A DNA stretch of 58,443 nt from an uncultured Acidimicrobiales bacterium (GTDB lineage Bacteria; Actinomycetota; Acidimicrobiia; Acidimicrobiales; AC-14), in the NCBI GenBank assembly GCA_902805665.1, contig CADCTB010000128.1, positions 1-58,443 of the forward strand, in the 5' to 3' direction. The stretch's first letter is position 1. Each line of letters opens with the position of its first letter. The position numbers were made by a program, and so were the translations under genes. Of this stretch, positions 1-58,443 are shown piece after piece. The notes beneath the pieces are model-generated. The model worked only from the letters and a program-made list of their open reading frames with translations. It was not told the origin of the DNA and ran no database searches.

Positions 1-6
1 CGGGGG

Positions 7-633
7 GTGACGGGGCTCGGCGACCGGCGGCTCTACCTCTGCACCGCGGACCGTCCCGATCTGGCCGAGTTCCTGGTCGCCTGTATCCGCGGCGGGGTCG
101 ACATCGTCCAGCTGCGGGACAAGCAGCTCGACGCCCGTCCCCTGCTGGCCCGGGCCCGCGTGGCCGCCCAGGTCTGTGCCCACCACGGCGTGCCGTTCGT
201 CCTCAATGACCGCCCCGACCTGGCCCTGGAATGCGGCGCCGACGGCGTCCATGTGGGCCAGGACGACGCTCCCGCCTCGCTGGCCCGCCGCATACTCGGG
301 CCCGGGGCCATCGTGGGGCTGTCGACCCACGCGCCGGCCGAGCTCGACGCCTCCCCGACGGAGCCGGCCGACTACGTGTCCGTGGGGCCGGTGTCGGCCA
401 CGCCGACCAAGCCGGGGCGACCGGGCACCGGGCTCGAGTACCTGCGCTACGCGGCCCGCACCGCCACCCGACCGTGGTTCGTCACGGGCGGGGTCACCCC
501 GGACACGCTCCCCGCCATGCTCGACGCAGGCGCCCGCCGGTTCGTGGTGGTGCGCTGGCTCACGGAGTCGGCCGACCCGCTGCAGGCGGCCCGGGCCCTG
601 CGAGAGGTGATCGACGGGACGCCCCTCTCCTGA
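7..633 (+). CDS. thiE: Thiamine-phosphate synthase ThiE
   Basis: Couples the pyrimidine (HMP-PP) and thiazole (THZ-P) phosphates into thiamine monophosphate in the cytosol. The 208-residue length fits the family. Visible motifs are QLRDK (35-39) and NDRPD (67-71) around the pyrimidine site, VHVGQDD (81-87) for pyrophosphate and magnesium binding, TPTKPG (132-137) and a late VTGGV phosphate loop. The start is GTG at base 7. The window begins only six bases upstream, so the ribosome-binding site cannot be judged and a slightly earlier start is possible. It converges on the hydrolase that follows. No other thiamine gene is in view. Confidence 0.93.
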   Translation: MTGLGDRRLYLCTADRPDLAEFLVACIRGGVDIVQLRDKQLDARPLLARARVAAQVCAHHGVPFVLNDRPDLALECGADGVHVGQDDAPASLARRILGPGAIVGLSTHAPAELDASPTEPADYVSVGPVSATPTKPGRPGTGLEYLRYAARTATRPWFVTGGVTPDTLPAMLDAGARRFVVVRWLTESADPLQAARALREVIDGTPLS

Positions 634-655
634 ACCGGCTGTGGGCCCCAACCGG

Positions 656-1411
656 TCAGGAACCGGTCTGGCGCTCCATCCAGCCCAGGAGCAGGGCGAC
701 GGCGCGGGGGTCGTGCCGGAGCCGGTGCCCGGCTTCGGAGAGCACCCGTAGCTCGACGGCGTCGCCCGCCGCATCGGTGAGCACCCGGGCGTCGTCGAGG
801 GGCACGACGTCGTCGTCGGCGCCGTGGATGACCAGGATCGGGCGGGGAGGGACCTTGGCGATCAGCGCGGTGGGGCGGATCTCGCGGAGCTCCCGGCTCC
901 AGGCCTCGAAGTCGAGCGGGAAGTCGCGGTCCTCGATCACGCCGATCGAGCGGGCGTGCTCGAGGAACCTCTCCGGGTCGCCCGCCCAGTCGCTGAAGTC
1001 GGCCCGGGCCGACATGGTGGCCACGCCGCGGACGCGCTCGTCCTCGCCCGCCTCGCACAGGGCGAGCGATCCCCCGGTGCCCGATCCGGCCAGCCACACA
1101 CCGGAGACCCCGCCGGCGGCGAGGAGGTGGTCGATCGCGGCCCGGAGGTCGTCGAGCCAACCGGCGAGGGAGAAGTCACCCTCCGACGTGCCCGTGCCGC
1201 GGAAGTTGAAGGTCATGACGGCCCAGCCGGTGTCGGCGGCCAGCCGCTCGGCCAGCTCGGGATACGTCTGGGCCGAGGTCGCCGCTCCGCCGGGACCGGC
1301 CGGGAACCCGTGACAGAGCACCAGCCCGGGGACGGCCCCCGACGCCGGCGGCGCCGGCCGGGCCAGGTACCCCGACAAGCGAAGGCCGCCGGACTCGATC
1401 ACGCACTGCAC
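656..1411 (-). CDS. Alpha/beta-hydrolase family protein with atypical nucleophile elbow
   Basis: A 251-residue alpha/beta-hydrolase fold. HGFPAG near residue 34 is the oxyanion strand-loop, HGADDD near 196 carries the acid, and EAGH ending near 229 carries the histidine. The nucleophile elbow reads GSGTGG (about 109-114), so the position that normally holds Ser is Gly and the next residue is Thr. The protein may use another residue or be non-catalytic. I chose GTG 1411 because GGTGGAGG lies eight bases upstream; GTG 1426 gives five more residues but has no ribosome-binding site. It lies downstream of a 310-base structured gap. Substrate unknown. Confidence 0.8.
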   Translation of the reverse strand: MQCVIESGGLRLSGYLARPAPPASGAVPGLVLCHGFPAGPGGAATSAQTYPELAERLAADTGWAVMTFNFRGTGTSEGDFSLAGWLDDLRAAIDHLLAAGGVSGVWLAGSGTGGSLALCEAGEDERVRGVATMSARADFSDWAGDPERFLEHARSIGVIEDRDFPLDFEAWSRELREIRPTALIAKVPPRPILVIHGADDDVVPLDDARVLTDAAGDAVELRVLSEAGHRLRHDPRAVALLLGWMERQTGS

Positions 1412-1464
1412 GGGATTCACCTCCACCGGAACCGTTCGGCTCCGGAGACACAGGACACCAGCGC

Positions 1465-1493
1465 GACAAGGGGGCGCCGAGCGCCCCCTTGTC
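1465..1493. terminator. Perfect 13-bp hairpin, 3-nt loop
   Basis: The arms gacaagggggcgc and gcgcccccttgtc pair perfectly around CGA. Neither side has a long T tract. It lies 54 bases upstream of the hydrolase start on the minus strand and could end a short leader RNA or act as a cruciform. Confidence 0.5.
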
Positions 1494-1615
1494 TGGCTTC
1501 AAATTGCTGGAAAGGAAAACTTGGGGGAACGGACTGCACCAGGAGGGACCAGTTCCCGGACGTTTCCTCCGAGCGGTGACAGCGGGGTTTCCGCTCTACC
1601 CGGTCCAGCTGCCAG

Positions 1616-1660
1616 TTAGCGGGCAGCCACCTCCGAGGTCCCAAAACTACATTCGTTCAG
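1616..1660 (-). CDS. Possible 14-residue leader peptide (CTG start)
   Basis: The frame reads (M)NECSFGTSEVAAR followed by TAA. AGGAGG lies eight bases before the CTG, among the best ribosome-binding sites in the window. The site is embedded in the palindrome aggtggtccacct, so its access could be controlled by folding. One Cys codon is present. No ATG or GTG with comparable spacing exists in this frame; a GTG three codons earlier overlaps the ribosome-binding site. This is a candidate only. Confidence 0.3.
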   Translation of the reverse strand: MNECSFGTSEVAAR

Positions 1661-1737
1661 GTGGACCACCTCCTTTCTTCGGTACGACAATCAAACCACA
1701 AACCGCGCCCTAGATGGCAACAGTTTCGGCCCGTCGT

Positions 1738-2181
1738 CTAGAAGGGATCGGGGCCCCGGTCCTCGACAGGCCCGACCGCCCCGATGTCCTCCAGGTATCC
1801 CATCTGGGCGTCGAGCACGGCGTGGATCTGCGAAGGCGTGTACGGGGAGCCCGCCGCCTCGGCCTTCATCAGCACGAAGTCCACCGTCTCGGCCCCGCTG
1901 ACCACCACCGGATGGTCGGCGTCCGCGGTGTGCCCGTTCGACGACACCCCCTTGATCCGGAAGAACTCGAGGTGCCAGTTGAGGATGCGGCGGACGTCGT
2001 CGGGCGACAGGACGGCGGCCACATCGGGGCCGACGTGGTCGCACACCCAGGCCACCGCGTCCTCGAACTCGAACACCCGGCCGGGCGCCTTGGTGGCCAG
2101 GCGCCGGGCCTCGCGGCCCACCACGATGGCGGCGATGGCGAAGACGGCGGCGACGGCGAGGACGCCGAGGAAGATCCCCAT
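1738..2181 (-). CDS. Uncharacterised membrane-anchored protein
   Basis: I do not recognise this 147-residue protein. Residues 3-22 form one hydrophobic segment (FLGVLAVAAVFAIAAIVVG), followed by a soluble acidic domain rich in Asp and Val with a predicted helical N-terminal part (EDAVAWVCDHVGPDV) and an alpha/beta tail. The topology suggests an N-terminal anchor with a cytoplasmic domain. It starts with ATG 27 bases downstream of the acyl-CoA dehydrogenase stop, so the two are probably co-transcribed. No catalytic motif is visible. Confidence 0.7.
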   Translation of the reverse strand: MGIFLGVLAVAAVFAIAAIVVGREARRLATKAPGRVFEFEDAVAWVCDHVGPDVAAVLSPDDVRRILNWHLEFFRIKGVSSNGHTADADHPVVVSGAETVDFVLMKAEAAGSPYTPSQIHAVLDAQMGYLEDIGAVGPVEDRGPDPF

Positions 2182-2208
2182 GAGGCCGAAGGGTAGTGGC
2201 GGCGCCCG

Positions 2209-3288
2209 CTACAGACCCAGGTGCCGGGTCAGTGCCTCGCGATGGTGGCGAGGGTCGCCGAAGAGGAGCTGGGAGGAGCGGGCCCGCTTGAAGTACAGGT
2301 GGGCGTCGTGGTCCCAGGTGAAGCCCAGGCCGCCGTGGACGTGGAGGCTGTCGGCAGCCACCCGCACGTAGGCCTCGGAGCAGCAGGACTTCGCCACCGC
2401 GGCGGCGGCAGGCAGCTCCCCGTCGCCTCTCGCCGCGGCCAGGGCTGCGTAGAAGGCAGCCGAGCGGGCCGACTCGAGGTCGAGCAGCATGTCGGCACAG
2501 AGGTGCTTGACGGCCTGGAAGCTGCCGATGGGGCGCCCGAACTGCACCCGTCGCCTCGCGTGCTCGACCGCCATCTCCAGCGCCCGCGCCGCCCCACCCA
2601 CCTGCTCGGCGGCCAGGGCCACGACCGACAGGTCCATGGCCGCGGCGAGCGTCCCGTCCAGGGGCCGGGCCGGCGTGGCCGCGAGCGTGATCCGCGCCTG
2701 ACGCCGGGTCCGGTCGACGGTGGGCAGCGGGTCCCGGTCGAGGCCGGGGGCGCCGGCGTGAACGAGGTACAGGCCGACGACGCCGTCGTGGGAGGAGCGG
2801 GCCGCGACGACCAGCACGTCGGCCGCGCAGCCGTCGACCACGTAGGACTTCTCGCCCTCGAGCCGCCAGCCGCCTTCCGGTGACCGCACCGCCCGGGTCT
2901 CCACGCCGGCTGCGTCCCAGCGCCCGGAGGCCTCGGCCACCGCGAGCGTGGCGATGCAGAGCCCGCCCGCCACCGCAGCCTGAACGTCGTGGGGCAGGAA
3001 GGGGGCGGCGGTGACGGTGGCCAGATACGGGGCGCACAGCAGCACCCGGCCCGTCTCCTCCAGGACCACCGACTGCTCGACCCAGCCCAGTCCGGAGCCG
3101 CCCACCTCGGTGGGCAGGTGAAGGCCGTGGATGTCGTGGTCGGCGGCCATCCGCAGCCACACGTCGAGGTCGTAGCCGAGGTCGTCGTCCATGAGCCGGC
3201 GGACTTCGGAGGACGGGGACACCTCGGCCAGGAACGCCCGCACCCGGTTCCGCAGCTGCTCCTGGGCGTCGGTGGGGCCGAAGTGCAC
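2209..3288 (-). CDS. Acyl-CoA dehydrogenase family protein
   Basis: A 359-residue FAD-dependent acyl-CoA dehydrogenase fold. It has the mid-domain beta-barrel region, RRRVQFGRPIGSFQAVKH for FAD and dimer contacts, and HVHGGLGFTWDHDAHLY near the C-terminus. The YEGT-type segment that carries the catalytic Glu of medium-chain enzymes is absent; the tail reads SSQLLFGD instead. In actinobacterial sterol and acyl catabolism such proteins often pair with a second subunit, so it could be one half of a heterotetramer, but no partner is nearby. GTG 3288 is chosen because the domain begins directly after it; it is divergent from the metallo-hydrolase with 18 bases between. Confidence 0.85.
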   Translation of the reverse strand: MHFGPTDAQEQLRNRVRAFLAEVSPSSEVRRLMDDDLGYDLDVWLRMAADHDIHGLHLPTEVGGSGLGWVEQSVVLEETGRVLLCAPYLATVTAAPFLPHDVQAAVAGGLCIATLAVAEASGRWDAAGVETRAVRSPEGGWRLEGEKSYVVDGCAADVLVVAARSSHDGVVGLYLVHAGAPGLDRDPLPTVDRTRRQARITLAATPARPLDGTLAAAMDLSVVALAAEQVGGAARALEMAVEHARRRVQFGRPIGSFQAVKHLCADMLLDLESARSAAFYAALAAARGDGELPAAAAVAKSCCSEAYVRVAADSLHVHGGLGFTWDHDAHLYFKRARSSQLLFGDPRHHREALTRHLGL

Positions 3289-3306
3289 CGGGGCATACTC
3301 GCGTCC

Positions 3307-3912
3307 ATGCCGCTGCACTACGAGGACGAGCGGGTCCAGATCACCAAGGTGGTGGTCGGGCCCATGGTCAACAACGTGTTCTTCGTCCGCTGCGCCGAGA
3401 CGGGGGAGTCGGTGATGGTCGACGCCGCGGACGAGCCCGACGTCCTCCTTCCCCTGTGCCAGGAGCTGGCCGTCGGCGACGTCCTCACCACCCACGGCCA
3501 CCGAGACCACGTCCAGGCGGTGCGGGCCGTGCGCGGCGTGGGCCACAGGGTGGGTGTCGCCCAGGGTGACGCCCACATGCTGCCGGCCTTCGACTTCGAG
3601 ATCGCCGACGAGGACGTCATCGAGGTCGGCCGGCTCCGCCTCCACGCCCTCCACACCCCGGGCCACACCCCCGGATCGACGTGCTTCAGAGTCGAGGGCT
3701 CACCGGTGCTCCTCTCCGGGGACACGCTCTTCCCGGGCGGGCCGGGGAACACGTTCGGGAACCGGGTCGACTTCGCCACCATCATCCGATCCGTCCAGCA
3801 GCGCCTGTTCACCCTGCCCGACGACACCATCGTCCTCCCCGGCCACGGCGCCGACACCACCATCGGCACCGAGCGCCCCCACCTCCAGGAGTGGATCGAC
3901 CGGGGCTGGTGA
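3307..3912 (+). CDS. Metallo-beta-lactamase-fold hydrolase
   Basis: A 201-residue, single-domain MBL-fold protein of the glyoxalase II-like class. The metal motif is THGHRDH (HxHxDH with the second His kept), with TPGHTPGS and SGDTLF supplying later ligands and PGHG near the C-terminus. The early MVNNVFFV strand is typical of this group. Substrates in the family are thioesters or similar esters; nothing here fixes which. ATG 3307 sits in the short divergent gap with the acyl-CoA dehydrogenase, so both may answer to one control region. It converges on the debranching enzyme with four bases between stops. Confidence 0.88.
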   Translation: MPLHYEDERVQITKVVVGPMVNNVFFVRCAETGESVMVDAADEPDVLLPLCQELAVGDVLTTHGHRDHVQAVRAVRGVGHRVGVAQGDAHMLPAFDFEIADEDVIEVGRLRLHALHTPGHTPGSTCFRVEGSPVLLSGDTLFPGGPGNTFGNRVDFATIIRSVQQRLFTLPDDTIVLPGHGADTTIGTERPHLQEWIDRGW

Positions 3913-3916
3913 GTCC

Positions 3917-6040
3917 CTAGGGGTCGCGGGGGGAGTGGACGAGCTGGACGTCGGCTCCCATGCCCTCGGCGTACATGCCGTGGCGGTCGACCTCGACGGT
4001 GACCCGGCGGCCGGCGAGCGGGATGCGGTCGACGCGGAGGCGGCTGATCGGAGGCGGCAGGACCGGGTCGATCCAGACCTTGCCGTGGGGCACCCAGGGG
4101 TCGAGTCGGAGGATGCTGCGCAGGAACATCAGGGGCGACGCCGCCGCCCAGGCCTGCGGTGAGCACGACGACGGGTAGCTGACGGGGAACGGGACCTCGT
4201 CACGCCCCAACCCGCCGAACAGCTCGGGCAGGCGACCCCCGAAGTGGCCGGCGGCCTCCAGCAGGCCGACGATCACCCGCTGGGCCTCGTCGACGAAGCC
4301 GTAGCGGGTGAGCCCGGCGGCGATGATGGCGTTGTCGTGCGGCCAGACCGACCCGACGTGGTAGCTGATCGGGTTGTAGCCGGTCATGTCCGAGCTCAGG
4401 GTGCGGATGCCCCAGCCGCTGAACATCTCGGGCGACAGGAGCCTGTCGGCCACGGCCTGGGCCTTGTCCGCGTCGACGATCCCGGTCCAGAGGCAGTGGC
4501 CGATGTTGGACGCCAGCGCGTCGATCGGCTTCTTGTCGGCGTCGAGGCCCATGGCGAACCAGCCGAGGTCCTCGAGCCAGAAGTCGCGGTTGAATGCGCT
4601 CTTGAGCGCCGCCGCCTTGGACCGGTAGCGGTCGACGGTGGCCGTGTCGCCCGCCTCGTCGGCGAAGTGGGCCCGGGCGAGGTAGGCCCCGTACACGTAG
4701 CCCTGCACCTCACAGAGGGCGATCGGGGCCCGGGCCAGCCGGCCGTCGGCGAAGCGGATGGCGTCCCAGGAGTCCTTCCAGCCCTGGTTGCCCAGGCCCT
4801 TGTCGGACGACCGTTGGTACTCGACATAGCCGTCTCCGTCGCGGTCGCCGTAGTCCTCGATCCAGGCCAGGGCCCGGTCGGCCGCGGGCAGCAGGCTGTC
4901 GACCACCTCCGCGGCGAGGCCCCACCGCCGCAGCTCGCCGAGGAGCATGACGAAGAGCGGCGTGGCGTCGGCCGTGCCGTAGTAGACGCTGCCCCCGCCG
5001 AGCGAGAGCGACGAGGCGTCGCCGAAGCGCATCTCGTGGAGGATGCGGCCGGGCTCCTCGTCGTTGACGGGGTCGACCTTGGTCCCCTGGAAGCGGGCGA
5101 GGGTCTGCAGCACGTCCTGGGCGAGCGTGGGGTCGACGATCAGCGCCATCCACGACGTGAGCAGGGAGTCACGCCCGAAGAGGGTCATGAACCAGGGGGC
5201 GCCGGCGGCCAGCACCGCCCGCTCGGGGAAGTCGGGGTCGAAGATGCGCAGGGCGCCCAGGTCCTCCGCGCCCTGGGTCACCGCCCGGTGGAACACCTCG
5301 TAGTCGGTCTCCACCGCCGGGACGGCCTCGCGCCACTGGTCGAGGCGCTGATGGGGCGTGGAGTGCTCCACCGGCTCGCCGCACAGGTAGCGGGGCTCGA
5401 TGTCGACGCCGTCGATGATCGGCGTGAACTGCAGGCACGTGCTCCAGTGGCCGCGGGCGGGCACCACCGTCTCCCACGACGCGGTGTTGGCCACGAACTG
5501 GGCCGGCTCGCCGGAGGTGATCCGCAGCCCCCGCCGGCTGGCGCCCCGCCGGTAGTCGAAGACCAGGCCCTCGCGGGAGGTGTCGAGGGTGATCTCGCCC
5601 TCCGTCCTGGCCCGGCCCTCCTTGACCGCGAACATGTTGGCGAAGTCGGCGGAGAACCTCAGCTGGATCGAGCAGTACGCGGGCTCCTCGCCGTAGTTCC
5701 GCACGACGAGGTCCTCGCGCATCCCCCGGCCGACGTAGCGGTAGCGCAGGACCATGAGGGTGCTGTCGGCCCGGCCGGCCACGGGCTGGCTGCGCAGGAC
5801 GAACGTGGCCGAGAAGGGGGCGGTGCGCTCGGCGGCGAGCGCCTCGGCCCGGTGGCCGTTCACGTGGACGTCGAGGCCGGACAGGAAGCGGGTGTCGCGG
5901 AAGAACAGCCCCTGCGGGGTGCCGCGGGCGACGTCGCCGTCGCGCCCCGAGATGCAGAACGCAGAGCCCTGCACCAGGGTGACGACGCCCTCGGGGGCGC
6001 CGATCGGTTCGTCGACGGCGACGTTCCAGGGCTCGGCCAT
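3917..6040 (-). CDS. Glycogen debranching enzyme (amylo-alpha-1,6-glucosidase type)
   Basis: A 707-residue cytosolic enzyme that trims branch points from glycogen or related glucans. Residues about 20-210 match the N-terminal beta-sandwich domain of bacterial and archaeal debranching enzymes (GDE_N-like, with GLFFRDTRFLSG). The rest is an (alpha/alpha)6 barrel with MTLFGRDSLLTSW (FGRDS 288-292) and NQGWKDSWDA (418-427), which carry conserved acidic residues of the family. ATG 6040 is chosen because the domain begins right after it; longer upstream frames are antisense to the next gene. It is divergent from the HExxH lipoprotein with 64 bases between. Confidence 0.87.
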   Translation of the reverse strand: MAEPWNVAVDEPIGAPEGVVTLVQGSAFCISGRDGDVARGTPQGLFFRDTRFLSGLDVHVNGHRAEALAAERTAPFSATFVLRSQPVAGRADSTLMVLRYRYVGRGMREDLVVRNYGEEPAYCSIQLRFSADFANMFAVKEGRARTEGEITLDTSREGLVFDYRRGASRRGLRITSGEPAQFVANTASWETVVPARGHWSTCLQFTPIIDGVDIEPRYLCGEPVEHSTPHQRLDQWREAVPAVETDYEVFHRAVTQGAEDLGALRIFDPDFPERAVLAAGAPWFMTLFGRDSLLTSWMALIVDPTLAQDVLQTLARFQGTKVDPVNDEEPGRILHEMRFGDASSLSLGGGSVYYGTADATPLFVMLLGELRRWGLAAEVVDSLLPAADRALAWIEDYGDRDGDGYVEYQRSSDKGLGNQGWKDSWDAIRFADGRLARAPIALCEVQGYVYGAYLARAHFADEAGDTATVDRYRSKAAALKSAFNRDFWLEDLGWFAMGLDADKKPIDALASNIGHCLWTGIVDADKAQAVADRLLSPEMFSGWGIRTLSSDMTGYNPISYHVGSVWPHDNAIIAAGLTRYGFVDEAQRVIVGLLEAAGHFGGRLPELFGGLGRDEVPFPVSYPSSCSPQAWAAASPLMFLRSILRLDPWVPHGKVWIDPVLPPPISRLRVDRIPLAGRRVTVEVDRHGMYAEGMGADVQLVHSPRDP

Positions 6041-6104
6041 GTGGAGATGGGACGTTAGCTGCGGGCGAAACCCGGCCCCAATCCGGTGCCGGTAGGTTCT
6101 CGCG

Positions 6105-6986
6105 GTGCGCAGCCGTGGGGCCCTGGTGGGGTTGGTGATGGCGCTGACGGCAGCCTGTTCGAGCCCGCCCGTCGACCGGGCCGATCCGACGGCCGCGCCG
6201 ACAACTGCCCTGCCGGTGACCACGACGGCCCCCACGACGACCACCGTGCCCGTGCCCGCCGAAGTCCGGGACCTGGCCGCCACCACCACCATGACCGAGC
6301 GGGCACGGCGGATCTTCCTGGCCGCCACCCCGGCCATCGAGGACGCCACCACCTTCGCGGCCAACTGCGGCATCGACAACCGGGCGGACTCCGGCAGCGA
6401 GCCCCGCACCCACACCCAGGGTTGCTACGTCGCCGGCCGCATCCACCTGCTGTCCCCCGACCGTGCGGAGGCCCGCGAGCTCCTCTATGTCGTCGCCGCC
6501 CACGAACTGTTGCACGCGGTCTACGCCTCTCTGGGCCCGGCCGAGCGGTCCCGGATCGACGCCGAGCTGCAAGCGGCCCGCCCGGGCAACCAGCGCCTCG
6601 AGGAGCGGCTGAAGCCCTACGGCGCGAGCCCGACGCTCATCAACGAGGTCCACTCCATCCTCGGGTCGGAGTTCGAGAGCGTGTCGCCCGCACTGGAGGC
6701 CCACTACGCCCAGTTCTTCGCCGACCGCGCCGCGGTGGTGGCCGCCCGCCAACGCACCCTGGGGGCACGGGAGGACGAGATCGCCCGCCTGCGGGCCGAC
6801 ATCGACGATCTCGACACCCGCATCACCGCCCTGAAGGAGACCCAGGAGGAGCTCCGGGCCGCCAACGACATCCGGGCCTACAACGCCAACGTGGTGGTTA
6901 TCAACCGCCTCATCGGCCGCTACAACGACCAGATCCAGGCCCTGAACGCCCGGATCGACGAGTACAACGGCCTGCTGGGCGGCTGA
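6105..6986 (+). CDS. Thr-rich lipoprotein with HELLH motif and C-terminal coiled coil
   Basis: A 293-residue secreted lipoprotein candidate. A short signal ends in ALTAAC (Cys18), followed by a Thr/Pro-rich linker (30-52). HELLH at 133-137 in the helix VVAAHELLHAVYASL fits the HExxH zinc-peptidase signature; a third metal ligand could be one of several Glu residues in the next 50, including NEVHSILGSEFES. Cys88 and Cys107 could form a disulfide. Residues about 215-285 are heptad-like, with repeated DDLDTR, QEELRA and NARIDEY, and look like a coiled coil. I know no named family for this arrangement. Start GTG 6105. Activity is inferred from the motif only. Confidence 0.75.
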   Translation: MRSRGALVGLVMALTAACSSPPVDRADPTAAPTTALPVTTTAPTTTTVPVPAEVRDLAATTTMTERARRIFLAATPAIEDATTFAANCGIDNRADSGSEPRTHTQGCYVAGRIHLLSPDRAEARELLYVVAAHELLHAVYASLGPAERSRIDAELQAARPGNQRLEERLKPYGASPTLINEVHSILGSEFESVSPALEAHYAQFFADRAAVVAARQRTLGAREDEIARLRADIDDLDTRITALKETQEELRAANDIRAYNANVVVINRLIGRYNDQIQALNARIDEYNGLLGG

Positions 6987-7028
6987 GCCAAAGGGTTTCT
7001 CCTATGGGCGTAGTGCTAATCTTGAGAG

Positions 7029-7808
7029 GTGAGCGCGCCCCCTTTGTTCGAGATTCAGGGACTGCACGTCGAGGTCGAAGGCACCGAGATCCTCAAGGGT
7101 GTCGACCTCACCATCCTGCCGGGGCAGGTGGCCGCTCTGATGGGCCCCAACGGCTCGGGGAAGAGCACGCTGGCCAACACCCTGCTGGCCCATCCCGACT
7201 ACCAGGTGACGGCCGGGCGCATCCTCTTCAAGGGCGAGGACATCACGTCGTGGCCCACCGACGTGCGGGGGAAGTCCGGGCTGTTCCTTGCCTTCCAGTA
7301 CCCGGAGGAGATCCCCGGCGTCTCCGTCATCCAGTTCCTGCGTCAGGCGCTGTCGGCCCGCAAAGGCATCGACCTCTCCATCCTCGAGCTGCGGCTGGCC
7401 ATCATGAGCTGGATGGACCGGCTCGGGATCGATCCCAGCTTCGGTGACCGGTACCTCAACGAGGGCTTCTCGGGCGGGGAGAAGAAGCGCAACGAGGTCC
7501 TGCAGATGGCCATCCTCGAGCCGGAGTTCGCGGTCCTCGACGAGACCGACTCCGGCCTCGACATCGACGCCCTCAAGGTGGTGTCGAAGGGCGTGCAGGA
7601 GGTCCGCACCGACCGGCCCGATCTCGGGGTGCTGGTGATCACCCACTACCAGCGGATCCTCCAGTACCTGGCGCCCGACGTGGTCCACATCCTGGTCGAC
7701 GGCCGTATCGTGGCCAGCGGCGGGATGGACCTGGCCGACCGGCTCGAGCGGGAGGGCTACGAGTCCTGGCGCGGGCCTTCGGCGGGCCATGGAACGGGCC
7801 CGGCGTGA
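7029..7808 (+). CDS. sufC: Fe-S cluster assembly ATPase SufC (copy 1)
   Basis: ATPase of the SufBCD scaffold that builds iron-sulfur clusters. The 259 residues show Walker A GPNGSGKST (39-47), the SufC-specific SGGEKKRNE signature near 150 and Walker B FAVLDETDSGLD. The start is GTG 7029. Its stop overlaps the sufS start by four bases (gtga), so the two are translationally coupled. It heads the plus-strand sufC-sufS-sufU block, whereas the usual sufB and sufD partners are not beside it. A second SufC is encoded at 14632-15375. Confidence 0.93.
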   Translation: MSAPPLFEIQGLHVEVEGTEILKGVDLTILPGQVAALMGPNGSGKSTLANTLLAHPDYQVTAGRILFKGEDITSWPTDVRGKSGLFLAFQYPEEIPGVSVIQFLRQALSARKGIDLSILELRLAIMSWMDRLGIDPSFGDRYLNEGFSGGEKKRNEVLQMAILEPEFAVLDETDSGLDIDALKVVSKGVQEVRTDRPDLGVLVITHYQRILQYLAPDVVHILVDGRIVASGGMDLADRLEREGYESWRGPSAGHGTGPA

Positions 7809-9037
7809 CGCTCGACGTCGCCAGCGTCAAGAAGGACTTCCCCATCCTCGAGCGTGATCTGGCCGGCCACCGGCTGGTGTTCCTCGACTCCGCGGCCAGC
7901 TCTCAGAAGCCCCGGGCCGTGCTCGACGCCATGGACCACTACTACGAGACCACCCACGCCAACGTGCACCGCGGCGTCTACACGATCGCCGAGGAGGCCA
8001 CCCAGGCCTACGAGGCCGCCCGGGCCAGGGTGGCCCGCTTCATCGGCGCCCCGTCGGCGCGCGGCGTGGTGTTCACCAAGAACGCCACCGAGGCCATCAA
8101 CCTGGTCGCCCACTCCTACGGGCGCGCGTGCCTCCCTCCGGGGAAGGCCGTGCTGCTCAGCGAGATGGAGCACCACGCCAATCTCGTCCCCTGGCTGATG
8201 CTCCGGGAGGAGCGCGGCGTCGAGCTGCGCTTCCTCGCCGTCGACGACGACGGCCGGTTGGTCCTCGACGACCTCGACCGACAGCTCGACGGGGTCGGCC
8301 TCGTCTCGGTGACGGCCATGTCCAACGTCCTGGGCACCCTGAACCCGATCGCCCGCATCGCCGACGCGGCCCATGCCGCCGGTGCGGTGGTGCTGGTCGA
8401 CGCCGCCCAGTCCGTCCCCCACGCCGTCACCGACGTGGCCGAGCTGGGCTGTGACCTCATGGCCTTCTCGGCCCACAAGATGTGCGGGCCCACCGGCATC
8501 GGCGTGCTGTGGGGCCGCGAGGAGCTGCTCGAGTCGATGCCCGCCTTCCTCGGCGGTGGCGAGATGATCCGCGACGTGCGCCTCGACGGCTGGACCCCCA
8601 ACGAGATCCCCTGGAAGTTCGAGGCCGGCACGCCGCCTATCGCCGAGGCCGTGGGCCTGGGCGCGGCGGTGGACTACCTGTCCGGCCTGGGCATGGAGGC
8701 GGTGCGCGAGCACGAGGTGGCGCTCACCACCCACGCCCTGTCCATGCTCGCCGACCGCCACGGAGACGACCTTCGCATCTTCGGGCCGCCCGACCCCCAC
8801 GACCGGGGTGGCGTCCTCTCCTTCACCTACCGCGACGTCCACCCCCACGACCTCTCGCAGGTGCTCGACAGTGCCGGCGTCTGCATCCGCGCCGGGCACC
8901 ACTGCGCCCGGCCGCTCATGCGCCGTCTCGGTGTTCCCGCCACCTCCCGGGCGTCGTTCTACGTCTACAACGACGAGGCCGACGTGGAAGCGCTCTCCGA
9001 CGGCCTCTTCGCCGCCGCCGACCTGTTCTCGATCTGA
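7805..9037 (+). CDS. sufS: Cysteine desulfurase SufS
   Basis: PLP enzyme that takes sulfur from L-cysteine and passes it as persulfide to SufU. The 410 residues show the PLP lysine in FSAHKMCGP (Lys225), His123/His124 in EMEHHAN, the aldimine-side SFYVYND segment and the catalytic cysteine in RAGHHCARPL (Cys367). The length matches group II desulfurases. GTG start overlaps sufC; the stop overlaps the ATG of sufU by one base. The order sufC-sufS-sufU is the downstream half of the standard actinobacterial SUF operon. Confidence 0.95.
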   Translation: MTLDVASVKKDFPILERDLAGHRLVFLDSAASSQKPRAVLDAMDHYYETTHANVHRGVYTIAEEATQAYEAARARVARFIGAPSARGVVFTKNATEAINLVAHSYGRACLPPGKAVLLSEMEHHANLVPWLMLREERGVELRFLAVDDDGRLVLDDLDRQLDGVGLVSVTAMSNVLGTLNPIARIADAAHAAGAVVLVDAAQSVPHAVTDVAELGCDLMAFSAHKMCGPTGIGVLWGREELLESMPAFLGGGEMIRDVRLDGWTPNEIPWKFEAGTPPIAEAVGLGAAVDYLSGLGMEAVREHEVALTTHALSMLADRHGDDLRIFGPPDPHDRGGVLSFTYRDVHPHDLSQVLDSAGVCIRAGHHCARPLMRRLGVPATSRASFYVYNDEADVEALSDGLFAAADLFSI

Positions 9038-9540
9038 TGGCCGGCCTCGAAGATCTGTACCGCGAGATCATCCTCGACCACTACCGCAGCCCCCGGAACC
9101 GGGGCGACCTGCCCACTCCGCCCGCGTACCGGGTCGAGGGCTTCAACCCCCTCTGCGGCGACGAGGTGGTGCTCTACGTCGACATCGACGACGCCGGCCG
9201 GGTGGCCGACATCAAGGTCGACGGCCAGGGCTGCTCGATCAGCCAGTCGTCCGCCTCCATGATGACTGCGGCGGTCAAGGGCCGGACCGAGGCCGAGACC
9301 CGGGACCTCATCCGGGCCTTCAAGGCCATGATGTCGATCCACGAACGGGGGCTCGACGGGAACGGCGACGGCCACGGCGACAGCGGGCCGGTCGCCCCCG
9401 ACCCCGCGGTGGACATGGGAGAGCTCGAGGCGCTGCGAGGTGTGGTCAAGTTCCCGGTGCGGATCAAGTGCGCCACCCTGTCCTGGAACACCCTGGCCGA
9501 GGCCTTCGACCAGGCCGGTTTGGATCGTCCCGCCGAGTAG
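9037..9540 (+). CDS. sufU: SufU-type sulfur transfer / Fe-S assembly protein
   Basis: Zinc-bound sulfurtransferase that activates SufS and accepts its persulfide. The ligand set is visible: Cys40 in NPLCGD with Asp42, Cys66 in GQGCSIS and Cys145 in RIKCATLSW. The 167-residue length is slightly above the usual 145-150 because of a Gly/Asp-rich stretch (GNGDGHGDSG, about 108-117) inside the family's variable loop. ATG overlaps the sufS stop (TGATG). It ends the plus-strand SUF block; the next gene starts 12 bases later. Confidence 0.94.
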   Translation: MAGLEDLYREIILDHYRSPRNRGDLPTPPAYRVEGFNPLCGDEVVLYVDIDDAGRVADIKVDGQGCSISQSSASMMTAAVKGRTEAETRDLIRAFKAMMSIHERGLDGNGDGHGDSGPVAPDPAVDMGELEALRGVVKFPVRIKCATLSWNTLAEAFDQAGLDRPAE

Positions 9541-9551
9541 GTTCGGGGACC

Positions 9552-10019
9552 ATGCGACGACTGTTCTTGAGCGTGGGGCTGGTGGCCGTCCTCGGCCTCG
9601 CCGCATGCGGTGGAGGCGACTCCGGCGACGACGCCGCGCCGGCGACCACGACGGCGCCACCCCCTACCGCGGCGGTGGTCGGCAACGACCAGGCCGGCAC
9701 GCCCTACTGCGGGCTGGCCCGGACCTACACCGAGAAGTTCTCGACCATTCTCGCGTCGGCCAACGACCCGGTGAAGCTGAAGGCCGTCACCACCGATGCC
9801 GAGGCGGCTATCCGCCAGGCGCAGTCCACCGCCCCGGCCGAGATCAAGTCCGACGTCACGGTGGTCGCCACCACGGCGCGCCAGGTGCTCACCGCCCTGC
9901 AGAAGAACAACTTCGACCTGGCAGGCACCAGCGAGATCACCAAGCTGCAGGAGCCGGCGTTCCAGACCTCGCTCGCCAACATGAACCGGTACGCCCGGGC
10001 CCACTGCGGCGTCGCCTGA
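9552..10019 (+). CDS. Small putative lipoprotein, function unknown
   Basis: A 155-residue secreted lipoprotein candidate. The signal peptide is LFLSVGLVAVLG with lipobox LAAC (Cys19), followed by Gly/Asp residues and a Thr/Pro/Ala-rich linker (32-43). The mature domain is helical and contains a Cys near each end (YCGLARTY and AHCGVA), which could close a disulfide. I do not recognise the family. It lies 12 bases after sufU, so it may be carried on the SUF transcript, but an Fe-S role is not implied by its sequence. Confidence 0.75.
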   Translation: MRRLFLSVGLVAVLGLAACGGGDSGDDAAPATTTAPPPTAAVVGNDQAGTPYCGLARTYTEKFSTILASANDPVKLKAVTTDAEAAIRQAQSTAPAEIKSDVTVVATTARQVLTALQKNNFDLAGTSEITKLQEPAFQTSLANMNRYARAHCGVA

Positions 10020-10028
10020 ACCGGTCCC

Positions 10029-10895
10029 GTGAACGGCGACCACCTGCGCTCGCTCCTCGCGTCGGACCAGACGGTGCTCATGCCGGGCGTCTGGGACGCC
10101 TTGTCGGCCCGCCTGGCCAGTGACGCCGGGTTCGAGGTCCTGTTCCTGTCGGGTTTCGCGACGGCGGCCAGCCTGCTCGGGCTGCCGGACTTCGGGTACC
10201 TGACCCAGGCCGAGATGGCGGAGGTGGCCCGGCGGGTGTGCCGCACGGTGGGCGGCTGCGCAGTGGTCGTCGACGGCGACACCGGCGGAGGGAACGCCCT
10301 CAACACCATCCGGACCGTCGAGCTGTTCGAGGCGGCCGGGGCGGCCGGCATCTTCCTCGAGGACCAGGTCTGGCCCAAGAAGTGCGGCCACATGGCCGGC
10401 AAGCGGGTGGTGCCGCGGGAGGACTGGCTGGGCAAGCTCCAGGCCGCCCTCGACCACCGGTGGAAGCTCTTCGTCGTGGCCCGCACCGACGCCCGGTCCT
10501 CCCTGGGCCTCGACGAGGCGATCCTGCGGGCCCGGATGGCGGCCGCACTCGGGGTCGACGCCGTCTTCGTCGAGGCGCCCGAGTCGATCGAGGAGATGCA
10601 GGCGGTGGCCGACGCCCTGCCCGGCGTCGTCCTGGTGGCCAACATGATCGAGGCCGGCAAGACCCCGCTGCTGGCGCCGGCCGAGCTCCACGACCTCGGC
10701 TACGACCTCATCGTCTCACCCCTGTCCGGCCTGTTCGCCATGGCCAGGTCGGTGGGCACCGCCTACCACGTGCTGGCCGACCAGGGCACCCTGCGCAACC
10801 ACCTCGACCTCGTGTCGACCTTCGACGACTTCAACCGCGTGGTCGACCTCGAGGGCCACTACCGGCTGGAGGCCAGGTACCAGCCACCCGAGTAG
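10029..10895 (+). CDS. Isocitrate lyase / PEP mutase family enzyme
   Basis: A 288-residue TIM barrel of the isocitrate lyase/PEP mutase superfamily. The family signature KKCGH (117-121) with catalytic Cys, the metal site DGDTGGGNA (82-90), FLEDQ (109-113) and VARTDAR are all present. Relatives cleave 2-methylisocitrate, decarboxylate oxaloacetate or split carboxyphosphonoenolpyruvate. With no prp, aceA or phosphonate genes nearby I cannot choose among them. Start GTG 10029 lies nine bases after the lipoprotein stop. It is followed closely by the MFS transporter. Confidence 0.85.
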   Translation: MNGDHLRSLLASDQTVLMPGVWDALSARLASDAGFEVLFLSGFATAASLLGLPDFGYLTQAEMAEVARRVCRTVGGCAVVVDGDTGGGNALNTIRTVELFEAAGAAGIFLEDQVWPKKCGHMAGKRVVPREDWLGKLQAALDHRWKLFVVARTDARSSLGLDEAILRARMAAALGVDAVFVEAPESIEEMQAVADALPGVVLVANMIEAGKTPLLAPAELHDLGYDLIVSPLSGLFAMARSVGTAYHVLADQGTLRNHLDLVSTFDDFNRVVDLEGHYRLEARYQPPE

Positions 10896-10948
10896 GAGGG
10901 CGCGGCACACGACGCCGGCGGCTGCTGTCACTCGCCTCGCTGCGCCCC

Positions 10949-12211
10949 TTGCGCCAGCGCGAGTTCGCCCTCATCTGGGCGGCGGCGCTGGTCTCGAACA
11001 TCGGCTCCTGGTTGCAGACGATCGCTGTCGGCGTCCTGGTGACGGAGCTGACCGGCCAGGCCCGGTGGACCGGCCTGGTGGCCGCCGCCGCGTTCGTCCC
11101 CATCGGCGTGCTGTCACCGGTGGGCGGGGCCGTCGCCGACCGGGTCGACCGCCGCCGCCTGCTCCTGCTCACGACGGTCGGCGAGACCGTGTTCGCCGCC
11201 CTTCTCGCCGTGCTGGTCGGCACCGGCCACGCCACCCCGCTGGGCGTCACCGCCCTCGTCTTCGCCGGCGGCTGCATGACCGCGCTCGGCTTCCCGGCCT
11301 ACCAGGCCATCCTGCCCGACCTGGTGGAGCGCGACGACCTGCTGGCCGCCAGCTCGCTGTCCATGGCCCAGTTCAACCTGGGGCGGGTGGTGGGGCCGGT
11401 GATCGCGGGGGCGGTGCTGGTGCTCGGTTCCTTCACGTGGGCGTTCGCTCTCAACGCCGTGTCCTACGGGGCGGTCATGGTTGCCCTGCTCATGGTCCGG
11501 GTGAAGCCGCCGGCCCCCAGCGAGGAGCCACCCGGGCTGCGGGCCCGCATCGTCGCCGGGATTCGCGGCGCCCGGGCCGAGCCGGGCTGCCGCACGGCCA
11601 TCCTCACCATGGCCGTCACCGCCCTGCTGCTGTCGCCTTTCATCGCCCTGATCCCGGCCGTCACCGTCAAGCTCTTCAGTGGAGGGGAGGGAGCGACGTC
11701 GCTGCTCATCGGCGCCCAGGGCGTGGGGGCGGTGGCCGGCGCCCTGAGCCTGGCCTCGCTGGCCCGTCGGTACGGGCGCCGGCGGGTGCTGGTCGTCAAC
11801 CTGCTCGTGCTCCCGTTCCTGCTGGCCGCCTACGCCGCCGCGCCCAACCTCGCCGCGGCCACGGTGGCGCTGGTGGCCGTCGGGGCCGGGTACGTGGGGG
11901 TGCTGTCGGGGCTCGGCACCGTGGTCCAGCTGCGGGCGCCGGCTCCCCTCCGGGCCCGGATCCTCAGCCTCTACATGGTGGCCCTGGGCACCGTCTACCC
12001 CCTCGGGGCGGTGCTCCAGGGGTCGTTGGGGGACCGCGTCGGCCTGAGGTCGGTGACCGCCGGCGGCGCGGCTGTCTTCCTCGCCGTCATCGTGGTCGCG
12101 GGCCTGGCCCGGCCGGACCTGGTGGCCGCCCTCGACGACCCGCCTGCCTCAACTGACGACGATCCGGCACGTCAGGACCTGCCGGATCGTTCTCAGGACG
12201 TCATCTTGTGA
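10949..12211 (+). CDS. MFS transporter (EntS/MFS_3-like)
   Basis: A polytopic transporter of about 420 residues with roughly 12 hydrophobic segments. The first helix contains NIGSWLQTIAVGVLV, and a basic ADRVDRRRL loop after helix 2 is the MFS signature region. Drug or siderophore efflux is typical of this subfamily; the substrate here is unknown. The start is uncertain: the frame is open far upstream inside the previous gene, but no ATG or GTG lies near the domain. TTG 10949 or CTG 10922/10925 (adding LLSLASLRP) would suit homologous N-termini. The last 20 codons contain a strong inverted repeat (12159-12190), so the C-terminal tail may be an appended read-through region. Confidence 0.82.
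   Translation: MRQREFALIWAAALVSNIGSWLQTIAVGVLVTELTGQARWTGLVAAAAFVPIGVLSPVGGAVADRVDRRRLLLLTTVGETVFAALLAVLVGTGHATPLGVTALVFAGGCMTALGFPAYQAILPDLVERDDLLAASSLSMAQFNLGRVVGPVIAGAVLVLGSFTWAFALNAVSYGAVMVALLMVRVKPPAPSEEPPGLRARIVAGIRGARAEPGCRTAILTMAVTALLLSPFIALIPAVTVKLFSGGEGATSLLIGAQGVGAVAGALSLASLARRYGRRRVLVVNLLVLPFLLAAYAAAPNLAAATVALVAVGAGYVGVLSGLGTVVQLRAPAPLRARILSLYMVALGTVYPLGAVLQGSLGDRVGLRSVTAGGAAVFLAVIVVAGLARPDLVAALDDPPASTDDDPARQDLPDRSQDVIL
12159..12190. repeat. 11-bp inverted repeat in the 3' end of the MFS gene
   Basis: Arms acgatccggca (12159-12169) and tgccggatcgt (12180-12190) pair perfectly around a 10-base loop. It is inside the reading frame, before the stop at 12211, and may belong to the same termination region as the next hairpin. 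Confidence 0.55.
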
Positions 12212-12212
12212 G

Positions 12213-12231
12213 CTGACCCGCACGGGGTCAG
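12213..12231. terminator. Hairpin between convergent MFS and redoxin genes
   Basis: Arms ctgaccc and gggtcag surround a five-base loop. The site lies just after the MFS stop and 18 bases from the redoxin stop, a usual place for a bidirectional terminator, though no T tract is present. Confidence 0.5.
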
Positions 12232-12248
12232 TCGGTGTGCTTGCTCGT

Positions 12249-12707
12249 TCAGCCGGGGCGGAAGGGGCGCAGGCCGTCGTCGGGGGTCGACAGAGGCTCG
12301 GTGAGCCCGAGTGTGGAGGCCAGCCCGTTCCAGATGTCACGGTTCCAGCCGGCGATGGCCTCCTGGATGCCTCCGTCGGGCCCGACGAGGAACACGGTCG
12401 GGACCGCCTCGAGCCCGTAGGCCTCCGACACCGAGTAGGGCGCAGGCTGGCTGAGCGTCGGGACCCGCTGGCCCTGGGCCTCGATGTACTGGGCGATGGC
12501 CTCGGGCGGGTCCTCGCCGACGGCGACCACCCGGGCCCCGCCCTCGGAGAGCTTGGTCAACATGGGCGCCACCATCTTGCAGACGGGGCAGCTGACCTTG
12601 AAGAAGGCAAGGACCGTGGGCCCCTCCGTCCACGGGTCAGTGACCTCCTCGCCCCCCTCGACGGCGGGGAGGGTGAACGACGGGGCCTTGTCACCGACAG
12701 TCAACAT
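12249..12707 (-). CDS. Thioredoxin-fold redoxin (TlpA/AhpC-TSA-like)
   Basis: A 152-residue cytosolic thioredoxin-like protein. FKVSCPVCKM places a CxxC pair at Cys40 and Cys43 on the first helix, and EAVPTVFLVGPDG carries the cis-Pro of the fold. There is no signal peptide or membrane anchor, which separates it from secreted TlpA proteins. It could reduce disulfides or peroxides. ATG 12707 begins MLTVGDKAPSF, a standard redoxin N-terminus. It is divergent from the DUF3105 gene, with only 40 bases between. Confidence 0.85.
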   Translation of the reverse strand: MLTVGDKAPSFTLPAVEGGEEVTDPWTEGPTVLAFFKVSCPVCKMVAPMLTKLSEGGARVVAVGEDPPEAIAQYIEAQGQRVPTLSQPAPYSVSEAYGLEAVPTVFLVGPDGGIQEAIAGWNRDIWNGLASTLGLTEPLSTPDDGLRPFRPG

Positions 12708-12747
12708 GGGGTCGATGCTAGGGGAGGCCGGAACTAACCTCGGCGCC

Positions 12748-13551
12748 ATGGCCTCCAAGAAGAAGCGGAACCCGGCGCGCCCCCAGTCCGGGTCCCGGCC
12801 GCCGGCCAAGCGACCCGGCCAGCCGAGCAAGCCGGGCGGCCCGTCGAAGGCCGGGACCGGGCCGGACAAGAGCGCCGCGCCCCGTCCGGGCGCCCCCGCG
12901 GCCAAGGCCCCGGCGAAGTCGGCGGCCAAGGCTCCCCGGGAGCGCACCGGTCCCACCCGCGCCGAGCGGCTGGCCGCCGCCCAGGCGGCCCGGCGGCGCA
13001 AGGCCACCCGCACCCGAGCCCTGATCGCCGGCGGCCTCGTCGCCGTGCTGGCCCTGCTCACCGTCACCATCATCAACAGCCGGCGCTCGAACGATCGGAT
13101 CGTCAGCGAGCTGGAGGCCGGCGGAGCCTGCGAGTACGACAGCAGGAACGACAGCGACAGTGGCCAGGGGCGCAACCACGTCAGTGGCAACATCACCTAC
13201 AAGGTCGATCCCCCATCGGGTGGGGACCACAACCCCACCCCTGCCCCCCCGGGCACCTTCACCGCCGAGAACGCGCCCCCCGACGCCCAGATCGTCCACT
13301 CCCTCGAGCACGGTTATGTGGCCATCTGGTACCGGCCCGACCTAGACGCCGCCGGCCTCGAGAGCCTGCGCGCCCTCACCAGCGAGTACAACCGCGACGT
13401 GCTGCTCCTTCCCCGGGCGTCGCTCGGCGAGACGCAGGTGGCGGCCACCGCCTGGCACCGCCGGTTGCTCTGCGAACGGCCCGACGTCGAGGCGCTCGAG
13501 CGCTTCATCACCGCCTACCGGAACAAGGGCCCGGAAAAGGTCCCCCACTGA
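12748..13551 (+). CDS. DUF3105 membrane protein
   Basis: A 267-residue protein with a long basic, Pro/Lys/Ala-rich cytoplasmic tail (1-90), one transmembrane helix (91-110) and an extracytoplasmic DUF3105 domain. The domain is recognised by YKVDPPSGGDHN and VHSLEHGYVAIWY, whose conserved His residues suggest metal binding. A Cys pair (ACEYDS and LLCERP) could form a disulfide. The function of DUF3105 is not established. ATG 12748. The next gene, an L,D-transpeptidase, follows 18 bases later, so the two may be co-expressed at the envelope. Confidence 0.85.
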   Translation: MASKKKRNPARPQSGSRPPAKRPGQPSKPGGPSKAGTGPDKSAAPRPGAPAAKAPAKSAAKAPRERTGPTRAERLAAAQAARRRKATRTRALIAGGLVAVLALLTVTIINSRRSNDRIVSELEAGGACEYDSRNDSDSGQGRNHVSGNITYKVDPPSGGDHNPTPAPPGTFTAENAPPDAQIVHSLEHGYVAIWYRPDLDAAGLESLRALTSEYNRDVLLLPRASLGETQVAATAWHRRLLCERPDVEALERFITAYRNKGPEKVPH

Positions 13552-13569
13552 TGCGCGAGACTGCTTGAC

Positions 13570-14562
13570 ATGAGAAGGACCAGACAGGTGTGGGTGCTGA
13601 CTTCGGTCCTGCTCGGCCTGGTGGCCGCCGGGTGCTCCGACGGGGGCCCGAGCGCCATCGAGCGTGCGGCGGCGGAGATCGCCGCCGCCTCGTCGGCCAC
13701 GACCGTGCCGGCCACGACGGCGCCGAGCACCACGGAGGCGCCGAGCACCACCGCGGCGCCGGGCACCACGGTCGCCGGCGCCACCACGCCCACCGCTGCC
13801 CCTGCCGGCCTTGGCCCAGGCGCACGGGGCGCAGAGGTCGCCGCCCTCGAACGTCGCCTCGAAGCGCTGAAGTACGACGTCGGAACAGTCGACGAGCTCT
13901 ACGACCAGAACACCGCCTACGGGGTGATGGCCTTCCAGAAGGTCACCGGTATGGGCCGCACCGGGCGCGCCACCGACGACGTGGTCGCCGCTCTGGCCAC
14001 GGCCGCCTCCCCGCCCGCCCTCGTGCCGGCCGGTGGCGAGAACCGGGTGGAGATCGACATCCCCCGCCAGGTCCTCTTCCTCTACAAGGCCAACACGCTC
14101 CAGAAGATCCTCACGATCTCGAGCGGGAACAACAAGCGCTTCTGCTCCGAGGGCTATTGCCGTCGGGCGGTGACTCCGGGCGGCTCCTACGGGTTCTACC
14201 GACAGGGGCGGGGCTGGGAGACCGGGCCGCTGGGCTCCCTGTACAACCCCGTGTACTTCAACGGCGGGATCGCCGTCCACGGCTCGAAGTCGGTGCCGGC
14301 CCAGCCCGCCTCCCACGGCTGCATCCGTATCCCCATGGGCGCCGCCGAATGGTTCCCCGGCCAGGTGCACCTCGGCATGCCCGTCCACGTCGTCGGGGTC
14401 GATGGCGAGCCTCCCAACCCCGAGGCCCGGCTGGCGTCGACCACCACGACCACCTCACCAGACACCACCACACCGCCGACCACCGCGGCGCCCACGCCCA
14501 CCACGGCGGCGCCCACCACCACCGTCCCCGGCCTCCTGGGCGGTCTGCTCAAGCCCACGTAG
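13570..14562 (+). CDS. L,D-transpeptidase lipoprotein (copy 1)
   Basis: Peptidoglycan 3-3 cross-linking enzyme of the YkuD family, 330 residues. The lipobox is LVAAGC (Cys22), followed by a Thr/Pro linker (43-78), a peptidoglycan-binding-1-like domain (about 82-145, RGAEVAALERRLEAL) and the YkuD domain (about 157-290). The active site shows HGS (237-239) and SHGCIRIP with Cys251. A CSEGYC loop (192-197) may be a disulfide. The C-terminal 40 residues are Thr/Pro-rich, an unusual tail shared with the second copy at 20120-21115. Start ATG 13570. Confidence 0.9.
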   Translation: MRRTRQVWVLTSVLLGLVAAGCSDGGPSAIERAAAEIAAASSATTVPATTAPSTTEAPSTTAAPGTTVAGATTPTAAPAGLGPGARGAEVAALERRLEALKYDVGTVDELYDQNTAYGVMAFQKVTGMGRTGRATDDVVAALATAASPPALVPAGGENRVEIDIPRQVLFLYKANTLQKILTISSGNNKRFCSEGYCRRAVTPGGSYGFYRQGRGWETGPLGSLYNPVYFNGGIAVHGSKSVPAQPASHGCIRIPMGAAEWFPGQVHLGMPVHVVGVDGEPPNPEARLASTTTTTSPDTTTPPTTAAPTPTTAAPTTTVPGLLGGLLKPT

Positions 14563-14574
14563 GGTCGCCCTAGC

Positions 14575-14626
14575 CGTTCTCTGCACTGGAACGGTACGTT
14601 CCTGGCGCTCTTCAGTGTCCAGAACG
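14575..14626. terminator. Nested double hairpin between convergent genes
   Basis: Outer arms cgttct...cactg and cagtg...agaacg pair with a 3x3 internal loop, and an inner ggaacg-gta-cgttcc hairpin sits between them. It lies between the L,D-transpeptidase and sufC2 stops and probably terminates both. The design resembles the elements at 25495 and 30349. Confidence 0.55.
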
Positions 14627-14631
14627 CGGGG

Positions 14632-15375
14632 TCAGGCGGCGGGGGACCCCTCGTCGTAGCCGGCGTAGCCGGTGGACTCGAGCTCCTCGGCCAGCTCCGG
14701 TCCGCCCGACGCGACGATGCGGCCCTTGCGCAGCACCGACACGACATCGGGGCGCAGCTCGCGGAGCAGCCGGCTGTAGTGGGTGATCACCAGCACGCCC
14801 AGCCCGACCTCGTTGGTGATCAGCTCGACCCGCTGCGACACGGCCTTGAGGGCGTCGACGTCGAGGCCGGAGTCGATCTCGTCGAGGACGGCGATCTTGG
14901 GGGCCAGCACGGCGAGCTGGAGGGTCTCGTTGCGCTTCTTCTCGCCCCCCGAGAGGTCGACGTTGAGCGGCCGGGCCAGCAGCGCCGGGCTGACCCCGAC
15001 TCGCACCGCCTCGGCCGCCACCAGGCCGGCGACCTCTGCGGGAGCCCGGCCCTGGGGGGCCAGGGCGGCGGCCATGGCGTCGTCGAGGGACACGCCGGGG
15101 ACTTCTGTGGGGTACTGCATGGCCAGGAACAGACCGGCCTGGGCCCGCTGCCAGGTGGGCATCTCGAGGAGCTCGACACCGTCGAGGGTGACGCTGCCGC
15201 CGTAGACCTCATAGCCGGGGCCGCCCATGATGACGTGGGCCAGGGTGGACTTGCCGGACCCGTTAGGGCCCATGACCGCATGGACCTGCCCGCTGGAGAC
15301 GGTGAGGTCGACGCCCCGCAGGATCTCCTTGCCCTCCACGCCGGCCCGGAGACCGGTGACGACAAGCTCGCTCAC
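14632..15375 (-). CDS. sufC: Fe-S cluster assembly ATPase SufC (copy 2)
   Basis: A second SufC ATPase, 247 residues, clearly diverged from copy 1. Walker A is GPNGSGKST (36-44), the signature is LSGGEKKRNE and Walker B is IAVLDEIDSGLD. GTG 15375 overlaps the Rieske stop by four bases, so translation is coupled within sufD-Rieske-sufC2. Because it is beside sufD it is the likelier partner of the SufBCD scaffold, leaving copy 1 with sufS-sufU. Whether both are active cannot be told from sequence; both keep all ATPase motifs. Confidence 0.93.
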   Translation of the reverse strand: MSELVVTGLRAGVEGKEILRGVDLTVSSGQVHAVMGPNGSGKSTLAHVIMGGPGYEVYGGSVTLDGVELLEMPTWQRAQAGLFLAMQYPTEVPGVSLDDAMAAALAPQGRAPAEVAGLVAAEAVRVGVSPALLARPLNVDLSGGEKKRNETLQLAVLAPKIAVLDEIDSGLDVDALKAVSQRVELITNEVGLGVLVITHYSRLLRELRPDVVSVLRKGRIVASGGPELAEELESTGYAGYDEGSPAA

Positions 15376-15695
15376 TCGGTCACCTGGACGAGCACGTCGT
15401 CACCTTCCACCCGCACGTCGTAGACGGGCACGGGCACGGTGGCCGGGAGGGACTGGGGCTCGCCGGTGACGAGGGAGAAGGTGCTGCCGTGCTTCCAGCA
15501 CTCGATCTCCTTGTCGTCGACCCAGACCTCGCCCTCGGCGAGAGAGAAGTCGGCGTGGCTGCAGCGGTCGCCGATGGCGTAGAAGTCGTCGCCGATGCGG
15601 ACCAGGCAGATGCGGGCCTTGCCGACGTCGAACCGCTTGGCCGTGCCGGGCGCGACGTCGGCCACCTTGCACAGGCGCTGGGTGGTCACCGGCAT
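15372..15695 (-). CDS. Rieske [2Fe-2S] ferredoxin-like protein in SUF operon
   Basis: A 107-residue stand-alone Rieske domain. Cluster ligands are Cys45 and His47 in DRCSHADF and Cys66 and His69 in ECWKHGSTF. Small proteins of this kind, often annotated as non-heme iron oxygenase ferredoxin subunits, are common in actinobacterial suf operons between sufD and sufC and may carry electrons for assembly or stress protection; that role is inferred. It overlaps both neighbours (sufD by one base, sufC2 by four). Confidence 0.92.
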   Translation of the reverse strand: MPVTTQRLCKVADVAPGTAKRFDVGKARICLVRIGDDFYAIGDRCSHADFSLAEGEVWVDDKEIECWKHGSTFSLVTGEPQSLPATVPVPVYDVRVEGDDVLVQVTE

Positions 15696-17017
15696 CAGGC
15701 CGGCCCTGCGCCACTGGCCCGCTCGGCCAGCCGACGCACCAGCGCGGCGCGCAGGCCGGTGACGGCGTCGGAGGCGGGGAGCCGGTCGAGGACCTCACCG
15801 AAGAAGCCCAGCACGATCAGCCGCTCGGCCACCTCGGGCGGGATGCCCCGGCTCTCGAGGTAGTAGCGCTGCTCGTCGTCGATCGGCCCCACCGCCGAGG
15901 CGTGGCTGCAGATGACGTCGTTGGTCTCGATCTCGAGGTTCGGCACCGACTCGGCGCCGGCGCCCTCGGACAGGACCAGGTTGCGGTTGGTCTGGAAGGC
16001 GTTGGTGCCCCGGGCCTCCTTGCCGATCCGGATCAGGCCCGAGTACACCGACCGGGCCGTGTCCGACACCGCCCCCTTGAAGAGCAGGTCGCTGGTGGTC
16101 TTCGGGGCGATGTGGTCCTGGATGGTGCGGAAGTCGTGCATGCGGCTGCCGTCGGCGAAGTACACGGCGGTGAGGTAGCTGGTGCCGCCCTTGCCGTCGA
16201 TGCGGGAGTCGGTGCGCACCCGGGCGTAGTCGCCCCCGAGGGCGACGACCGAGGACTGCAGCGTGGCGTCGCGGCCCACCCGGCTGCTCTGGTATCCGAC
16301 CTGGAACACCCGGGGGCCGAGGTCCTGGACGTTGAGGTACCGCAGTCGGGCCGCGTCTCCGACGTCGAGCTCGACGACCGGGTCCGAGAAGGCGACCACG
16401 TCGGACGACGACTGGTGCTCGATCACCGTGGCGTCGCTGTTCTCGCCGGCCACGACGACCGTGCGGGCGAACGAGGCGATCCCGTCACCGTCGAGGTGGT
16501 GGACGATGACGATGGGCTGCTCGACCACCATGCCGCGGGGGATGCGCACGACGGTGGCGCCCGGGAGGAAGGCGGTGTTGAGCTCGGTGAAGGCGTCGGC
16601 CACCGGGGTGAGGCCCAGCATGTCGTCACCGTCGGGAAGGTCGCCGGCGTCAGCGACGACGAGGCCCTTGGCCGCCAGGGCAGGGTCGACCTCGATGCGG
16701 GTCGGGCGGCCGTTGTGGACCACCACCAGCGCGGCGCGCTCACCGGTGACCTCGGTCAGCGAGCCCGGAGGGGCGGCCTCGTCGGGCGCACCGAGGGCGG
16801 GCCGGTAGGCGTCGAGGTCGAGCTCGGAGATGCGGCTGTAGCGCCAGATCTCCTCGGTGGCGTCAGGCAGCGACCCGGCGGAGAAGCGTTCGGCTGCGGC
16901 CAACCGTCGGGCCCGGAACCAGTCGGGCCCCCCCAGGGTGGCGGCGGCATCAGGGGTGAACGTGGTCAGGAAGAGATCCTTGGTCGCGCGGGCGGCGGGG
17001 GCCGGTCGACCGGCCAC
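15695..17017 (-). CDS. sufD: Fe-S cluster scaffold protein SufD
   Basis: SufB/SufD-family beta-helix protein of 440 residues. It has the N-terminal helical region (WFRARRLAAAERF, EEIWRYS), a right-handed beta-helix core and the C-terminal ICSHASAVGPIDDEQ segment with Cys370 and His372, followed by the YLESRGI and LGFFGEVL helices. These fit SufD better than SufB, whose longer N-terminus is missing. GTG 17017 starts the minus-strand sufD-Rieske-sufC2 block. The usual upstream sufB and sufR are absent: ftsH ends just upstream. Confidence 0.92.
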   Translation of the reverse strand: MAGRPAPAARATKDLFLTTFTPDAAATLGGPDWFRARRLAAAERFSAGSLPDATEEIWRYSRISELDLDAYRPALGAPDEAAPPGSLTEVTGERAALVVVHNGRPTRIEVDPALAAKGLVVADAGDLPDGDDMLGLTPVADAFTELNTAFLPGATVVRIPRGMVVEQPIVIVHHLDGDGIASFARTVVVAGENSDATVIEHQSSSDVVAFSDPVVELDVGDAARLRYLNVQDLGPRVFQVGYQSSRVGRDATLQSSVVALGGDYARVRTDSRIDGKGGTSYLTAVYFADGSRMHDFRTIQDHIAPKTTSDLLFKGAVSDTARSVYSGLIRIGKEARGTNAFQTNRNLVLSEGAGAESVPNLEIETNDVICSHASAVGPIDDEQRYYLESRGIPPEVAERLIVLGFFGEVLDRLPASDAVTGLRAALVRRLAERASGAGPA

Positions 17018-17043
17018 CGGGGGAGTCTAGAAGACGCCGGTGG

Positions 17044-18984
<1,941 letters not shown>

Positions 18985-19090
18985 TGCCCTCCATGGTAGG
19001 CCGCGCTGCCGGTTACCGGCCCGCAGGCGCTCTCGGCCTTGCGAGGGGGGCATCCGCGCCGGGGCGACGCCCGCCGGGTACGTTGCCCTG

Positions 19091-19324
19091 ATGCTCCGCT
19101 CGCCCCTCTGCGCCCGCCCGGGCTGCGGTGCGCCCGCCACCGCCGTGCTGACGTTCCAGTACGCCACCCGTACGGTGTGGTTGCTCGACCAGGGCGAACC
19201 CGACCCTGCTGCCATCGACCTCTGCACCCGGCACGCCGACAGGCTGTCGCCGCCGCGCGGCTGGACCGGCCACGACCGCCGCGCCAGCGCGTCGCCCGGC
19301 ATGTCGACGTCGGTAGCCTCCTAA
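19091..19324 (+). CDS. DUF3499 family protein
   Basis: A 77-residue protein that begins MLRSPLCARPGCGAPATAVL and continues with DLCTRHADRLSPPRGW. This is the actinobacterial DUF3499 pattern. The three Cys (7, 12 and 44) plus His47 form a likely zinc site. The function is unknown. ATG 19091 is the natural start. It is divergent from ftsH and followed by the CPBP protease. Confidence 0.8.
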   Translation: MLRSPLCARPGCGAPATAVLTFQYATRTVWLLDQGEPDPAAIDLCTRHADRLSPPRGWTGHDRRASASPGMSTSVAS

Positions 19325-19344
19325 CTCTCCCTACGCTGGGGTCG

Positions 19345-20103
19345 GTGGAGCCCCAGTACCCCCAGACGCCCGCGGAGCCGGCCACTGCCGCGCCCCTGCC
19401 TCGTCAGCCGCGATGGGGGCTCGGCGACTTCCTGGTCGGCCTGTTCGGCGGCTATTCGCTGGCCAGCCTGATCGCCGCGCTGTGGTACGCCGCGACCGGA
19501 GACGAGGACCTGGACCTCCTGGGTCAGGCGGTCAGCCAGGCCGGGCTGTGGACTGGGATGGTGGGCGCCGCGGTGATGGCCAGCCGGAACAAGGGCGCCG
19601 GCCACCTCGGTGACGACTTCGGCTTCCGCGCCAGGTGGTCGGACCTCGGCGTCGGCGTGCTCGTGGCCCTGGCCGTCCAACTGCTGCTCCTTCCCGCCAT
19701 CGGCCTGCTCCTCCAGCCGCTGCTGGGGGAGCCCGAGGTGTCCGGCCCCGTGCAGGACCTGCTCGACAAGTCGCAGGGGTTGGCCTTCATCGGCCTGGTC
19801 CTCTCCGTTGCCGTGGGCGCGCCCATCGTCGAGGAGCTGTTCTTCCGCGGGCTGTTGCTCCGCGCGCTGCAGAAGCGTCGGGTGCCGAACAGCGTGGCGG
19901 TGCTTCTCTCGTCGGTGGCGTTCGGTCTGGCCCACGCCAGCGCCCTCCCGTTCAAAGCCGTCGTGCTCGTCATGCTCAGCCTCACCGCGTTCGGCGCGGT
20001 GCTGGCCATGCTGGCCATCCGCACGGGCCGGCTGGGGGCAGGCATCGTCGCCCACGCCGCCTTCAACCTCTTCACCCTGCTGTACCTGACCTTGACCGGC
20101 TGA
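19345..20103 (+). CDS. CPBP family intramembrane glutamic endopeptidase
   Basis: A 252-residue polytopic protein of the CPBP/Abi family. The motifs are EELFFRG (163-169) in motif 1, FGLAHA with His197 in motif 2 and HAAFN near the end. Six to eight hydrophobic helices follow a 20-residue Pro-rich head. Relatives process prenylated proteins or act in bacteriocin self-immunity; the substrate here is unknown. GTG 19345 is chosen from the family N-terminus; the frame is open further upstream across DUF3499. Confidence 0.85.
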   Translation: MEPQYPQTPAEPATAAPLPRQPRWGLGDFLVGLFGGYSLASLIAALWYAATGDEDLDLLGQAVSQAGLWTGMVGAAVMASRNKGAGHLGDDFGFRARWSDLGVGVLVALAVQLLLLPAIGLLLQPLLGEPEVSGPVQDLLDKSQGLAFIGLVLSVAVGAPIVEELFFRGLLLRALQKRRVPNSVAVLLSSVAFGLAHASALPFKAVVLVMLSLTAFGAVLAMLAIRTGRLGAGIVAHAAFNLFTLLYLTLTG

Positions 20104-20112
20104 CCGGCTGAC

Positions 20113-20129
20113 CGGCCCGCTACGGGCCC
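20113..20129. terminator. Short GC hairpin between convergent genes
   Basis: The arms ggcccg and cgggcc pair around CTA, which is also the reverse-complement stop of the minus-strand transpeptidase. Immediately before it a tgaccggc unit is repeated three times at the end of the CPBP gene (about 20094-20116). Confidence 0.45.
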
Positions 20130-21115
20130 GTGGTGGCCGGGATGGTGGCCGGCAGCCCCGTGGTCGTGGTGGCGGTCTCGGGGACCACTTCGACCGTGGT
20201 CGTGGTGGTGGTCTGGGGCGGCGAGGTGGTGGTGGTCGTGTCGGGCGGGACGACGGCGTTGGGGACGGCCTTGCCCTCGTCGGGCGGCGCCTCCGCCTCC
20301 GGGCTGTTCAGCACGTGCACGCGGGTGCCGGCGCTTACCTCGTCGTAGAAGGTCGGCGCTGCGTACATCGGGATGCGTATGCAGCCGTGGGACGCCGGAT
20401 AGGCGGGCACCGAGGGCGACCCGTGGATGGCGATCCCGCCGTTGAAGTACATGGGCCACCACAGCTCGCCGAGGGGGGCGACCTCGAGGCCGGCCGCCTT
20501 GCGCCCGATGCGGAAGGTGCCACCCGGCGTCACGGCGACGGAGCACTCGCCGTCGACGCAGTAGCGCTCGTTGTTGCCGGTGGACACGGTGAGGATGCGG
20601 GCCAGCGATCCGTTGACCCAGTGGAACATCACCTGGCGGGCCACGTCGATCTCGATCCTGGTGGCCGCCCCGCCGGGGACCATGGGCCCGGGCTTGGTGG
20701 CCGCGGCCAGCGCGGCCTGGGTCTGGGGGCCGTCAGCGCCGTCGGCGGTGAGGCCCTCGACCTTCTGGAAGGCCATCAGCGAGTACGTGGTGCGGGCGCC
20801 CCATCTGCCGTCGGGCGTGCCCACGTCGTAGCCGAGCTCGGCGAGGCGCTCCTGCAGGGCCCTCACCTTGGGAAGCGTGGCCGCCACCGACGGCTGAGCC
20901 GGGGCGGCGGTGGTCGACGAGGTGGCGGGCTCGGTGGTGGTGGTGGTGCTGCTGGTGCTCGTCGTGCTCTCGGACGTGACGGGAGGCAGTGTGCCCAGGG
21001 TGGTGGCCGACGCGGCCTGGGACTTCGCCGAGTTGCCGCCCCCGTCCGCGGACGAGCACGCCGCCAGCGTGAGCGCCAGCGCGCCGGCAACTTTCTGAAG
21101 GCCCCGCAGCCGCAT
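20120..21115 (-). CDS. L,D-transpeptidase lipoprotein (copy 2)
   Basis: A 331-residue YkuD-family peptidoglycan cross-linking enzyme. The signal ends in LTLAAC (Cys20), then a Ser/Thr-rich linker (36-75), a peptidoglycan-binding-1-like region (about 80-140) and the catalytic domain with HGS and SHGCIRIP (Cys245). A CVDGEC loop (186-191) matches the Cys pair of copy 1. The C-terminal tail after about residue 268 is Thr-rich. ATG 21115 has GAGG six bases upstream; ATG 21127 is an alternative. The shared layout implies duplication from one ancestor. Confidence 0.9.
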   Translation of the reverse strand: MRLRGLQKVAGALALTLAACSSADGGGNSAKSQAASATTLGTLPPVTSESTTSTSSTTTTTEPATSSTTAAPAQPSVAATLPKVRALQERLAELGYDVGTPDGRWGARTTYSLMAFQKVEGLTADGADGPQTQAALAAATKPGPMVPGGAATRIEIDVARQVMFHWVNGSLARILTVSTGNNERYCVDGECSVAVTPGGTFRIGRKAAGLEVAPLGELWWPMYFNGGIAIHGSPSVPAYPASHGCIRIPMYAAPTFYDEVSAGTRVHVLNSPEAEAPPDEGKAVPNAVVPPDTTTTTSPPQTTTTTTVEVVPETATTTTGLPATIPATTGP

Positions 21116-21262
21116 TTCGATCCTCATAACCGCCTTTGACTGTTCCGGAGCGGCAATCGTTCCACATTTTCTCCACACGGCGCGCCGCCGCTCAAGGTTC
21201 GGACCGGGGATGCCGATACGTGAACTGCCTTGGGAGGCTCGAAACGAACGAGGGGGTTCGCC

Positions 21263-21430
21263 ATGTCCTGTCCTGTCTGCCGCTCGAACCGGTTGGTCGA
21301 AATCGGTCTGCACGTCCACGACCAGAAGGTCACCATGCACTCCTGCTCCGCCTGCGAGAACCGCTGGTGGGACCGGGGTGGCGAGCGCCTGACGCTCCCT
21401 TCGGTGCTGCAGTTGGTGGCCACGAAGTAG
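21263..21430 (+). CDS. Small zinc-ribbon protein
   Basis: A 55-residue protein with two CxxC knuckles, MSCPVCRSNRL and HSCSACENRWWDRGG, so it should bind one zinc like the ribbons found in transcription and RNA proteins. ATG 21263 is preceded by a G-rich ribosome-binding site (gaggggg). It sits alone between the divergent L,D-transpeptidase and the large membrane protein that starts 67 bases later. The function is unknown. Confidence 0.75.
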   Translation: MSCPVCRSNRLVEIGLHVHDQKVTMHSCSACENRWWDRGGERLTLPSVLQLVATK

Positions 21431-21497
21431 CTGCGGCGGCTCGCCCTGGCCCGTCCCTGATCCCGGGCTTCCGAGCGGGGATGACAAGATAGGGCCC

Positions 21498-23870
21498 ATG
21501 CCAGGTTCCCGGAGGCCGGCGGTGGACGCTGTCCGGCACAGAATCGTCGATGCGACGAGGACCCGCCTGACCACGAAGCCCTCGATCGAGTCGCTCATCA
21601 CGTTCGTGGTGGTGGCCGGCGCGGTCATCTTCACCTTCGCCCAGCTCCAGCCGAACCTCATCTTCGCCGACACCACGCCTGCAGGTGGCGACACGGGCTC
21701 CCATGTCTGGGGGCCGGACTACCTGAAGGACCACCTGTTGCCGAAGGGCCGGCTCACGGGCTGGGCACCCGACTGGTACGCCGGCTTCCCCGCCTACCAG
21801 TTCTACTTCCCGTTGCCGGCCCTGGTCATCGCCCTGCTCAGCTTCGTCCTGCCCTACGAGGTCGCCTTCAAGCTGATCACCATCGCCGGCATTCTGACCC
21901 TGCCGATCGCAGCATGGGCCTTCGGTCGACTGTCGGGCATGCGGTTCCCGGGGCCGCCGGTGCTCGCGGTGGCCACCGTGCCGTTCCTCTTCGACCGGGG
22001 CTTCACCATCTACGGCGGCAACATCCCCTCGACCCTGGCCGGTGAGTTCTCCTTCTCCATCAGCCTGTCGTTCGCCATGCTCTTCCTCGGGGTGGTCGCC
22101 CGGGGCCTCGACACCGGGAAGCACCGGGCCCTGGCCGGTGTCCTGCTGGCCCTCACCGGGCTGACCCACCTCCTGCCCACGCTGTTCGCGGTGACCGGCG
22201 CCCTGGTCCTCTACCTGCTGCGCCCGGGCCGGCGCCGCCTGGGCTTCGTGGCCGGGGTGTTCGCGGTGGGGGCGATGCTCGCCGCCTTCTGGTCGGTGCC
22301 GTTCGCGTTCCGACTCCCCTACGCCAACAACATGGGCTGGGAGAAGCTCACCGAGTACAGCAAGAACCTCTTCCCCCAGAATATCCGCTGGGTGGTCGCC
22401 CTCGCCCTGCTCGGGGCCGTCCTGAGCGTCATCAACCGGCGGCGCACCGGTCTGTTCCTCCTGGGCATGGCCACCATCGCCGGCGCCCTGTTCATCGTGG
22501 CGCCACAGGGCCGCCTTTGGAACGCCCGGATCCTTCCGTTCTGGTACCTGTCCCTCTACCTGCTGGCCGGAGTGGCGGTCACCGAGCTCGGCCCGGCCAT
22601 CGGCCGCTGGCTGGCCACCGACCCGGAGCAGCCGTCGCGCCTGGGCCGCCTGCTCACGCCGGTCGGCGCCGCGCTGATGGTGTGGATGATCGTCGGCCTC
22701 CCGCTGGGCGTCCTCCCCGGCTGGTTGCCGAAGCCGGCCTCCAACGACACCAGCTTCATCCCCTCGTGGGCCAAGTGGAACTACTCGGGGTACGAGCGCA
22801 AAACGGCCTATCCCGAGTACAAGGCCCTCGTGGACACCATGGCCGACGTCGGTCGCACCCATGGATGCGGACGGGCCCACTGGGAATACGAGTCGGGCCT
22901 CGACCGCTTCGGCACGCCCATGGCCCTGATGCTCCTGCCCTACTGGACCGACAGCTGCATCGGTTCTATGGAGGGCCTCTACTTCGAGTCGTCGGCCACG
23001 GTGCCGTACCACTTCATGTCGGCGGCCGAGCTGTCGAAGGCGCCGTCGAACCCCATGCGCGAGCTGCCGTACCCCACGATGAACGTGGCCGACGGCGTGC
23101 GCCACCTCCAGCTCCTCGGCGCCCGCTACTACATGGCGTTCTCGCCTGAGACCATCGCCCAGGCCAACGTGCACCCGGACCTCAGGCAGGTGGCCACCAC
23201 CGGCCGGTGGATCATCTACGACATCCGGGGCGCGGAGCTGGTGTCGCCGCTGAACTTCCAGCCTGCGGTCGTCACCGGCCCGGTGAAGGGCGAAGTGCCC
23301 TGGCTCAACATGAGCGTGAACTGGTACACGGACTTCGGCGCCCAGGACGTGTTCCTCGCCGCCTCGGGCCCCAAGGAGTGGGAGCGGGTCGAGGCCCGGA
23401 AGGTGCAGTCCGATGTGGAGACCGTGGGCTCGGGCGTTGCCGTCGACCCTCCGGAGCGCCGGCCCATCCAGCCGGCCCAGGTCCGCAACATCTCCTCCGA
23501 CGACAACGACATCAGCTTCGACGTCGACCGCGTGGGCTCACCGGTGCTGGTGAAGGCTTCGTACTTCCCGAACTGGCGGGCCTCCGGCGCCAAGGGCCCG
23601 TACCGCGTCACGCCGAACCTGATGGTGGTGATCCCCACGTCGAACCACGTGGAGATCCACTACGGGTTCACCCCGGCCGAGGGGCTCGGGTACCTGCTCA
23701 CACTGGGCGGCATCGCCCTCGCCATCGCCTTCTACCGCCTCGGCCCCATGCATTTCGACGACCCCCGCCGCGACACCGAGCCCGCCGTGTCCCTCGGCGA
23801 CCTCGGAGCCTCACCGCCTCCGACGCCGCCCTCGCGACCCTCCGTGACAGTGCCCGATCGCGGCACCTGA
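21498..23870 (+). CDS. Large polytopic membrane protein, PTPS-related (GT-C-like)
   Basis: A 790-residue integral membrane protein. It has about a dozen hydrophobic helices in residues 30-430 and a large C-terminal extracytoplasmic domain (about 440-745) with one late helix (YLLTLGGIALAIAFYR). GDTGSHVW (64-71) after helix 1 matches the acidic first loop of proteins named 6-pyruvoyl-tetrahydropterin synthase-related membrane proteins and of GT-C glycosyltransferases. These use polyprenyl-phosphate sugars; the acceptor is unknown. Next to it are a GT39-like enzyme, a GT2 and mannose-activating enzymes, which supports a role in envelope glycan or glycolipid building. ATG 21498. Confidence 0.8.
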   Translation: MPGSRRPAVDAVRHRIVDATRTRLTTKPSIESLITFVVVAGAVIFTFAQLQPNLIFADTTPAGGDTGSHVWGPDYLKDHLLPKGRLTGWAPDWYAGFPAYQFYFPLPALVIALLSFVLPYEVAFKLITIAGILTLPIAAWAFGRLSGMRFPGPPVLAVATVPFLFDRGFTIYGGNIPSTLAGEFSFSISLSFAMLFLGVVARGLDTGKHRALAGVLLALTGLTHLLPTLFAVTGALVLYLLRPGRRRLGFVAGVFAVGAMLAAFWSVPFAFRLPYANNMGWEKLTEYSKNLFPQNIRWVVALALLGAVLSVINRRRTGLFLLGMATIAGALFIVAPQGRLWNARILPFWYLSLYLLAGVAVTELGPAIGRWLATDPEQPSRLGRLLTPVGAALMVWMIVGLPLGVLPGWLPKPASNDTSFIPSWAKWNYSGYERKTAYPEYKALVDTMADVGRTHGCGRAHWEYESGLDRFGTPMALMLLPYWTDSCIGSMEGLYFESSATVPYHFMSAAELSKAPSNPMRELPYPTMNVADGVRHLQLLGARYYMAFSPETIAQANVHPDLRQVATTGRWIIYDIRGAELVSPLNFQPAVVTGPVKGEVPWLNMSVNWYTDFGAQDVFLAASGPKEWERVEARKVQSDVETVGSGVAVDPPERRPIQPAQVRNISSDDNDISFDVDRVGSPVLVKASYFPNWRASGAKGPYRVTPNLMVVIPTSNHVEIHYGFTPAEGLGYLLTLGGIALAIAFYRLGPMHFDDPRRDTEPAVSLGDLGASPPPTPPSRPSVTVPDRGT

Positions 23871-23895
23871 GCCCAGCGCCCGCCCGCACGCTTCT

Positions 23896-25485
23896 TTGGA
23901 TCTGACCGAGGCCGTCGCCTCCACACGCGCCGGGAACCGGCACGCGCCGCCCGACGAGGTGCCCGACGGCCCGGGGGTGCGCTGGCTGACCGTGGCCACC
24001 GGCTTCGCCCTCGTCATCGCCGTGGTCGTCCGCTTCGCCACGGTGTCGGCGCTCTGGCTCGACGAGGCCCAGACCGTCAACATCGCCCGGCTGCCGCTGG
24101 GCGACCTGGCCGAAGGGCTGCGCCACGACGGTGCTCCGCCGCTCTTCTACGCGCTGCTCCACGGCTGGATGCGCATCTTCGGCGACGGCGACCTCTCGGT
24201 CCGGTTCCTCCCCGGCCTCTTCGGCGTCGTCGCCCTGCCCCTCGCCTGGGTGGCCGGGCGCCGCCTCGGCGGACGGGCGGTTGCCTGGTCCGCCGTCATC
24301 CTGCTGGCCGCCTCGCCGTTCGCTGTCCGCTACGCCACCGAGGCCCGCATGTACTCCATGGTCGTGGTGCTGGTGCTGGTGGGATACCTGGCCGTGATGG
24401 AGCTGCTCGAGCGGCCGGGCTCCCGCCGGGCGGCCGTCGGCGTCGGGCTGGTCACCGGGGCCCTCCTCCTGACCCACTACTGGTCCCTCTACCTGCTGTT
24501 CGTCACCGGCGTGATCCTGATCGTGCTGGCCCGACGTGCTCCCCCGCCCACCAGGGAGGGGGCGCGCCGGGGGCTGGTGGCCATGGCCGTCGGGTCGCTC
24601 GCGTTCGTGCCGTGGGTGCCCTCCTTCCTCTACCAGCTCGGGCACACGGGCACTCCGTGGGGCGGACCAGGGCGGCTCCGCTCCATGGTGGACACCGTCT
24701 TCCACTTCTCCGGGGGCTACTGGGATCCCGGGCTGGTCGTGGGCATGATCACCTACGTCCTCATCGCCCTGGCCCTCTTCGGCCGGGCGGTCGACGGCCG
24801 CCGCATTGAGATCGACCTGCGCAGCCGTCCCGGTGGCCGGCACGTGGCCATTGTGGGGTTCGGCACGCTCGCCGTCGCCATCGTGGCCACCGTGATCGGT
24901 CGCTCCGCCTTCGCCGTCCGCTACGCCTCGGTGCTGTTCCCGATGATCATCCTCCTCGCCGCCCTGGGCACCATCCGGCTCCTCGACCGCAGGGTCCGCC
25001 ACGCGGTGCTGGCCGCCGTCGTGGTCTTCGGCTTCTGGGCCACCGCCCCCAACGTCTTCGGCGACCGCACGTCAGCGGCACGGGTGGCGGCCGCCCTGGA
25101 GAAGGGCGTCCAGCCGGGCGACGTCGTCGCGTACTGCCCCGACCAGCTCGGCCCCTCGGTCAGCCGCCTCCTCCCCGATGACGGGTTGGGCGCCCAGCAC
25201 CTCACGTTTCCCCGCGCCACGCCCCCCCAGCTCGTCGACTGGGTGGACTACGCCGAGGTCAACAAGGCAGCCGATCCCGCACCCTTCGCCCAGATGCTGC
25301 TCGACCGGGCCGGCCCCACGGGCACGGTGTGGGTCGTCTGGGCGCCCGGCTACAAAACGTTCAAGGACAAGTGCCAGGGTGTCCTCGGCAATCTCGACCT
25401 GGTCCGCCGCGACAACACCCGACCGGTCAAGCTCCCCAGCAAGAACTTCGAGAAGCCGGCCCTCATCCGCTTCCCGCCCCAATGA
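23896..25485 (+). CDS. GT39-like polyprenyl-phosphate-dependent glycosyltransferase
   Basis: A 529-residue GT-C membrane enzyme. LWLDEAQTVN in the first extracytoplasmic loop holds the catalytic-type Asp-Glu pair, and HDGAPPLFYALLHGWMRIFG is the conserved PMT/ArnT loop. About ten helices precede a C-terminal extracytoplasmic domain (about 390-529). Relatives move mannose or arabinose from a lipid carrier onto proteins or lipids. The start is uncertain: TTG 23896 is the first in-frame option after the previous stop; GTG about 20 codons in would also keep the domain. It runs 26 bases after its PTPS-related neighbour. Confidence 0.83.
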   Translation: MDLTEAVASTRAGNRHAPPDEVPDGPGVRWLTVATGFALVIAVVVRFATVSALWLDEAQTVNIARLPLGDLAEGLRHDGAPPLFYALLHGWMRIFGDGDLSVRFLPGLFGVVALPLAWVAGRRLGGRAVAWSAVILLAASPFAVRYATEARMYSMVVVLVLVGYLAVMELLERPGSRRAAVGVGLVTGALLLTHYWSLYLLFVTGVILIVLARRAPPPTREGARRGLVAMAVGSLAFVPWVPSFLYQLGHTGTPWGGPGRLRSMVDTVFHFSGGYWDPGLVVGMITYVLIALALFGRAVDGRRIEIDLRSRPGGRHVAIVGFGTLAVAIVATVIGRSAFAVRYASVLFPMIILLAALGTIRLLDRRVRHAVLAAVVVFGFWATAPNVFGDRTSAARVAAALEKGVQPGDVVAYCPDQLGPSVSRLLPDDGLGAQHLTFPRATPPQLVDWVDYAEVNKAADPAPFAQMLLDRAGPTGTVWVVWAPGYKTFKDKCQGVLGNLDLVRRDNTRPVKLPSKNFEKPALIRFPPQ

Positions 25486-25494
25486 CCGGCGGCT

Positions 25495-25537
25495 CTTTGT
25501 CCGCTCAGCTACCGCTGCGGTAGTCCAGCGGACAAAG
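25495..25537. terminator. Nested double hairpin, element E1
   Basis: Outer arms ctttgtccgct (25495-25505) and agcggacaaag (25527-25537) pair perfectly. Between them, ctaccg-ctg-cggtag makes an inner hairpin. It lies between the convergent GT39-like and GT2 genes. The 3' flank aagaccgaatg nearly matches the flank of the element at 30349-30391. Confidence 0.7.
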
Positions 25538-25546
25538 ACCGAATGC

Positions 25547-26257
25547 TCAGGCCCGCTCCTGCCAGAGCGCGAGGCGCAGGCGGACCAGGTTGGCCATGGT
25601 GCGGGGGATGCGGCGGGCGATGGAGCTCCTCGACGGGCGCAGCTCCTGCACGATCACCGGCACCTCGCCCGACTTCAGACCGACCCGCTCGGCTCGCAGG
25701 ATGAGCTCGGTGTCGAACAGGTCGGTGCCGAACCGGCACCGTTCGGCCAGCGGGACCAGGGGTGCGCAGCGCAGGACCTTCATGCCATGGGTATCGGAGA
25801 CGCTCAGCCCGAATCCGACCCGCAGGATGGTCGAGAACACGAGGGTCACCATCCGTCGCGGCCAGGGCCGGGTGTCGATCGCGCCCTCGCCCCGCTTCGA
25901 CCCGACGACCACTGCGGGGCCGTCCGGCGCCTCGATGAGAGCGACGGCCCGGTCGAGAAAGCCGAGGTCGTAGTAGTCGACGTCGAAGAAGGCGGCCATC
26001 TCGCCCCGGGCCGACAGGAAGCCCATGCGCAGGGCCTTGCCGTAGTCGGCGGCGCCGAGCGACAGGACTCGCAGCTCCGGGATCTCCTCGGCCAGACGCT
26101 TCGCCACGTCGACAGTGGCGTCGGTCGAGCCGTTCTCGACCACCAGGACCTCGAAGTCACCCCGGGACCGCATTCCCTCGGCCACGTCGCGGACCGCCGA
26201 GGCCAGGAAAGCCTCCTCGTCGTGGGCGGGCATGACGACTGAGATCACGTCCGACAT
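25547..26257 (-). CDS. Family 2 glycosyltransferase (DPM1-like)
   Basis: A 236-residue GT-A glycosyltransferase. VVMPAHDEE begins the nucleotide-sugar fold, ENGSTDATVD follows, and FFDVDYYD is the DxD-like metal site near residue 90. No transmembrane helices are obvious, so it likely works on the cytosolic face, perhaps charging a polyprenyl phosphate for the neighbouring GT-C enzymes; that link is inferred from position. ATG 26257 is divergent from manB with 24 bases between. Confidence 0.87.
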   Translation of the reverse strand: MSDVISVVMPAHDEEAFLASAVRDVAEGMRSRGDFEVLVVENGSTDATVDVAKRLAEEIPELRVLSLGAADYGKALRMGFLSARGEMAAFFDVDYYDLGFLDRAVALIEAPDGPAVVVGSKRGEGAIDTRPWPRRMVTLVFSTILRVGFGLSVSDTHGMKVLRCAPLVPLAERCRFGTDLFDTELILRAERVGLKSGEVPVIVQELRPSRSSIARRIPRTMANLVRLRLALWQERA

Positions 26258-26281
26258 CCTGGCCCAACTAGGGTCACCGGG

Positions 26282-27640
26282 GTGTCCAGGCTCGATTCCA
26301 TCTTCAAGGCGTACGACATTCGGGGCGTCGTACCCGACCAACTCGACGCCGACCTCGCCCGCTCCGTGGGCGCCGCGTTCGCCAAGTTCACCGGTGCCCC
26401 CCGCATCCTGGTCGGTCGCGACATGCGCCCCTCCGGGGTCGAGCTGACCGAGGCGTTCGCCGACGGCGTCACCTCCCAGGGGGTCGACGTGGTCGACCTG
26501 GGCCTCATCTCCACCGACCTGGCGTACTACGCCGCCGGGTCGCTCGACGCCCCGGCCGCCATGTTCACCGCCTCCCACAACCCGGCGAAGTACAACGGGA
26601 TCAAGCTGTGCCTGGCCGGGGCCAAGCCCGTTGGCCAGGACACCGGCCTGGCCGACATCAAGGAGATGGTCGAGGCCGGCGACCTGCCGCCGGCCGACTC
26701 CAAGGGCGCCGTCTCCGAGCAGAACCTGCTCGAGAAGTTCGCCGACCACGTGCGGTCCTTCGTCGACGTCGACTCGCTGCGGCCCCTCAAGGTGGTGGCC
26801 GACACCGCCAACGGCATGGGCGGCCTCGTCGCCCCCGTGGTCTTCGAGGGCCTGCCGTACGAGCTCGAGGTGATGTTCGGCGAGCTCGACGGCACGTTCC
26901 CCAACCATCCGCCCGACCCCATCAACCCCGACAACCTGAAGGCGCTGCAGGCCCGGGTGCTCGAGGTGGGCGCCGACGTCGGCCTGGCCTTCGACGGCGA
27001 CGCCGACCGGGTCTTCCTCATCGACGAGAAGGCCGAGCCCATGTCGGGCTCCACCACCACCGCCTTCGTCGCCAAGTCGATCCTCGAGAAGGCGAAGCAG
27101 GCCGGGAAGTCCGACCTGGCGATCATCTACAACCTGATCTGCTCGAAGTCCGTGCCGGAGATCATCGAGGAGAACGGGGGCCGGCCGATCCGCACCCGGG
27201 TGGGCCACTCGTTCATCAAGTCGGTGATGGCCGAGACCGACGCCGTGTTCGGCGGCGAGCACTCCGGCCACTACTACTTCCGGGACAACTACCGGGCCGA
27301 TTCGGGCCTGATCGCCACCATGGTCGTCCTGGAAGAGCTGTCGCGCGTGCCGGAGCCCCTGTCGGAGCTGCGCAAGCCGCTGGAGCGCTACGCGGCTTCC
27401 GGTGAGGTCAACGTGGAGGTCTCGGATCCGCCCGGAACGGTGGAGCGCGTCTCGGAGGCGTACGCTGATGCGGAGCAGGAGCGGATCGACGGGCTCACGG
27501 TGGACCTCGGCGATTGGTGGTTCAACCTGCGACCGTCCAACACCGAACCCCTGCTCCGGCTGAATCTGGAAGCTGCGGACGAGGGTTCGTGCAAGGAGCA
27601 CCTCTCCGAGGTGCTGGCGTTGATCAAAGAGGAGACGTAG
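26282..27640 (+). CDS. manB: Phosphomannomutase/phosphoglucomutase
   Basis: Interconverts mannose-6-P and mannose-1-P (and probably the glucose forms), feeding GDP-mannose. The 452 residues carry the phosphoserine loop TASHNP (Ser98), the metal loop DGDADR near 240, the sugar loop GEHSGHYY and the phosphate loop RPSNTEP. GTG 26282. The stop abuts the ATG of the Trm112-like gene. The order manB, small protein, phosphomannose isomerase-like protein, ahcY is close to the mycobacterial Rv3257c-Rv3248c neighbourhood. Confidence 0.93.
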   Translation: MSRLDSIFKAYDIRGVVPDQLDADLARSVGAAFAKFTGAPRILVGRDMRPSGVELTEAFADGVTSQGVDVVDLGLISTDLAYYAAGSLDAPAAMFTASHNPAKYNGIKLCLAGAKPVGQDTGLADIKEMVEAGDLPPADSKGAVSEQNLLEKFADHVRSFVDVDSLRPLKVVADTANGMGGLVAPVVFEGLPYELEVMFGELDGTFPNHPPDPINPDNLKALQARVLEVGADVGLAFDGDADRVFLIDEKAEPMSGSTTTAFVAKSILEKAKQAGKSDLAIIYNLICSKSVPEIIEENGGRPIRTRVGHSFIKSVMAETDAVFGGEHSGHYYFRDNYRADSGLIATMVVLEELSRVPEPLSELRKPLERYAASGEVNVEVSDPPGTVERVSEAYADAEQERIDGLTVDLGDWWFNLRPSNTEPLLRLNLEAADEGSCKEHLSEVLALIKEET

Positions 27641-27880
27641 ATGGCGCTCGACCCCATGCTGCTGGAGATACTCGCCTGTCCCGAGGACAAGGGACCGCTC
27701 ATCTACTTCACCGACGAGGACTCGCTGTACAACCCCCGGCTCCGCCGGCGGTACGCCGTGCGCGACGGGATCCCCGTGATGCTGATCGACGAGGCCGAAA
27801 CCGTCTCCGACGATGAGCACGAGCGGCTGACGGCCAAGGCCGAGGCCGAAGGCCTCCGACCGACCTTCGAGGCCCAGTGA
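27641..27880 (+). CDS. Trm112 family small protein
   Basis: A 79-residue Trm112-like protein: MLLEILACPEDKGPLIYF with a C-terminal YAVRDGIPVMLIDEAE strand is the bacterial pattern. It keeps only one Cys (Cys13), so the eukaryotic zinc site is not preserved, as in many bacterial members. It begins directly after the manB stop. Its role is not established; in Actinobacteria it is often linked to mannose metabolism genes. A 103-base gap with GC-rich repeats follows. Confidence 0.85.
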   Translation: MALDPMLLEILACPEDKGPLIYFTDEDSLYNPRLRRRYAVRDGIPVMLIDEAETVSDDEHERLTAKAEAEGLRPTFEAQ

Positions 27881-27983
27881 GAGCGGAGAACGCCGGCCTG
27901 GCCTGCCGGCCTTGCCGGAGCGGAGCGAAGGCCCCTGCCGGCTGGCCATCAGGGGCCGGCGGGCGCAGCCACCAGGAGGCCCG

Positions 27984-30337
<2,354 letters not shown>

Positions 30338-30348
30338 TCTGAACCGTT

Positions 30349-30391
30349 CTTCGGGCCCAGGACTACCGTCACGGTACGTCTGGGCCCGAAG
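30349..30391. terminator. Nested double hairpin, element E2
   Basis: Outer arms cttcgggcccag (30349-30360) and ctgggcccgaag (30380-30391) pair perfectly; inside, taccg-tca-cggta makes a second hairpin. It separates ahcY from comF. The inner ctaccg core and 3' flank aagaccgagatg resemble element E1 at 25495. Confidence 0.7.
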
Positions 30392-30426
30392 ACCGAGATG
30401 TCCCATGCCCTTCATAGTCTCGGGGG

Positions 30427-31059
30427 GTGCTTCTTCCGACGACGTGCCCCGTGTGCGGGGCGCAGGGGCCCGCCCCCTGCGCGGGGTGTGCGGCCGAGCT
30501 GCGCCGGGCGCCGTCGTTGCCGGCTCCGGCGGGCGTGGACGGGTGTGCCGCCTTCCTGGCCTACGACAGTGCGGGGCGGGAGCTGGTCGCCCGGCTCAAG
30601 TACCGCAACGCCCGTAGCTCGGTGCCGTTCCTGGCCCGGGGGATGGCGGCGGTCGCGCCGCCGGGCATCGACGTCGTGACATGGGCGCCGACCACACCCG
30701 CCCGCCTGCGGGCCCGCGGGTTCGATCAGGCCCGGCTGCTGGCCCAGGCCGTCGCCCGTGAGCTGCACCTTCCGTGCCGGTCCCTGCTCCGGCGCCGGCC
30801 GGGGCCGGCTCAGACCGGCCGGGACGCCATGGCCCGCCACGCCGGGCCGGCGTTCGGCGCCCGGCGGTCACTCGAGGGGCGGCGGGTGCTGGTGGTCGAC
30901 GACGTGGTGACCACGGGCGCCACGGTGGCCGCCGCCGCCCGGGCCCTCAGGGACGCGGGAGCCGAGGCGGTCCACGTCGTCGCCGCAGCCCGGACGCCCC
31001 CCGGCCGGGGGCACGTACACTCGGCCATGGCCGCGTCGAGGAGGCAGCTGTGGAAGTGA
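30427..31059 (+). CDS. comF: ComF family phosphoribosyltransferase-like protein
   Basis: A 210-residue ComF homologue. An N-terminal zinc finger (CPVC and CAGC) precedes LKYRNA, RARGFDQARLLA and a PRPP loop VLVVDDVVTTGAT near 155-168. In competent bacteria ComF helps import DNA; in Actinobacteria its role is less clear. GTG 30427. The 3' end overlaps the hpf start by ten bases. The order comF-hpf-secA is known in mycobacteria; here a four-gene module separates hpf and secA. Confidence 0.87.
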   Translation: MLLPTTCPVCGAQGPAPCAGCAAELRRAPSLPAPAGVDGCAAFLAYDSAGRELVARLKYRNARSSVPFLARGMAAVAPPGIDVVTWAPTTPARLRARGFDQARLLAQAVARELHLPCRSLLRRRPGPAQTGRDAMARHAGPAFGARRSLEGRRVLVVDDVVTTGATVAAAARALRDAGAEAVHVVAAARTPPGRGHVHSAMAASRRQLWK

Positions 31060-31604
31060 CGATTCACGGTCGCAACGTCGAAGTCACCGAGCGCCTGCGC
31101 ACCGCAGCGGAGGAGAAAGTCGGCCGGCTGTCACGCCACCACCAGGGCTGGGAGCACGCCGAGGTCCACTTCATCGAGGAGCGAAATCCCCGCATCTCGG
31201 CCAAGGAGGTCTGTGAGGCCACCCTGCGCGGTCACGGGCGGATCATCCGGGCCAAGGCGGCGTCCGCCGACTCGCTGACGTCGCTCGACAAGGTCGTCGA
31301 CAAGCTCGAGCACCAGATCGACAAGCTGAAAAGCCGTCTCATCAGTCGGACGCACCCCAAGCACCACCAGGTAGACTCGACCCCACAGTTCGACGTCGAC
31401 GACGAGCCCGGGCCCGACGAGCAAGGCCCGCCCCGGATCGTCAAGACCAAGCAGTTCGACATGAAGCCGATGACACCGGAGGAGGCGGCCCTGCAGATGG
31501 ACGTGCTCGGGCACGACTTCTACCTCTTCAACAACACCGACGGTGTGGCCGCCGTGGTCTACCGTCGCAACGACGGCGACATCGGCCTCATCGAAGCCAG
31601 CTAG
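31050..31604 (+). CDS. hpf: Long-form ribosome hibernation promoting factor HPF
   Basis: Binds ribosomes and dimerises them in slow growth. The 184 residues have an N-terminal S30AE domain (EVTIHGRNVEVTERLR, about 1-100), a linker rich in Pro/Asp and the C-terminal dimerisation domain (KTKQFDMKPM to VVYRRNDGDIGLIE). GTG 31050 has GAGGAGG about seven bases upstream. The stop codon lies within the left arm of the 165-base palindrome that follows. Confidence 0.92.
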   Translation: MEVTIHGRNVEVTERLRTAAEEKVGRLSRHHQGWEHAEVHFIEERNPRISAKEVCEATLRGHGRIIRAKAASADSLTSLDKVVDKLEHQIDKLKSRLISRTHPKHHQVDSTPQFDVDDEPGPDEQGPPRIVKTKQFDMKPMTPEEAALQMDVLGHDFYLFNNTDGVAAVVYRRNDGDIGLIEAS

Positions 31605-31765
31605 TGCCCCATCAGGCCACATTTGCCGCGCTCACGCCGGCCAGGGCCACCGCTGGCGGCGTTCTCGTCCTCGACGCACTCAACGTGCGCCTTCGTCCTG
31701 CGGCCTTGCCATCGGCGCCCCTGACTCGCCGTGAGCATCGCCAACGTCACCTGGTGGGGCACTAG
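31601..31765. repeat. 165-bp imperfect palindrome
   Basis: The ends ctagtgccccatcagg (31601-31616) and cctggtggggcactag (31750-31765) are inverted copies with one mismatch. Inside, gctcacg (31630-31636) pairs with cgtgagc (31730-31736) at exactly matching distance, weaker similarity continues inward, and cgcac-tcaac-gtgcg (31675-31689) is the centre. It takes up the whole gap from the hpf stop to the response regulator start. It could be a decayed MITE-like element, a recombination relic or a very long regulatory hairpin. No clear target-site duplication is seen. Confidence 0.65.
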
Positions 31766-32415
31766 TGCAGCAGGCCGGCCCTGGTGGCGACGATCGCATC
31801 CGCGTCGTCATCTCCGACGACCACGATCTGTTCCGCCGTGGTCTGCGGATGGTCCTGGAAGCCGAGGACGACATCGAGGTGGTCGCCGAGGCGGCCGATG
31901 GCCAGGAGGCGGTCTCCCGCGTCGAGGAGCTCGCTCCCGACGTCGTCCTCATGGACGTCCGCATGCCCCGGATGGGCGGCATCGAGGCCACCCGCCTGAT
32001 CCGCCAGCTCTTCCCGACCACCAGGATCATCGTCCTCACCGTCAGCGACGAGGAGGACGACCTCTACGGGGCGGTCAAGGCCGGCGCCAACGGCTACCTC
32101 CTCAAGGAGGTCTCCATCGAAGAGGTGGCCGACGCGGTTCGGGCGGTCTTCGGCGGGCAGAGCCTCATCTCCCCGGGCCTCGCCTCCAAGCTCCTGGCCG
32201 AGTTCTCCGGTCCCGTCAAGGCGCTGGAGGACCCGCTCCTCACCTCGGCCCGCCTGACGGAGCGAGAGGTCTCGGTCCTGAAGCTGGTGGCGCTGGGCCA
32301 CGAGAACGCCCAGATCGCCGCCGAGCTGGGGGTGTCGGAGAGCACCGTGCGGAACCACGTGGCCAACATCCTGATCAAGCTCCAGCTCCGATCGCAGATC
32401 GAACCGGCGACGTGA
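31765..32415 (+). CDS. NarL/FixJ-family response regulator
   Basis: A 216-residue DNA-binding regulator. The receiver domain has ISDDHD (acidic pair), MDVRMP with the phosphoacceptor Asp near 63, LTVSD and Lys near 113 in YLLKEVS. The LuxR-type helix-turn-helix (LTEREVSVLKLVALG, then ESTVRNHVANILIKLQLRS) starts near residue 166. The C-terminus stops soon after the recognition helix (QIEPAT), about ten residues shorter than usual. No histidine kinase is nearby. GTG 31765 overlaps the palindrome end and lacks a clear ribosome-binding site; an internal start after residue 8 is possible. Confidence 0.87.
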   Translation: MQQAGPGGDDRIRVVISDDHDLFRRGLRMVLEAEDDIEVVAEAADGQEAVSRVEELAPDVVLMDVRMPRMGGIEATRLIRQLFPTTRIIVLTVSDEEDDLYGAVKAGANGYLLKEVSIEEVADAVRAVFGGQSLISPGLASKLLAEFSGPVKALEDPLLTSARLTEREVSVLKLVALGHENAQIAAELGVSESTVRNHVANILIKLQLRSQIEPAT

Positions 32416-32416
32416 C

Positions 32417-33178
32417 GTGGGCGGCGGGGGCCTGTTGCCGGCCGAGCGCGCCATAGCGTTGGCTGCGTTCAAGAAGCTGCGTCGGCCCGCAGCCACACCG
32501 CAAGGCACCTACACCGAGTGGCGGTGGCCGCCCTCCACGTCGTTCGCCCGCACCCTCCTCGCCGGGTACAACAGCTTCGAGCACCTGGTGATGCCGGAGA
32601 CGGACCCCGGCCCCGACTCCACCTACTTCTGGGCCCACCAGTTCCGGTTGATCGGCGGTGAGGGCGGCTACCTCGGTCTGCAGACCAAGGGCAACCGGGC
32701 CGACGGCAGCCTCGGGAAGATGGCCATCTTCTCGATCTGGGACGCCGAGGAGGCGGAGGGCCCCGGTACGACCCGCTTCAGCGGTGAGGGCGAGGGCTGG
32801 AGTTGCCGCATCCCCTACATGTGGCAGGCCGGACGGGCGTACGGGATGAAGGTGTTCACGCCCGGCGGCGGCTGGTGGGTGGCAAAGGTCCGTGACGAGG
32901 CCACCGGCGAGGTCAGTGAGATCGGCGGGATCCGGGTGCCCGACCACTGGCGGAACCTCGACTCCTGGTCGGTCATGTGGACCGAGTACTACGGCCCGCC
33001 CCTGGAATCGTGCCGGGATCTCGCCTACTCGAGCGTGGTCTTCGGGTCGCCGACCGCCAACGACGGTGAGGCGAAGCCGGCCGGCTCCCACAGCCATCTG
33101 GGCGAGGGCAGCTGCGCGACGTCGCACGTGGAGGCGCTGGCCGACGGCGTCCGCCACCAGATGGGCATGCCGGGATGA
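32417..33178 (+). CDS. DUF3472-like protein
   Basis: A 253-residue protein with pattern features of DUF3472 domains: FWAHQFRLIGGEGGYLGLQTKG and IFSIWDAEEAEG in a beta-rich, Trp/Gly-rich core. There is no signal peptide or membrane helix. The function of the family is not established. GTG 32417 starts one base after the regulator stop, so it is co-transcribed with it, and the next gene follows after 22 bases. It is part of the module set between hpf and secA. Confidence 0.7.
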   Translation: MGGGGLLPAERAIALAAFKKLRRPAATPQGTYTEWRWPPSTSFARTLLAGYNSFEHLVMPETDPGPDSTYFWAHQFRLIGGEGGYLGLQTKGNRADGSLGKMAIFSIWDAEEAEGPGTTRFSGEGEGWSCRIPYMWQAGRAYGMKVFTPGGGWWVAKVRDEATGEVSEIGGIRVPDHWRNLDSWSVMWTEYYGPPLESCRDLAYSSVVFGSPTANDGEAKPAGSHSHLGEGSCATSHVEALADGVRHQMGMPG

Positions 33179-33200
33179 GCGCCTCGGAGAGGGCCGGCCA

Positions 33201-34679
33201 GTGACGATGCCCGACGGCGGGGGTGGGCAACGGCCCATCGAGCGCTGCCTGTCAGTGGTCATGCCCTGCTACAACGAGGCGCCCACGGTGGCCGCGGTGG
33301 TGCAACGGGTCCTCGCCTCGCCGTACACCGGGGAGGTCATCGTCGTCGACGACGGGTCCACCGACTCCACGCCGCTGATCCTCGGGGAGATCGACGACTC
33401 CCGCGTGCGCGTCCTGTCGCAGGGACGGAACCAGGGCAAGGGCGCCGCCCTGCGCCGGGGCTTTTCCGAGGCGACGCTGCCCTACGTGATCGTCCAGGAC
33501 GCCGACTGGGAGTACGACCCGGCCGAGTACGGGTCACTGCTGGCGCCGCTGCTCGACGGCCGGGCCGACGTGGTCTTCGGGTCGCGCTTCCACACATCGC
33601 GCCCCCACCGGGTCCTCTACTACTGGCACAGCGTGGGAAACCGGTTCCTGACGACCGTGTCCAACATGGTCACCAACCTCAGCATCAGCGACATGGAGAC
33701 CTGCTACAAGGCGTTCCGCCGGGAGGTGCTCGAGAGCTTCGACCTCGAGGAGGACCGGTTCGGCATCGAGCCCGAGATCACCGCCAAGGTGGCCCGGGGC
33801 GGCTGGCGCATCTACGAGGTCGGCATCTCCTACTCGGGCCGGACCTACGCCGAAGGCAAGAAGATCGGCTGGAAAGACGGCGTGCGGGCCCTGTTCTGCA
33901 TCATCCGCTACTCCGAGGTCGGAGAGCGCCTCCGCTTCCGGGGCCGGCTGCGGCCGAGGACCCACGCCCTCCCGGCCGCCACCGACGAGGCCGACGAGGA
34001 GCTGGCCGGCACCCTCGACAACCTCGACGACGCGGTGCGCTACGCCGACTGGATCTACTCCCTGATGGCCCCCTACCTGGGAAACCGGGTGCTCGAGGTG
34101 GGCGCGGGGCACGGGACACTCACCGACCGCCTGCTCGACGGTCGCACCGTCACCGCCACCGACGTGTCCCCCCGCTGCGTGTCGGTGCTCGAGGACCGGT
34201 ATGCGGGCTCTGATGACGTCACGGTGCTGCAGGCCGACGTCGACGACGCCCCCGACCTCGGCCAGTTCGACGCCGTCGTGCTGGTCAACGTGCTGGAGCA
34301 CATCGCCGACGACGCCCGGGCGCTGCGCTCGCTGGAGAAGGCCCTCGGCTCCGGTGGCCGTCTGGTGCTCTACGTGCCGGCCTTCGAGGCGCTCTACAGC
34401 GACTTCGACCGCCGTATCGGCCACCACCGCCGTTACCACGCCGAGCAGCTGCGCGACCTGGTGACGGAGGCCGGGCTCGAGGTGGTGGACCTGCGGTACG
34501 TGAACCTGGTCGGCGCGGCAGCCTGGTGGGTCCTGGCCACCAAGCTGGGGCAGACGCCCACCAAGCGGTGGTCGGCCATGACCTTCGACCGGCTGGTGGT
34601 GCCGGTGGTCAGCCGGCTGGAGCGCCGGTGGCCGCCCCCCGCCGGCCAGTCCCTGCTCTGCGTGGCCCGCCGCCCCTGA
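33201..34679 (+). CDS. Fusion of GT2 glycosyltransferase and SAM methyltransferase
   Basis: A 492-residue two-domain protein. Residues about 15-250 are a DPM1-like GT2 domain: VVMPCYNEAP, EVIVVDDGSTDS, VQDADWEYD (metal site) and DMETCYKAFRREVL. Residues about 270-490 are a class I methyltransferase with VLEVGAGHGTLTDRLL near 295, TATDVSP and VNVLEHI. The join suggests linked sugar transfer and methylation in one pathway, for instance a methylated glycolipid; that is inference. GTG 33201 or ATG 33207 can start it. Confidence 0.87.
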   Translation: MTMPDGGGGQRPIERCLSVVMPCYNEAPTVAAVVQRVLASPYTGEVIVVDDGSTDSTPLILGEIDDSRVRVLSQGRNQGKGAALRRGFSEATLPYVIVQDADWEYDPAEYGSLLAPLLDGRADVVFGSRFHTSRPHRVLYYWHSVGNRFLTTVSNMVTNLSISDMETCYKAFRREVLESFDLEEDRFGIEPEITAKVARGGWRIYEVGISYSGRTYAEGKKIGWKDGVRALFCIIRYSEVGERLRFRGRLRPRTHALPAATDEADEELAGTLDNLDDAVRYADWIYSLMAPYLGNRVLEVGAGHGTLTDRLLDGRTVTATDVSPRCVSVLEDRYAGSDDVTVLQADVDDAPDLGQFDAVVLVNVLEHIADDARALRSLEKALGSGGRLVLYVPAFEALYSDFDRRIGHHRRYHAEQLRDLVTEAGLEVVDLRYVNLVGAAAWWVLATKLGQTPTKRWSAMTFDRLVVPVVSRLERRWPPPAGQSLLCVARRP

Positions 34680-34745
34680 GAGGGGGGCCAGGGCCCGAGC
34701 GGCCCCCTGAGCGGGGGCCAGGGCCGAGCGGCCCCCTGAGCGGGG
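34673..34745. repeat. 29-bp GC-rich tandem repeat with hairpins
   Basis: The unit ggccccctgagcgggg occurs at 34701-34716 and 34730-34745 with a period of 29, and a degenerate first copy starts at 34673 inside the methyltransferase stop. Each copy folds as ggccccc-tgagc-gggggcc or close to it. The array lies between convergent genes and may act as a double terminator. Confidence 0.6.
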
Positions 34746-36302
34746 TTACGGCGACGGCGCCCGTACCCGCTCGGCGACGACGATGTTCTGCTCCTCGAAG
34801 CGGATCACGAACTCCCCGTCGGCCACCAGCCGGGTGAGGAGGGGCCGGTCGGTGTCGCTCATCTGCCCCCGGTCGACGAGAATCCATCTCACGGTGGCGG
34901 GGTCGTGCAGATTCTCGCCCCGGACGCCCCAGTTGATGGCCTCCCAGGGGGCCGGCCACTCGTAGATCTGCTTCCGGTGGGTCATGTGGGGGGCAAAGTT
35001 GTAGTGGACGCTCGCCGACGCCTGGGACGGGACCATGGCGACGGCCCGCTCCCGAATCGGGTTGCGGGCGTCGGGGTACAGGGCCCAGATCCCACTGCGG
35101 TACTTGGTGCTGATCGGTGACGGGCCCCAGGCCACCGTGGCGGCCAGTGAGGTGGCGGCCACCAGCCCCACCAGGAAGGCCCGGGTCGTCGCAGTCCGGC
35201 CGAAGGAGGCGATGGCCTCGACGGTGGCCAGGATGATGGCGCCCACCACCAGCGCGGCGTAGTGGTACCGGATCTCCTGCTGATACGGGAACGACGACAG
35301 GACGTTGACGCCGATCATGGGCGCGGCGATCAGCAGGGTGGGCACGGCCAGCAGGGGCAGGAACGCCACGGGGGCCAGCATCATCCGGTAGTAGTCCATG
35401 CGCGTCGGGCGGGTGGCGACGTTGATGGCCTTCTCCGGATTGGTGAGCACGTTCTTCGTCACCTCGCCCGCCGAGGAGCCGAACTCGCCGAAGAAGCTGT
35501 CGTAGAAGGGCCCGATGCCGTTGGCGAAGGGGATGATCACCCGGGTGACCACCATGAACCAGACCGCGGCCACCACCGAGGTCACGATGCCGATCCGGCG
35601 GTCGCCTCGGACGGCGATGAGCACGCCCATGACGATGATGGCCAGGGCCACGTCCTCCTTGCACGCCAGGGCCAGCGCGGCCGACACCGCGAACCACCTC
35701 CACCGCCTGGCCCGGGCCGCCCAGTAGGCGAAGAGCAGCGGTCCCAACGCCAGGGCGTCGGGATGGAAGAACTCCCAGACGAGGTACTGGTACGTGGGGT
35801 GCAGGAGCAGCACGCCGGCCATGGCCACCGCGGGCCAGCGGCTCTGGAACCGGTCCCGGGCCAGGAGGAAGACGGCCACCGCGCCCGCCGCCTGGGAGGC
35901 GACCTGGACCACCAGCAGGAAGATGGGGCCGGCGCCCAGCCAGTAGAAGGGGACGAACAGCAACAGGATGGGGTTGCCGTGCGTCCCCCAGAAGTCGAGC
36001 CCCCGCAGGGTGATGTAGGACGGCTCGAAGCGCGACAGCAGCCATATGGCCTGGTCGTAGATGCCCAGGTCGAAGCCGAAGGTGCCGAAGCGGTTGTGAC
36101 GCAGGGCCCCCAGGCGGATGAAGATCAGCGACCAGACGACGATGATGGCGCCCAGGGCCCATCGGACCGGGTCGCGGCGCTTCGCCCATTGGACGAGCGC
36201 GTCGAAGTCCACCTGGTCGGCCGTCTGGGGCGGCTCCGGTGTCCTGACCGGCGAGGGGAGCACCACGGCGACATTGTGGCCCGGTCCGACCTCTCGCATC
36301 AT
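34746..36302 (-). CDS. DUF2079 polytopic membrane protein
   Basis: A 518-residue integral membrane protein of the DUF2079 family. GTFGFDLGIYDQAIW and WGTHGNPILLLFVPFYWL are the characteristic loop motifs, CKEDVAL is conserved, and about ten helices are followed by an extracytoplasmic tail (about 390-518). The layout resembles GT-C glycosyltransferases. It converges on the GT2-methyltransferase fusion and is divergent from secA with 49 bases between. ATG 36302 is the first of two adjacent ATGs; a GTG about 12 codons in is possible. Confidence 0.83.
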   Translation of the reverse strand: MMREVGPGHNVAVVLPSPVRTPEPPQTADQVDFDALVQWAKRRDPVRWALGAIIVVWSLIFIRLGALRHNRFGTFGFDLGIYDQAIWLLSRFEPSYITLRGLDFWGTHGNPILLLFVPFYWLGAGPIFLLVVQVASQAAGAVAVFLLARDRFQSRWPAVAMAGVLLLHPTYQYLVWEFFHPDALALGPLLFAYWAARARRWRWFAVSAALALACKEDVALAIIVMGVLIAVRGDRRIGIVTSVVAAVWFMVVTRVIIPFANGIGPFYDSFFGEFGSSAGEVTKNVLTNPEKAINVATRPTRMDYYRMMLAPVAFLPLLAVPTLLIAAPMIGVNVLSSFPYQQEIRYHYAALVVGAIILATVEAIASFGRTATTRAFLVGLVAATSLAATVAWGPSPISTKYRSGIWALYPDARNPIRERAVAMVPSQASASVHYNFAPHMTHRKQIYEWPAPWEAINWGVRGENLHDPATVRWILVDRGQMSDTDRPLLTRLVADGEFVIRFEEQNIVVAERVRAPSP

Positions 36303-36351
36303 GCAGCAGCCGCCCGGGGCCGAGCCGTCGAGCGCCGGTAGACTGGCTGCC

Positions 36352-39087
<2,736 letters not shown>

Positions 39088-39243
39088 TTGCTCGGATCTC
39101 GTTGCCCCCGGCGACGGGTCCTGTCCCTCACGGCTCCTCCCCACCACCTCCCTACGGTCGGCGGCGGGGGCCCCTCCGTACGGGCCACCCGTCGCCTCTG
39201 CCCCCGCCCCAGCTCTCTGATTCCTTAGGGGAGGTGGGGGGTT
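39088..39243 (+). promoter_or_regulatory. secA-prfB leader with possible ribosome-binding-site hairpin
   Basis: In this 156-base gap, ccccaccacctcccta (39139-39154) can pair with taggggaggtgggg (39226-39239), apart from a small bulge. The latter contains the prfB ribosome-binding site. The bases between are also highly paired (ggggg/ccccc stretches). A long stem of this type could limit RF2 translation or merely end secA transcription; the sequence cannot decide. Confidence 0.4.
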
Positions 39244-40347
39244 GTGCGCGACCTGTCGGCTGATCTGGCTGAGCTTCGGCGGCGGCTCTCCGAGTCGGCG
39301 CGTGACCTCGACCTCGAGGGCAAGCGGACGCGCCTGTCGAAACTCGAGACGCTCGCTTCGGAGCCGTCGCTGTGGGACGACCCGAACGAGGCCCGCAAGG
39401 TCACGTCGGAGCTGTCGCTGGTGAAGGACGACATCGACCTGCTGGAGGGGCTGGAGGCGCGGCTGTCCGACGTGGAGGTGCTCTTCGAGCTGGGGCGGGA
39501 GGAGGCCGACGACTCGGTGGAGGCCGAGGTGGAGTCCGGGCTGGCCGCCCTGACCAAGGAGTTCGACGCCCTCGAGCTGCGGTCGCTGTACTCGGGGGAG
39601 CACGACGAGCGGGATGCGGTGTGCGAGGTCCACTCCGGCGCCGGTGGCACCGACGCCCAGGACTGGGCCGAGATGCTGCTGCGGATGTACCTGCGCTGGG
39701 CGGAGCGGCGGGGGTTCACCGTCGAGCTGGAGGAGGTCACCGCCGGCCAGGAGGCGGGGATCACCTCGGCCACGCTCATCGTCAGGGGCCGCTACGCCTA
39801 CGGGCTGCTGGTGGGGGAGAAGGGCGTCCACCGGCTGGTGCGCATCTCGCCGTTCGACGCCCAGGCCCGCCGCCACACCGCCTTCGCGTCCTTCGAGGCG
39901 GTGCCGTTCCTCGAGGAGGCCTCCGAGGAGGTCGAGATCGACGAGAAGGATCTGCGCATCGACACCTACCGCTCGTCGGGAGCGGGCGGCCAGCACGTGA
40001 ACGTCACCGACTCCGCGGTGCGCATCACCCACCTGCCCACCGGCATCGTCGTCTCCTGCCAGAACCAGCGCAGCCAGCACCAGAACAAGGACGTGGCCAT
40101 GAAGATCCTGGCCGCCAAGCTGGCCGAGCGGGCCCGCCAGGAACGCCGGGCCGAGCTGGAGGCCATCGCCGGCGAGCAGCGGGAGGTCACCTGGGGCAGC
40201 CAGATCCGCTCGTACGTGCTCCAGCCGTACCAGATGGTCAAGGACCTGCGCACGGACCACGAGTCGGGCAACGTCAACGCGGTCCTCGACGGCGACCTCG
40301 ACGGCTTCATGGAGGCCTACCTCCGGTGGCGAAAGCGACCGGCGTAG
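39244..40347 (+). CDS. prfB: Peptide chain release factor 2
   Basis: Releases finished proteins at UGA and UAA codons. The 367 residues show the recognition tripeptide SPF (202-204) and the catalytic GGQ (248-250 in [10 protein letters not shown]). The frame is continuous, so the programmed +1 frameshift found in many RF2 genes is absent. GTG 39244 follows a very G-rich ribosome-binding site that may be held in a hairpin. It is followed by ftsE and ftsX, the usual actinobacterial order. Confidence 0.96.
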
Positions 40348-40499
40348 GGCGTGGAGGGTCTTCCCAGGCTGCTCATACGTGTCCGCAGTACTGGCGCGGG
40401 ACAGGCAGCGTCGTTAGGATTCGCTCTCGTGCTTCCTGCCAGCAGTGGCGTGGGGCCCCGAGCGGGGAGTCGCACCGAACCCATGACTCGACTTTTCAC
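40348..40499 (+). promoter_or_regulatory. prfB-ftsE intergenic region with mini-frame at its end
   Basis: The 152 bases contain a possible -10 element taggat near 40415 but no confident -35. A seven-codon frame ATG-ACT-CGA-CTT-TTC-ACG-TGA (40483-40503) ends on the ftsE GTG, sharing bases with it, which could couple ftsE translation to ribosomes ending there. No other gene is seen. Confidence 0.3.
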
Positions 40500-41186
40500 G
40501 TGATCCGGCTCCGCGACGTCAACAAGACGTACAAGGGCAATGTCGTCGCGCTCCGTGACATGTCGATCGACATCGCCAAGCAGGAGTTCGTCTTCGTCGT
40601 CGGCCCGACCGGCTCCGGCAAGTCGACCCTGATCCGCCTCCTCATCAAGGAGGAGAAGCCGGACTCGGGGCGCATCTGGGTGGCGGGCAAGGACATCGGT
40701 CAGCTCAGCTCCTGGAAGGTGCCGCTGCTGCGGCGCAACATCGGCTGCGTGTTCCAGGACTTCAAGCTGCTGCCCAGCAAGACCGCCTACGAGAACGTGG
40801 CCTTCGCCCTCGAGGTCATCGGCCGCCCGCCCCACGTGATCCGCCAGCAGGTCCCCCAGGTCCTCGACCTGGTCGGGCTCACCAAGAAGCGCGACCACTT
40901 CCCGAACGAGATGTCGGGTGGCGAGCAGCAGCGAGTGTCCATCGCCCGGGCGTTCGTCAACCGGCCGCTGATCCTGCTGGCCGACGAGCCCACCGGAAAC
41001 CTCGACCCCAGCACCTCGGTCGGCATCATGCGCCTGCTCGACCGCATCAACCGCACCGGCACCACGGTGGTCATGTCCACCCACGACTCGAGCATCGTCG
41101 ACACCATGCGCCGCCGCGTGGTCGAGCTCGACCGTGGCGTCCTCGTACGAGACCAGGCCCGCGGCGTCTACGGGGTCAACGCATAG
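40500..41186 (+). CDS. ftsE: Cell division ATP-binding protein FtsE
   Basis: Cytosolic ATPase that with FtsX controls cell-wall hydrolases at the septum. The 228 residues show Walker A GPTGSGKS (35-42), the signature [14 protein letters not shown], Walker [12 protein letters not shown] and switch His in STHD. The start is GTG 40500 ([13 protein letters not shown]); no ATG lies in frame near the domain. The stop abuts the ftsX GTG. Order ftsE-ftsX-M23 peptidase fits a FtsEX system with its own hydrolase. Confidence 0.96.
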
Positions 41187-42080
41187 GTGGCTGTCAACCT
41201 CGAGTACGTCTTTCGCGAGACGGTGTCCAACCTGAAGCGCAACGTCTCGATGGCCTCGGCCGCCCTGCTCACCGTCGCCGTGTCGCTGACCCTCGTGGGC
41301 GGTGCGCTGCTGGTCAAGAAAGGCGTCGAGCGGGCCACCGTGCAGTGGAGGGGCAACGTCGAGCTGTCGATCTTCATGAAGGCCGACGCCTCCCAACCCG
41401 AGTCCGAGGCCATCGACCGGCAGCTGAAGAGCATGCCCGAGGTGAAGGACTACCGGTACGTCAGCAAGCCGGAGGCGTTCGAGGAGTTCAAGAAGATCTT
41501 CGCCAACGAGCCCGACGTGCGCGAGAGCCTCACTGTGGAGCAGATCCCGCCGTCGTACCGGGTGGTCCCCCGGGAGGCGGAGCAGACGAAGATCGTCGGT
41601 GAGCGGTTCGAGAACACCGCAGGCGTCTTCCGCGTCAGCTACGCCAAGGAGGAGGTCGACGCCCTGGTGTCGGTGACCAACTTCCTCCAGATCATGCTGT
41701 GGGGTATCGCCGCCGTCCTGCTGGCCGCGGCGTCGCTCCTCATCCTCAACACCATCCGCATGGCCATCTTCGCCCGCCGGCGGGAGGTGGCCGTCATGAA
41801 GTTGGTGGGGGCCACCAACTGGTTCATCAGGATTCCCTTCATGCTCGAGGGGCTCCTACAGGGACTGGTCGGAGCGGCGTTGGCGTTCGGCGTGGTCTGG
41901 ATCGGGCGGGACCTGGTTCAGGACCGCGTGGCCGGCGCCCGCAACGACATCCAGCTCTTCAAGCAGTTCCTGGTGACCGGCCCGGACGTGATGACCACCG
42001 GGTTCGTGTTGCTGGGCGTCGGCGTGTTCGTGGGCACCATCGGTTCGGCGCTCGCGGTCCGCCGGTTCCTCGACGTCTGA
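41187..42080 (+). CDS. ftsX: Cell division protein FtsX
   Basis: Membrane partner of FtsE, 297 residues. A cytoplasmic head (NLEYVFRETVSNLKRN) leads to helix 1 (about 20-42), the large extracytoplasmic loop (about 43-160) with FMKADASQPESEAID, then three more helices and the conserved LVGATNWFIRIPFMLEG. This topology is standard. The loop normally recruits a coiled-coil hydrolase, and such a protein is encoded next. GTG 41187 directly follows the ftsE stop. Confidence 0.95.
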   Translation: MAVNLEYVFRETVSNLKRNVSMASAALLTVAVSLTLVGGALLVKKGVERATVQWRGNVELSIFMKADASQPESEAIDRQLKSMPEVKDYRYVSKPEAFEEFKKIFANEPDVRESLTVEQIPPSYRVVPREAEQTKIVGERFENTAGVFRVSYAKEEVDALVSVTNFLQIMLWGIAAVLLAAASLLILNTIRMAIFARRREVAVMKLVGATNWFIRIPFMLEGLLQGLVGAALAFGVVWIGRDLVQDRVAGARNDIQLFKQFLVTGPDVMTTGFVLLGVGVFVGTIGSALAVRRFLDV

Positions 42081-42153
42081 CGGCACGGCGGCCGACCGCC
42101 GACTTCTGCAGGTGTTGTTCCGGGTGTTGCCGCAGTAATTGGTGGGAGTGAAG

Positions 42154-43503
42154 GTGGGCAAACTGAAGGCGAGGAGCCGCGAGGTGGCGGCGCTCTTGAC
42201 GGCCCTGATCGTCGCAGCCATCGCCCTCCTGTCCGGCGCGGCAGGAGCCCAGACCGCGTCCGACAAAGGCAAGATCGACCAGCAGATCGACGCCACCAAG
42301 AAGCAGGTCGACACCGCCTCGGCCGAGGAGCAGCGCCTGCTCGGCCTCATCGAGGCGTCGTCCGCCCGCAAGGCGACGCTCGACGCCAAGGTCGCCGGCA
42401 TCGACAATCAGATCGCCGGCGTCCAGCGCCAGCTCGACGCCGCGCAGTCCAAGCTGGCCGCCCTCGAGGCCCAGCAGCGGGTGACGGAGGGTCGCCTGGC
42501 CGAGGCCCGCCAGGCCCTCGTGCTGGCCAAGGAGGAGCTCGGCCGCCAGGCCATCGCCGCCTACACCGGCCAGTCCGAGGCGGCCAGCTACGCCTCCATG
42601 CTCCTCAAGTCCACGAGCCTCAGCGACCTGGCCTCCAAGCGGTCGTACATGCGGGCCGTCGTCGGATCCCAGACCGAGGCCATCGCCGCCACCGAGCGCC
42701 TCCGCGATGAGGTAGGCGACCTCGGCAAGCAGCTCAATGCCTCCCGCTCCGAGGCCGAGGGCCAGCGCAACGTCGTCGCCGGACAGCGGACCACCCTTCA
42801 GGGCAGCCGCGACGCCCAGGCCGTCGCCCGGGCCGAGGTCCAGGCCGAGATCGCCCAGACCGACCAGCTCCGGGGCGAGGTCCTGGCCCGCAAGGAGGAG
42901 TTCGAGTCCCATCTCGAGAACCTCGAGGAGGAGTCGGCGTCGATCGCCGCCACCCTGCGCCAGCGCCAGGCGGCTGCCGCCGAGGCGGCCGCGGCCGCGG
43001 CCCGGGCGGCCACCACCACCACCGCCGCGCCCCGGCCGGGCGCACCGGCCACCACCTCCCCGTCCGGCGGCGGAGGGGGAACCACCGCGCCGGCCGCCGC
43101 CGCCCCCACCAAGGCGCCCGGGCGTCTGCTGACGCCCGTCCCCGGAGCTCCGGTCACCTCACCGTTCGGCTACCGGATCCACCCGATCTACGGCACGTCG
43201 AGGCTGCACACCGGCATCGACTACGGCGCCGACTCGGGCACCCCGATCCGGGCCTCGGCCGACGGAGTCGTCGTCAGCGCCGGCTGGTACGGCGGCTACG
43301 GCAACGCCACGATCATCGACCACGGCGGGGGCATCGCCACCCTCTACGGGCACCAGTCGACCATCTCGGTGTCGGAGGGCGGCAGGGTCAGCCAGGGCCA
43401 GACCATCGGTCGGGTGGGCTGCACCGGCGACTGCACCGGGCCTCACGTCCACTACGAGGTGCGAGTCAACGGAGACCCTGTGAACCCGGCGAACTACTTT
43501 TAG
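42154..43503 (+). CDS. M23 (LytM) endopeptidase with coiled coil, FtsEX-linked
   Basis: A secreted peptidoglycan endopeptidase candidate of 449 residues. A signal/anchor segment (about 11-30, ends GAAGAQ) precedes a long coiled coil (about 35-270, heptads of Gln/Ala/Leu/Glu), an Ala/Thr/Pro/Gly linker (about 275-320) and a LytM domain. The zinc site is HTGIDYGAD, with HxH in GPHVHYEVR. The layout equals EnvC/RipC-type hydrolases run by FtsEX. GTG 42154 follows GGTGGGAG at good spacing; TTG 42139 or GTG 42148 are alternatives. Confidence 0.9.
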   Translation: MGKLKARSREVAALLTALIVAAIALLSGAAGAQTASDKGKIDQQIDATKKQVDTASAEEQRLLGLIEASSARKATLDAKVAGIDNQIAGVQRQLDAAQSKLAALEAQQRVTEGRLAEARQALVLAKEELGRQAIAAYTGQSEAASYASMLLKSTSLSDLASKRSYMRAVVGSQTEAIAATERLRDEVGDLGKQLNASRSEAEGQRNVVAGQRTTLQGSRDAQAVARAEVQAEIAQTDQLRGEVLARKEEFESHLENLEEESASIAATLRQRQAAAAEAAAAAARAATTTTAAPRPGAPATTSPSGGGGGTTAPAAAAPTKAPGRLLTPVPGAPVTSPFGYRIHPIYGTSRLHTGIDYGADSGTPIRASADGVVVSAGWYGGYGNATIIDHGGGIATLYGHQSTISVSEGGRVSQGQTIGRVGCTGDCTGPHVHYEVRVNGDPVNPANYF

Positions 43504-43545
43504 ACAGGCGCAGCGGCCGCCTTCGGCGGCTTCGAGGCCGGAGAT

Positions 43546-43646
43546 GCGACGGGCCGCCTCCGGCGGCACTCAGCCTGTTCCGGCCGGCCAAGCTCGCTTC
43601 GCTCGACGGCCGGTCGGTGCGCTCGGCCCTGGGCTTTGCCAAGGGC
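43546..43646. repeat. 101-bp direct repeat, copy 1
   Basis: Starts gcgacgggccgcctccggcg and ends gccaagggc. Differs from copy 2 at three positions. Internal parts such as ggccggc/gacggccgg and gctcgcttcgctcg give strong short hairpins. Spacing between copy starts is 151 bases. Confidence 0.85.
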
Positions 43647-43696
43647 CGAGCACAGCGGCGCCGCAGCCGGCTCGGCCCTTCGGGCCGTTCGGAACT

Positions 43697-43797
43697 GCGA
43701 CGGGCCGCCTCCGGCGGCGCTCAGTCTGTTCCGGCCGGCCAAGCTCGCTTCGCTCGACGGCCGGTCGGTGCGCTCGGCCCTGGGCTTCGCCAAGGGC
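43697..43797. repeat. 101-bp direct repeat, copy 2
   Basis: Same unit as copy 1, with changes cact to cgct, cagcctg to cagtctg and ctttgcc to cttcgcc. The 50 bases between copies are unrelated to the unit. High identity suggests recent duplication or concerted exchange. Confidence 0.85.
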
Positions 43798-43882
43798 CTC
43801 CCGCAGGGCGCCGGCCAACCGGAGGATCCGGCCCTAGCGCTTCTCCAACGTCCTTCCGGCGGCTCCCCACAGCCCCCGGCCA

Positions 43883-44548
43883 TTAACCCCGCTGGCGGAG
43901 GCGTAACACCGGGGCCGGGGGTGGGCCGATCCATTCGTCGACCAGCTCCTGGCCGCGCTCGGCCCACTCCTCGGCGGTGAGGGCGTAGCGGATGTGGTCC
44001 TCCCACCGGCCGTTGATGGCCAGGTAGCGCACGGCCACGCCCTCGTCGCGCAGCTCCAGCTTCTCGACGACCCGGCGGCTGGCCCGGTTGCGGGGGATGA
44101 TGGCCACCTGGAGGCGGTGCAGGCGCAGGTCCTCGAAGGCGAACCGTGACACCGTCACCAGCGACTCGGGCACATAGCCGTTGCCGGCCCGGGCCTCGTC
44201 CATCCAGTAGCCGACGTAGGCGTTCTGGAACGGCCCGCGCTGGACGCCCGACAGGTTGATCTCCCCGCTCAGCGCCCCCTCGACGAAGATGCCGAACCCG
44301 TACCCGGTGCCCAGCTGCCACTCCCGCTCGCGAGCCCCGCAGCGGGCGTTGAACGCAGGCTTGCTCTCGGTGTCGTCGGGCTGACCGGGCGGCGGCTTGG
44401 GCTCCCACCGGAGCAGCCAGTCGCGGTTGCGCTGGCGTACCTCGCGCCACTGGTCGAAGTCGGCGAGCACGAGCGGGCGCAGGAGCACCCTGCTGCCGCG
44501 CAGTTCGGTGGGAAGAGGGCCGGGGGCCACGGACGGGACTCTACCCAC
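43883..44548 (-). CDS. GNAT family N-acetyltransferase (RimJ/RimL-like)
   Basis: A 221-residue acetyltransferase. The start RGSRVLLRPLVLADFDQW, the core YVGYWMDEARAGNGYVPESL (acetyl-CoA loop R/G-N-G) and RLQVAIIPRNRASRRVVEKL match the RimJ/RimL group, which acetylates ribosomal-protein N-termini or small amines. The acceptor is unknown. GTG 44548 overlaps the ppx stop by eight bases; GTG 44530 also fits. It ends the minus-strand run that starts at eno. Confidence 0.87.
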   Translation of the reverse strand: MGRVPSVAPGPLPTELRGSRVLLRPLVLADFDQWREVRQRNRDWLLRWEPKPPPGQPDDTESKPAFNARCGAREREWQLGTGYGFGIFVEGALSGEINLSGVQRGPFQNAYVGYWMDEARAGNGYVPESLVTVSRFAFEDLRLHRLQVAIIPRNRASRRVVEKLELRDEGVAVRYLAINGRWEDHIRYALTAEEWAERGQELVDEWIGPPPAPVLRLRQRG

Positions 44549-45446
44549 GCAGGCTCAGAACGAGGCCGTCGAGGATGTCCGCTTCGCTGACCAGACACTC
44601 CTGCAGCTCGAAGTAGCGCATGATGGCGACGACCACCACCGCGCCGCCCACGATGACGTCCGCCCGCGCCTCCTCCAGCCCCGGGTTGTGGATCCGCTGA
44701 CGGCGGCTCTCGGTGGCCAGGGTGCGGAACACGTCCTCCGCCGCCGCCCGGGTGAGGACGAAATGGTGGATCCGGTCACGGTCGTAGGTGGCCAGACCCA
44801 GCTCGACGGCGGCCATGGTGGTGACCGTGCCGGCCAGACCGACGAAGCACCGGGCCTCGGCCGACGACGGGATGACCCGGGCCACATCCTCGAGGTGGCC
44901 GCGCACGACGTCGAGGGCCTGGCTCAGCTCTTCGGGGGCCGGCGGGTCCGAGTGCAGGAACTTCTCGGTGAGCCGGACACAGCCGATGTCGGTGGACAGC
45001 ACGCCATCCGGCTCCCGGGTGCCGACCGCGAACTCGGTCGAGCCCCCGCCGATGTCGACGACGAGAAAAGGACCGTCGTCCGGGTCGAGCTCGGCCGTGG
45101 CGCCAAGGAACGAAAGGCGGGCCTCCTCCTCGCCGCCCAGGAGCTCGGGGGAGACGCCGACGGCCGCCGTCGCGGCGGCGAAGAAGTCGTCGCGGTTCGA
45201 CGCGTCCCGTGCCGCGGAGGTGGCGGTCATGCGGATCCGCTCGACGCCGTGACGGTCGAGCACCTCCCGGTACTCCCGGAGGACGGCCACCGTCCGGTCA
45301 ATCGCCTCGCCGGCCAGACGACCGGTGGCGTCGACCCCCTGTCCGAGCCGGGTGATGCGCATGAGCCGCTCGAGGGGCTGACCGTCGTCGGACGCGATGA
45401 GCAGGCGGGTGGAGTTGGTGCCGCAGTCGATCCCGGCCAGGTTCAC
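44541..45446 (-). CDS. ppx: Exopolyphosphatase / GppA family phosphatase
   Basis: A 301-residue member of the Ppx/GppA actin-like ATPase fold. VNLAGIDCGTNSTRLLI is phosphate loop 1, VVDIGGGSTEFAVG is phosphate loop 2 and GLAGTVTTMAAVELG the adenosine region. It should hydrolyse polyphosphate or pppGpp; short forms like this one lack the C-terminal HD domain. GTG 45446 overlaps the DUF501 stop (gtga), so it is translationally coupled. In mycobacteria the same order eno-ftsB-DUF501-ppx2 occurs. Confidence 0.91.
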   Translation of the reverse strand: MNLAGIDCGTNSTRLLIASDDGQPLERLMRITRLGQGVDATGRLAGEAIDRTVAVLREYREVLDRHGVERIRMTATSAARDASNRDDFFAAATAAVGVSPELLGGEEEARLSFLGATAELDPDDGPFLVVDIGGGSTEFAVGTREPDGVLSTDIGCVRLTEKFLHSDPPAPEELSQALDVVRGHLEDVARVIPSSAEARCFVGLAGTVTTMAAVELGLATYDRDRIHHFVLTRAAAEDVFRTLATESRRQRIHNPGLEEARADVIVGGAVVVVAIMRYFELQECLVSEADILDGLVLSLRG

Positions 45447-45907
45447 GACGAGAGGTGCTCGGCCACCCAGCGGCCGATGGGGTCGTCGCCTCCCGCCAGA
45501 TGCCAGGCGTAGTGGGCGTGCAGGCACTTCACGCCCGTCCGGGTGCCGGCCACCCCACCGGAGGGCCGGGGGCCGGTGTGGCCGGGCGGCAGCGCAGCAT
45601 CGCGCTCGGCGGCGTAGCGGGCGTGGGCCGCGGCCACCTCGTCGGGGTCTATGGCAGCCTCCGCAGCCCGCACGCCGCCGCTGGCTTCGAGCGTGCTGAC
45701 CGCCCGGCGGAGGTCGTCGTCGACCAGCCAGTAACGGGTCGGCATCGGGGTGCCGTCGCCGAGGAGCGGGGCGTTGCGGATCACCACCGGCCGGCCGTCG
45801 GGGCGGCGGACGACGACGTCGAACTCGCCCTGTGGCGCCCGGCCGAGAAGCAGGGTCACGTCGTCGACGTCGGCCCGGGAGGCCGGCGCAGCAAGATCGT
45901 CCGTCAT
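45443..45907 (-). CDS. DUF501 family protein
   Basis: A 154-residue protein recognised by GGVAGTRTGVKCLHAHYAWHLAGGDDPIGRW near the C-terminus and VIRNAPLLGDGTPMPTRYWL in the middle. The conserved Cys-His-His segment could bind a metal. The function is not established, but the gene almost always sits between ftsB/divIC and ppx. ATG 45907 overlaps the DUF72 stop by four bases, and its own stop overlaps ppx. Confidence 0.88.
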   Translation of the reverse strand: MTDDLAAPASRADVDDVTLLLGRAPQGEFDVVVRRPDGRPVVIRNAPLLGDGTPMPTRYWLVDDDLRRAVSTLEASGGVRAAEAAIDPDEVAAAHARYAAERDAALPPGHTGPRPSGGVAGTRTGVKCLHAHYAWHLAGGDDPIGRWVAEHLSS

Positions 45908-46599
45908 GCCAGGCGCTCGGCCAGCTCGCGGGCCAGGCGGGGGCCGGTGGCGGCGTCGTCGTGCTTGAGGAACACGTAGGCGTCGCGGTCCTCGGCGGCC
46001 ACCTTGGCCAGGCGCTCGGCCCAGACGTCGAGGTCGGCGGGGGTGTAGTCGGCCCGGCGCAGCCTCACGTACGCGACCGGTCCGACGCTCGGGATGGCCG
46101 TGGCGGGTCGATCGGTGGTGTCGCTCACCACGAGCGTGGCCCCGGCGGCATCGAGGCGTTCGAGCACGTCGGCCCGCTCCCAGGCCGGCCCGAGCTCGAA
46201 GGCGGCGGTGGCCGTCATCGGCGTGAGGATCCGGTCGAGGCGGTCGAGGTCGGGCTGTTGGTGGGGGAGGGCGACGAGCACCGGCCCCTGAGCGGCGCCG
46301 AGGGGGGCGATGGCCGCCAGGAAGCCCGTCACCCGGTCCTCGACGCCGTCGAGGTCGCGCCGATGGGTGATGCCCATGTGGGCCTTGGGCGCGAAACGGA
46401 AGGCGGGCGGGACGGTGGCGACCCACCGGGCCAGGGCGACAGCGGTAGGCAGGCGACGGTACGTGGCGTGGGCCTCCACGGTGTCGAACGCCGACGCGTA
46501 GACCCCGAGCATGCGCGCCGCAGACGTGCGCTCCGGGTAGAAGGGCCCGATCCACGCCGGGTACGACCAGCCACTCGTTCCCACGCGCACACTGCCCAC
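45904..46599 (-). CDS. DUF72 family protein
   Basis: A 231-residue TIM-barrel-like DUF72 protein. VRVGTSGWSYPAWIGPFYPE, EAHATYRRLPT (family form VEINSTFYR) and FAPKAHMGITH are the family marks, with AYVFLKHDD in place of the usual YVYFNND. The function is unknown; weak links to phosphatase or nuclease activity have been suggested for the fold. It sits between ftsB and DUF501, where other Actinobacteria have nothing. GTG 46599. Its 3' end overlaps DUF501. Confidence 0.82.
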   Translation of the reverse strand: MGSVRVGTSGWSYPAWIGPFYPERTSAARMLGVYASAFDTVEAHATYRRLPTAVALARWVATVPPAFRFAPKAHMGITHRRDLDGVEDRVTGFLAAIAPLGAAQGPVLVALPHQQPDLDRLDRILTPMTATAAFELGPAWERADVLERLDAAGATLVVSDTTDRPATAIPSVGPVAYVRLRRADYTPADLDVWAERLAKVAAEDRDAYVFLKHDDAATGPRLARELAERLA

Positions 46600-46618
46600 C
46601 GGCCCAGGGTAGGGGCGA

Positions 46619-48264
<1,646 letters not shown>

Positions 48265-48285
48265 CTACCTTTGCTTCCGGGTCAT

Positions 48286-48304
48286 GTTGCTGGTGTTGTT
48301 GTTG
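48286..48304. promoter_or_regulatory. 19-nt GTTG-rich motif, eno/marP gap
   Basis: gttgctggtgttgttgttg, with 17 of 19 positions shared with 52244-52262 upstream of ftsK; both are followed by ttagcg (here 48314-48319). Read toward eno it is a CAA-rich leader just after a possible -10 taactt. It may be a regulator site or an unstructured leader segment. Confidence 0.4.
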
Positions 48305-48380
48305 GGGACAAAGTTAGCGGACGCCACCCCGACGGCCGGTCATTGGGGTAAGACCGGGCCATGACCGACGCGGTGATCCG

Positions 48381-49553
48381 CTGAACATCTTCGACCTCCT
48401 CGTTCTCTTCGCAGTGGCATCGGCCGCGGTGGGTGGCTATCGCATGGGGTTTCTGGCCCGGGTGGCGTCGTGGGTGGGCCTGGGCGCCGGCATCTACGCC
48501 GCCACCCGGCTCGCCCCTCTCGTCCTCGAGTGGTACACGGGCGGCGACCCGGCGACCCGCCTCCTGCTGGCGCTGGGCGTCTTCCTGATCGTCTCCACCA
48601 TGGGCGCCAGCCTGGGGGCGGCCGTGGCGGCCAGCGTGCGCCGGTTGATCCCTCCGGGCACCGGCCTGCGCACGGCCGACCGGGCCGCCGGTGGGGTGGT
48701 CGGGGCGCTCGGCGGCCTGATCCTGGTCTGGTTGCTCGTGCCCATCCTGGCCGGGGTCCCGGGCGTCGTGTCGGAGACGGCGCGCAACTCCTCCATCGCC
48801 CGCAACATCGACAGGTACGGTCCGTCGACCCCCCGGGCGCTGCAGGACGTCCGCCGCCAGGTCTCCGAGGTCAACTTCCCCGAGGTCTTCTCCCGGCTGG
48901 GCCCCTCGCCGGGCACCGGCCCAGCGCCTGAGGAGGTCGCCCTCCCCGCCGACGTGCGAGCCCGGGTCGGGGCCTCCACGGTCAAGGTGACCGGCATGGC
49001 GTGCGGGCGACTGCTGTCCGGCAGCGGCTTCTCGCCGGGGACCAACCTCATCGTCACCAACGCGCACGTCGTGGCGGGCGTCGACCGGCCGAGTGTGCGG
49101 CGTACCGACGGAACCCGGCTCCCGGCCACCGTGGTGGTGTTCGACCCCAACCGCGACCTGGCGGTGCTCCGGGTCCCCGGGCTCGATCAGACTCCGCTCC
49201 CGGTGGCCGACGCTGGTGAAGGCGACGAAGGGGCGGTGTACGGCCATCCGCGCGGCACGGACGCCCTGGTCATCAGCCCGGCCCGCATCGAGGACAAGGT
49301 GAACGCCCAGGGTCTCGACCTCTACGGGGACAGCTCCATCCGCCGCCAGATCCTCATCCTGGCCGCCGCCCTCGAGCCGGGCGATTCGGGCGGGGCGCTG
49401 GTCGACACGAGCGGCAGGGTGGTGGGCGTCGCCTTCGCGGTGGCGCCCGACAGGCCGAGCACCGCCTACGCCCTCGACAGCGACGAGCTGAGAGCCGTGC
49501 TGGCGGTACCCCGCACGAACCAGGTCGACACCGGGCCCTGCGTCCGGGGCTAA
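48381..49553 (+). CDS. MarP-like membrane serine protease (CvpA + trypsin-like)
   Basis: A 390-residue protein with an N-terminal CvpA-type membrane domain (four helices, about 1-125) and an extracytoplasmic chymotrypsin-like protease. The triad is His229 (NAHVVAG), Asp259 (NRDLAV) and Ser336 (EPGDSGG). Cys208 and Cys387 match the position of the MarP disulfide. Such proteases defend Actinobacteria against acid and oxidative stress. The CvpA start NIFDLLVLFAVASAAVGGYR requires CTG 48381; the first standard codon, GTG 48414, would remove half of helix 1. Confidence 0.85.
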   Translation: MNIFDLLVLFAVASAAVGGYRMGFLARVASWVGLGAGIYAATRLAPLVLEWYTGGDPATRLLLALGVFLIVSTMGASLGAAVAASVRRLIPPGTGLRTADRAAGGVVGALGGLILVWLLVPILAGVPGVVSETARNSSIARNIDRYGPSTPRALQDVRRQVSEVNFPEVFSRLGPSPGTGPAPEEVALPADVRARVGASTVKVTGMACGRLLSGSGFSPGTNLIVTNAHVVAGVDRPSVRRTDGTRLPATVVVFDPNRDLAVLRVPGLDQTPLPVADAGEGDEGAVYGHPRGTDALVISPARIEDKVNAQGLDLYGDSSIRRQILILAAALEPGDSGGALVDTSGRVVGVAFAVAPDRPSTAYALDSDELRAVLAVPRTNQVDTGPCVRG

Positions 49554-49585
49554 AGGGCCCGCGGTCGAGGCGGTACCCTGGGGTC

Positions 49586-50467
49586 GTGGCGAGATTCGGC
49601 GCGGTCATCACGGCGATGGTCACGCCCTTCGACCCGGGGGGCGCGCTGGACCTCGACGCGGCCGCCGAGCTGGCCCGCTGGCTGGCCGGGCACGGCAGTG
49701 ACGGCCTGGTGGTGGCCGGCACCACGGGGGAGGGCTCCACCCTCACCGATGACGAGAAGCTCGACCTGTGGCGGGCCGTGGCCGAGGCCGTCACCATCCC
49801 GGTGATCGCCAACACGGGCAGCAACGACACCGCCCACTCCGTGCACCTCACCGGCCAGGCAGCCGGGTGCGGGGTGGCCGGCGTGCTGGCCGTCACGCCG
49901 TATTACAACCGGCCTTCGCAGACCGGCCTCGAAGCCCACTTCCGGGCCATCGCCGGCGCCACGGAGCTGCCGGTGCTGCTCTACGACATCCCCGTCCGCA
50001 GCGGTCGCAAGATCGCCCACGACGTGATGGTGCGCCTGGCCTCCGACGTCCCCAACATGGCGGGCGTCAAGGACGCGGCGGCCGACGTGGCCGCCACCGC
50101 CCGGCTCATCGCCGCCGTCCCCGACCGCTTCGAGGTCTACAGCGGCAACGACGACCACACCCTGCCCCTGCTGGCCCTCGGCGCGGTCGGCGTCGTCGGC
50201 GTGGCCACCCACTGGGTCGGCCTGGAGATGGCGGAGATGATCGCCGCCGCGGCCAAGGGAGACCTGGCCCACGCCCGGGAGATCAACAGCCGCCTCCTCG
50301 AGTCGTACCTCTTCGAGACGGGCGATGCCGCACCCAACCCCATCCCGGCGAAGGCCATGATGCGCACCCTGGGCCTGGCCGTCGGCGAGTGCCGCCTGCC
50401 CATGGGACCCGCGCCCGCCGGCCTTGAAGACCGGGCACGCGAGGTCTACGCCTCACTACACGGCTGA
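49586..50467 (+). CDS. dapA: 4-hydroxy-tetrahydrodipicolinate synthase
   Basis: Condenses pyruvate with aspartate semialdehyde on the lysine/diaminopimelate pathway, which feeds peptidoglycan. The 293-residue TIM barrel shows GTTGEGSTL (45-53), YYNRPSQ (106-112), Tyr133 in LLYDIP, the Schiff-base Lys162 in GVKDA and the SGNDD loop. GTG 49586. It is followed 24 bases later by rnj, the conserved actinobacterial pair. Confidence 0.94.
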   Translation: MARFGAVITAMVTPFDPGGALDLDAAAELARWLAGHGSDGLVVAGTTGEGSTLTDDEKLDLWRAVAEAVTIPVIANTGSNDTAHSVHLTGQAAGCGVAGVLAVTPYYNRPSQTGLEAHFRAIAGATELPVLLYDIPVRSGRKIAHDVMVRLASDVPNMAGVKDAAADVAATARLIAAVPDRFEVYSGNDDHTLPLLALGAVGVVGVATHWVGLEMAEMIAAAAKGDLAHAREINSRLLESYLFETGDAAPNPIPAKAMMRTLGLAVGECRLPMGPAPAGLEDRAREVYASLHG

Positions 50468-50491
50468 GAAACAGCCTGATTGAGAGTCCCT

Positions 50492-52171
50492 ATGTCTGAC
50501 AGTGCTGGCCCGAACGGCAGCGTCCGCATCACCTTCCTCGGCGGTCTGGGCGAGATCGGTCGCAACTGCGCCTGCATCGAGCAGGACGGCCGCATCATGA
50601 TCCTCGACTGCGGCCTGATGTTCCCCGACGCCGAGATGCCCGGCGTCGACCTGGTCCTTCCCGACTTCACCTGGCTGCGCCAGAACGCCACGCGGGTCGA
50701 GGGCTGCATCCTCACCCACGGCCACGAGGACCACATCGGCGCCCTGGGCTTCCTCCTGCGCGACCTGTCGTTCCCGATCTACGGCTCCGCCCTCACGCTG
50801 GGGCTGGCCAAGAACCGCATCGACGAGGCCGGGATGCTGGGCCGCACGAAGCTCGTGCCTGTGGCCGACGGCGAGCGCCGGCGCATCGGCCCCTTCGACG
50901 TCGAGTTCATCCCCGTCACCCACTCCGTGCCCCACGGGTTCGCAACCGTGTTCCACACGCCGCAGGGCGCGATCATGCACTCGGGCGACTTCAAGATCGA
51001 CCTTACGCCCGTCGACGGCCGGGTCACCGACCTGGCCCGCATCGGCGCCATCGCCAAGGAGTCCGGCATCCGGCTCCTGCTGGCCGACTCCACCAACGCC
51101 GAGGAGCCGGGCCACACCGTCAGCGAGCGCAACGTGGGCAAGGTCCTCCGGGAGATCTTCTCCGCCAACCCCGGCAAGCGCATCATCACCGCCTGCTTCG
51201 CCAGCCACATCCACCGCATCCAGCAGATCGCCGACGCCGCGGTGGCCAACGGGCGCACGATCGCCACCCTGGGCCGGTCGATGCTCAAGAACGTGGCCCT
51301 GGCCCGGGAGATGGGCCTGCTCCACATCCCCGACGGCTCGCTCGTCGACATCGAGAAGATCGACCAGTTCCCCTCCGGCAAGGTCTGCGTCATCTCCACC
51401 GGCTCCCAGGGCGAGCCCATGTCCGCCCTGTCCCTCATGGCCGCCGGCGAGAACAAGTGGCTCAAGCTGACCGAGGACGACGTCGTAATCCTCAGCGCCC
51501 ACGCCATCCCCGGCAACGAGTACAGCGTGAACAAGGTGATCGACGGTCTGTACCGCCTGGGCGCCGAGGTCGTGCACTCGGGCATGGCCGACGTCCACGT
51601 GACCGGCCACGCCATGGCCGGCGAGCTGAAGACTCTCCAGTCCATCGCCAAGCCCGAGCACTTCATCCCCGTCCACGGCGAGTTCCGCCACCTGACCCAC
51701 CACGCCCGCCTGGCCATCGAGATGGGAGTGCCCGCCGCCAACGTGCTGCTGGCCGAGGACGGCGACGTGGTCGAGCTCACCGACAAGGGCCTGGACTTCG
51801 TCGACTCGGTGCCCTCCGGCTACCTCTACGTCGACGGCATCGTGGGCGACGTCGGCCACGGCGTCCTCCGGGATCGAAAGGTGCTGGCCGAGGAGGGCGT
51901 GATCGTGGTGGTCGTCGCCGTCGACGCCACCTCGGGCGAGATCCTCACCGGCCCCGAGATCATCACCCGGGGCTGGGTCCACGCCCCCGAGGCCGAGGAC
52001 CTGCTCGAGGAGGCCCGCCAGCGGGTGGTGGACGCCCTCGAGCACTCCACCGACGCCGGCAACATCGACTTCGACACCCTCAAGCGCCAGGTCCGTCAGG
52101 CCCTGGGCCGCTTCGTGAACGAGAAGACCAGGCGCCGCCCGATGATCGTCCCCGTCGTCATGGAGGCCTGA
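50492..52171 (+). CDS. rnj: Ribonuclease J
   Basis: Exo/endoribonuclease for mRNA decay and rRNA maturation. The 559 residues have a beta-lactamase fold with THGHEDH (75-81), HSVPHG and HSGDFK, a beta-CASP domain (TACFASHIHRIQQ, STGSQGEPMSAL, ILSAHAIPGNE, HVTGHAMAGEL, IPVHGE) and a C-terminal domain near residue 455-559. ATG 50492 (MSDSAG) is chosen; TTG 50480 adds four residues. A 16-bp-arm hairpin follows. Confidence 0.95.
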   Translation: MSDSAGPNGSVRITFLGGLGEIGRNCACIEQDGRIMILDCGLMFPDAEMPGVDLVLPDFTWLRQNATRVEGCILTHGHEDHIGALGFLLRDLSFPIYGSALTLGLAKNRIDEAGMLGRTKLVPVADGERRRIGPFDVEFIPVTHSVPHGFATVFHTPQGAIMHSGDFKIDLTPVDGRVTDLARIGAIAKESGIRLLLADSTNAEEPGHTVSERNVGKVLREIFSANPGKRIITACFASHIHRIQQIADAAVANGRTIATLGRSMLKNVALAREMGLLHIPDGSLVDIEKIDQFPSGKVCVISTGSQGEPMSALSLMAAGENKWLKLTEDDVVILSAHAIPGNEYSVNKVIDGLYRLGAEVVHSGMADVHVTGHAMAGELKTLQSIAKPEHFIPVHGEFRHLTHHARLAIEMGVPAANVLLAEDGDVVELTDKGLDFVDSVPSGYLYVDGIVGDVGHGVLRDRKVLAEEGVIVVVVAVDATSGEILTGPEIITRGWVHAPEAEDLLEEARQRVVDALEHSTDAGNIDFDTLKRQVRQALGRFVNEKTRRRPMIVPVVMEA

Positions 52172-52190
52172 GCCCGACCCGGCTGAACCG

Positions 52191-52227
52191 GCGACAGCTG
52201 GCGTCGTCCCACGACGCTGGCTGTCGC
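52191..52227. terminator. Strong hairpin after rnj
   Basis: Arms gcgacagctggcgtcg (52191-52206) and cgacgctggctgtcgc (52212-52227) pair around TCCCA, with only a TG/TG mismatch inside. It separates rnj from ftsK. No T tract follows, as is common in GC-rich genomes. Confidence 0.7.
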
Positions 52228-52243
52228 ATGTTCGGTATGGGCT

Positions 52244-52262
52244 GTTGCTGGTGTTGCTGCTG
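52244..52262 (+). promoter_or_regulatory. 19-nt GTTG-rich motif upstream of ftsK
   Basis: gttgctggtgttgctgctg, close to the motif at 48286-48304, followed at once by ttagcg, whose tagcgt fits a -10 TAnnnT. The ftsK GTG is at 52280, so a transcript from here would have almost no leader. Confidence 0.4.
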
Positions 52263-52279
52263 TTAGCGTTGTTGTCACT

Positions 52280-54601
52280 GTGGCCACCAAACCGTCGACG
52301 AAACGGGCGGCGCCTGCCAAGAAGAAGGTGCCGGTAAAGCCGAAGCCTGCGGCGCGGGCCAAGGGGCCGGCGCCCACGCCTCCCAAGCAGGACAAGCCGC
52401 CCCGCCTGGGCGGCCACGGCTACGACGTGGGCGGGCTGGTGCTCGTCCTCCTGGCCCTGGTCACCGCCCTGTCGGTCTACGGCGACCTGGCCGGCCCGGC
52501 CGGCCGGGCCATCGGCGACGGGGCGGGCGTGGTCCTCGGGTACGGGCGCTGGGCGCTGCCCTTCCTGCTGGCGGCGGCCGGCGCCATGCTGCTCTGGCGG
52601 GAGACGCCGGCGGAGCCTGTCCGGCTCGCGGTGGGCCTGTCGCTGGCCACCTTCGCCGGCTGTGGGTTGGTCCATCTCCTGACCGACGGGCCCGGCTGGG
52701 GTGCTCGGGCAGCCGACCTGCGGTCCTCGGGCGGCATCGTCGGCACCATCACCGCCGTGCCGCTGCGGACGGTGCTGGCCGGGCCCGGTGCGGCGGCCGT
52801 CCTGCTGACGGTCCTGGGCGTGGCCGCCCTGGTCCTGGCCCGCACCACCGTGCGGACCGCGGCCAGCCAGGCCGGCGGGGCGGCCCGGAAGGGCGGCCGC
52901 GGGCTGGCGTCGCTAGGGCGCTCCATCACCGAGCTGCGGCCCCAGCCCCTGCCGTCGGTGCCCGAGGCCGAGGCGGAGGCCCAGGTGCCGGCCCTGCGGA
53001 ACCCCGCGGTGCCCCGCGAGCCCGTTCCTCCGATTCCCGCGCCCTCGGTGGAGGTCCGGCTGCCGCCGCTGCCGGTCGAGGAGCCGGCCGAGCCGCCCGA
53101 GCAGCTGGCCATCGACATCGGCCCCGCCGGCGAGCCGAGCGCATGGAAGCTCCCGCCCCTGTCGCTGCTCAAGCGGGGCAAGGTCCAGGAGGTCGACCAC
53201 GCTTTGGTCGAGGCCGAGGGCCGGACCCTCGAGCGGGCCCTCGCCGCCCACGGCGTGGACACCGCCCTGGTGGGGATGACCGTCGGCCCCACCGTCACCC
53301 GGTACGAGCTGGCCCTGGGCCCCGGCGTGAAGGTCTCGCGGGTCACCAACCTGCACAAGGACATCGCCTACGCCATGGCGTCGGCCGACGTCCGCATCCT
53401 GGCCCCCATCCCCGGCCGGTCCGCCATCGGCGTCGAGGTCCCCAACAAGCAGCGCCAGCTCGTCCTGGTCGGTGACATCCTGGCCTCGCCCGAGGCCCAC
53501 AAGGCCACCCATCCCCTCGAGGTGGCAGTCGGCCGTGACATCGCCGGCCGTCCGATCCTGGTGAACCTGGCCGAGGCGCCCCACCTGCTCATCGCCGGGG
53601 CCACCGGCGCCGGCAAGTCCTCCTGCCTCAACTCGCTCCTGACCTCGATCCTGCTCCGGTCGACCCCCGACCAGGTGCGGCTCATCCTGGTCGACCCCAA
53701 GCGGGTGGAGATGGGGCAGTACAACGGCCTGCCCCACCTGCTCACCCAGGTGGTGGTCAACCCCAAGAAGGCGGCGAACGCGCTGTCGTGGGCCGTCCAC
53801 GAGATGGAGCGGCGCTACGACCTGTTGGCCGAGGTCGGCGTCCGGGACATCAGCGGGTACAACGCCGCCTTCGACCGGGGCGACCTGGTGCCCGACCCCG
53901 GCTCCGAGGTCACCTACGCCCGGCTGCCCTTCATCCTGCTGGTGGTCGACGAGCTCAACGACCTGATGATGGTGGCGGCCCGCGACGTGGAGGAGTCGAT
54001 CTGCCGGATCGCCCAGATGGCCCGGGCCGTGGGGATCCACCTGGTCATCGCCACCCAGCGGCCTTCCGTCGACGTCATCACGGGCGTCATCAAGGCCAAC
54101 GTGCCCTCCCGGCTGGCCTTCGCGGTCAGCTCGGCCACCGACAGCCGGGTCATCCTCGACCAGGTGGGCGCCGAGCGCCTGGTCGGCCAGGGCGACATGC
54201 TGCTAGCCATCGCCTCCTCCAGCGTCCCGCTGCGGGTCCAGGGGTCCTGGGTCGGCGAGGACGAGGTCCGCAAGGTGGTGGCCCACTGGCGCCGCCAGGC
54301 CCAGCCCCAGTACGTGGAGGGCGTCGAGGGCGACGAGGCGCTGCCTGGGCTCGGCGGCAGCGGCTCCGGCTCCGGCGAGGACTCCGACGACATGCTGGAG
54401 CAGGCCATGGAGCTCGTCGTGCGCTCCCAGCTGGGGTCGACGTCGATGCTCCAGCGCAAGCTTCGCCTGGGCTTCGCCCGGGCCGGCCGCATCATGGACC
54501 TGCTCGAGCAGCGGGGCGTGGTCGGCCCGTCCGAGGGCTCCAAGGCCCGAGCCGTTCTCATGACGCCCGAGGAGCTCGACGAGCTCAAATCGCGCCCATA
54601 G
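52280..54601 (+). CDS. ftsK: DNA translocase FtsK/SpoIIIE
   Basis: Pumps chromosome ends through the closing septum. The 773 residues begin with a basic Lys/Pro/Ala tail, four membrane helices (about 50-205), a Pro/Glu linker, and the RecA-like motor with Walker A GATGAGKSS near 440 and Walker B FILLVVDELNDL. The C-terminal gamma domain (about 710-773, AMELVVRSQLGSTSMLQRKL, GRIMDLLEQRGVVGPSEG) reads chromosome polarity sequences. GTG 52280 directly follows the possible promoter. Confidence 0.95.
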   Translation: MATKPSTKRAAPAKKKVPVKPKPAARAKGPAPTPPKQDKPPRLGGHGYDVGGLVLVLLALVTALSVYGDLAGPAGRAIGDGAGVVLGYGRWALPFLLAAAGAMLLWRETPAEPVRLAVGLSLATFAGCGLVHLLTDGPGWGARAADLRSSGGIVGTITAVPLRTVLAGPGAAAVLLTVLGVAALVLARTTVRTAASQAGGAARKGGRGLASLGRSITELRPQPLPSVPEAEAEAQVPALRNPAVPREPVPPIPAPSVEVRLPPLPVEEPAEPPEQLAIDIGPAGEPSAWKLPPLSLLKRGKVQEVDHALVEAEGRTLERALAAHGVDTALVGMTVGPTVTRYELALGPGVKVSRVTNLHKDIAYAMASADVRILAPIPGRSAIGVEVPNKQRQLVLVGDILASPEAHKATHPLEVAVGRDIAGRPILVNLAEAPHLLIAGATGAGKSSCLNSLLTSILLRSTPDQVRLILVDPKRVEMGQYNGLPHLLTQVVVNPKKAANALSWAVHEMERRYDLLAEVGVRDISGYNAAFDRGDLVPDPGSEVTYARLPFILLVVDELNDLMMVAARDVEESICRIAQMARAVGIHLVIATQRPSVDVITGVIKANVPSRLAFAVSSATDSRVILDQVGAERLVGQGDMLLAIASSSVPLRVQGSWVGEDEVRKVVAHWRRQAQPQYVEGVEGDEALPGLGGSGSGSGEDSDDMLEQAMELVVRSQLGSTSMLQRKLRLGFARAGRIMDLLEQRGVVGPSEGSKARAVLMTPEELDELKSRP

Positions 54602-54617
54602 CCCTCCGGATGGAGAC

Positions 54618-54660
54618 AAAAAAGCGCCGGTGGCGCCTCGTCATTGAGGCACCACCGGCG
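54618..54660 (-). terminator. Rho-independent terminator for the minus-strand membrane gene
   Basis: Arms cgccggtggcgcctc (54625-54639) and gaggcaccaccggcg (54646-54660) pair with one mismatch around GTCATT. The minus strand then reads TTTTTT (54618-54623 as A on plus). It is the only classic U-tract terminator in the window. Confidence 0.85.
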
Positions 54661-54679
54661 TTGCTTATTGGGGGTTGGG

Positions 54680-55003
54680 TCAGGCGGCCATACGGGGACG
54701 CTCGTTGCGCACCTTGGTCGTGTCGCTCACCGACCCGTTCCCGAACCACCCGAGCAGGGCGGACCAGGCGCTGGCCAGCGAGCCGATCACCAGACCGGTG
54801 CCGATCGTGCCCATCCACGCCTCGCGTACCTCGACACCGAACCCCTCGAACACCGAGTAGTCGAGGGCGATGGCAACCAGCACGGCGAGGGTGAAGCTGA
54901 AGAGGGTGCGGATCCGGTCGAGCCCGGGGACGTTCTCGATGACGAGGTCGGTGACCTTCAGAGCCACCAGACCGAGCAATGTGACGACTGCGAACTCGTA
55001 CAT
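54680..55003 (-). CDS. Small three-helix membrane protein, function unknown
   Basis: A 107-residue membrane protein. Hydrophobic segments lie at about 3-18, 34-50 and 67-87 with a basic tail (TTKVRNERPRMAA). The size and helix number recall holin-like proteins, but no family is certain. ATG 55003 has AAAGGAGAGG about five bases upstream. It is flanked by a strong U-tract terminator and an operator-like palindrome (55031-55046), so it is its own tight transcription unit between ftsK and rimO. Confidence 0.7.
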   Translation of the reverse strand: MYEFAVVTLLGLVALKVTDLVIENVPGLDRIRTLFSFTLAVLVAIALDYSVFEGFGVEVREAWMGTIGTGLVIGSLASAWSALLGWFGNGSVSDTTKVRNERPRMAA

Positions 55004-55030
55004 GTGAGCCTCTCCTTTTGTAGAGACACT

Positions 55031-55046
55031 GTGTGAACCCTTACAC
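55031..55046. promoter_or_regulatory. Operator-like palindrome upstream of the small membrane gene
   Basis: gtgtgaacccttacac is an imperfect 16-base palindrome. It lies 28 bases upstream of the membrane-protein ATG and could be a repressor site or part of its promoter. No -35/-10 pair is clear. Confidence 0.3.
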
Positions 55047-55135
55047 TGAATACGACCGCCGACCGAGCGGAAAGGTGACATGTCAGAACGGGCCCGGCTT
55101 GTGCCCGGCCCCGCGATCTGGGAGAGACTGTCGTC

Positions 55136-55288
55136 ATGGCCAACTACGAGGGTTACTGCGTCAAGTGCCGCGAGAAGCGTGAGTTCGAGGGCACCGAGGT
55201 CGAGCTGGCGAACGGTCGCCGGGCGGCCCAGGGCGCATGCCCGACGTGCGGGACGAAGATGAACCGCATGCTCGGCAAGCAGAAGTAG
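55136..55288 (+). CDS. DUF5679-like zinc-ribbon peptide
   Basis: A 50-residue protein with EGYCVKCREKREF and GACPTCGTKMNRMLG: two CxxC knuckles make a zinc ribbon of DUF5679 type. The role is unknown. ATG 55136 follows GGGAGAG. It is divergent from the small membrane gene and 50 bases before rimO. The gene is short but has strong family features and high coding quality. Confidence 0.8.
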   Translation: MANYEGYCVKCREKREFEGTEVELANGRRAAQGACPTCGTKMNRMLGKQK

Positions 55289-55338
55289 GCCCCTCCGGCG
55301 GGCGGTGGGTGGCCGGCCCCTGAAATACTGTTGCCGGC

Positions 55339-56574
55339 ATGGCCGAGCGCTACTGGTTGGAGACCCTGGGCTGTCCCAAGAACCAGGTGGACTCCGACAA
55401 GCTGGCCGGCCGGTTGGTCTCGGAAGGCCTGCAGGCGGCTGACCGGCCCGAGGATGCCGATCTCGTCGTGGTCAACACCTGCGCCTTCATCGAGGCGGCC
55501 CGCGAGGAGTCGATCGAGACGATCCTGGCCCTGGCCGGCGCCCGCCGCCCGGGCGCCCGCCTGGTCGTCACCGGGTGCCTGGCCGAGCGGGCCGGCGACG
55601 AGCTGGCCGACGCCCTGCCCGAGGTCGACCAGGTGGCCGGCTTCGGCGTGGCCGTCACCCTGGGCGCCAAGCCCGGGCCCGCCCTTCCCAGCTTCGACCT
55701 CCTGAACCTGCCCCGCCCGAAGTCCGACGTGCCGTGGGCCTACGTGAAGGTGGCCGAGGGCTGCGACCGCACGTGCGGCTTCTGCGCCATCCCGTCGTTC
55801 CGGGGCCCCCAGCGCTCCCGCAGCGAGGAGTCGATCCTCGGCGAGGTCGACCAGCTCGACGTGGCCGAGATCGTCCTCGTGGCCCAGGACCTGGCCTCCT
55901 ACGGGCGTGACGTGGGCCGCAAGGGGGCGATCGTGCCCCTGGTCGAGGCCGTGGCCGCCCGCGTGGCCCGCACCCGGCTGCTCTACCTGTACCCGTCCGA
56001 GCTCGACGACCGGCTGGTGGACACCATCTGCGCCACGGGCGTCCCCTACTTCGACCTCTCCCTGCAGCACGCGTCCAAGCCCCTGCTGCGGCGCATGCGT
56101 CGCTGGGGCGACGGCCCCCGGTTCCTGGCCCGCATCGACGACATCCGCAGGCGGGAGCCGTCGGCCGCCTTCCGGTCGTCGTTCATCGTCGGCTACCCGG
56201 GAGAGACCGAGGAGGACCACGACGAGCTCCTGCGCTTCGTCGAGGAGGCCCAGCTCGACTGGGCCGGCTTCTTCTCCTATTCCCGGGAGGAGGGCACCCA
56301 CGCCGCCCAGCTCGACGGGGCGGTCGACCCCGGCCTCGTCGCCGAGCGGCTGGCCGAGCTGTCGGAGATGCAGGACCGCATCACCGCTGTCCGGCGCAGC
56401 GACCTGGTGGGCGACATCGTCGAGGTGCTGGTCGACGAGCCCGGCGTGGGCCGCACCCACCGCGAGGCGCCCGAGATCGACGGGATCGTCGCCATCCCCC
56501 GCGACCTCCCGGCGGGCACGTTCGCCAAGGTCACGATCACCGGCGCCGCGGGCCCCGACCTGGAAGCGGCGTAG
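55339..56574 (+). CDS. rimO: Ribosomal protein S12 methylthiotransferase RimO
   Basis: Radical-SAM enzyme that adds a methylthio group to an Asp of ribosomal protein S12. The 411 residues show the N-terminal UPF0004 cluster site (Cys12, Cys48, Cys80), the SAM cluster CDRTCGFC (Cys142, 146, 149) and a C-terminal TRAM domain (about 345-411). LETLGCPKNQVDSD is the RimO rather than MiaB form. The protein needs Fe-S clusters made by the SUF system encoded earlier in the window. ATG 55339. Confidence 0.94.
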   Translation: MAERYWLETLGCPKNQVDSDKLAGRLVSEGLQAADRPEDADLVVVNTCAFIEAAREESIETILALAGARRPGARLVVTGCLAERAGDELADALPEVDQVAGFGVAVTLGAKPGPALPSFDLLNLPRPKSDVPWAYVKVAEGCDRTCGFCAIPSFRGPQRSRSEESILGEVDQLDVAEIVLVAQDLASYGRDVGRKGAIVPLVEAVAARVARTRLLYLYPSELDDRLVDTICATGVPYFDLSLQHASKPLLRRMRRWGDGPRFLARIDDIRRREPSAAFRSSFIVGYPGETEEDHDELLRFVEEAQLDWAGFFSYSREEGTHAAQLDGAVDPGLVAERLAELSEMQDRITAVRRSDLVGDIVEVLVDEPGVGRTHREAPEIDGIVAIPRDLPAGTFAKVTITGAAGPDLEAA

Positions 56575-56593
56575 GGCGAGCGCCCGGCCCGAG

Positions 56594-57178
56594 ATGTCCA
56601 CCAACACCTTCGGGCCGTCCGCCCTGGCCACGCCGGCGAACGCGATCACCCTCGTCCGCATCCTGGTCCTGCCGCTGCTGGTGGTCCTCATCCTCGACGA
56701 CGGGGCTGAGTGGCCGGCGCTGGGCCTGTGGGTGGTGCTGGCCGGCAGCGACTGTGTCGACGGCTGGCTGGCCCGTCGCCAGGGCATCACCCGGTCGGGT
56801 GCGTTCCTCGACCCCCTGGCCGACAAGTTCCTGGTCCTGGGGGCCATGGCCGCACTGGTGGCCAAGGGGGCCATGTGGTGGCTGCCCGTCGCCCTCATCG
56901 CGGTGCGGGAGGTGGCCCTGAGCGCCTACCGGTCCTACGTCGGCCGGCGGGGCGTGTCGGTGCCCGCCCGGTTCCAGGCCAAGGTGAAGACGTGGCTGCA
57001 GGCCATCGCCGTCGGCCTGGCCATCGCCCCGGTGGCGGGCGACGGGTACCACGCCCTGGCCGTGGGCGTGCTGTGGGTGGCCGTGGCCCTGACCATCGTC
57101 ACCGGCGTCCAGTACCTGTGGGACGGTCGGCGGGTCATCGCGGCCTTGGGCCGGGTAGAGGGGCACAGTGCGTTGTGA
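56594..57178 (+). CDS. pgsA: CDP-diacylglycerol-glycerol-3-phosphate phosphatidyltransferase
   Basis: Makes phosphatidylglycerol phosphate, precursor of PG and cardiolipin. The 194-residue, multi-helix membrane enzyme carries the CDP-alcohol motif: DCVDGWLARRQG followed by GAFLDPLADK, all Asp, Gly and Arg positions kept. NAITLVRIL is the usual N-terminal segment. ATG 56594. Its stop overlaps the cinA start by 11 bases. The order rimO-pgsA-cinA is common in Actinobacteria. Confidence 0.93.
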   Translation: MSTNTFGPSALATPANAITLVRILVLPLLVVLILDDGAEWPALGLWVVLAGSDCVDGWLARRQGITRSGAFLDPLADKFLVLGAMAALVAKGAMWWLPVALIAVREVALSAYRSYVGRRGVSVPARFQAKVKTWLQAIAVGLAIAPVAGDGYHALAVGVLWVAVALTIVTGVQYLWDGRRVIAALGRVEGHSAL

Positions 57179-58409
57179 GATCGTCGCGGTCGGCACCGAG
57201 CTGTTGCTGGGCCAGGTGGTCGACACCAACTCCACCCACATAGGCGACGAGCTGGCCCTGGCGGGCATCGACTGCCACTTCAAGACGACGGTGGGCGACA
57301 ACCACGCCCGCATCGTGTCCGTCCTCCGGATCGCCCTCGACCGGTCGGATGCCGTCCTCATCTGCGGTGGGCTGGGGCCGACGTCGGACGACATCACCCG
57401 GGAGGCCATCGCCGAGGTGATGGGCGTGGAGCTGCGACGCGATCCGGCGATGGTCGAGAACATCCGCAAGCTGTTCGAGGCCCGGAAGCGGGAGATGGCC
57501 CCCAGCAACGCCCGCCAGGCCGACCTGCCCGAGGGGGCCGCGTTCATCCCCCAGGAGCGGGGCACGGCCCCGGGCCTCATCTGCCCGATGGGCGAGGACA
57601 AGGTGATGTACGCCATCCCCGGCGTCCCGCTCGAGATGAAGGAGATGCTGGGGCGGGCCGTGATCCCCGACCTCAAGCGCCGGTCCGGCACGACTGCCGT
57701 GATCCTGAGCCGCATGCTCCGGACCTGGGGGATGGCTGAGTCCACCCTCGGAGAGCGGGTGTCGGCCCGGGTGGAGGCGCTGCAGGAGCGTTCGAACCCC
57801 ACCATCGCCTTTCTGGCGTCGGGCGTCGAGGGGCTCATGATCCGGGTGACGGCCAAGGCCACCACCGAGGATGAGGCCACGACCATGCTCGACGAGGAGG
57901 AGGCCGAGCTGCGGGCCATCCTGGGCGACGTGATCTTCGGGGTCGACCGGGAGAGCATGGAACGGGTCGTCGCCGGCCTGCTCGTGGACCGGGGCATGAC
58001 CGTGGGAGTGGCCGAGTCCCTGACCGGGGGGCTGGTCGCCGCCCGCCTGGCCGAGACGGAGGGCGCCAGCAAGTGGTTCCGGGGCTCCGTGGTCGCGTAC
58101 GACAGCAAGGTGAAGTACGACCTGCTCGACGTGCCCGAGGGGCCCGTGGTTTCGGCCGAGGCGGCCGAGGCGATGGCCTGGGGCGCGTGCAAGGCGCTCG
58201 AGGCCGACGTCGGCATCAGCGTCACCGGGGTGGCCGGGCCGACCACTCAGGACGGGCAGCCGGTGGGCACCGTGTTCATGGCCGTGGCCCTGCGCGGGCA
58301 GGTCGAGTCGGAGGAGGCGCACTTCGCCGGCGATCGCCAGCACATCCGCCAGTTCTCCACCATCTCCCTGCTCGACATGCTCCGGAAGCGCCTCCTCGCC
58401 GACGGCTGA
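57168..58409 (+). CDS. cinA: CinA: competence/damage-inducible protein (MoCF + PncC domains)
   Basis: A 413-residue two-domain protein. The N-terminal MoCF-like domain has GTELLLGQVVDTN and CGGLGPTSDDITRE; the C-terminal PncC-type nicotinamide-nucleotide amidohydrolase domain (about 255-413) has AESLTGGLVAARLAE, SVVAYDSKVK and VTGVAGPTTQDGQPVG. It likely recycles NMN formed by NAD-using ligase. GTG 57168 lies inside the end of pgsA and encodes VRCEIVAVGTE. Confidence 0.94.
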   Translation: MRCEIVAVGTELLLGQVVDTNSTHIGDELALAGIDCHFKTTVGDNHARIVSVLRIALDRSDAVLICGGLGPTSDDITREAIAEVMGVELRRDPAMVENIRKLFEARKREMAPSNARQADLPEGAAFIPQERGTAPGLICPMGEDKVMYAIPGVPLEMKEMLGRAVIPDLKRRSGTTAVILSRMLRTWGMAESTLGERVSARVEALQERSNPTIAFLASGVEGLMIRVTAKATTEDEATTMLDEEEAELRAILGDVIFGVDRESMERVVAGLLVDRGMTVGVAESLTGGLVAARLAETEGASKWFRGSVVAYDSKVKYDLLDVPEGPVVSAEAAEAMAWGACKALEADVGISVTGVAGPTTQDGQPVGTVFMAVALRGQVESEEAHFAGDRQHIRQFSTISLLDMLRKRLLADG

Positions 58410-58424
58410 TGCCGCGCCCCTGAG

Positions 58425-58443
58425 ATGCCGAGGCTGTTCGTGG
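58425..58443 (+). CDS. thpR: Start of probable RNA 2',3'-cyclic phosphodiesterase (partial)
   Basis: Only six codons are visible (MPRLFV), cut by the window end. This is a usual start of ThpR/LigT proteins, and thpR often follows cinA before recA. Both facts support the call, but six residues cannot prove it. Confidence 0.4.

Follow-up and report, generated by a model that had tools for sequence, protein, structure and literature searches.

What lies in the gap between the minus-strand genes for an alpha/beta hydrolase and a 147-aa protein on this Acidimicrobiales contig, and does its short CTG frame mean anything? The original prediction saw in its layout either leader-peptide attenuation or a structured RNA present in abundance, and recognized no known Rfam consensus. 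The latter point was mistaken, as an Rfam search across the window (the whole 58,443-nucleotide stretch analyzed) places the minus strand from about 1683 to 1465 in RF02471 (Ms_IGR-5, "Actinobacteria sRNA"), a family already in Rfam before the present analysis. The match at 1683–1513 (−) covers the full model (1–184) with 48.9 bits against a cut-off of 45 (E 5.6e-8) and is the single match in the source genome at E ≤ 0.001. Among 60 genomes, namely the source genome and 59 relatives, most of which share its order (presumably Acidimicrobiia), 38 matched at E ≤ 0.001 with one copy each and 15 of the 60 exceeded the curated cut-off. A small RNA gene in its own right, with kinship to an Rfam family about which little is understood, thus appears to occupy the gap. 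Full-text literature available to us on Ms_IGR-5, IGR-5 or RF02471 describes no function, as far as we found, and IGR-5 is absent from the main text of PMC3828370. The free energy of the predicted fold is unremarkable (z +0.88; 157 of 200 shuffles fold equally well or better), and support for the predicted RNA is comparative, coming from covariation and a conserved frame. Features are collected in Table 1.

Table 1 Features of the predicted RNA gene and its flanks in the window.
Feature	Position	Strand	Basis or remark
Predicted RNA gene, RF02471 homolog, about 219 nt	1465..1683	−	Ends inferred from homolog alignment and 3' hairpin
−10-like TTTGAT, upstream of inferred 5' end	1690..1695	−	Read from sequence; does not fit TANNNT
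P1 5' strand, CCGA	1679..1682	−	Covariation; four standard pairs in window
SD1, AGAAAGGAGGTGGTCC	1663..1678	−	Can pair with 16S rRNA 3' tail GGATCACCTCCTTTCT, one G-U; tail from relatives
Mini-ORF CTG...TAA, LNECSFGTSEVAAR, 14 codons and stop	1616..1660	−	Homolog frame comparison
Pseudoknot strand, GGGACC	1637..1642	−	Partner P4 loop; alternative partner GGTCC of SD1
P1 3' strand, TCGG	1633..1636	−	Covariation
P3 5' strand, GGTGGCTGCC	1622..1631	−	With preceding bases, second SD-like GAGGTGG near frame end
P3 3' strand, CGCTGTCACC	1575..1584	−	Alignment pairing
P4 hairpin	1539..1561	−	Loop GGTCCC (1550–1545) is pseudoknot partner; 5 of 6 stem pairs standard in window
13-bp G+C-rich hairpin, presumed 3' end or terminator	1465..1493	−	No T-run; central 27 letters at 1492–1466
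Alpha/beta hydrolase, downstream neighbor, outside the RNA	656..1426	−	ORF and Pfam
147-aa protein without Pfam match, upstream neighbor	1738..2181	−	ORF and Pfam

Sequence upstream of the inferred 5' end bears on whether the RNA forms its own transcription unit. TANNNT occupies the corresponding position in 15 of 29 same-order loci (shuffled 3.0); among the matches listed, it does so in 136 of 148 other homologs (shuffled 9.0), a group that also includes same-order loci from the pattern scan. A TTG box accompanies it in 123 of those 148 listed homologs (shuffled 21.9), resembling the boxes of the main sigma factor, with no excess in same-order loci (4/29 vs shuffled 5.4). At the other end, the perfect hairpin announced just before the hydrolase was found as a G+C-rich hairpin at 1493–1465, and by eye most of 29 aligned same-order relatives have one at the equivalent place. 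In four non-actinobacterial loci (L050, L039, L064, L269) the RNA ends, by eye, in a hairpin with a T-run. In the parts available, PMC8079986 and PMC8780764 report family members as transcribed in S. lividans and, as a separate unit, in S. avermitilis; PMC10454040 is a further source on the family as a small RNA in another species.

Gene order is acyl-CoA dehydrogenase, a protein of ~150 aa, the RNA and the alpha/beta hydrolase both in the window and in L013; the window also holds, at 1–633 (+), a 208-aa ORF that we take to resemble thiamine-phosphate synthase. Among 30 same-order loci, 29 have the downstream same-strand ORF cluster, two tested members of which are Abhydrolase_1, and 23 have that of the upstream 147-aa protein; these clusters were defined by shared family without a Pfam check and include wrong-frame ones. 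L057 has an aminotransferase class IV gene, the RNA and a convergent THAP4-like gene, the last being convergent in all four loci tested (L041, L057, L079, L155; two labelled mycobacterial). Other homolog loci have different neighbor genes, Pfam having been run on 20 neighbor ORFs. A downstream gene of constant class and direction was seen among same-order relatives only.

These arrangements bear directly on leader-peptide attenuation, in which translation of the mini-ORF would decide termination at the 13-bp hairpin ahead of the hydrolase. A short ORF conserved together with its ribosome-binding site is one mark of such a leader, and this locus has it; the genuine ORF, the competing pairings described below and the same-strand cluster downstream in nearly all same-order loci agree with the idea. 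Against it, non-acidimicrobial homologs have promoter-like boxes, the four non-actinobacterial loci read by eye close with a hairpin and T-run, downstream genes vary by lineage and are convergent in the four loci named, the family has its own transcription unit in S. avermitilis in what is available of PMC8780764, and the frame has no run of any single amino acid. Because the next gene is convergent in the tested mycobacterial loci, leader attenuation does not explain the family in general; we consider it quite unlikely here, and possible among same-order relatives only. The original prediction divides: its short frame and its structured-RNA layout are both conserved, in a family whose members are reported to be transcribed, but attenuation of the hydrolase is unsupported as the general function.

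We examined the frame in 179 homolog loci (174 distinct sequences), of which 59 came from RF02471 searches (the best 30 of 38 and the best 30 of 57, one shared) and at least 120 from a DNA pattern fixing core letters. As first described, a minus-strand AGGAGG, lying inside SD1, is ideally spaced from the frame, with CTG 8 nt downstream of GGAGG. Among the matches listed, a stop codon falls exactly five codons past GAG in 179 of 179 loci, and it is of three kinds (TAG 153, TGA 16, TAA 10). An in-frame ATG, GTG, TTG or CTG lies 7–13 nt past GGAGG in 175 of these 179 listed loci, the exceptions being L171, which lacks a start, and three loci with ATT or ATC only. Counted as distinct sequences among the matches listed, the stop is kept in 174/174 and the start in 170/174. 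The 59 best-scoring covariance-model loci include 55 with an open frame and standard start, whereas loop shuffles average 10.4 and reach 18 at most; their two other reading frames are open with a start in 1 and 1 of 59. CTG is rare as a start codon, and ATG, GTG and TTG alone give open frames in 28 of the 59 best-scoring loci; CTG is the called start in 24 of 30 same-order loci. Frames with a standard start run to 10–22 codons in the homologs.

The pattern extends to more distant samples. In the best 20 loci from each of two further phyla, stops are in place in 40/40 and starts in 37/40, under a scan criterion that accepted any GAGGTG with a stop at the set distance and with two of the 40 already among the 179 (L270 is L050 and L289 is L032). 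From 20 odd or weak stretches that were fetched, both motifs were found in 10 and the stop was kept in 7 of these; it is not in place in L253, L254 and L257, the standard start is missing though the stop is kept in L249–L251 and L267, and only three (L264–L266) have both. L249–L251 (family f68, from a phylum search) carry the SD AAAGGAGGTGATCC and keep the frame and stop; where a start would normally stand, ATA is the sole candidate seen by eye.

Because fixed stops and standard starts recur across homolog loci, the 14-codon CTG frame is, on this comparison, not accidental. The opposite reading, of a non-coding structured RNA whose frame arises by chance, could draw on the sRNA annotation in Rfam, on a fold no better than shuffles and on the distant homologs without a frame or standard start. 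Yet listed loci with stops of three kinds at one fixed place, and open frames in 55 of the 59 best-scoring loci where shuffling never exceeded 18, make it very improbable, and on these stop and open-frame counts we rejected a purely non-coding RNA with a chance frame.

The sequence ahead of the frame is predicted to pair extensively with the ribosome. AGAAAGGAGGUGGUCC is a 16-nt complement, with one G-U, of the 16S 3' tail GGAUCACCUCCUUUCU. A tail pattern had no match in the source assembly; the tail GGCTGGATCACCTCCTTTCT is identical in all genomes where the pattern found one (14/60). Among the 59 best-scoring loci, SD1 is pairable with the tail at all of positions 3–16 in 58 and at all 16 in 55. 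Substitutions at positions 2–16, read from the table for these 59 loci, whose rows were originally found by likeness to the element, keep pairing in 30 cases and break it in 1. SD1 is also the strongest predicted tail pairing (−25.6 kcal/mol) among 20,304 scored 20-nt window stretches, in a scan that scored only stretches with a G-rich core. The 14-nt pattern of SD1 is not in itself rare, with 1 site in the window vs 0.15 expected, one held by 15 of 100 shuffles, and 9 sites genome-wide vs 5 for a reversed control. The ribosome-binding site was also said to lie in a palindrome, and AGGTGG-T-CCACCT is indeed present; by eye it is missing from most of 29 aligned same-order homologs. A second SD-like element, GAGGTGG, is conserved ~8 nt before the last sense codon.

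Departures from the complement occur. In 8 of the best 20 loci from the phylum of genome G350, an extra A in the SD (GGAGGATG) breaks 16S pairing, and in L308 of the same sample the SD is interrupted by an extra T. The eight extra-A loci (L297–L299, L301, L302, L304, L306, L307) have the SD GGAGGATGGTCC or GGAGGATGATCC, and their peptides are more alike, ending REVTEA. For an intramolecular anti-SD, GGACCACCU, complements of at least 9 nt occur in 17 of the 179 listed loci vs 3 of 895 shuffles, and 15 of those 17 are one identical 9-mer; the window has only TCCTTTC (7 nt), and the anti-SD is retained as no more than a lead.

A strong G-rich element in family members that are separately expressed, as reported in the available parts of PMC8079986 and PMC8780764, could also belong to a trans-acting base-pairing sRNA, the exposed element binding C-rich sites in mRNAs and translation being a by-product or a means of control. 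At positions 2–16, however, nearly all variation in SD1 preserves its complementarity to the 16S tail, and the frame, start and stop are conserved, so that this account strikes us as unlikely.

Around these elements we recognize helices with compensatory changes. L023 was left out of the homolog alignments, and L023, L174 and L177 were left out of alignment A1 (42 of 45 references). Of the 179 loci, 64 went into alignment A2 and into R1, a 71-position model built here for the 5' part. P1 joins the bases directly before the SD element to those just before and at GAG. Canonical cells number 640 of 712 in 178 of the 179 loci among the matches listed (one was left out), compared with a shuffled mean of 460 and maximum of 497. 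On the 64-sequence alignment, 95.2% of P1 cells are paired vs 62.9% shuffled, with 80 double changes vs 27.6, and slid controls reach 4.5–51.2%. P1 also pairs in 150 of 160 cells from the samples of two further phyla. The 5' strand of P1 is unpaired in Rfam's structure line for RF02471. P3, which overlaps the end of the mini-ORF, pairs GGUGGCUG with CAGYCACC in 94.4% of cells in 42 mostly same-order sequences, and 7 of its 9 counted pairs are standard in the window.

Inside the frame, GGGACC is predicted to form a pseudoknot with the P4 loop, and six standard pairs are available in the window. When a complement was sought within 60 nt after P3, GGAC met GTCC in 129 of 135 testable rows among the matches listed; GTCC is the commonest 4-mer in that 60-nt region, and the best other permutation of its letters reaches 86 rows. 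Variant strands have matching partners, with GGAT/ATCC in 6/6 (four of which also contain GTCC), CGAC/GTCG in 2/2 and GAAC/GTTC in L005; rows with GGGC have GCCC in 3/4, but GTCC in 4/4. L064, L170 and L178 lack an exact partner in that stretch in the register used, and an insertion in L010 puts the pseudoknot out of register. Since the pseudoknot helix is 96.0% paired on the same-order alignment with a double change in one pair only, support for the pseudoknot comes mainly from other lineages. The same GGGACC strand would be used by helix P2, which joins GGUCC of SD1 to GGACC, so pairing with SD1 and the pseudoknot are mutually exclusive. P2 is formable, but it is broken in L005 and no SD-side compensatory change was seen; because the competing pseudoknot has compensating changes, P2 is retained only as a possible alternative.

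The structure is conserved among homologs, but most of the 14-residue peptide is not. Among 457 non-independent pairs of unique frames differing at one to three loop positions, differences at codon positions 1/2/3 number 367/455/280, and 139 codons are synonymous vs 723 non-synonymous, giving no synonymous excess. Because loop changes are mostly non-synonymous, translation seems to be conserved above the peptide. Start, frame and stop are far better kept than the residues, except for a terminal E-V-[AT]; N-terminal codons are unconstrained, and the C-terminal E-V is constrained at the RNA and protein levels alike. The residue before E varies with the P1 helix (CGT, TGT, CTG, TCG). Since GGTG at the E-V codons was a requirement of the search patterns, the invariance of E-V does not count as independent evidence; GGTG is nonetheless present there in every one of the 59 best-scoring loci.

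Could the micropeptide itself be the product of a dual-function RNA, with its C-terminus [RCSL]-E-V-[ATV]-x-x acting on a partner? E-V occurs in the 179 listed loci and in all 40 taken from the two further phyla, under patterns that required GGTG, and peptides of the Acidobacteriota sample share more residues, several being of the form MK-D-...REVTEA. On the other side, loop codons show no synonymous excess and the residue before E tracks P1 pairing. GAG GTG is moreover invariant at third positions and lies within P3, and constraint on the RNA can therefore explain it. As E-V is also kept as protein, the peptide may have some role, but we regard a functional micropeptide as improbable.

Homologs of RF02471 extend, judging by sequence and predicted structure, beyond Actinomycetota into two further sampled phyla. 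At E ≤ 0.001, R1 finds the RNA in 94 of 198 class genomes and in 134 of 296 genomes across the phylum, the weak matches inspected being those among the 20 fetched stretches. It also matches 37 of 98 genomes in the phylum of G348 (labelled Zixibacteria) and 32 of 149 in that of G350 (labelled Acidobacteria), the G348 and G350 seeds being part of the model. In the phylum of G351 (labelled Deltaproteobacteria) it matches 5 of 118 including the seed; L245 and L246 look genuine there, L248 looks like chance, and L247 is the fifth match. L039 is a homolog from a record labelled Sumerlaeota. All phylum labels are taken from MAG records, and an individual contig may carry a wrong one.

Several single loci deserve mention. 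In L245 and L246 the SD is AAGGAGGTGATCC, the peptides terminate in CEVVSS and CEVVTS, and the pseudoknot, judged by eye, uses different letters (GGTGA/TCACC). L053, labelled Acidobacteriota, has a CTG frame of the same-order type and ORFs in same-order clusters, and because of both its contig may be misbinned. G813 and G279 carry two strong copies of the RNA, and nearly all other matched genomes one. L030, a same-order relative, and L076, labelled Acidimicrobiaceae, are identical over the 703 bases compared, which is why we presume the same-order relatives to be Acidimicrobiia.

Taken as a whole, the RNA is most likely a ribosome-engaging mini-mRNA or sRNA; its action in trans and its purpose are what we infer. 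The fuller statement, that the gap holds a self-contained RF02471-type small RNA gene acting as a structured mini-mRNA with a function in trans, we rate at about an even chance. In this mini-mRNA, the 30S subunit would dock via the SD element and the ribosome would translate the frame. Translation would melt P1, the pseudoknot and the 5' strand of P3, and through this melting the RNA would switch between a folded and a ribosome-engaged state. The second GAGGTGG could hold the terminating ribosome. What is conserved would be the engagement of ribosomes and not the peptide, and the function in trans might be titration of ribosomes or 30S subunits, or sensing of translation capacity, together with control of the RNA's own fate. 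Ribosome-protected reads are reported on the Ms_IGR-5 homologs of M. abscessus and M. smegmatis in the accessible part of PMC4974804, which also cautions that non-coding RNAs show ribosome footprints.

A broader proposal is tentative, and we think it less likely than the first. RF02471, instead of being an actinobacterial sRNA, may be part of a multi-phylum class of ribosome-docking mini-mRNAs, in which a maximal SD captures 30S, translating a frame of 10–22 codons matters in itself whatever the peptide, and a pseudoknot that vies with the SD for one strand lets the RNA report or buffer free ribosomes as a translation-side counterpart of 6S RNA. RF02471 in any case gains a testable anatomy, with a mini-frame, a near-complete complement of the 16S tail, a covarying helix, a pseudoknot and a wider range. 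Should selection bear on translation itself, RF02471 would comprise RNAs whose way of working is ribosome engagement.

Among known systems, the closest is Ms_IGR-5 itself, which the RNA resembles in sequence and structure over the whole model, in being intergenic and in being single copy in the source genome. The differences are that Rfam describes an actinobacterial sRNA, with a structure line that lacks the P1 5' strand pairing and the pseudoknot, and that the mini-ORF goes unmentioned in the available literature on the family, as far as we found. The raiA motif or ModT RNA (RF03072) is likewise bacterial, structured and similar in size, and in C. difficile it has been linked to the stationary-phase transition (PMC11706538), but the portion of that source available describes no mini-ORF for it. 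Identity with raiA/ModT was rejected, with no RF03072 match at E up to 1. Three other Rfam hits at E ≤ 1 all lie far below their own cut-offs, and ARAGORN, searching for a tRNA-like domain and tag frame, found no tmRNA in the window. Leader-peptide attenuators and dual-function sRNAs (SgrS/SgrT, SR1; PMC11133741, from the part available) also place a short frame in a regulatory RNA; unlike them, the RNA here is not tied to one downstream gene and its peptide is mostly unconserved. The M. tuberculosis smORF beside Rv0813c was set aside as a counterpart, being located in the Rv0813c 5'UTR with no link to the present RNA shown in the available text of PMC11133741.

No 6S RNA was matched in Rfam at gathering level or E ≤ 1, and identity with Ms1 was dismissed, IGR-5 (equated by name) and Ms1 being named separately in M. 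smegmatis in what is available of PMC10454040. Ms1 and other 6S-type RNAs are described as engaging RNA polymerase in mycobacteria and Streptomyces (PMC4191392, PMC9130861), and Actinomycetota as exceptional with respect to the otherwise widespread 6S RNA (PMC9130861), in the sections of these papers that we cite. The likeness is that of a small RNA engaging a core machine; here the predicted partner is the 16S tail, not RNA polymerase.
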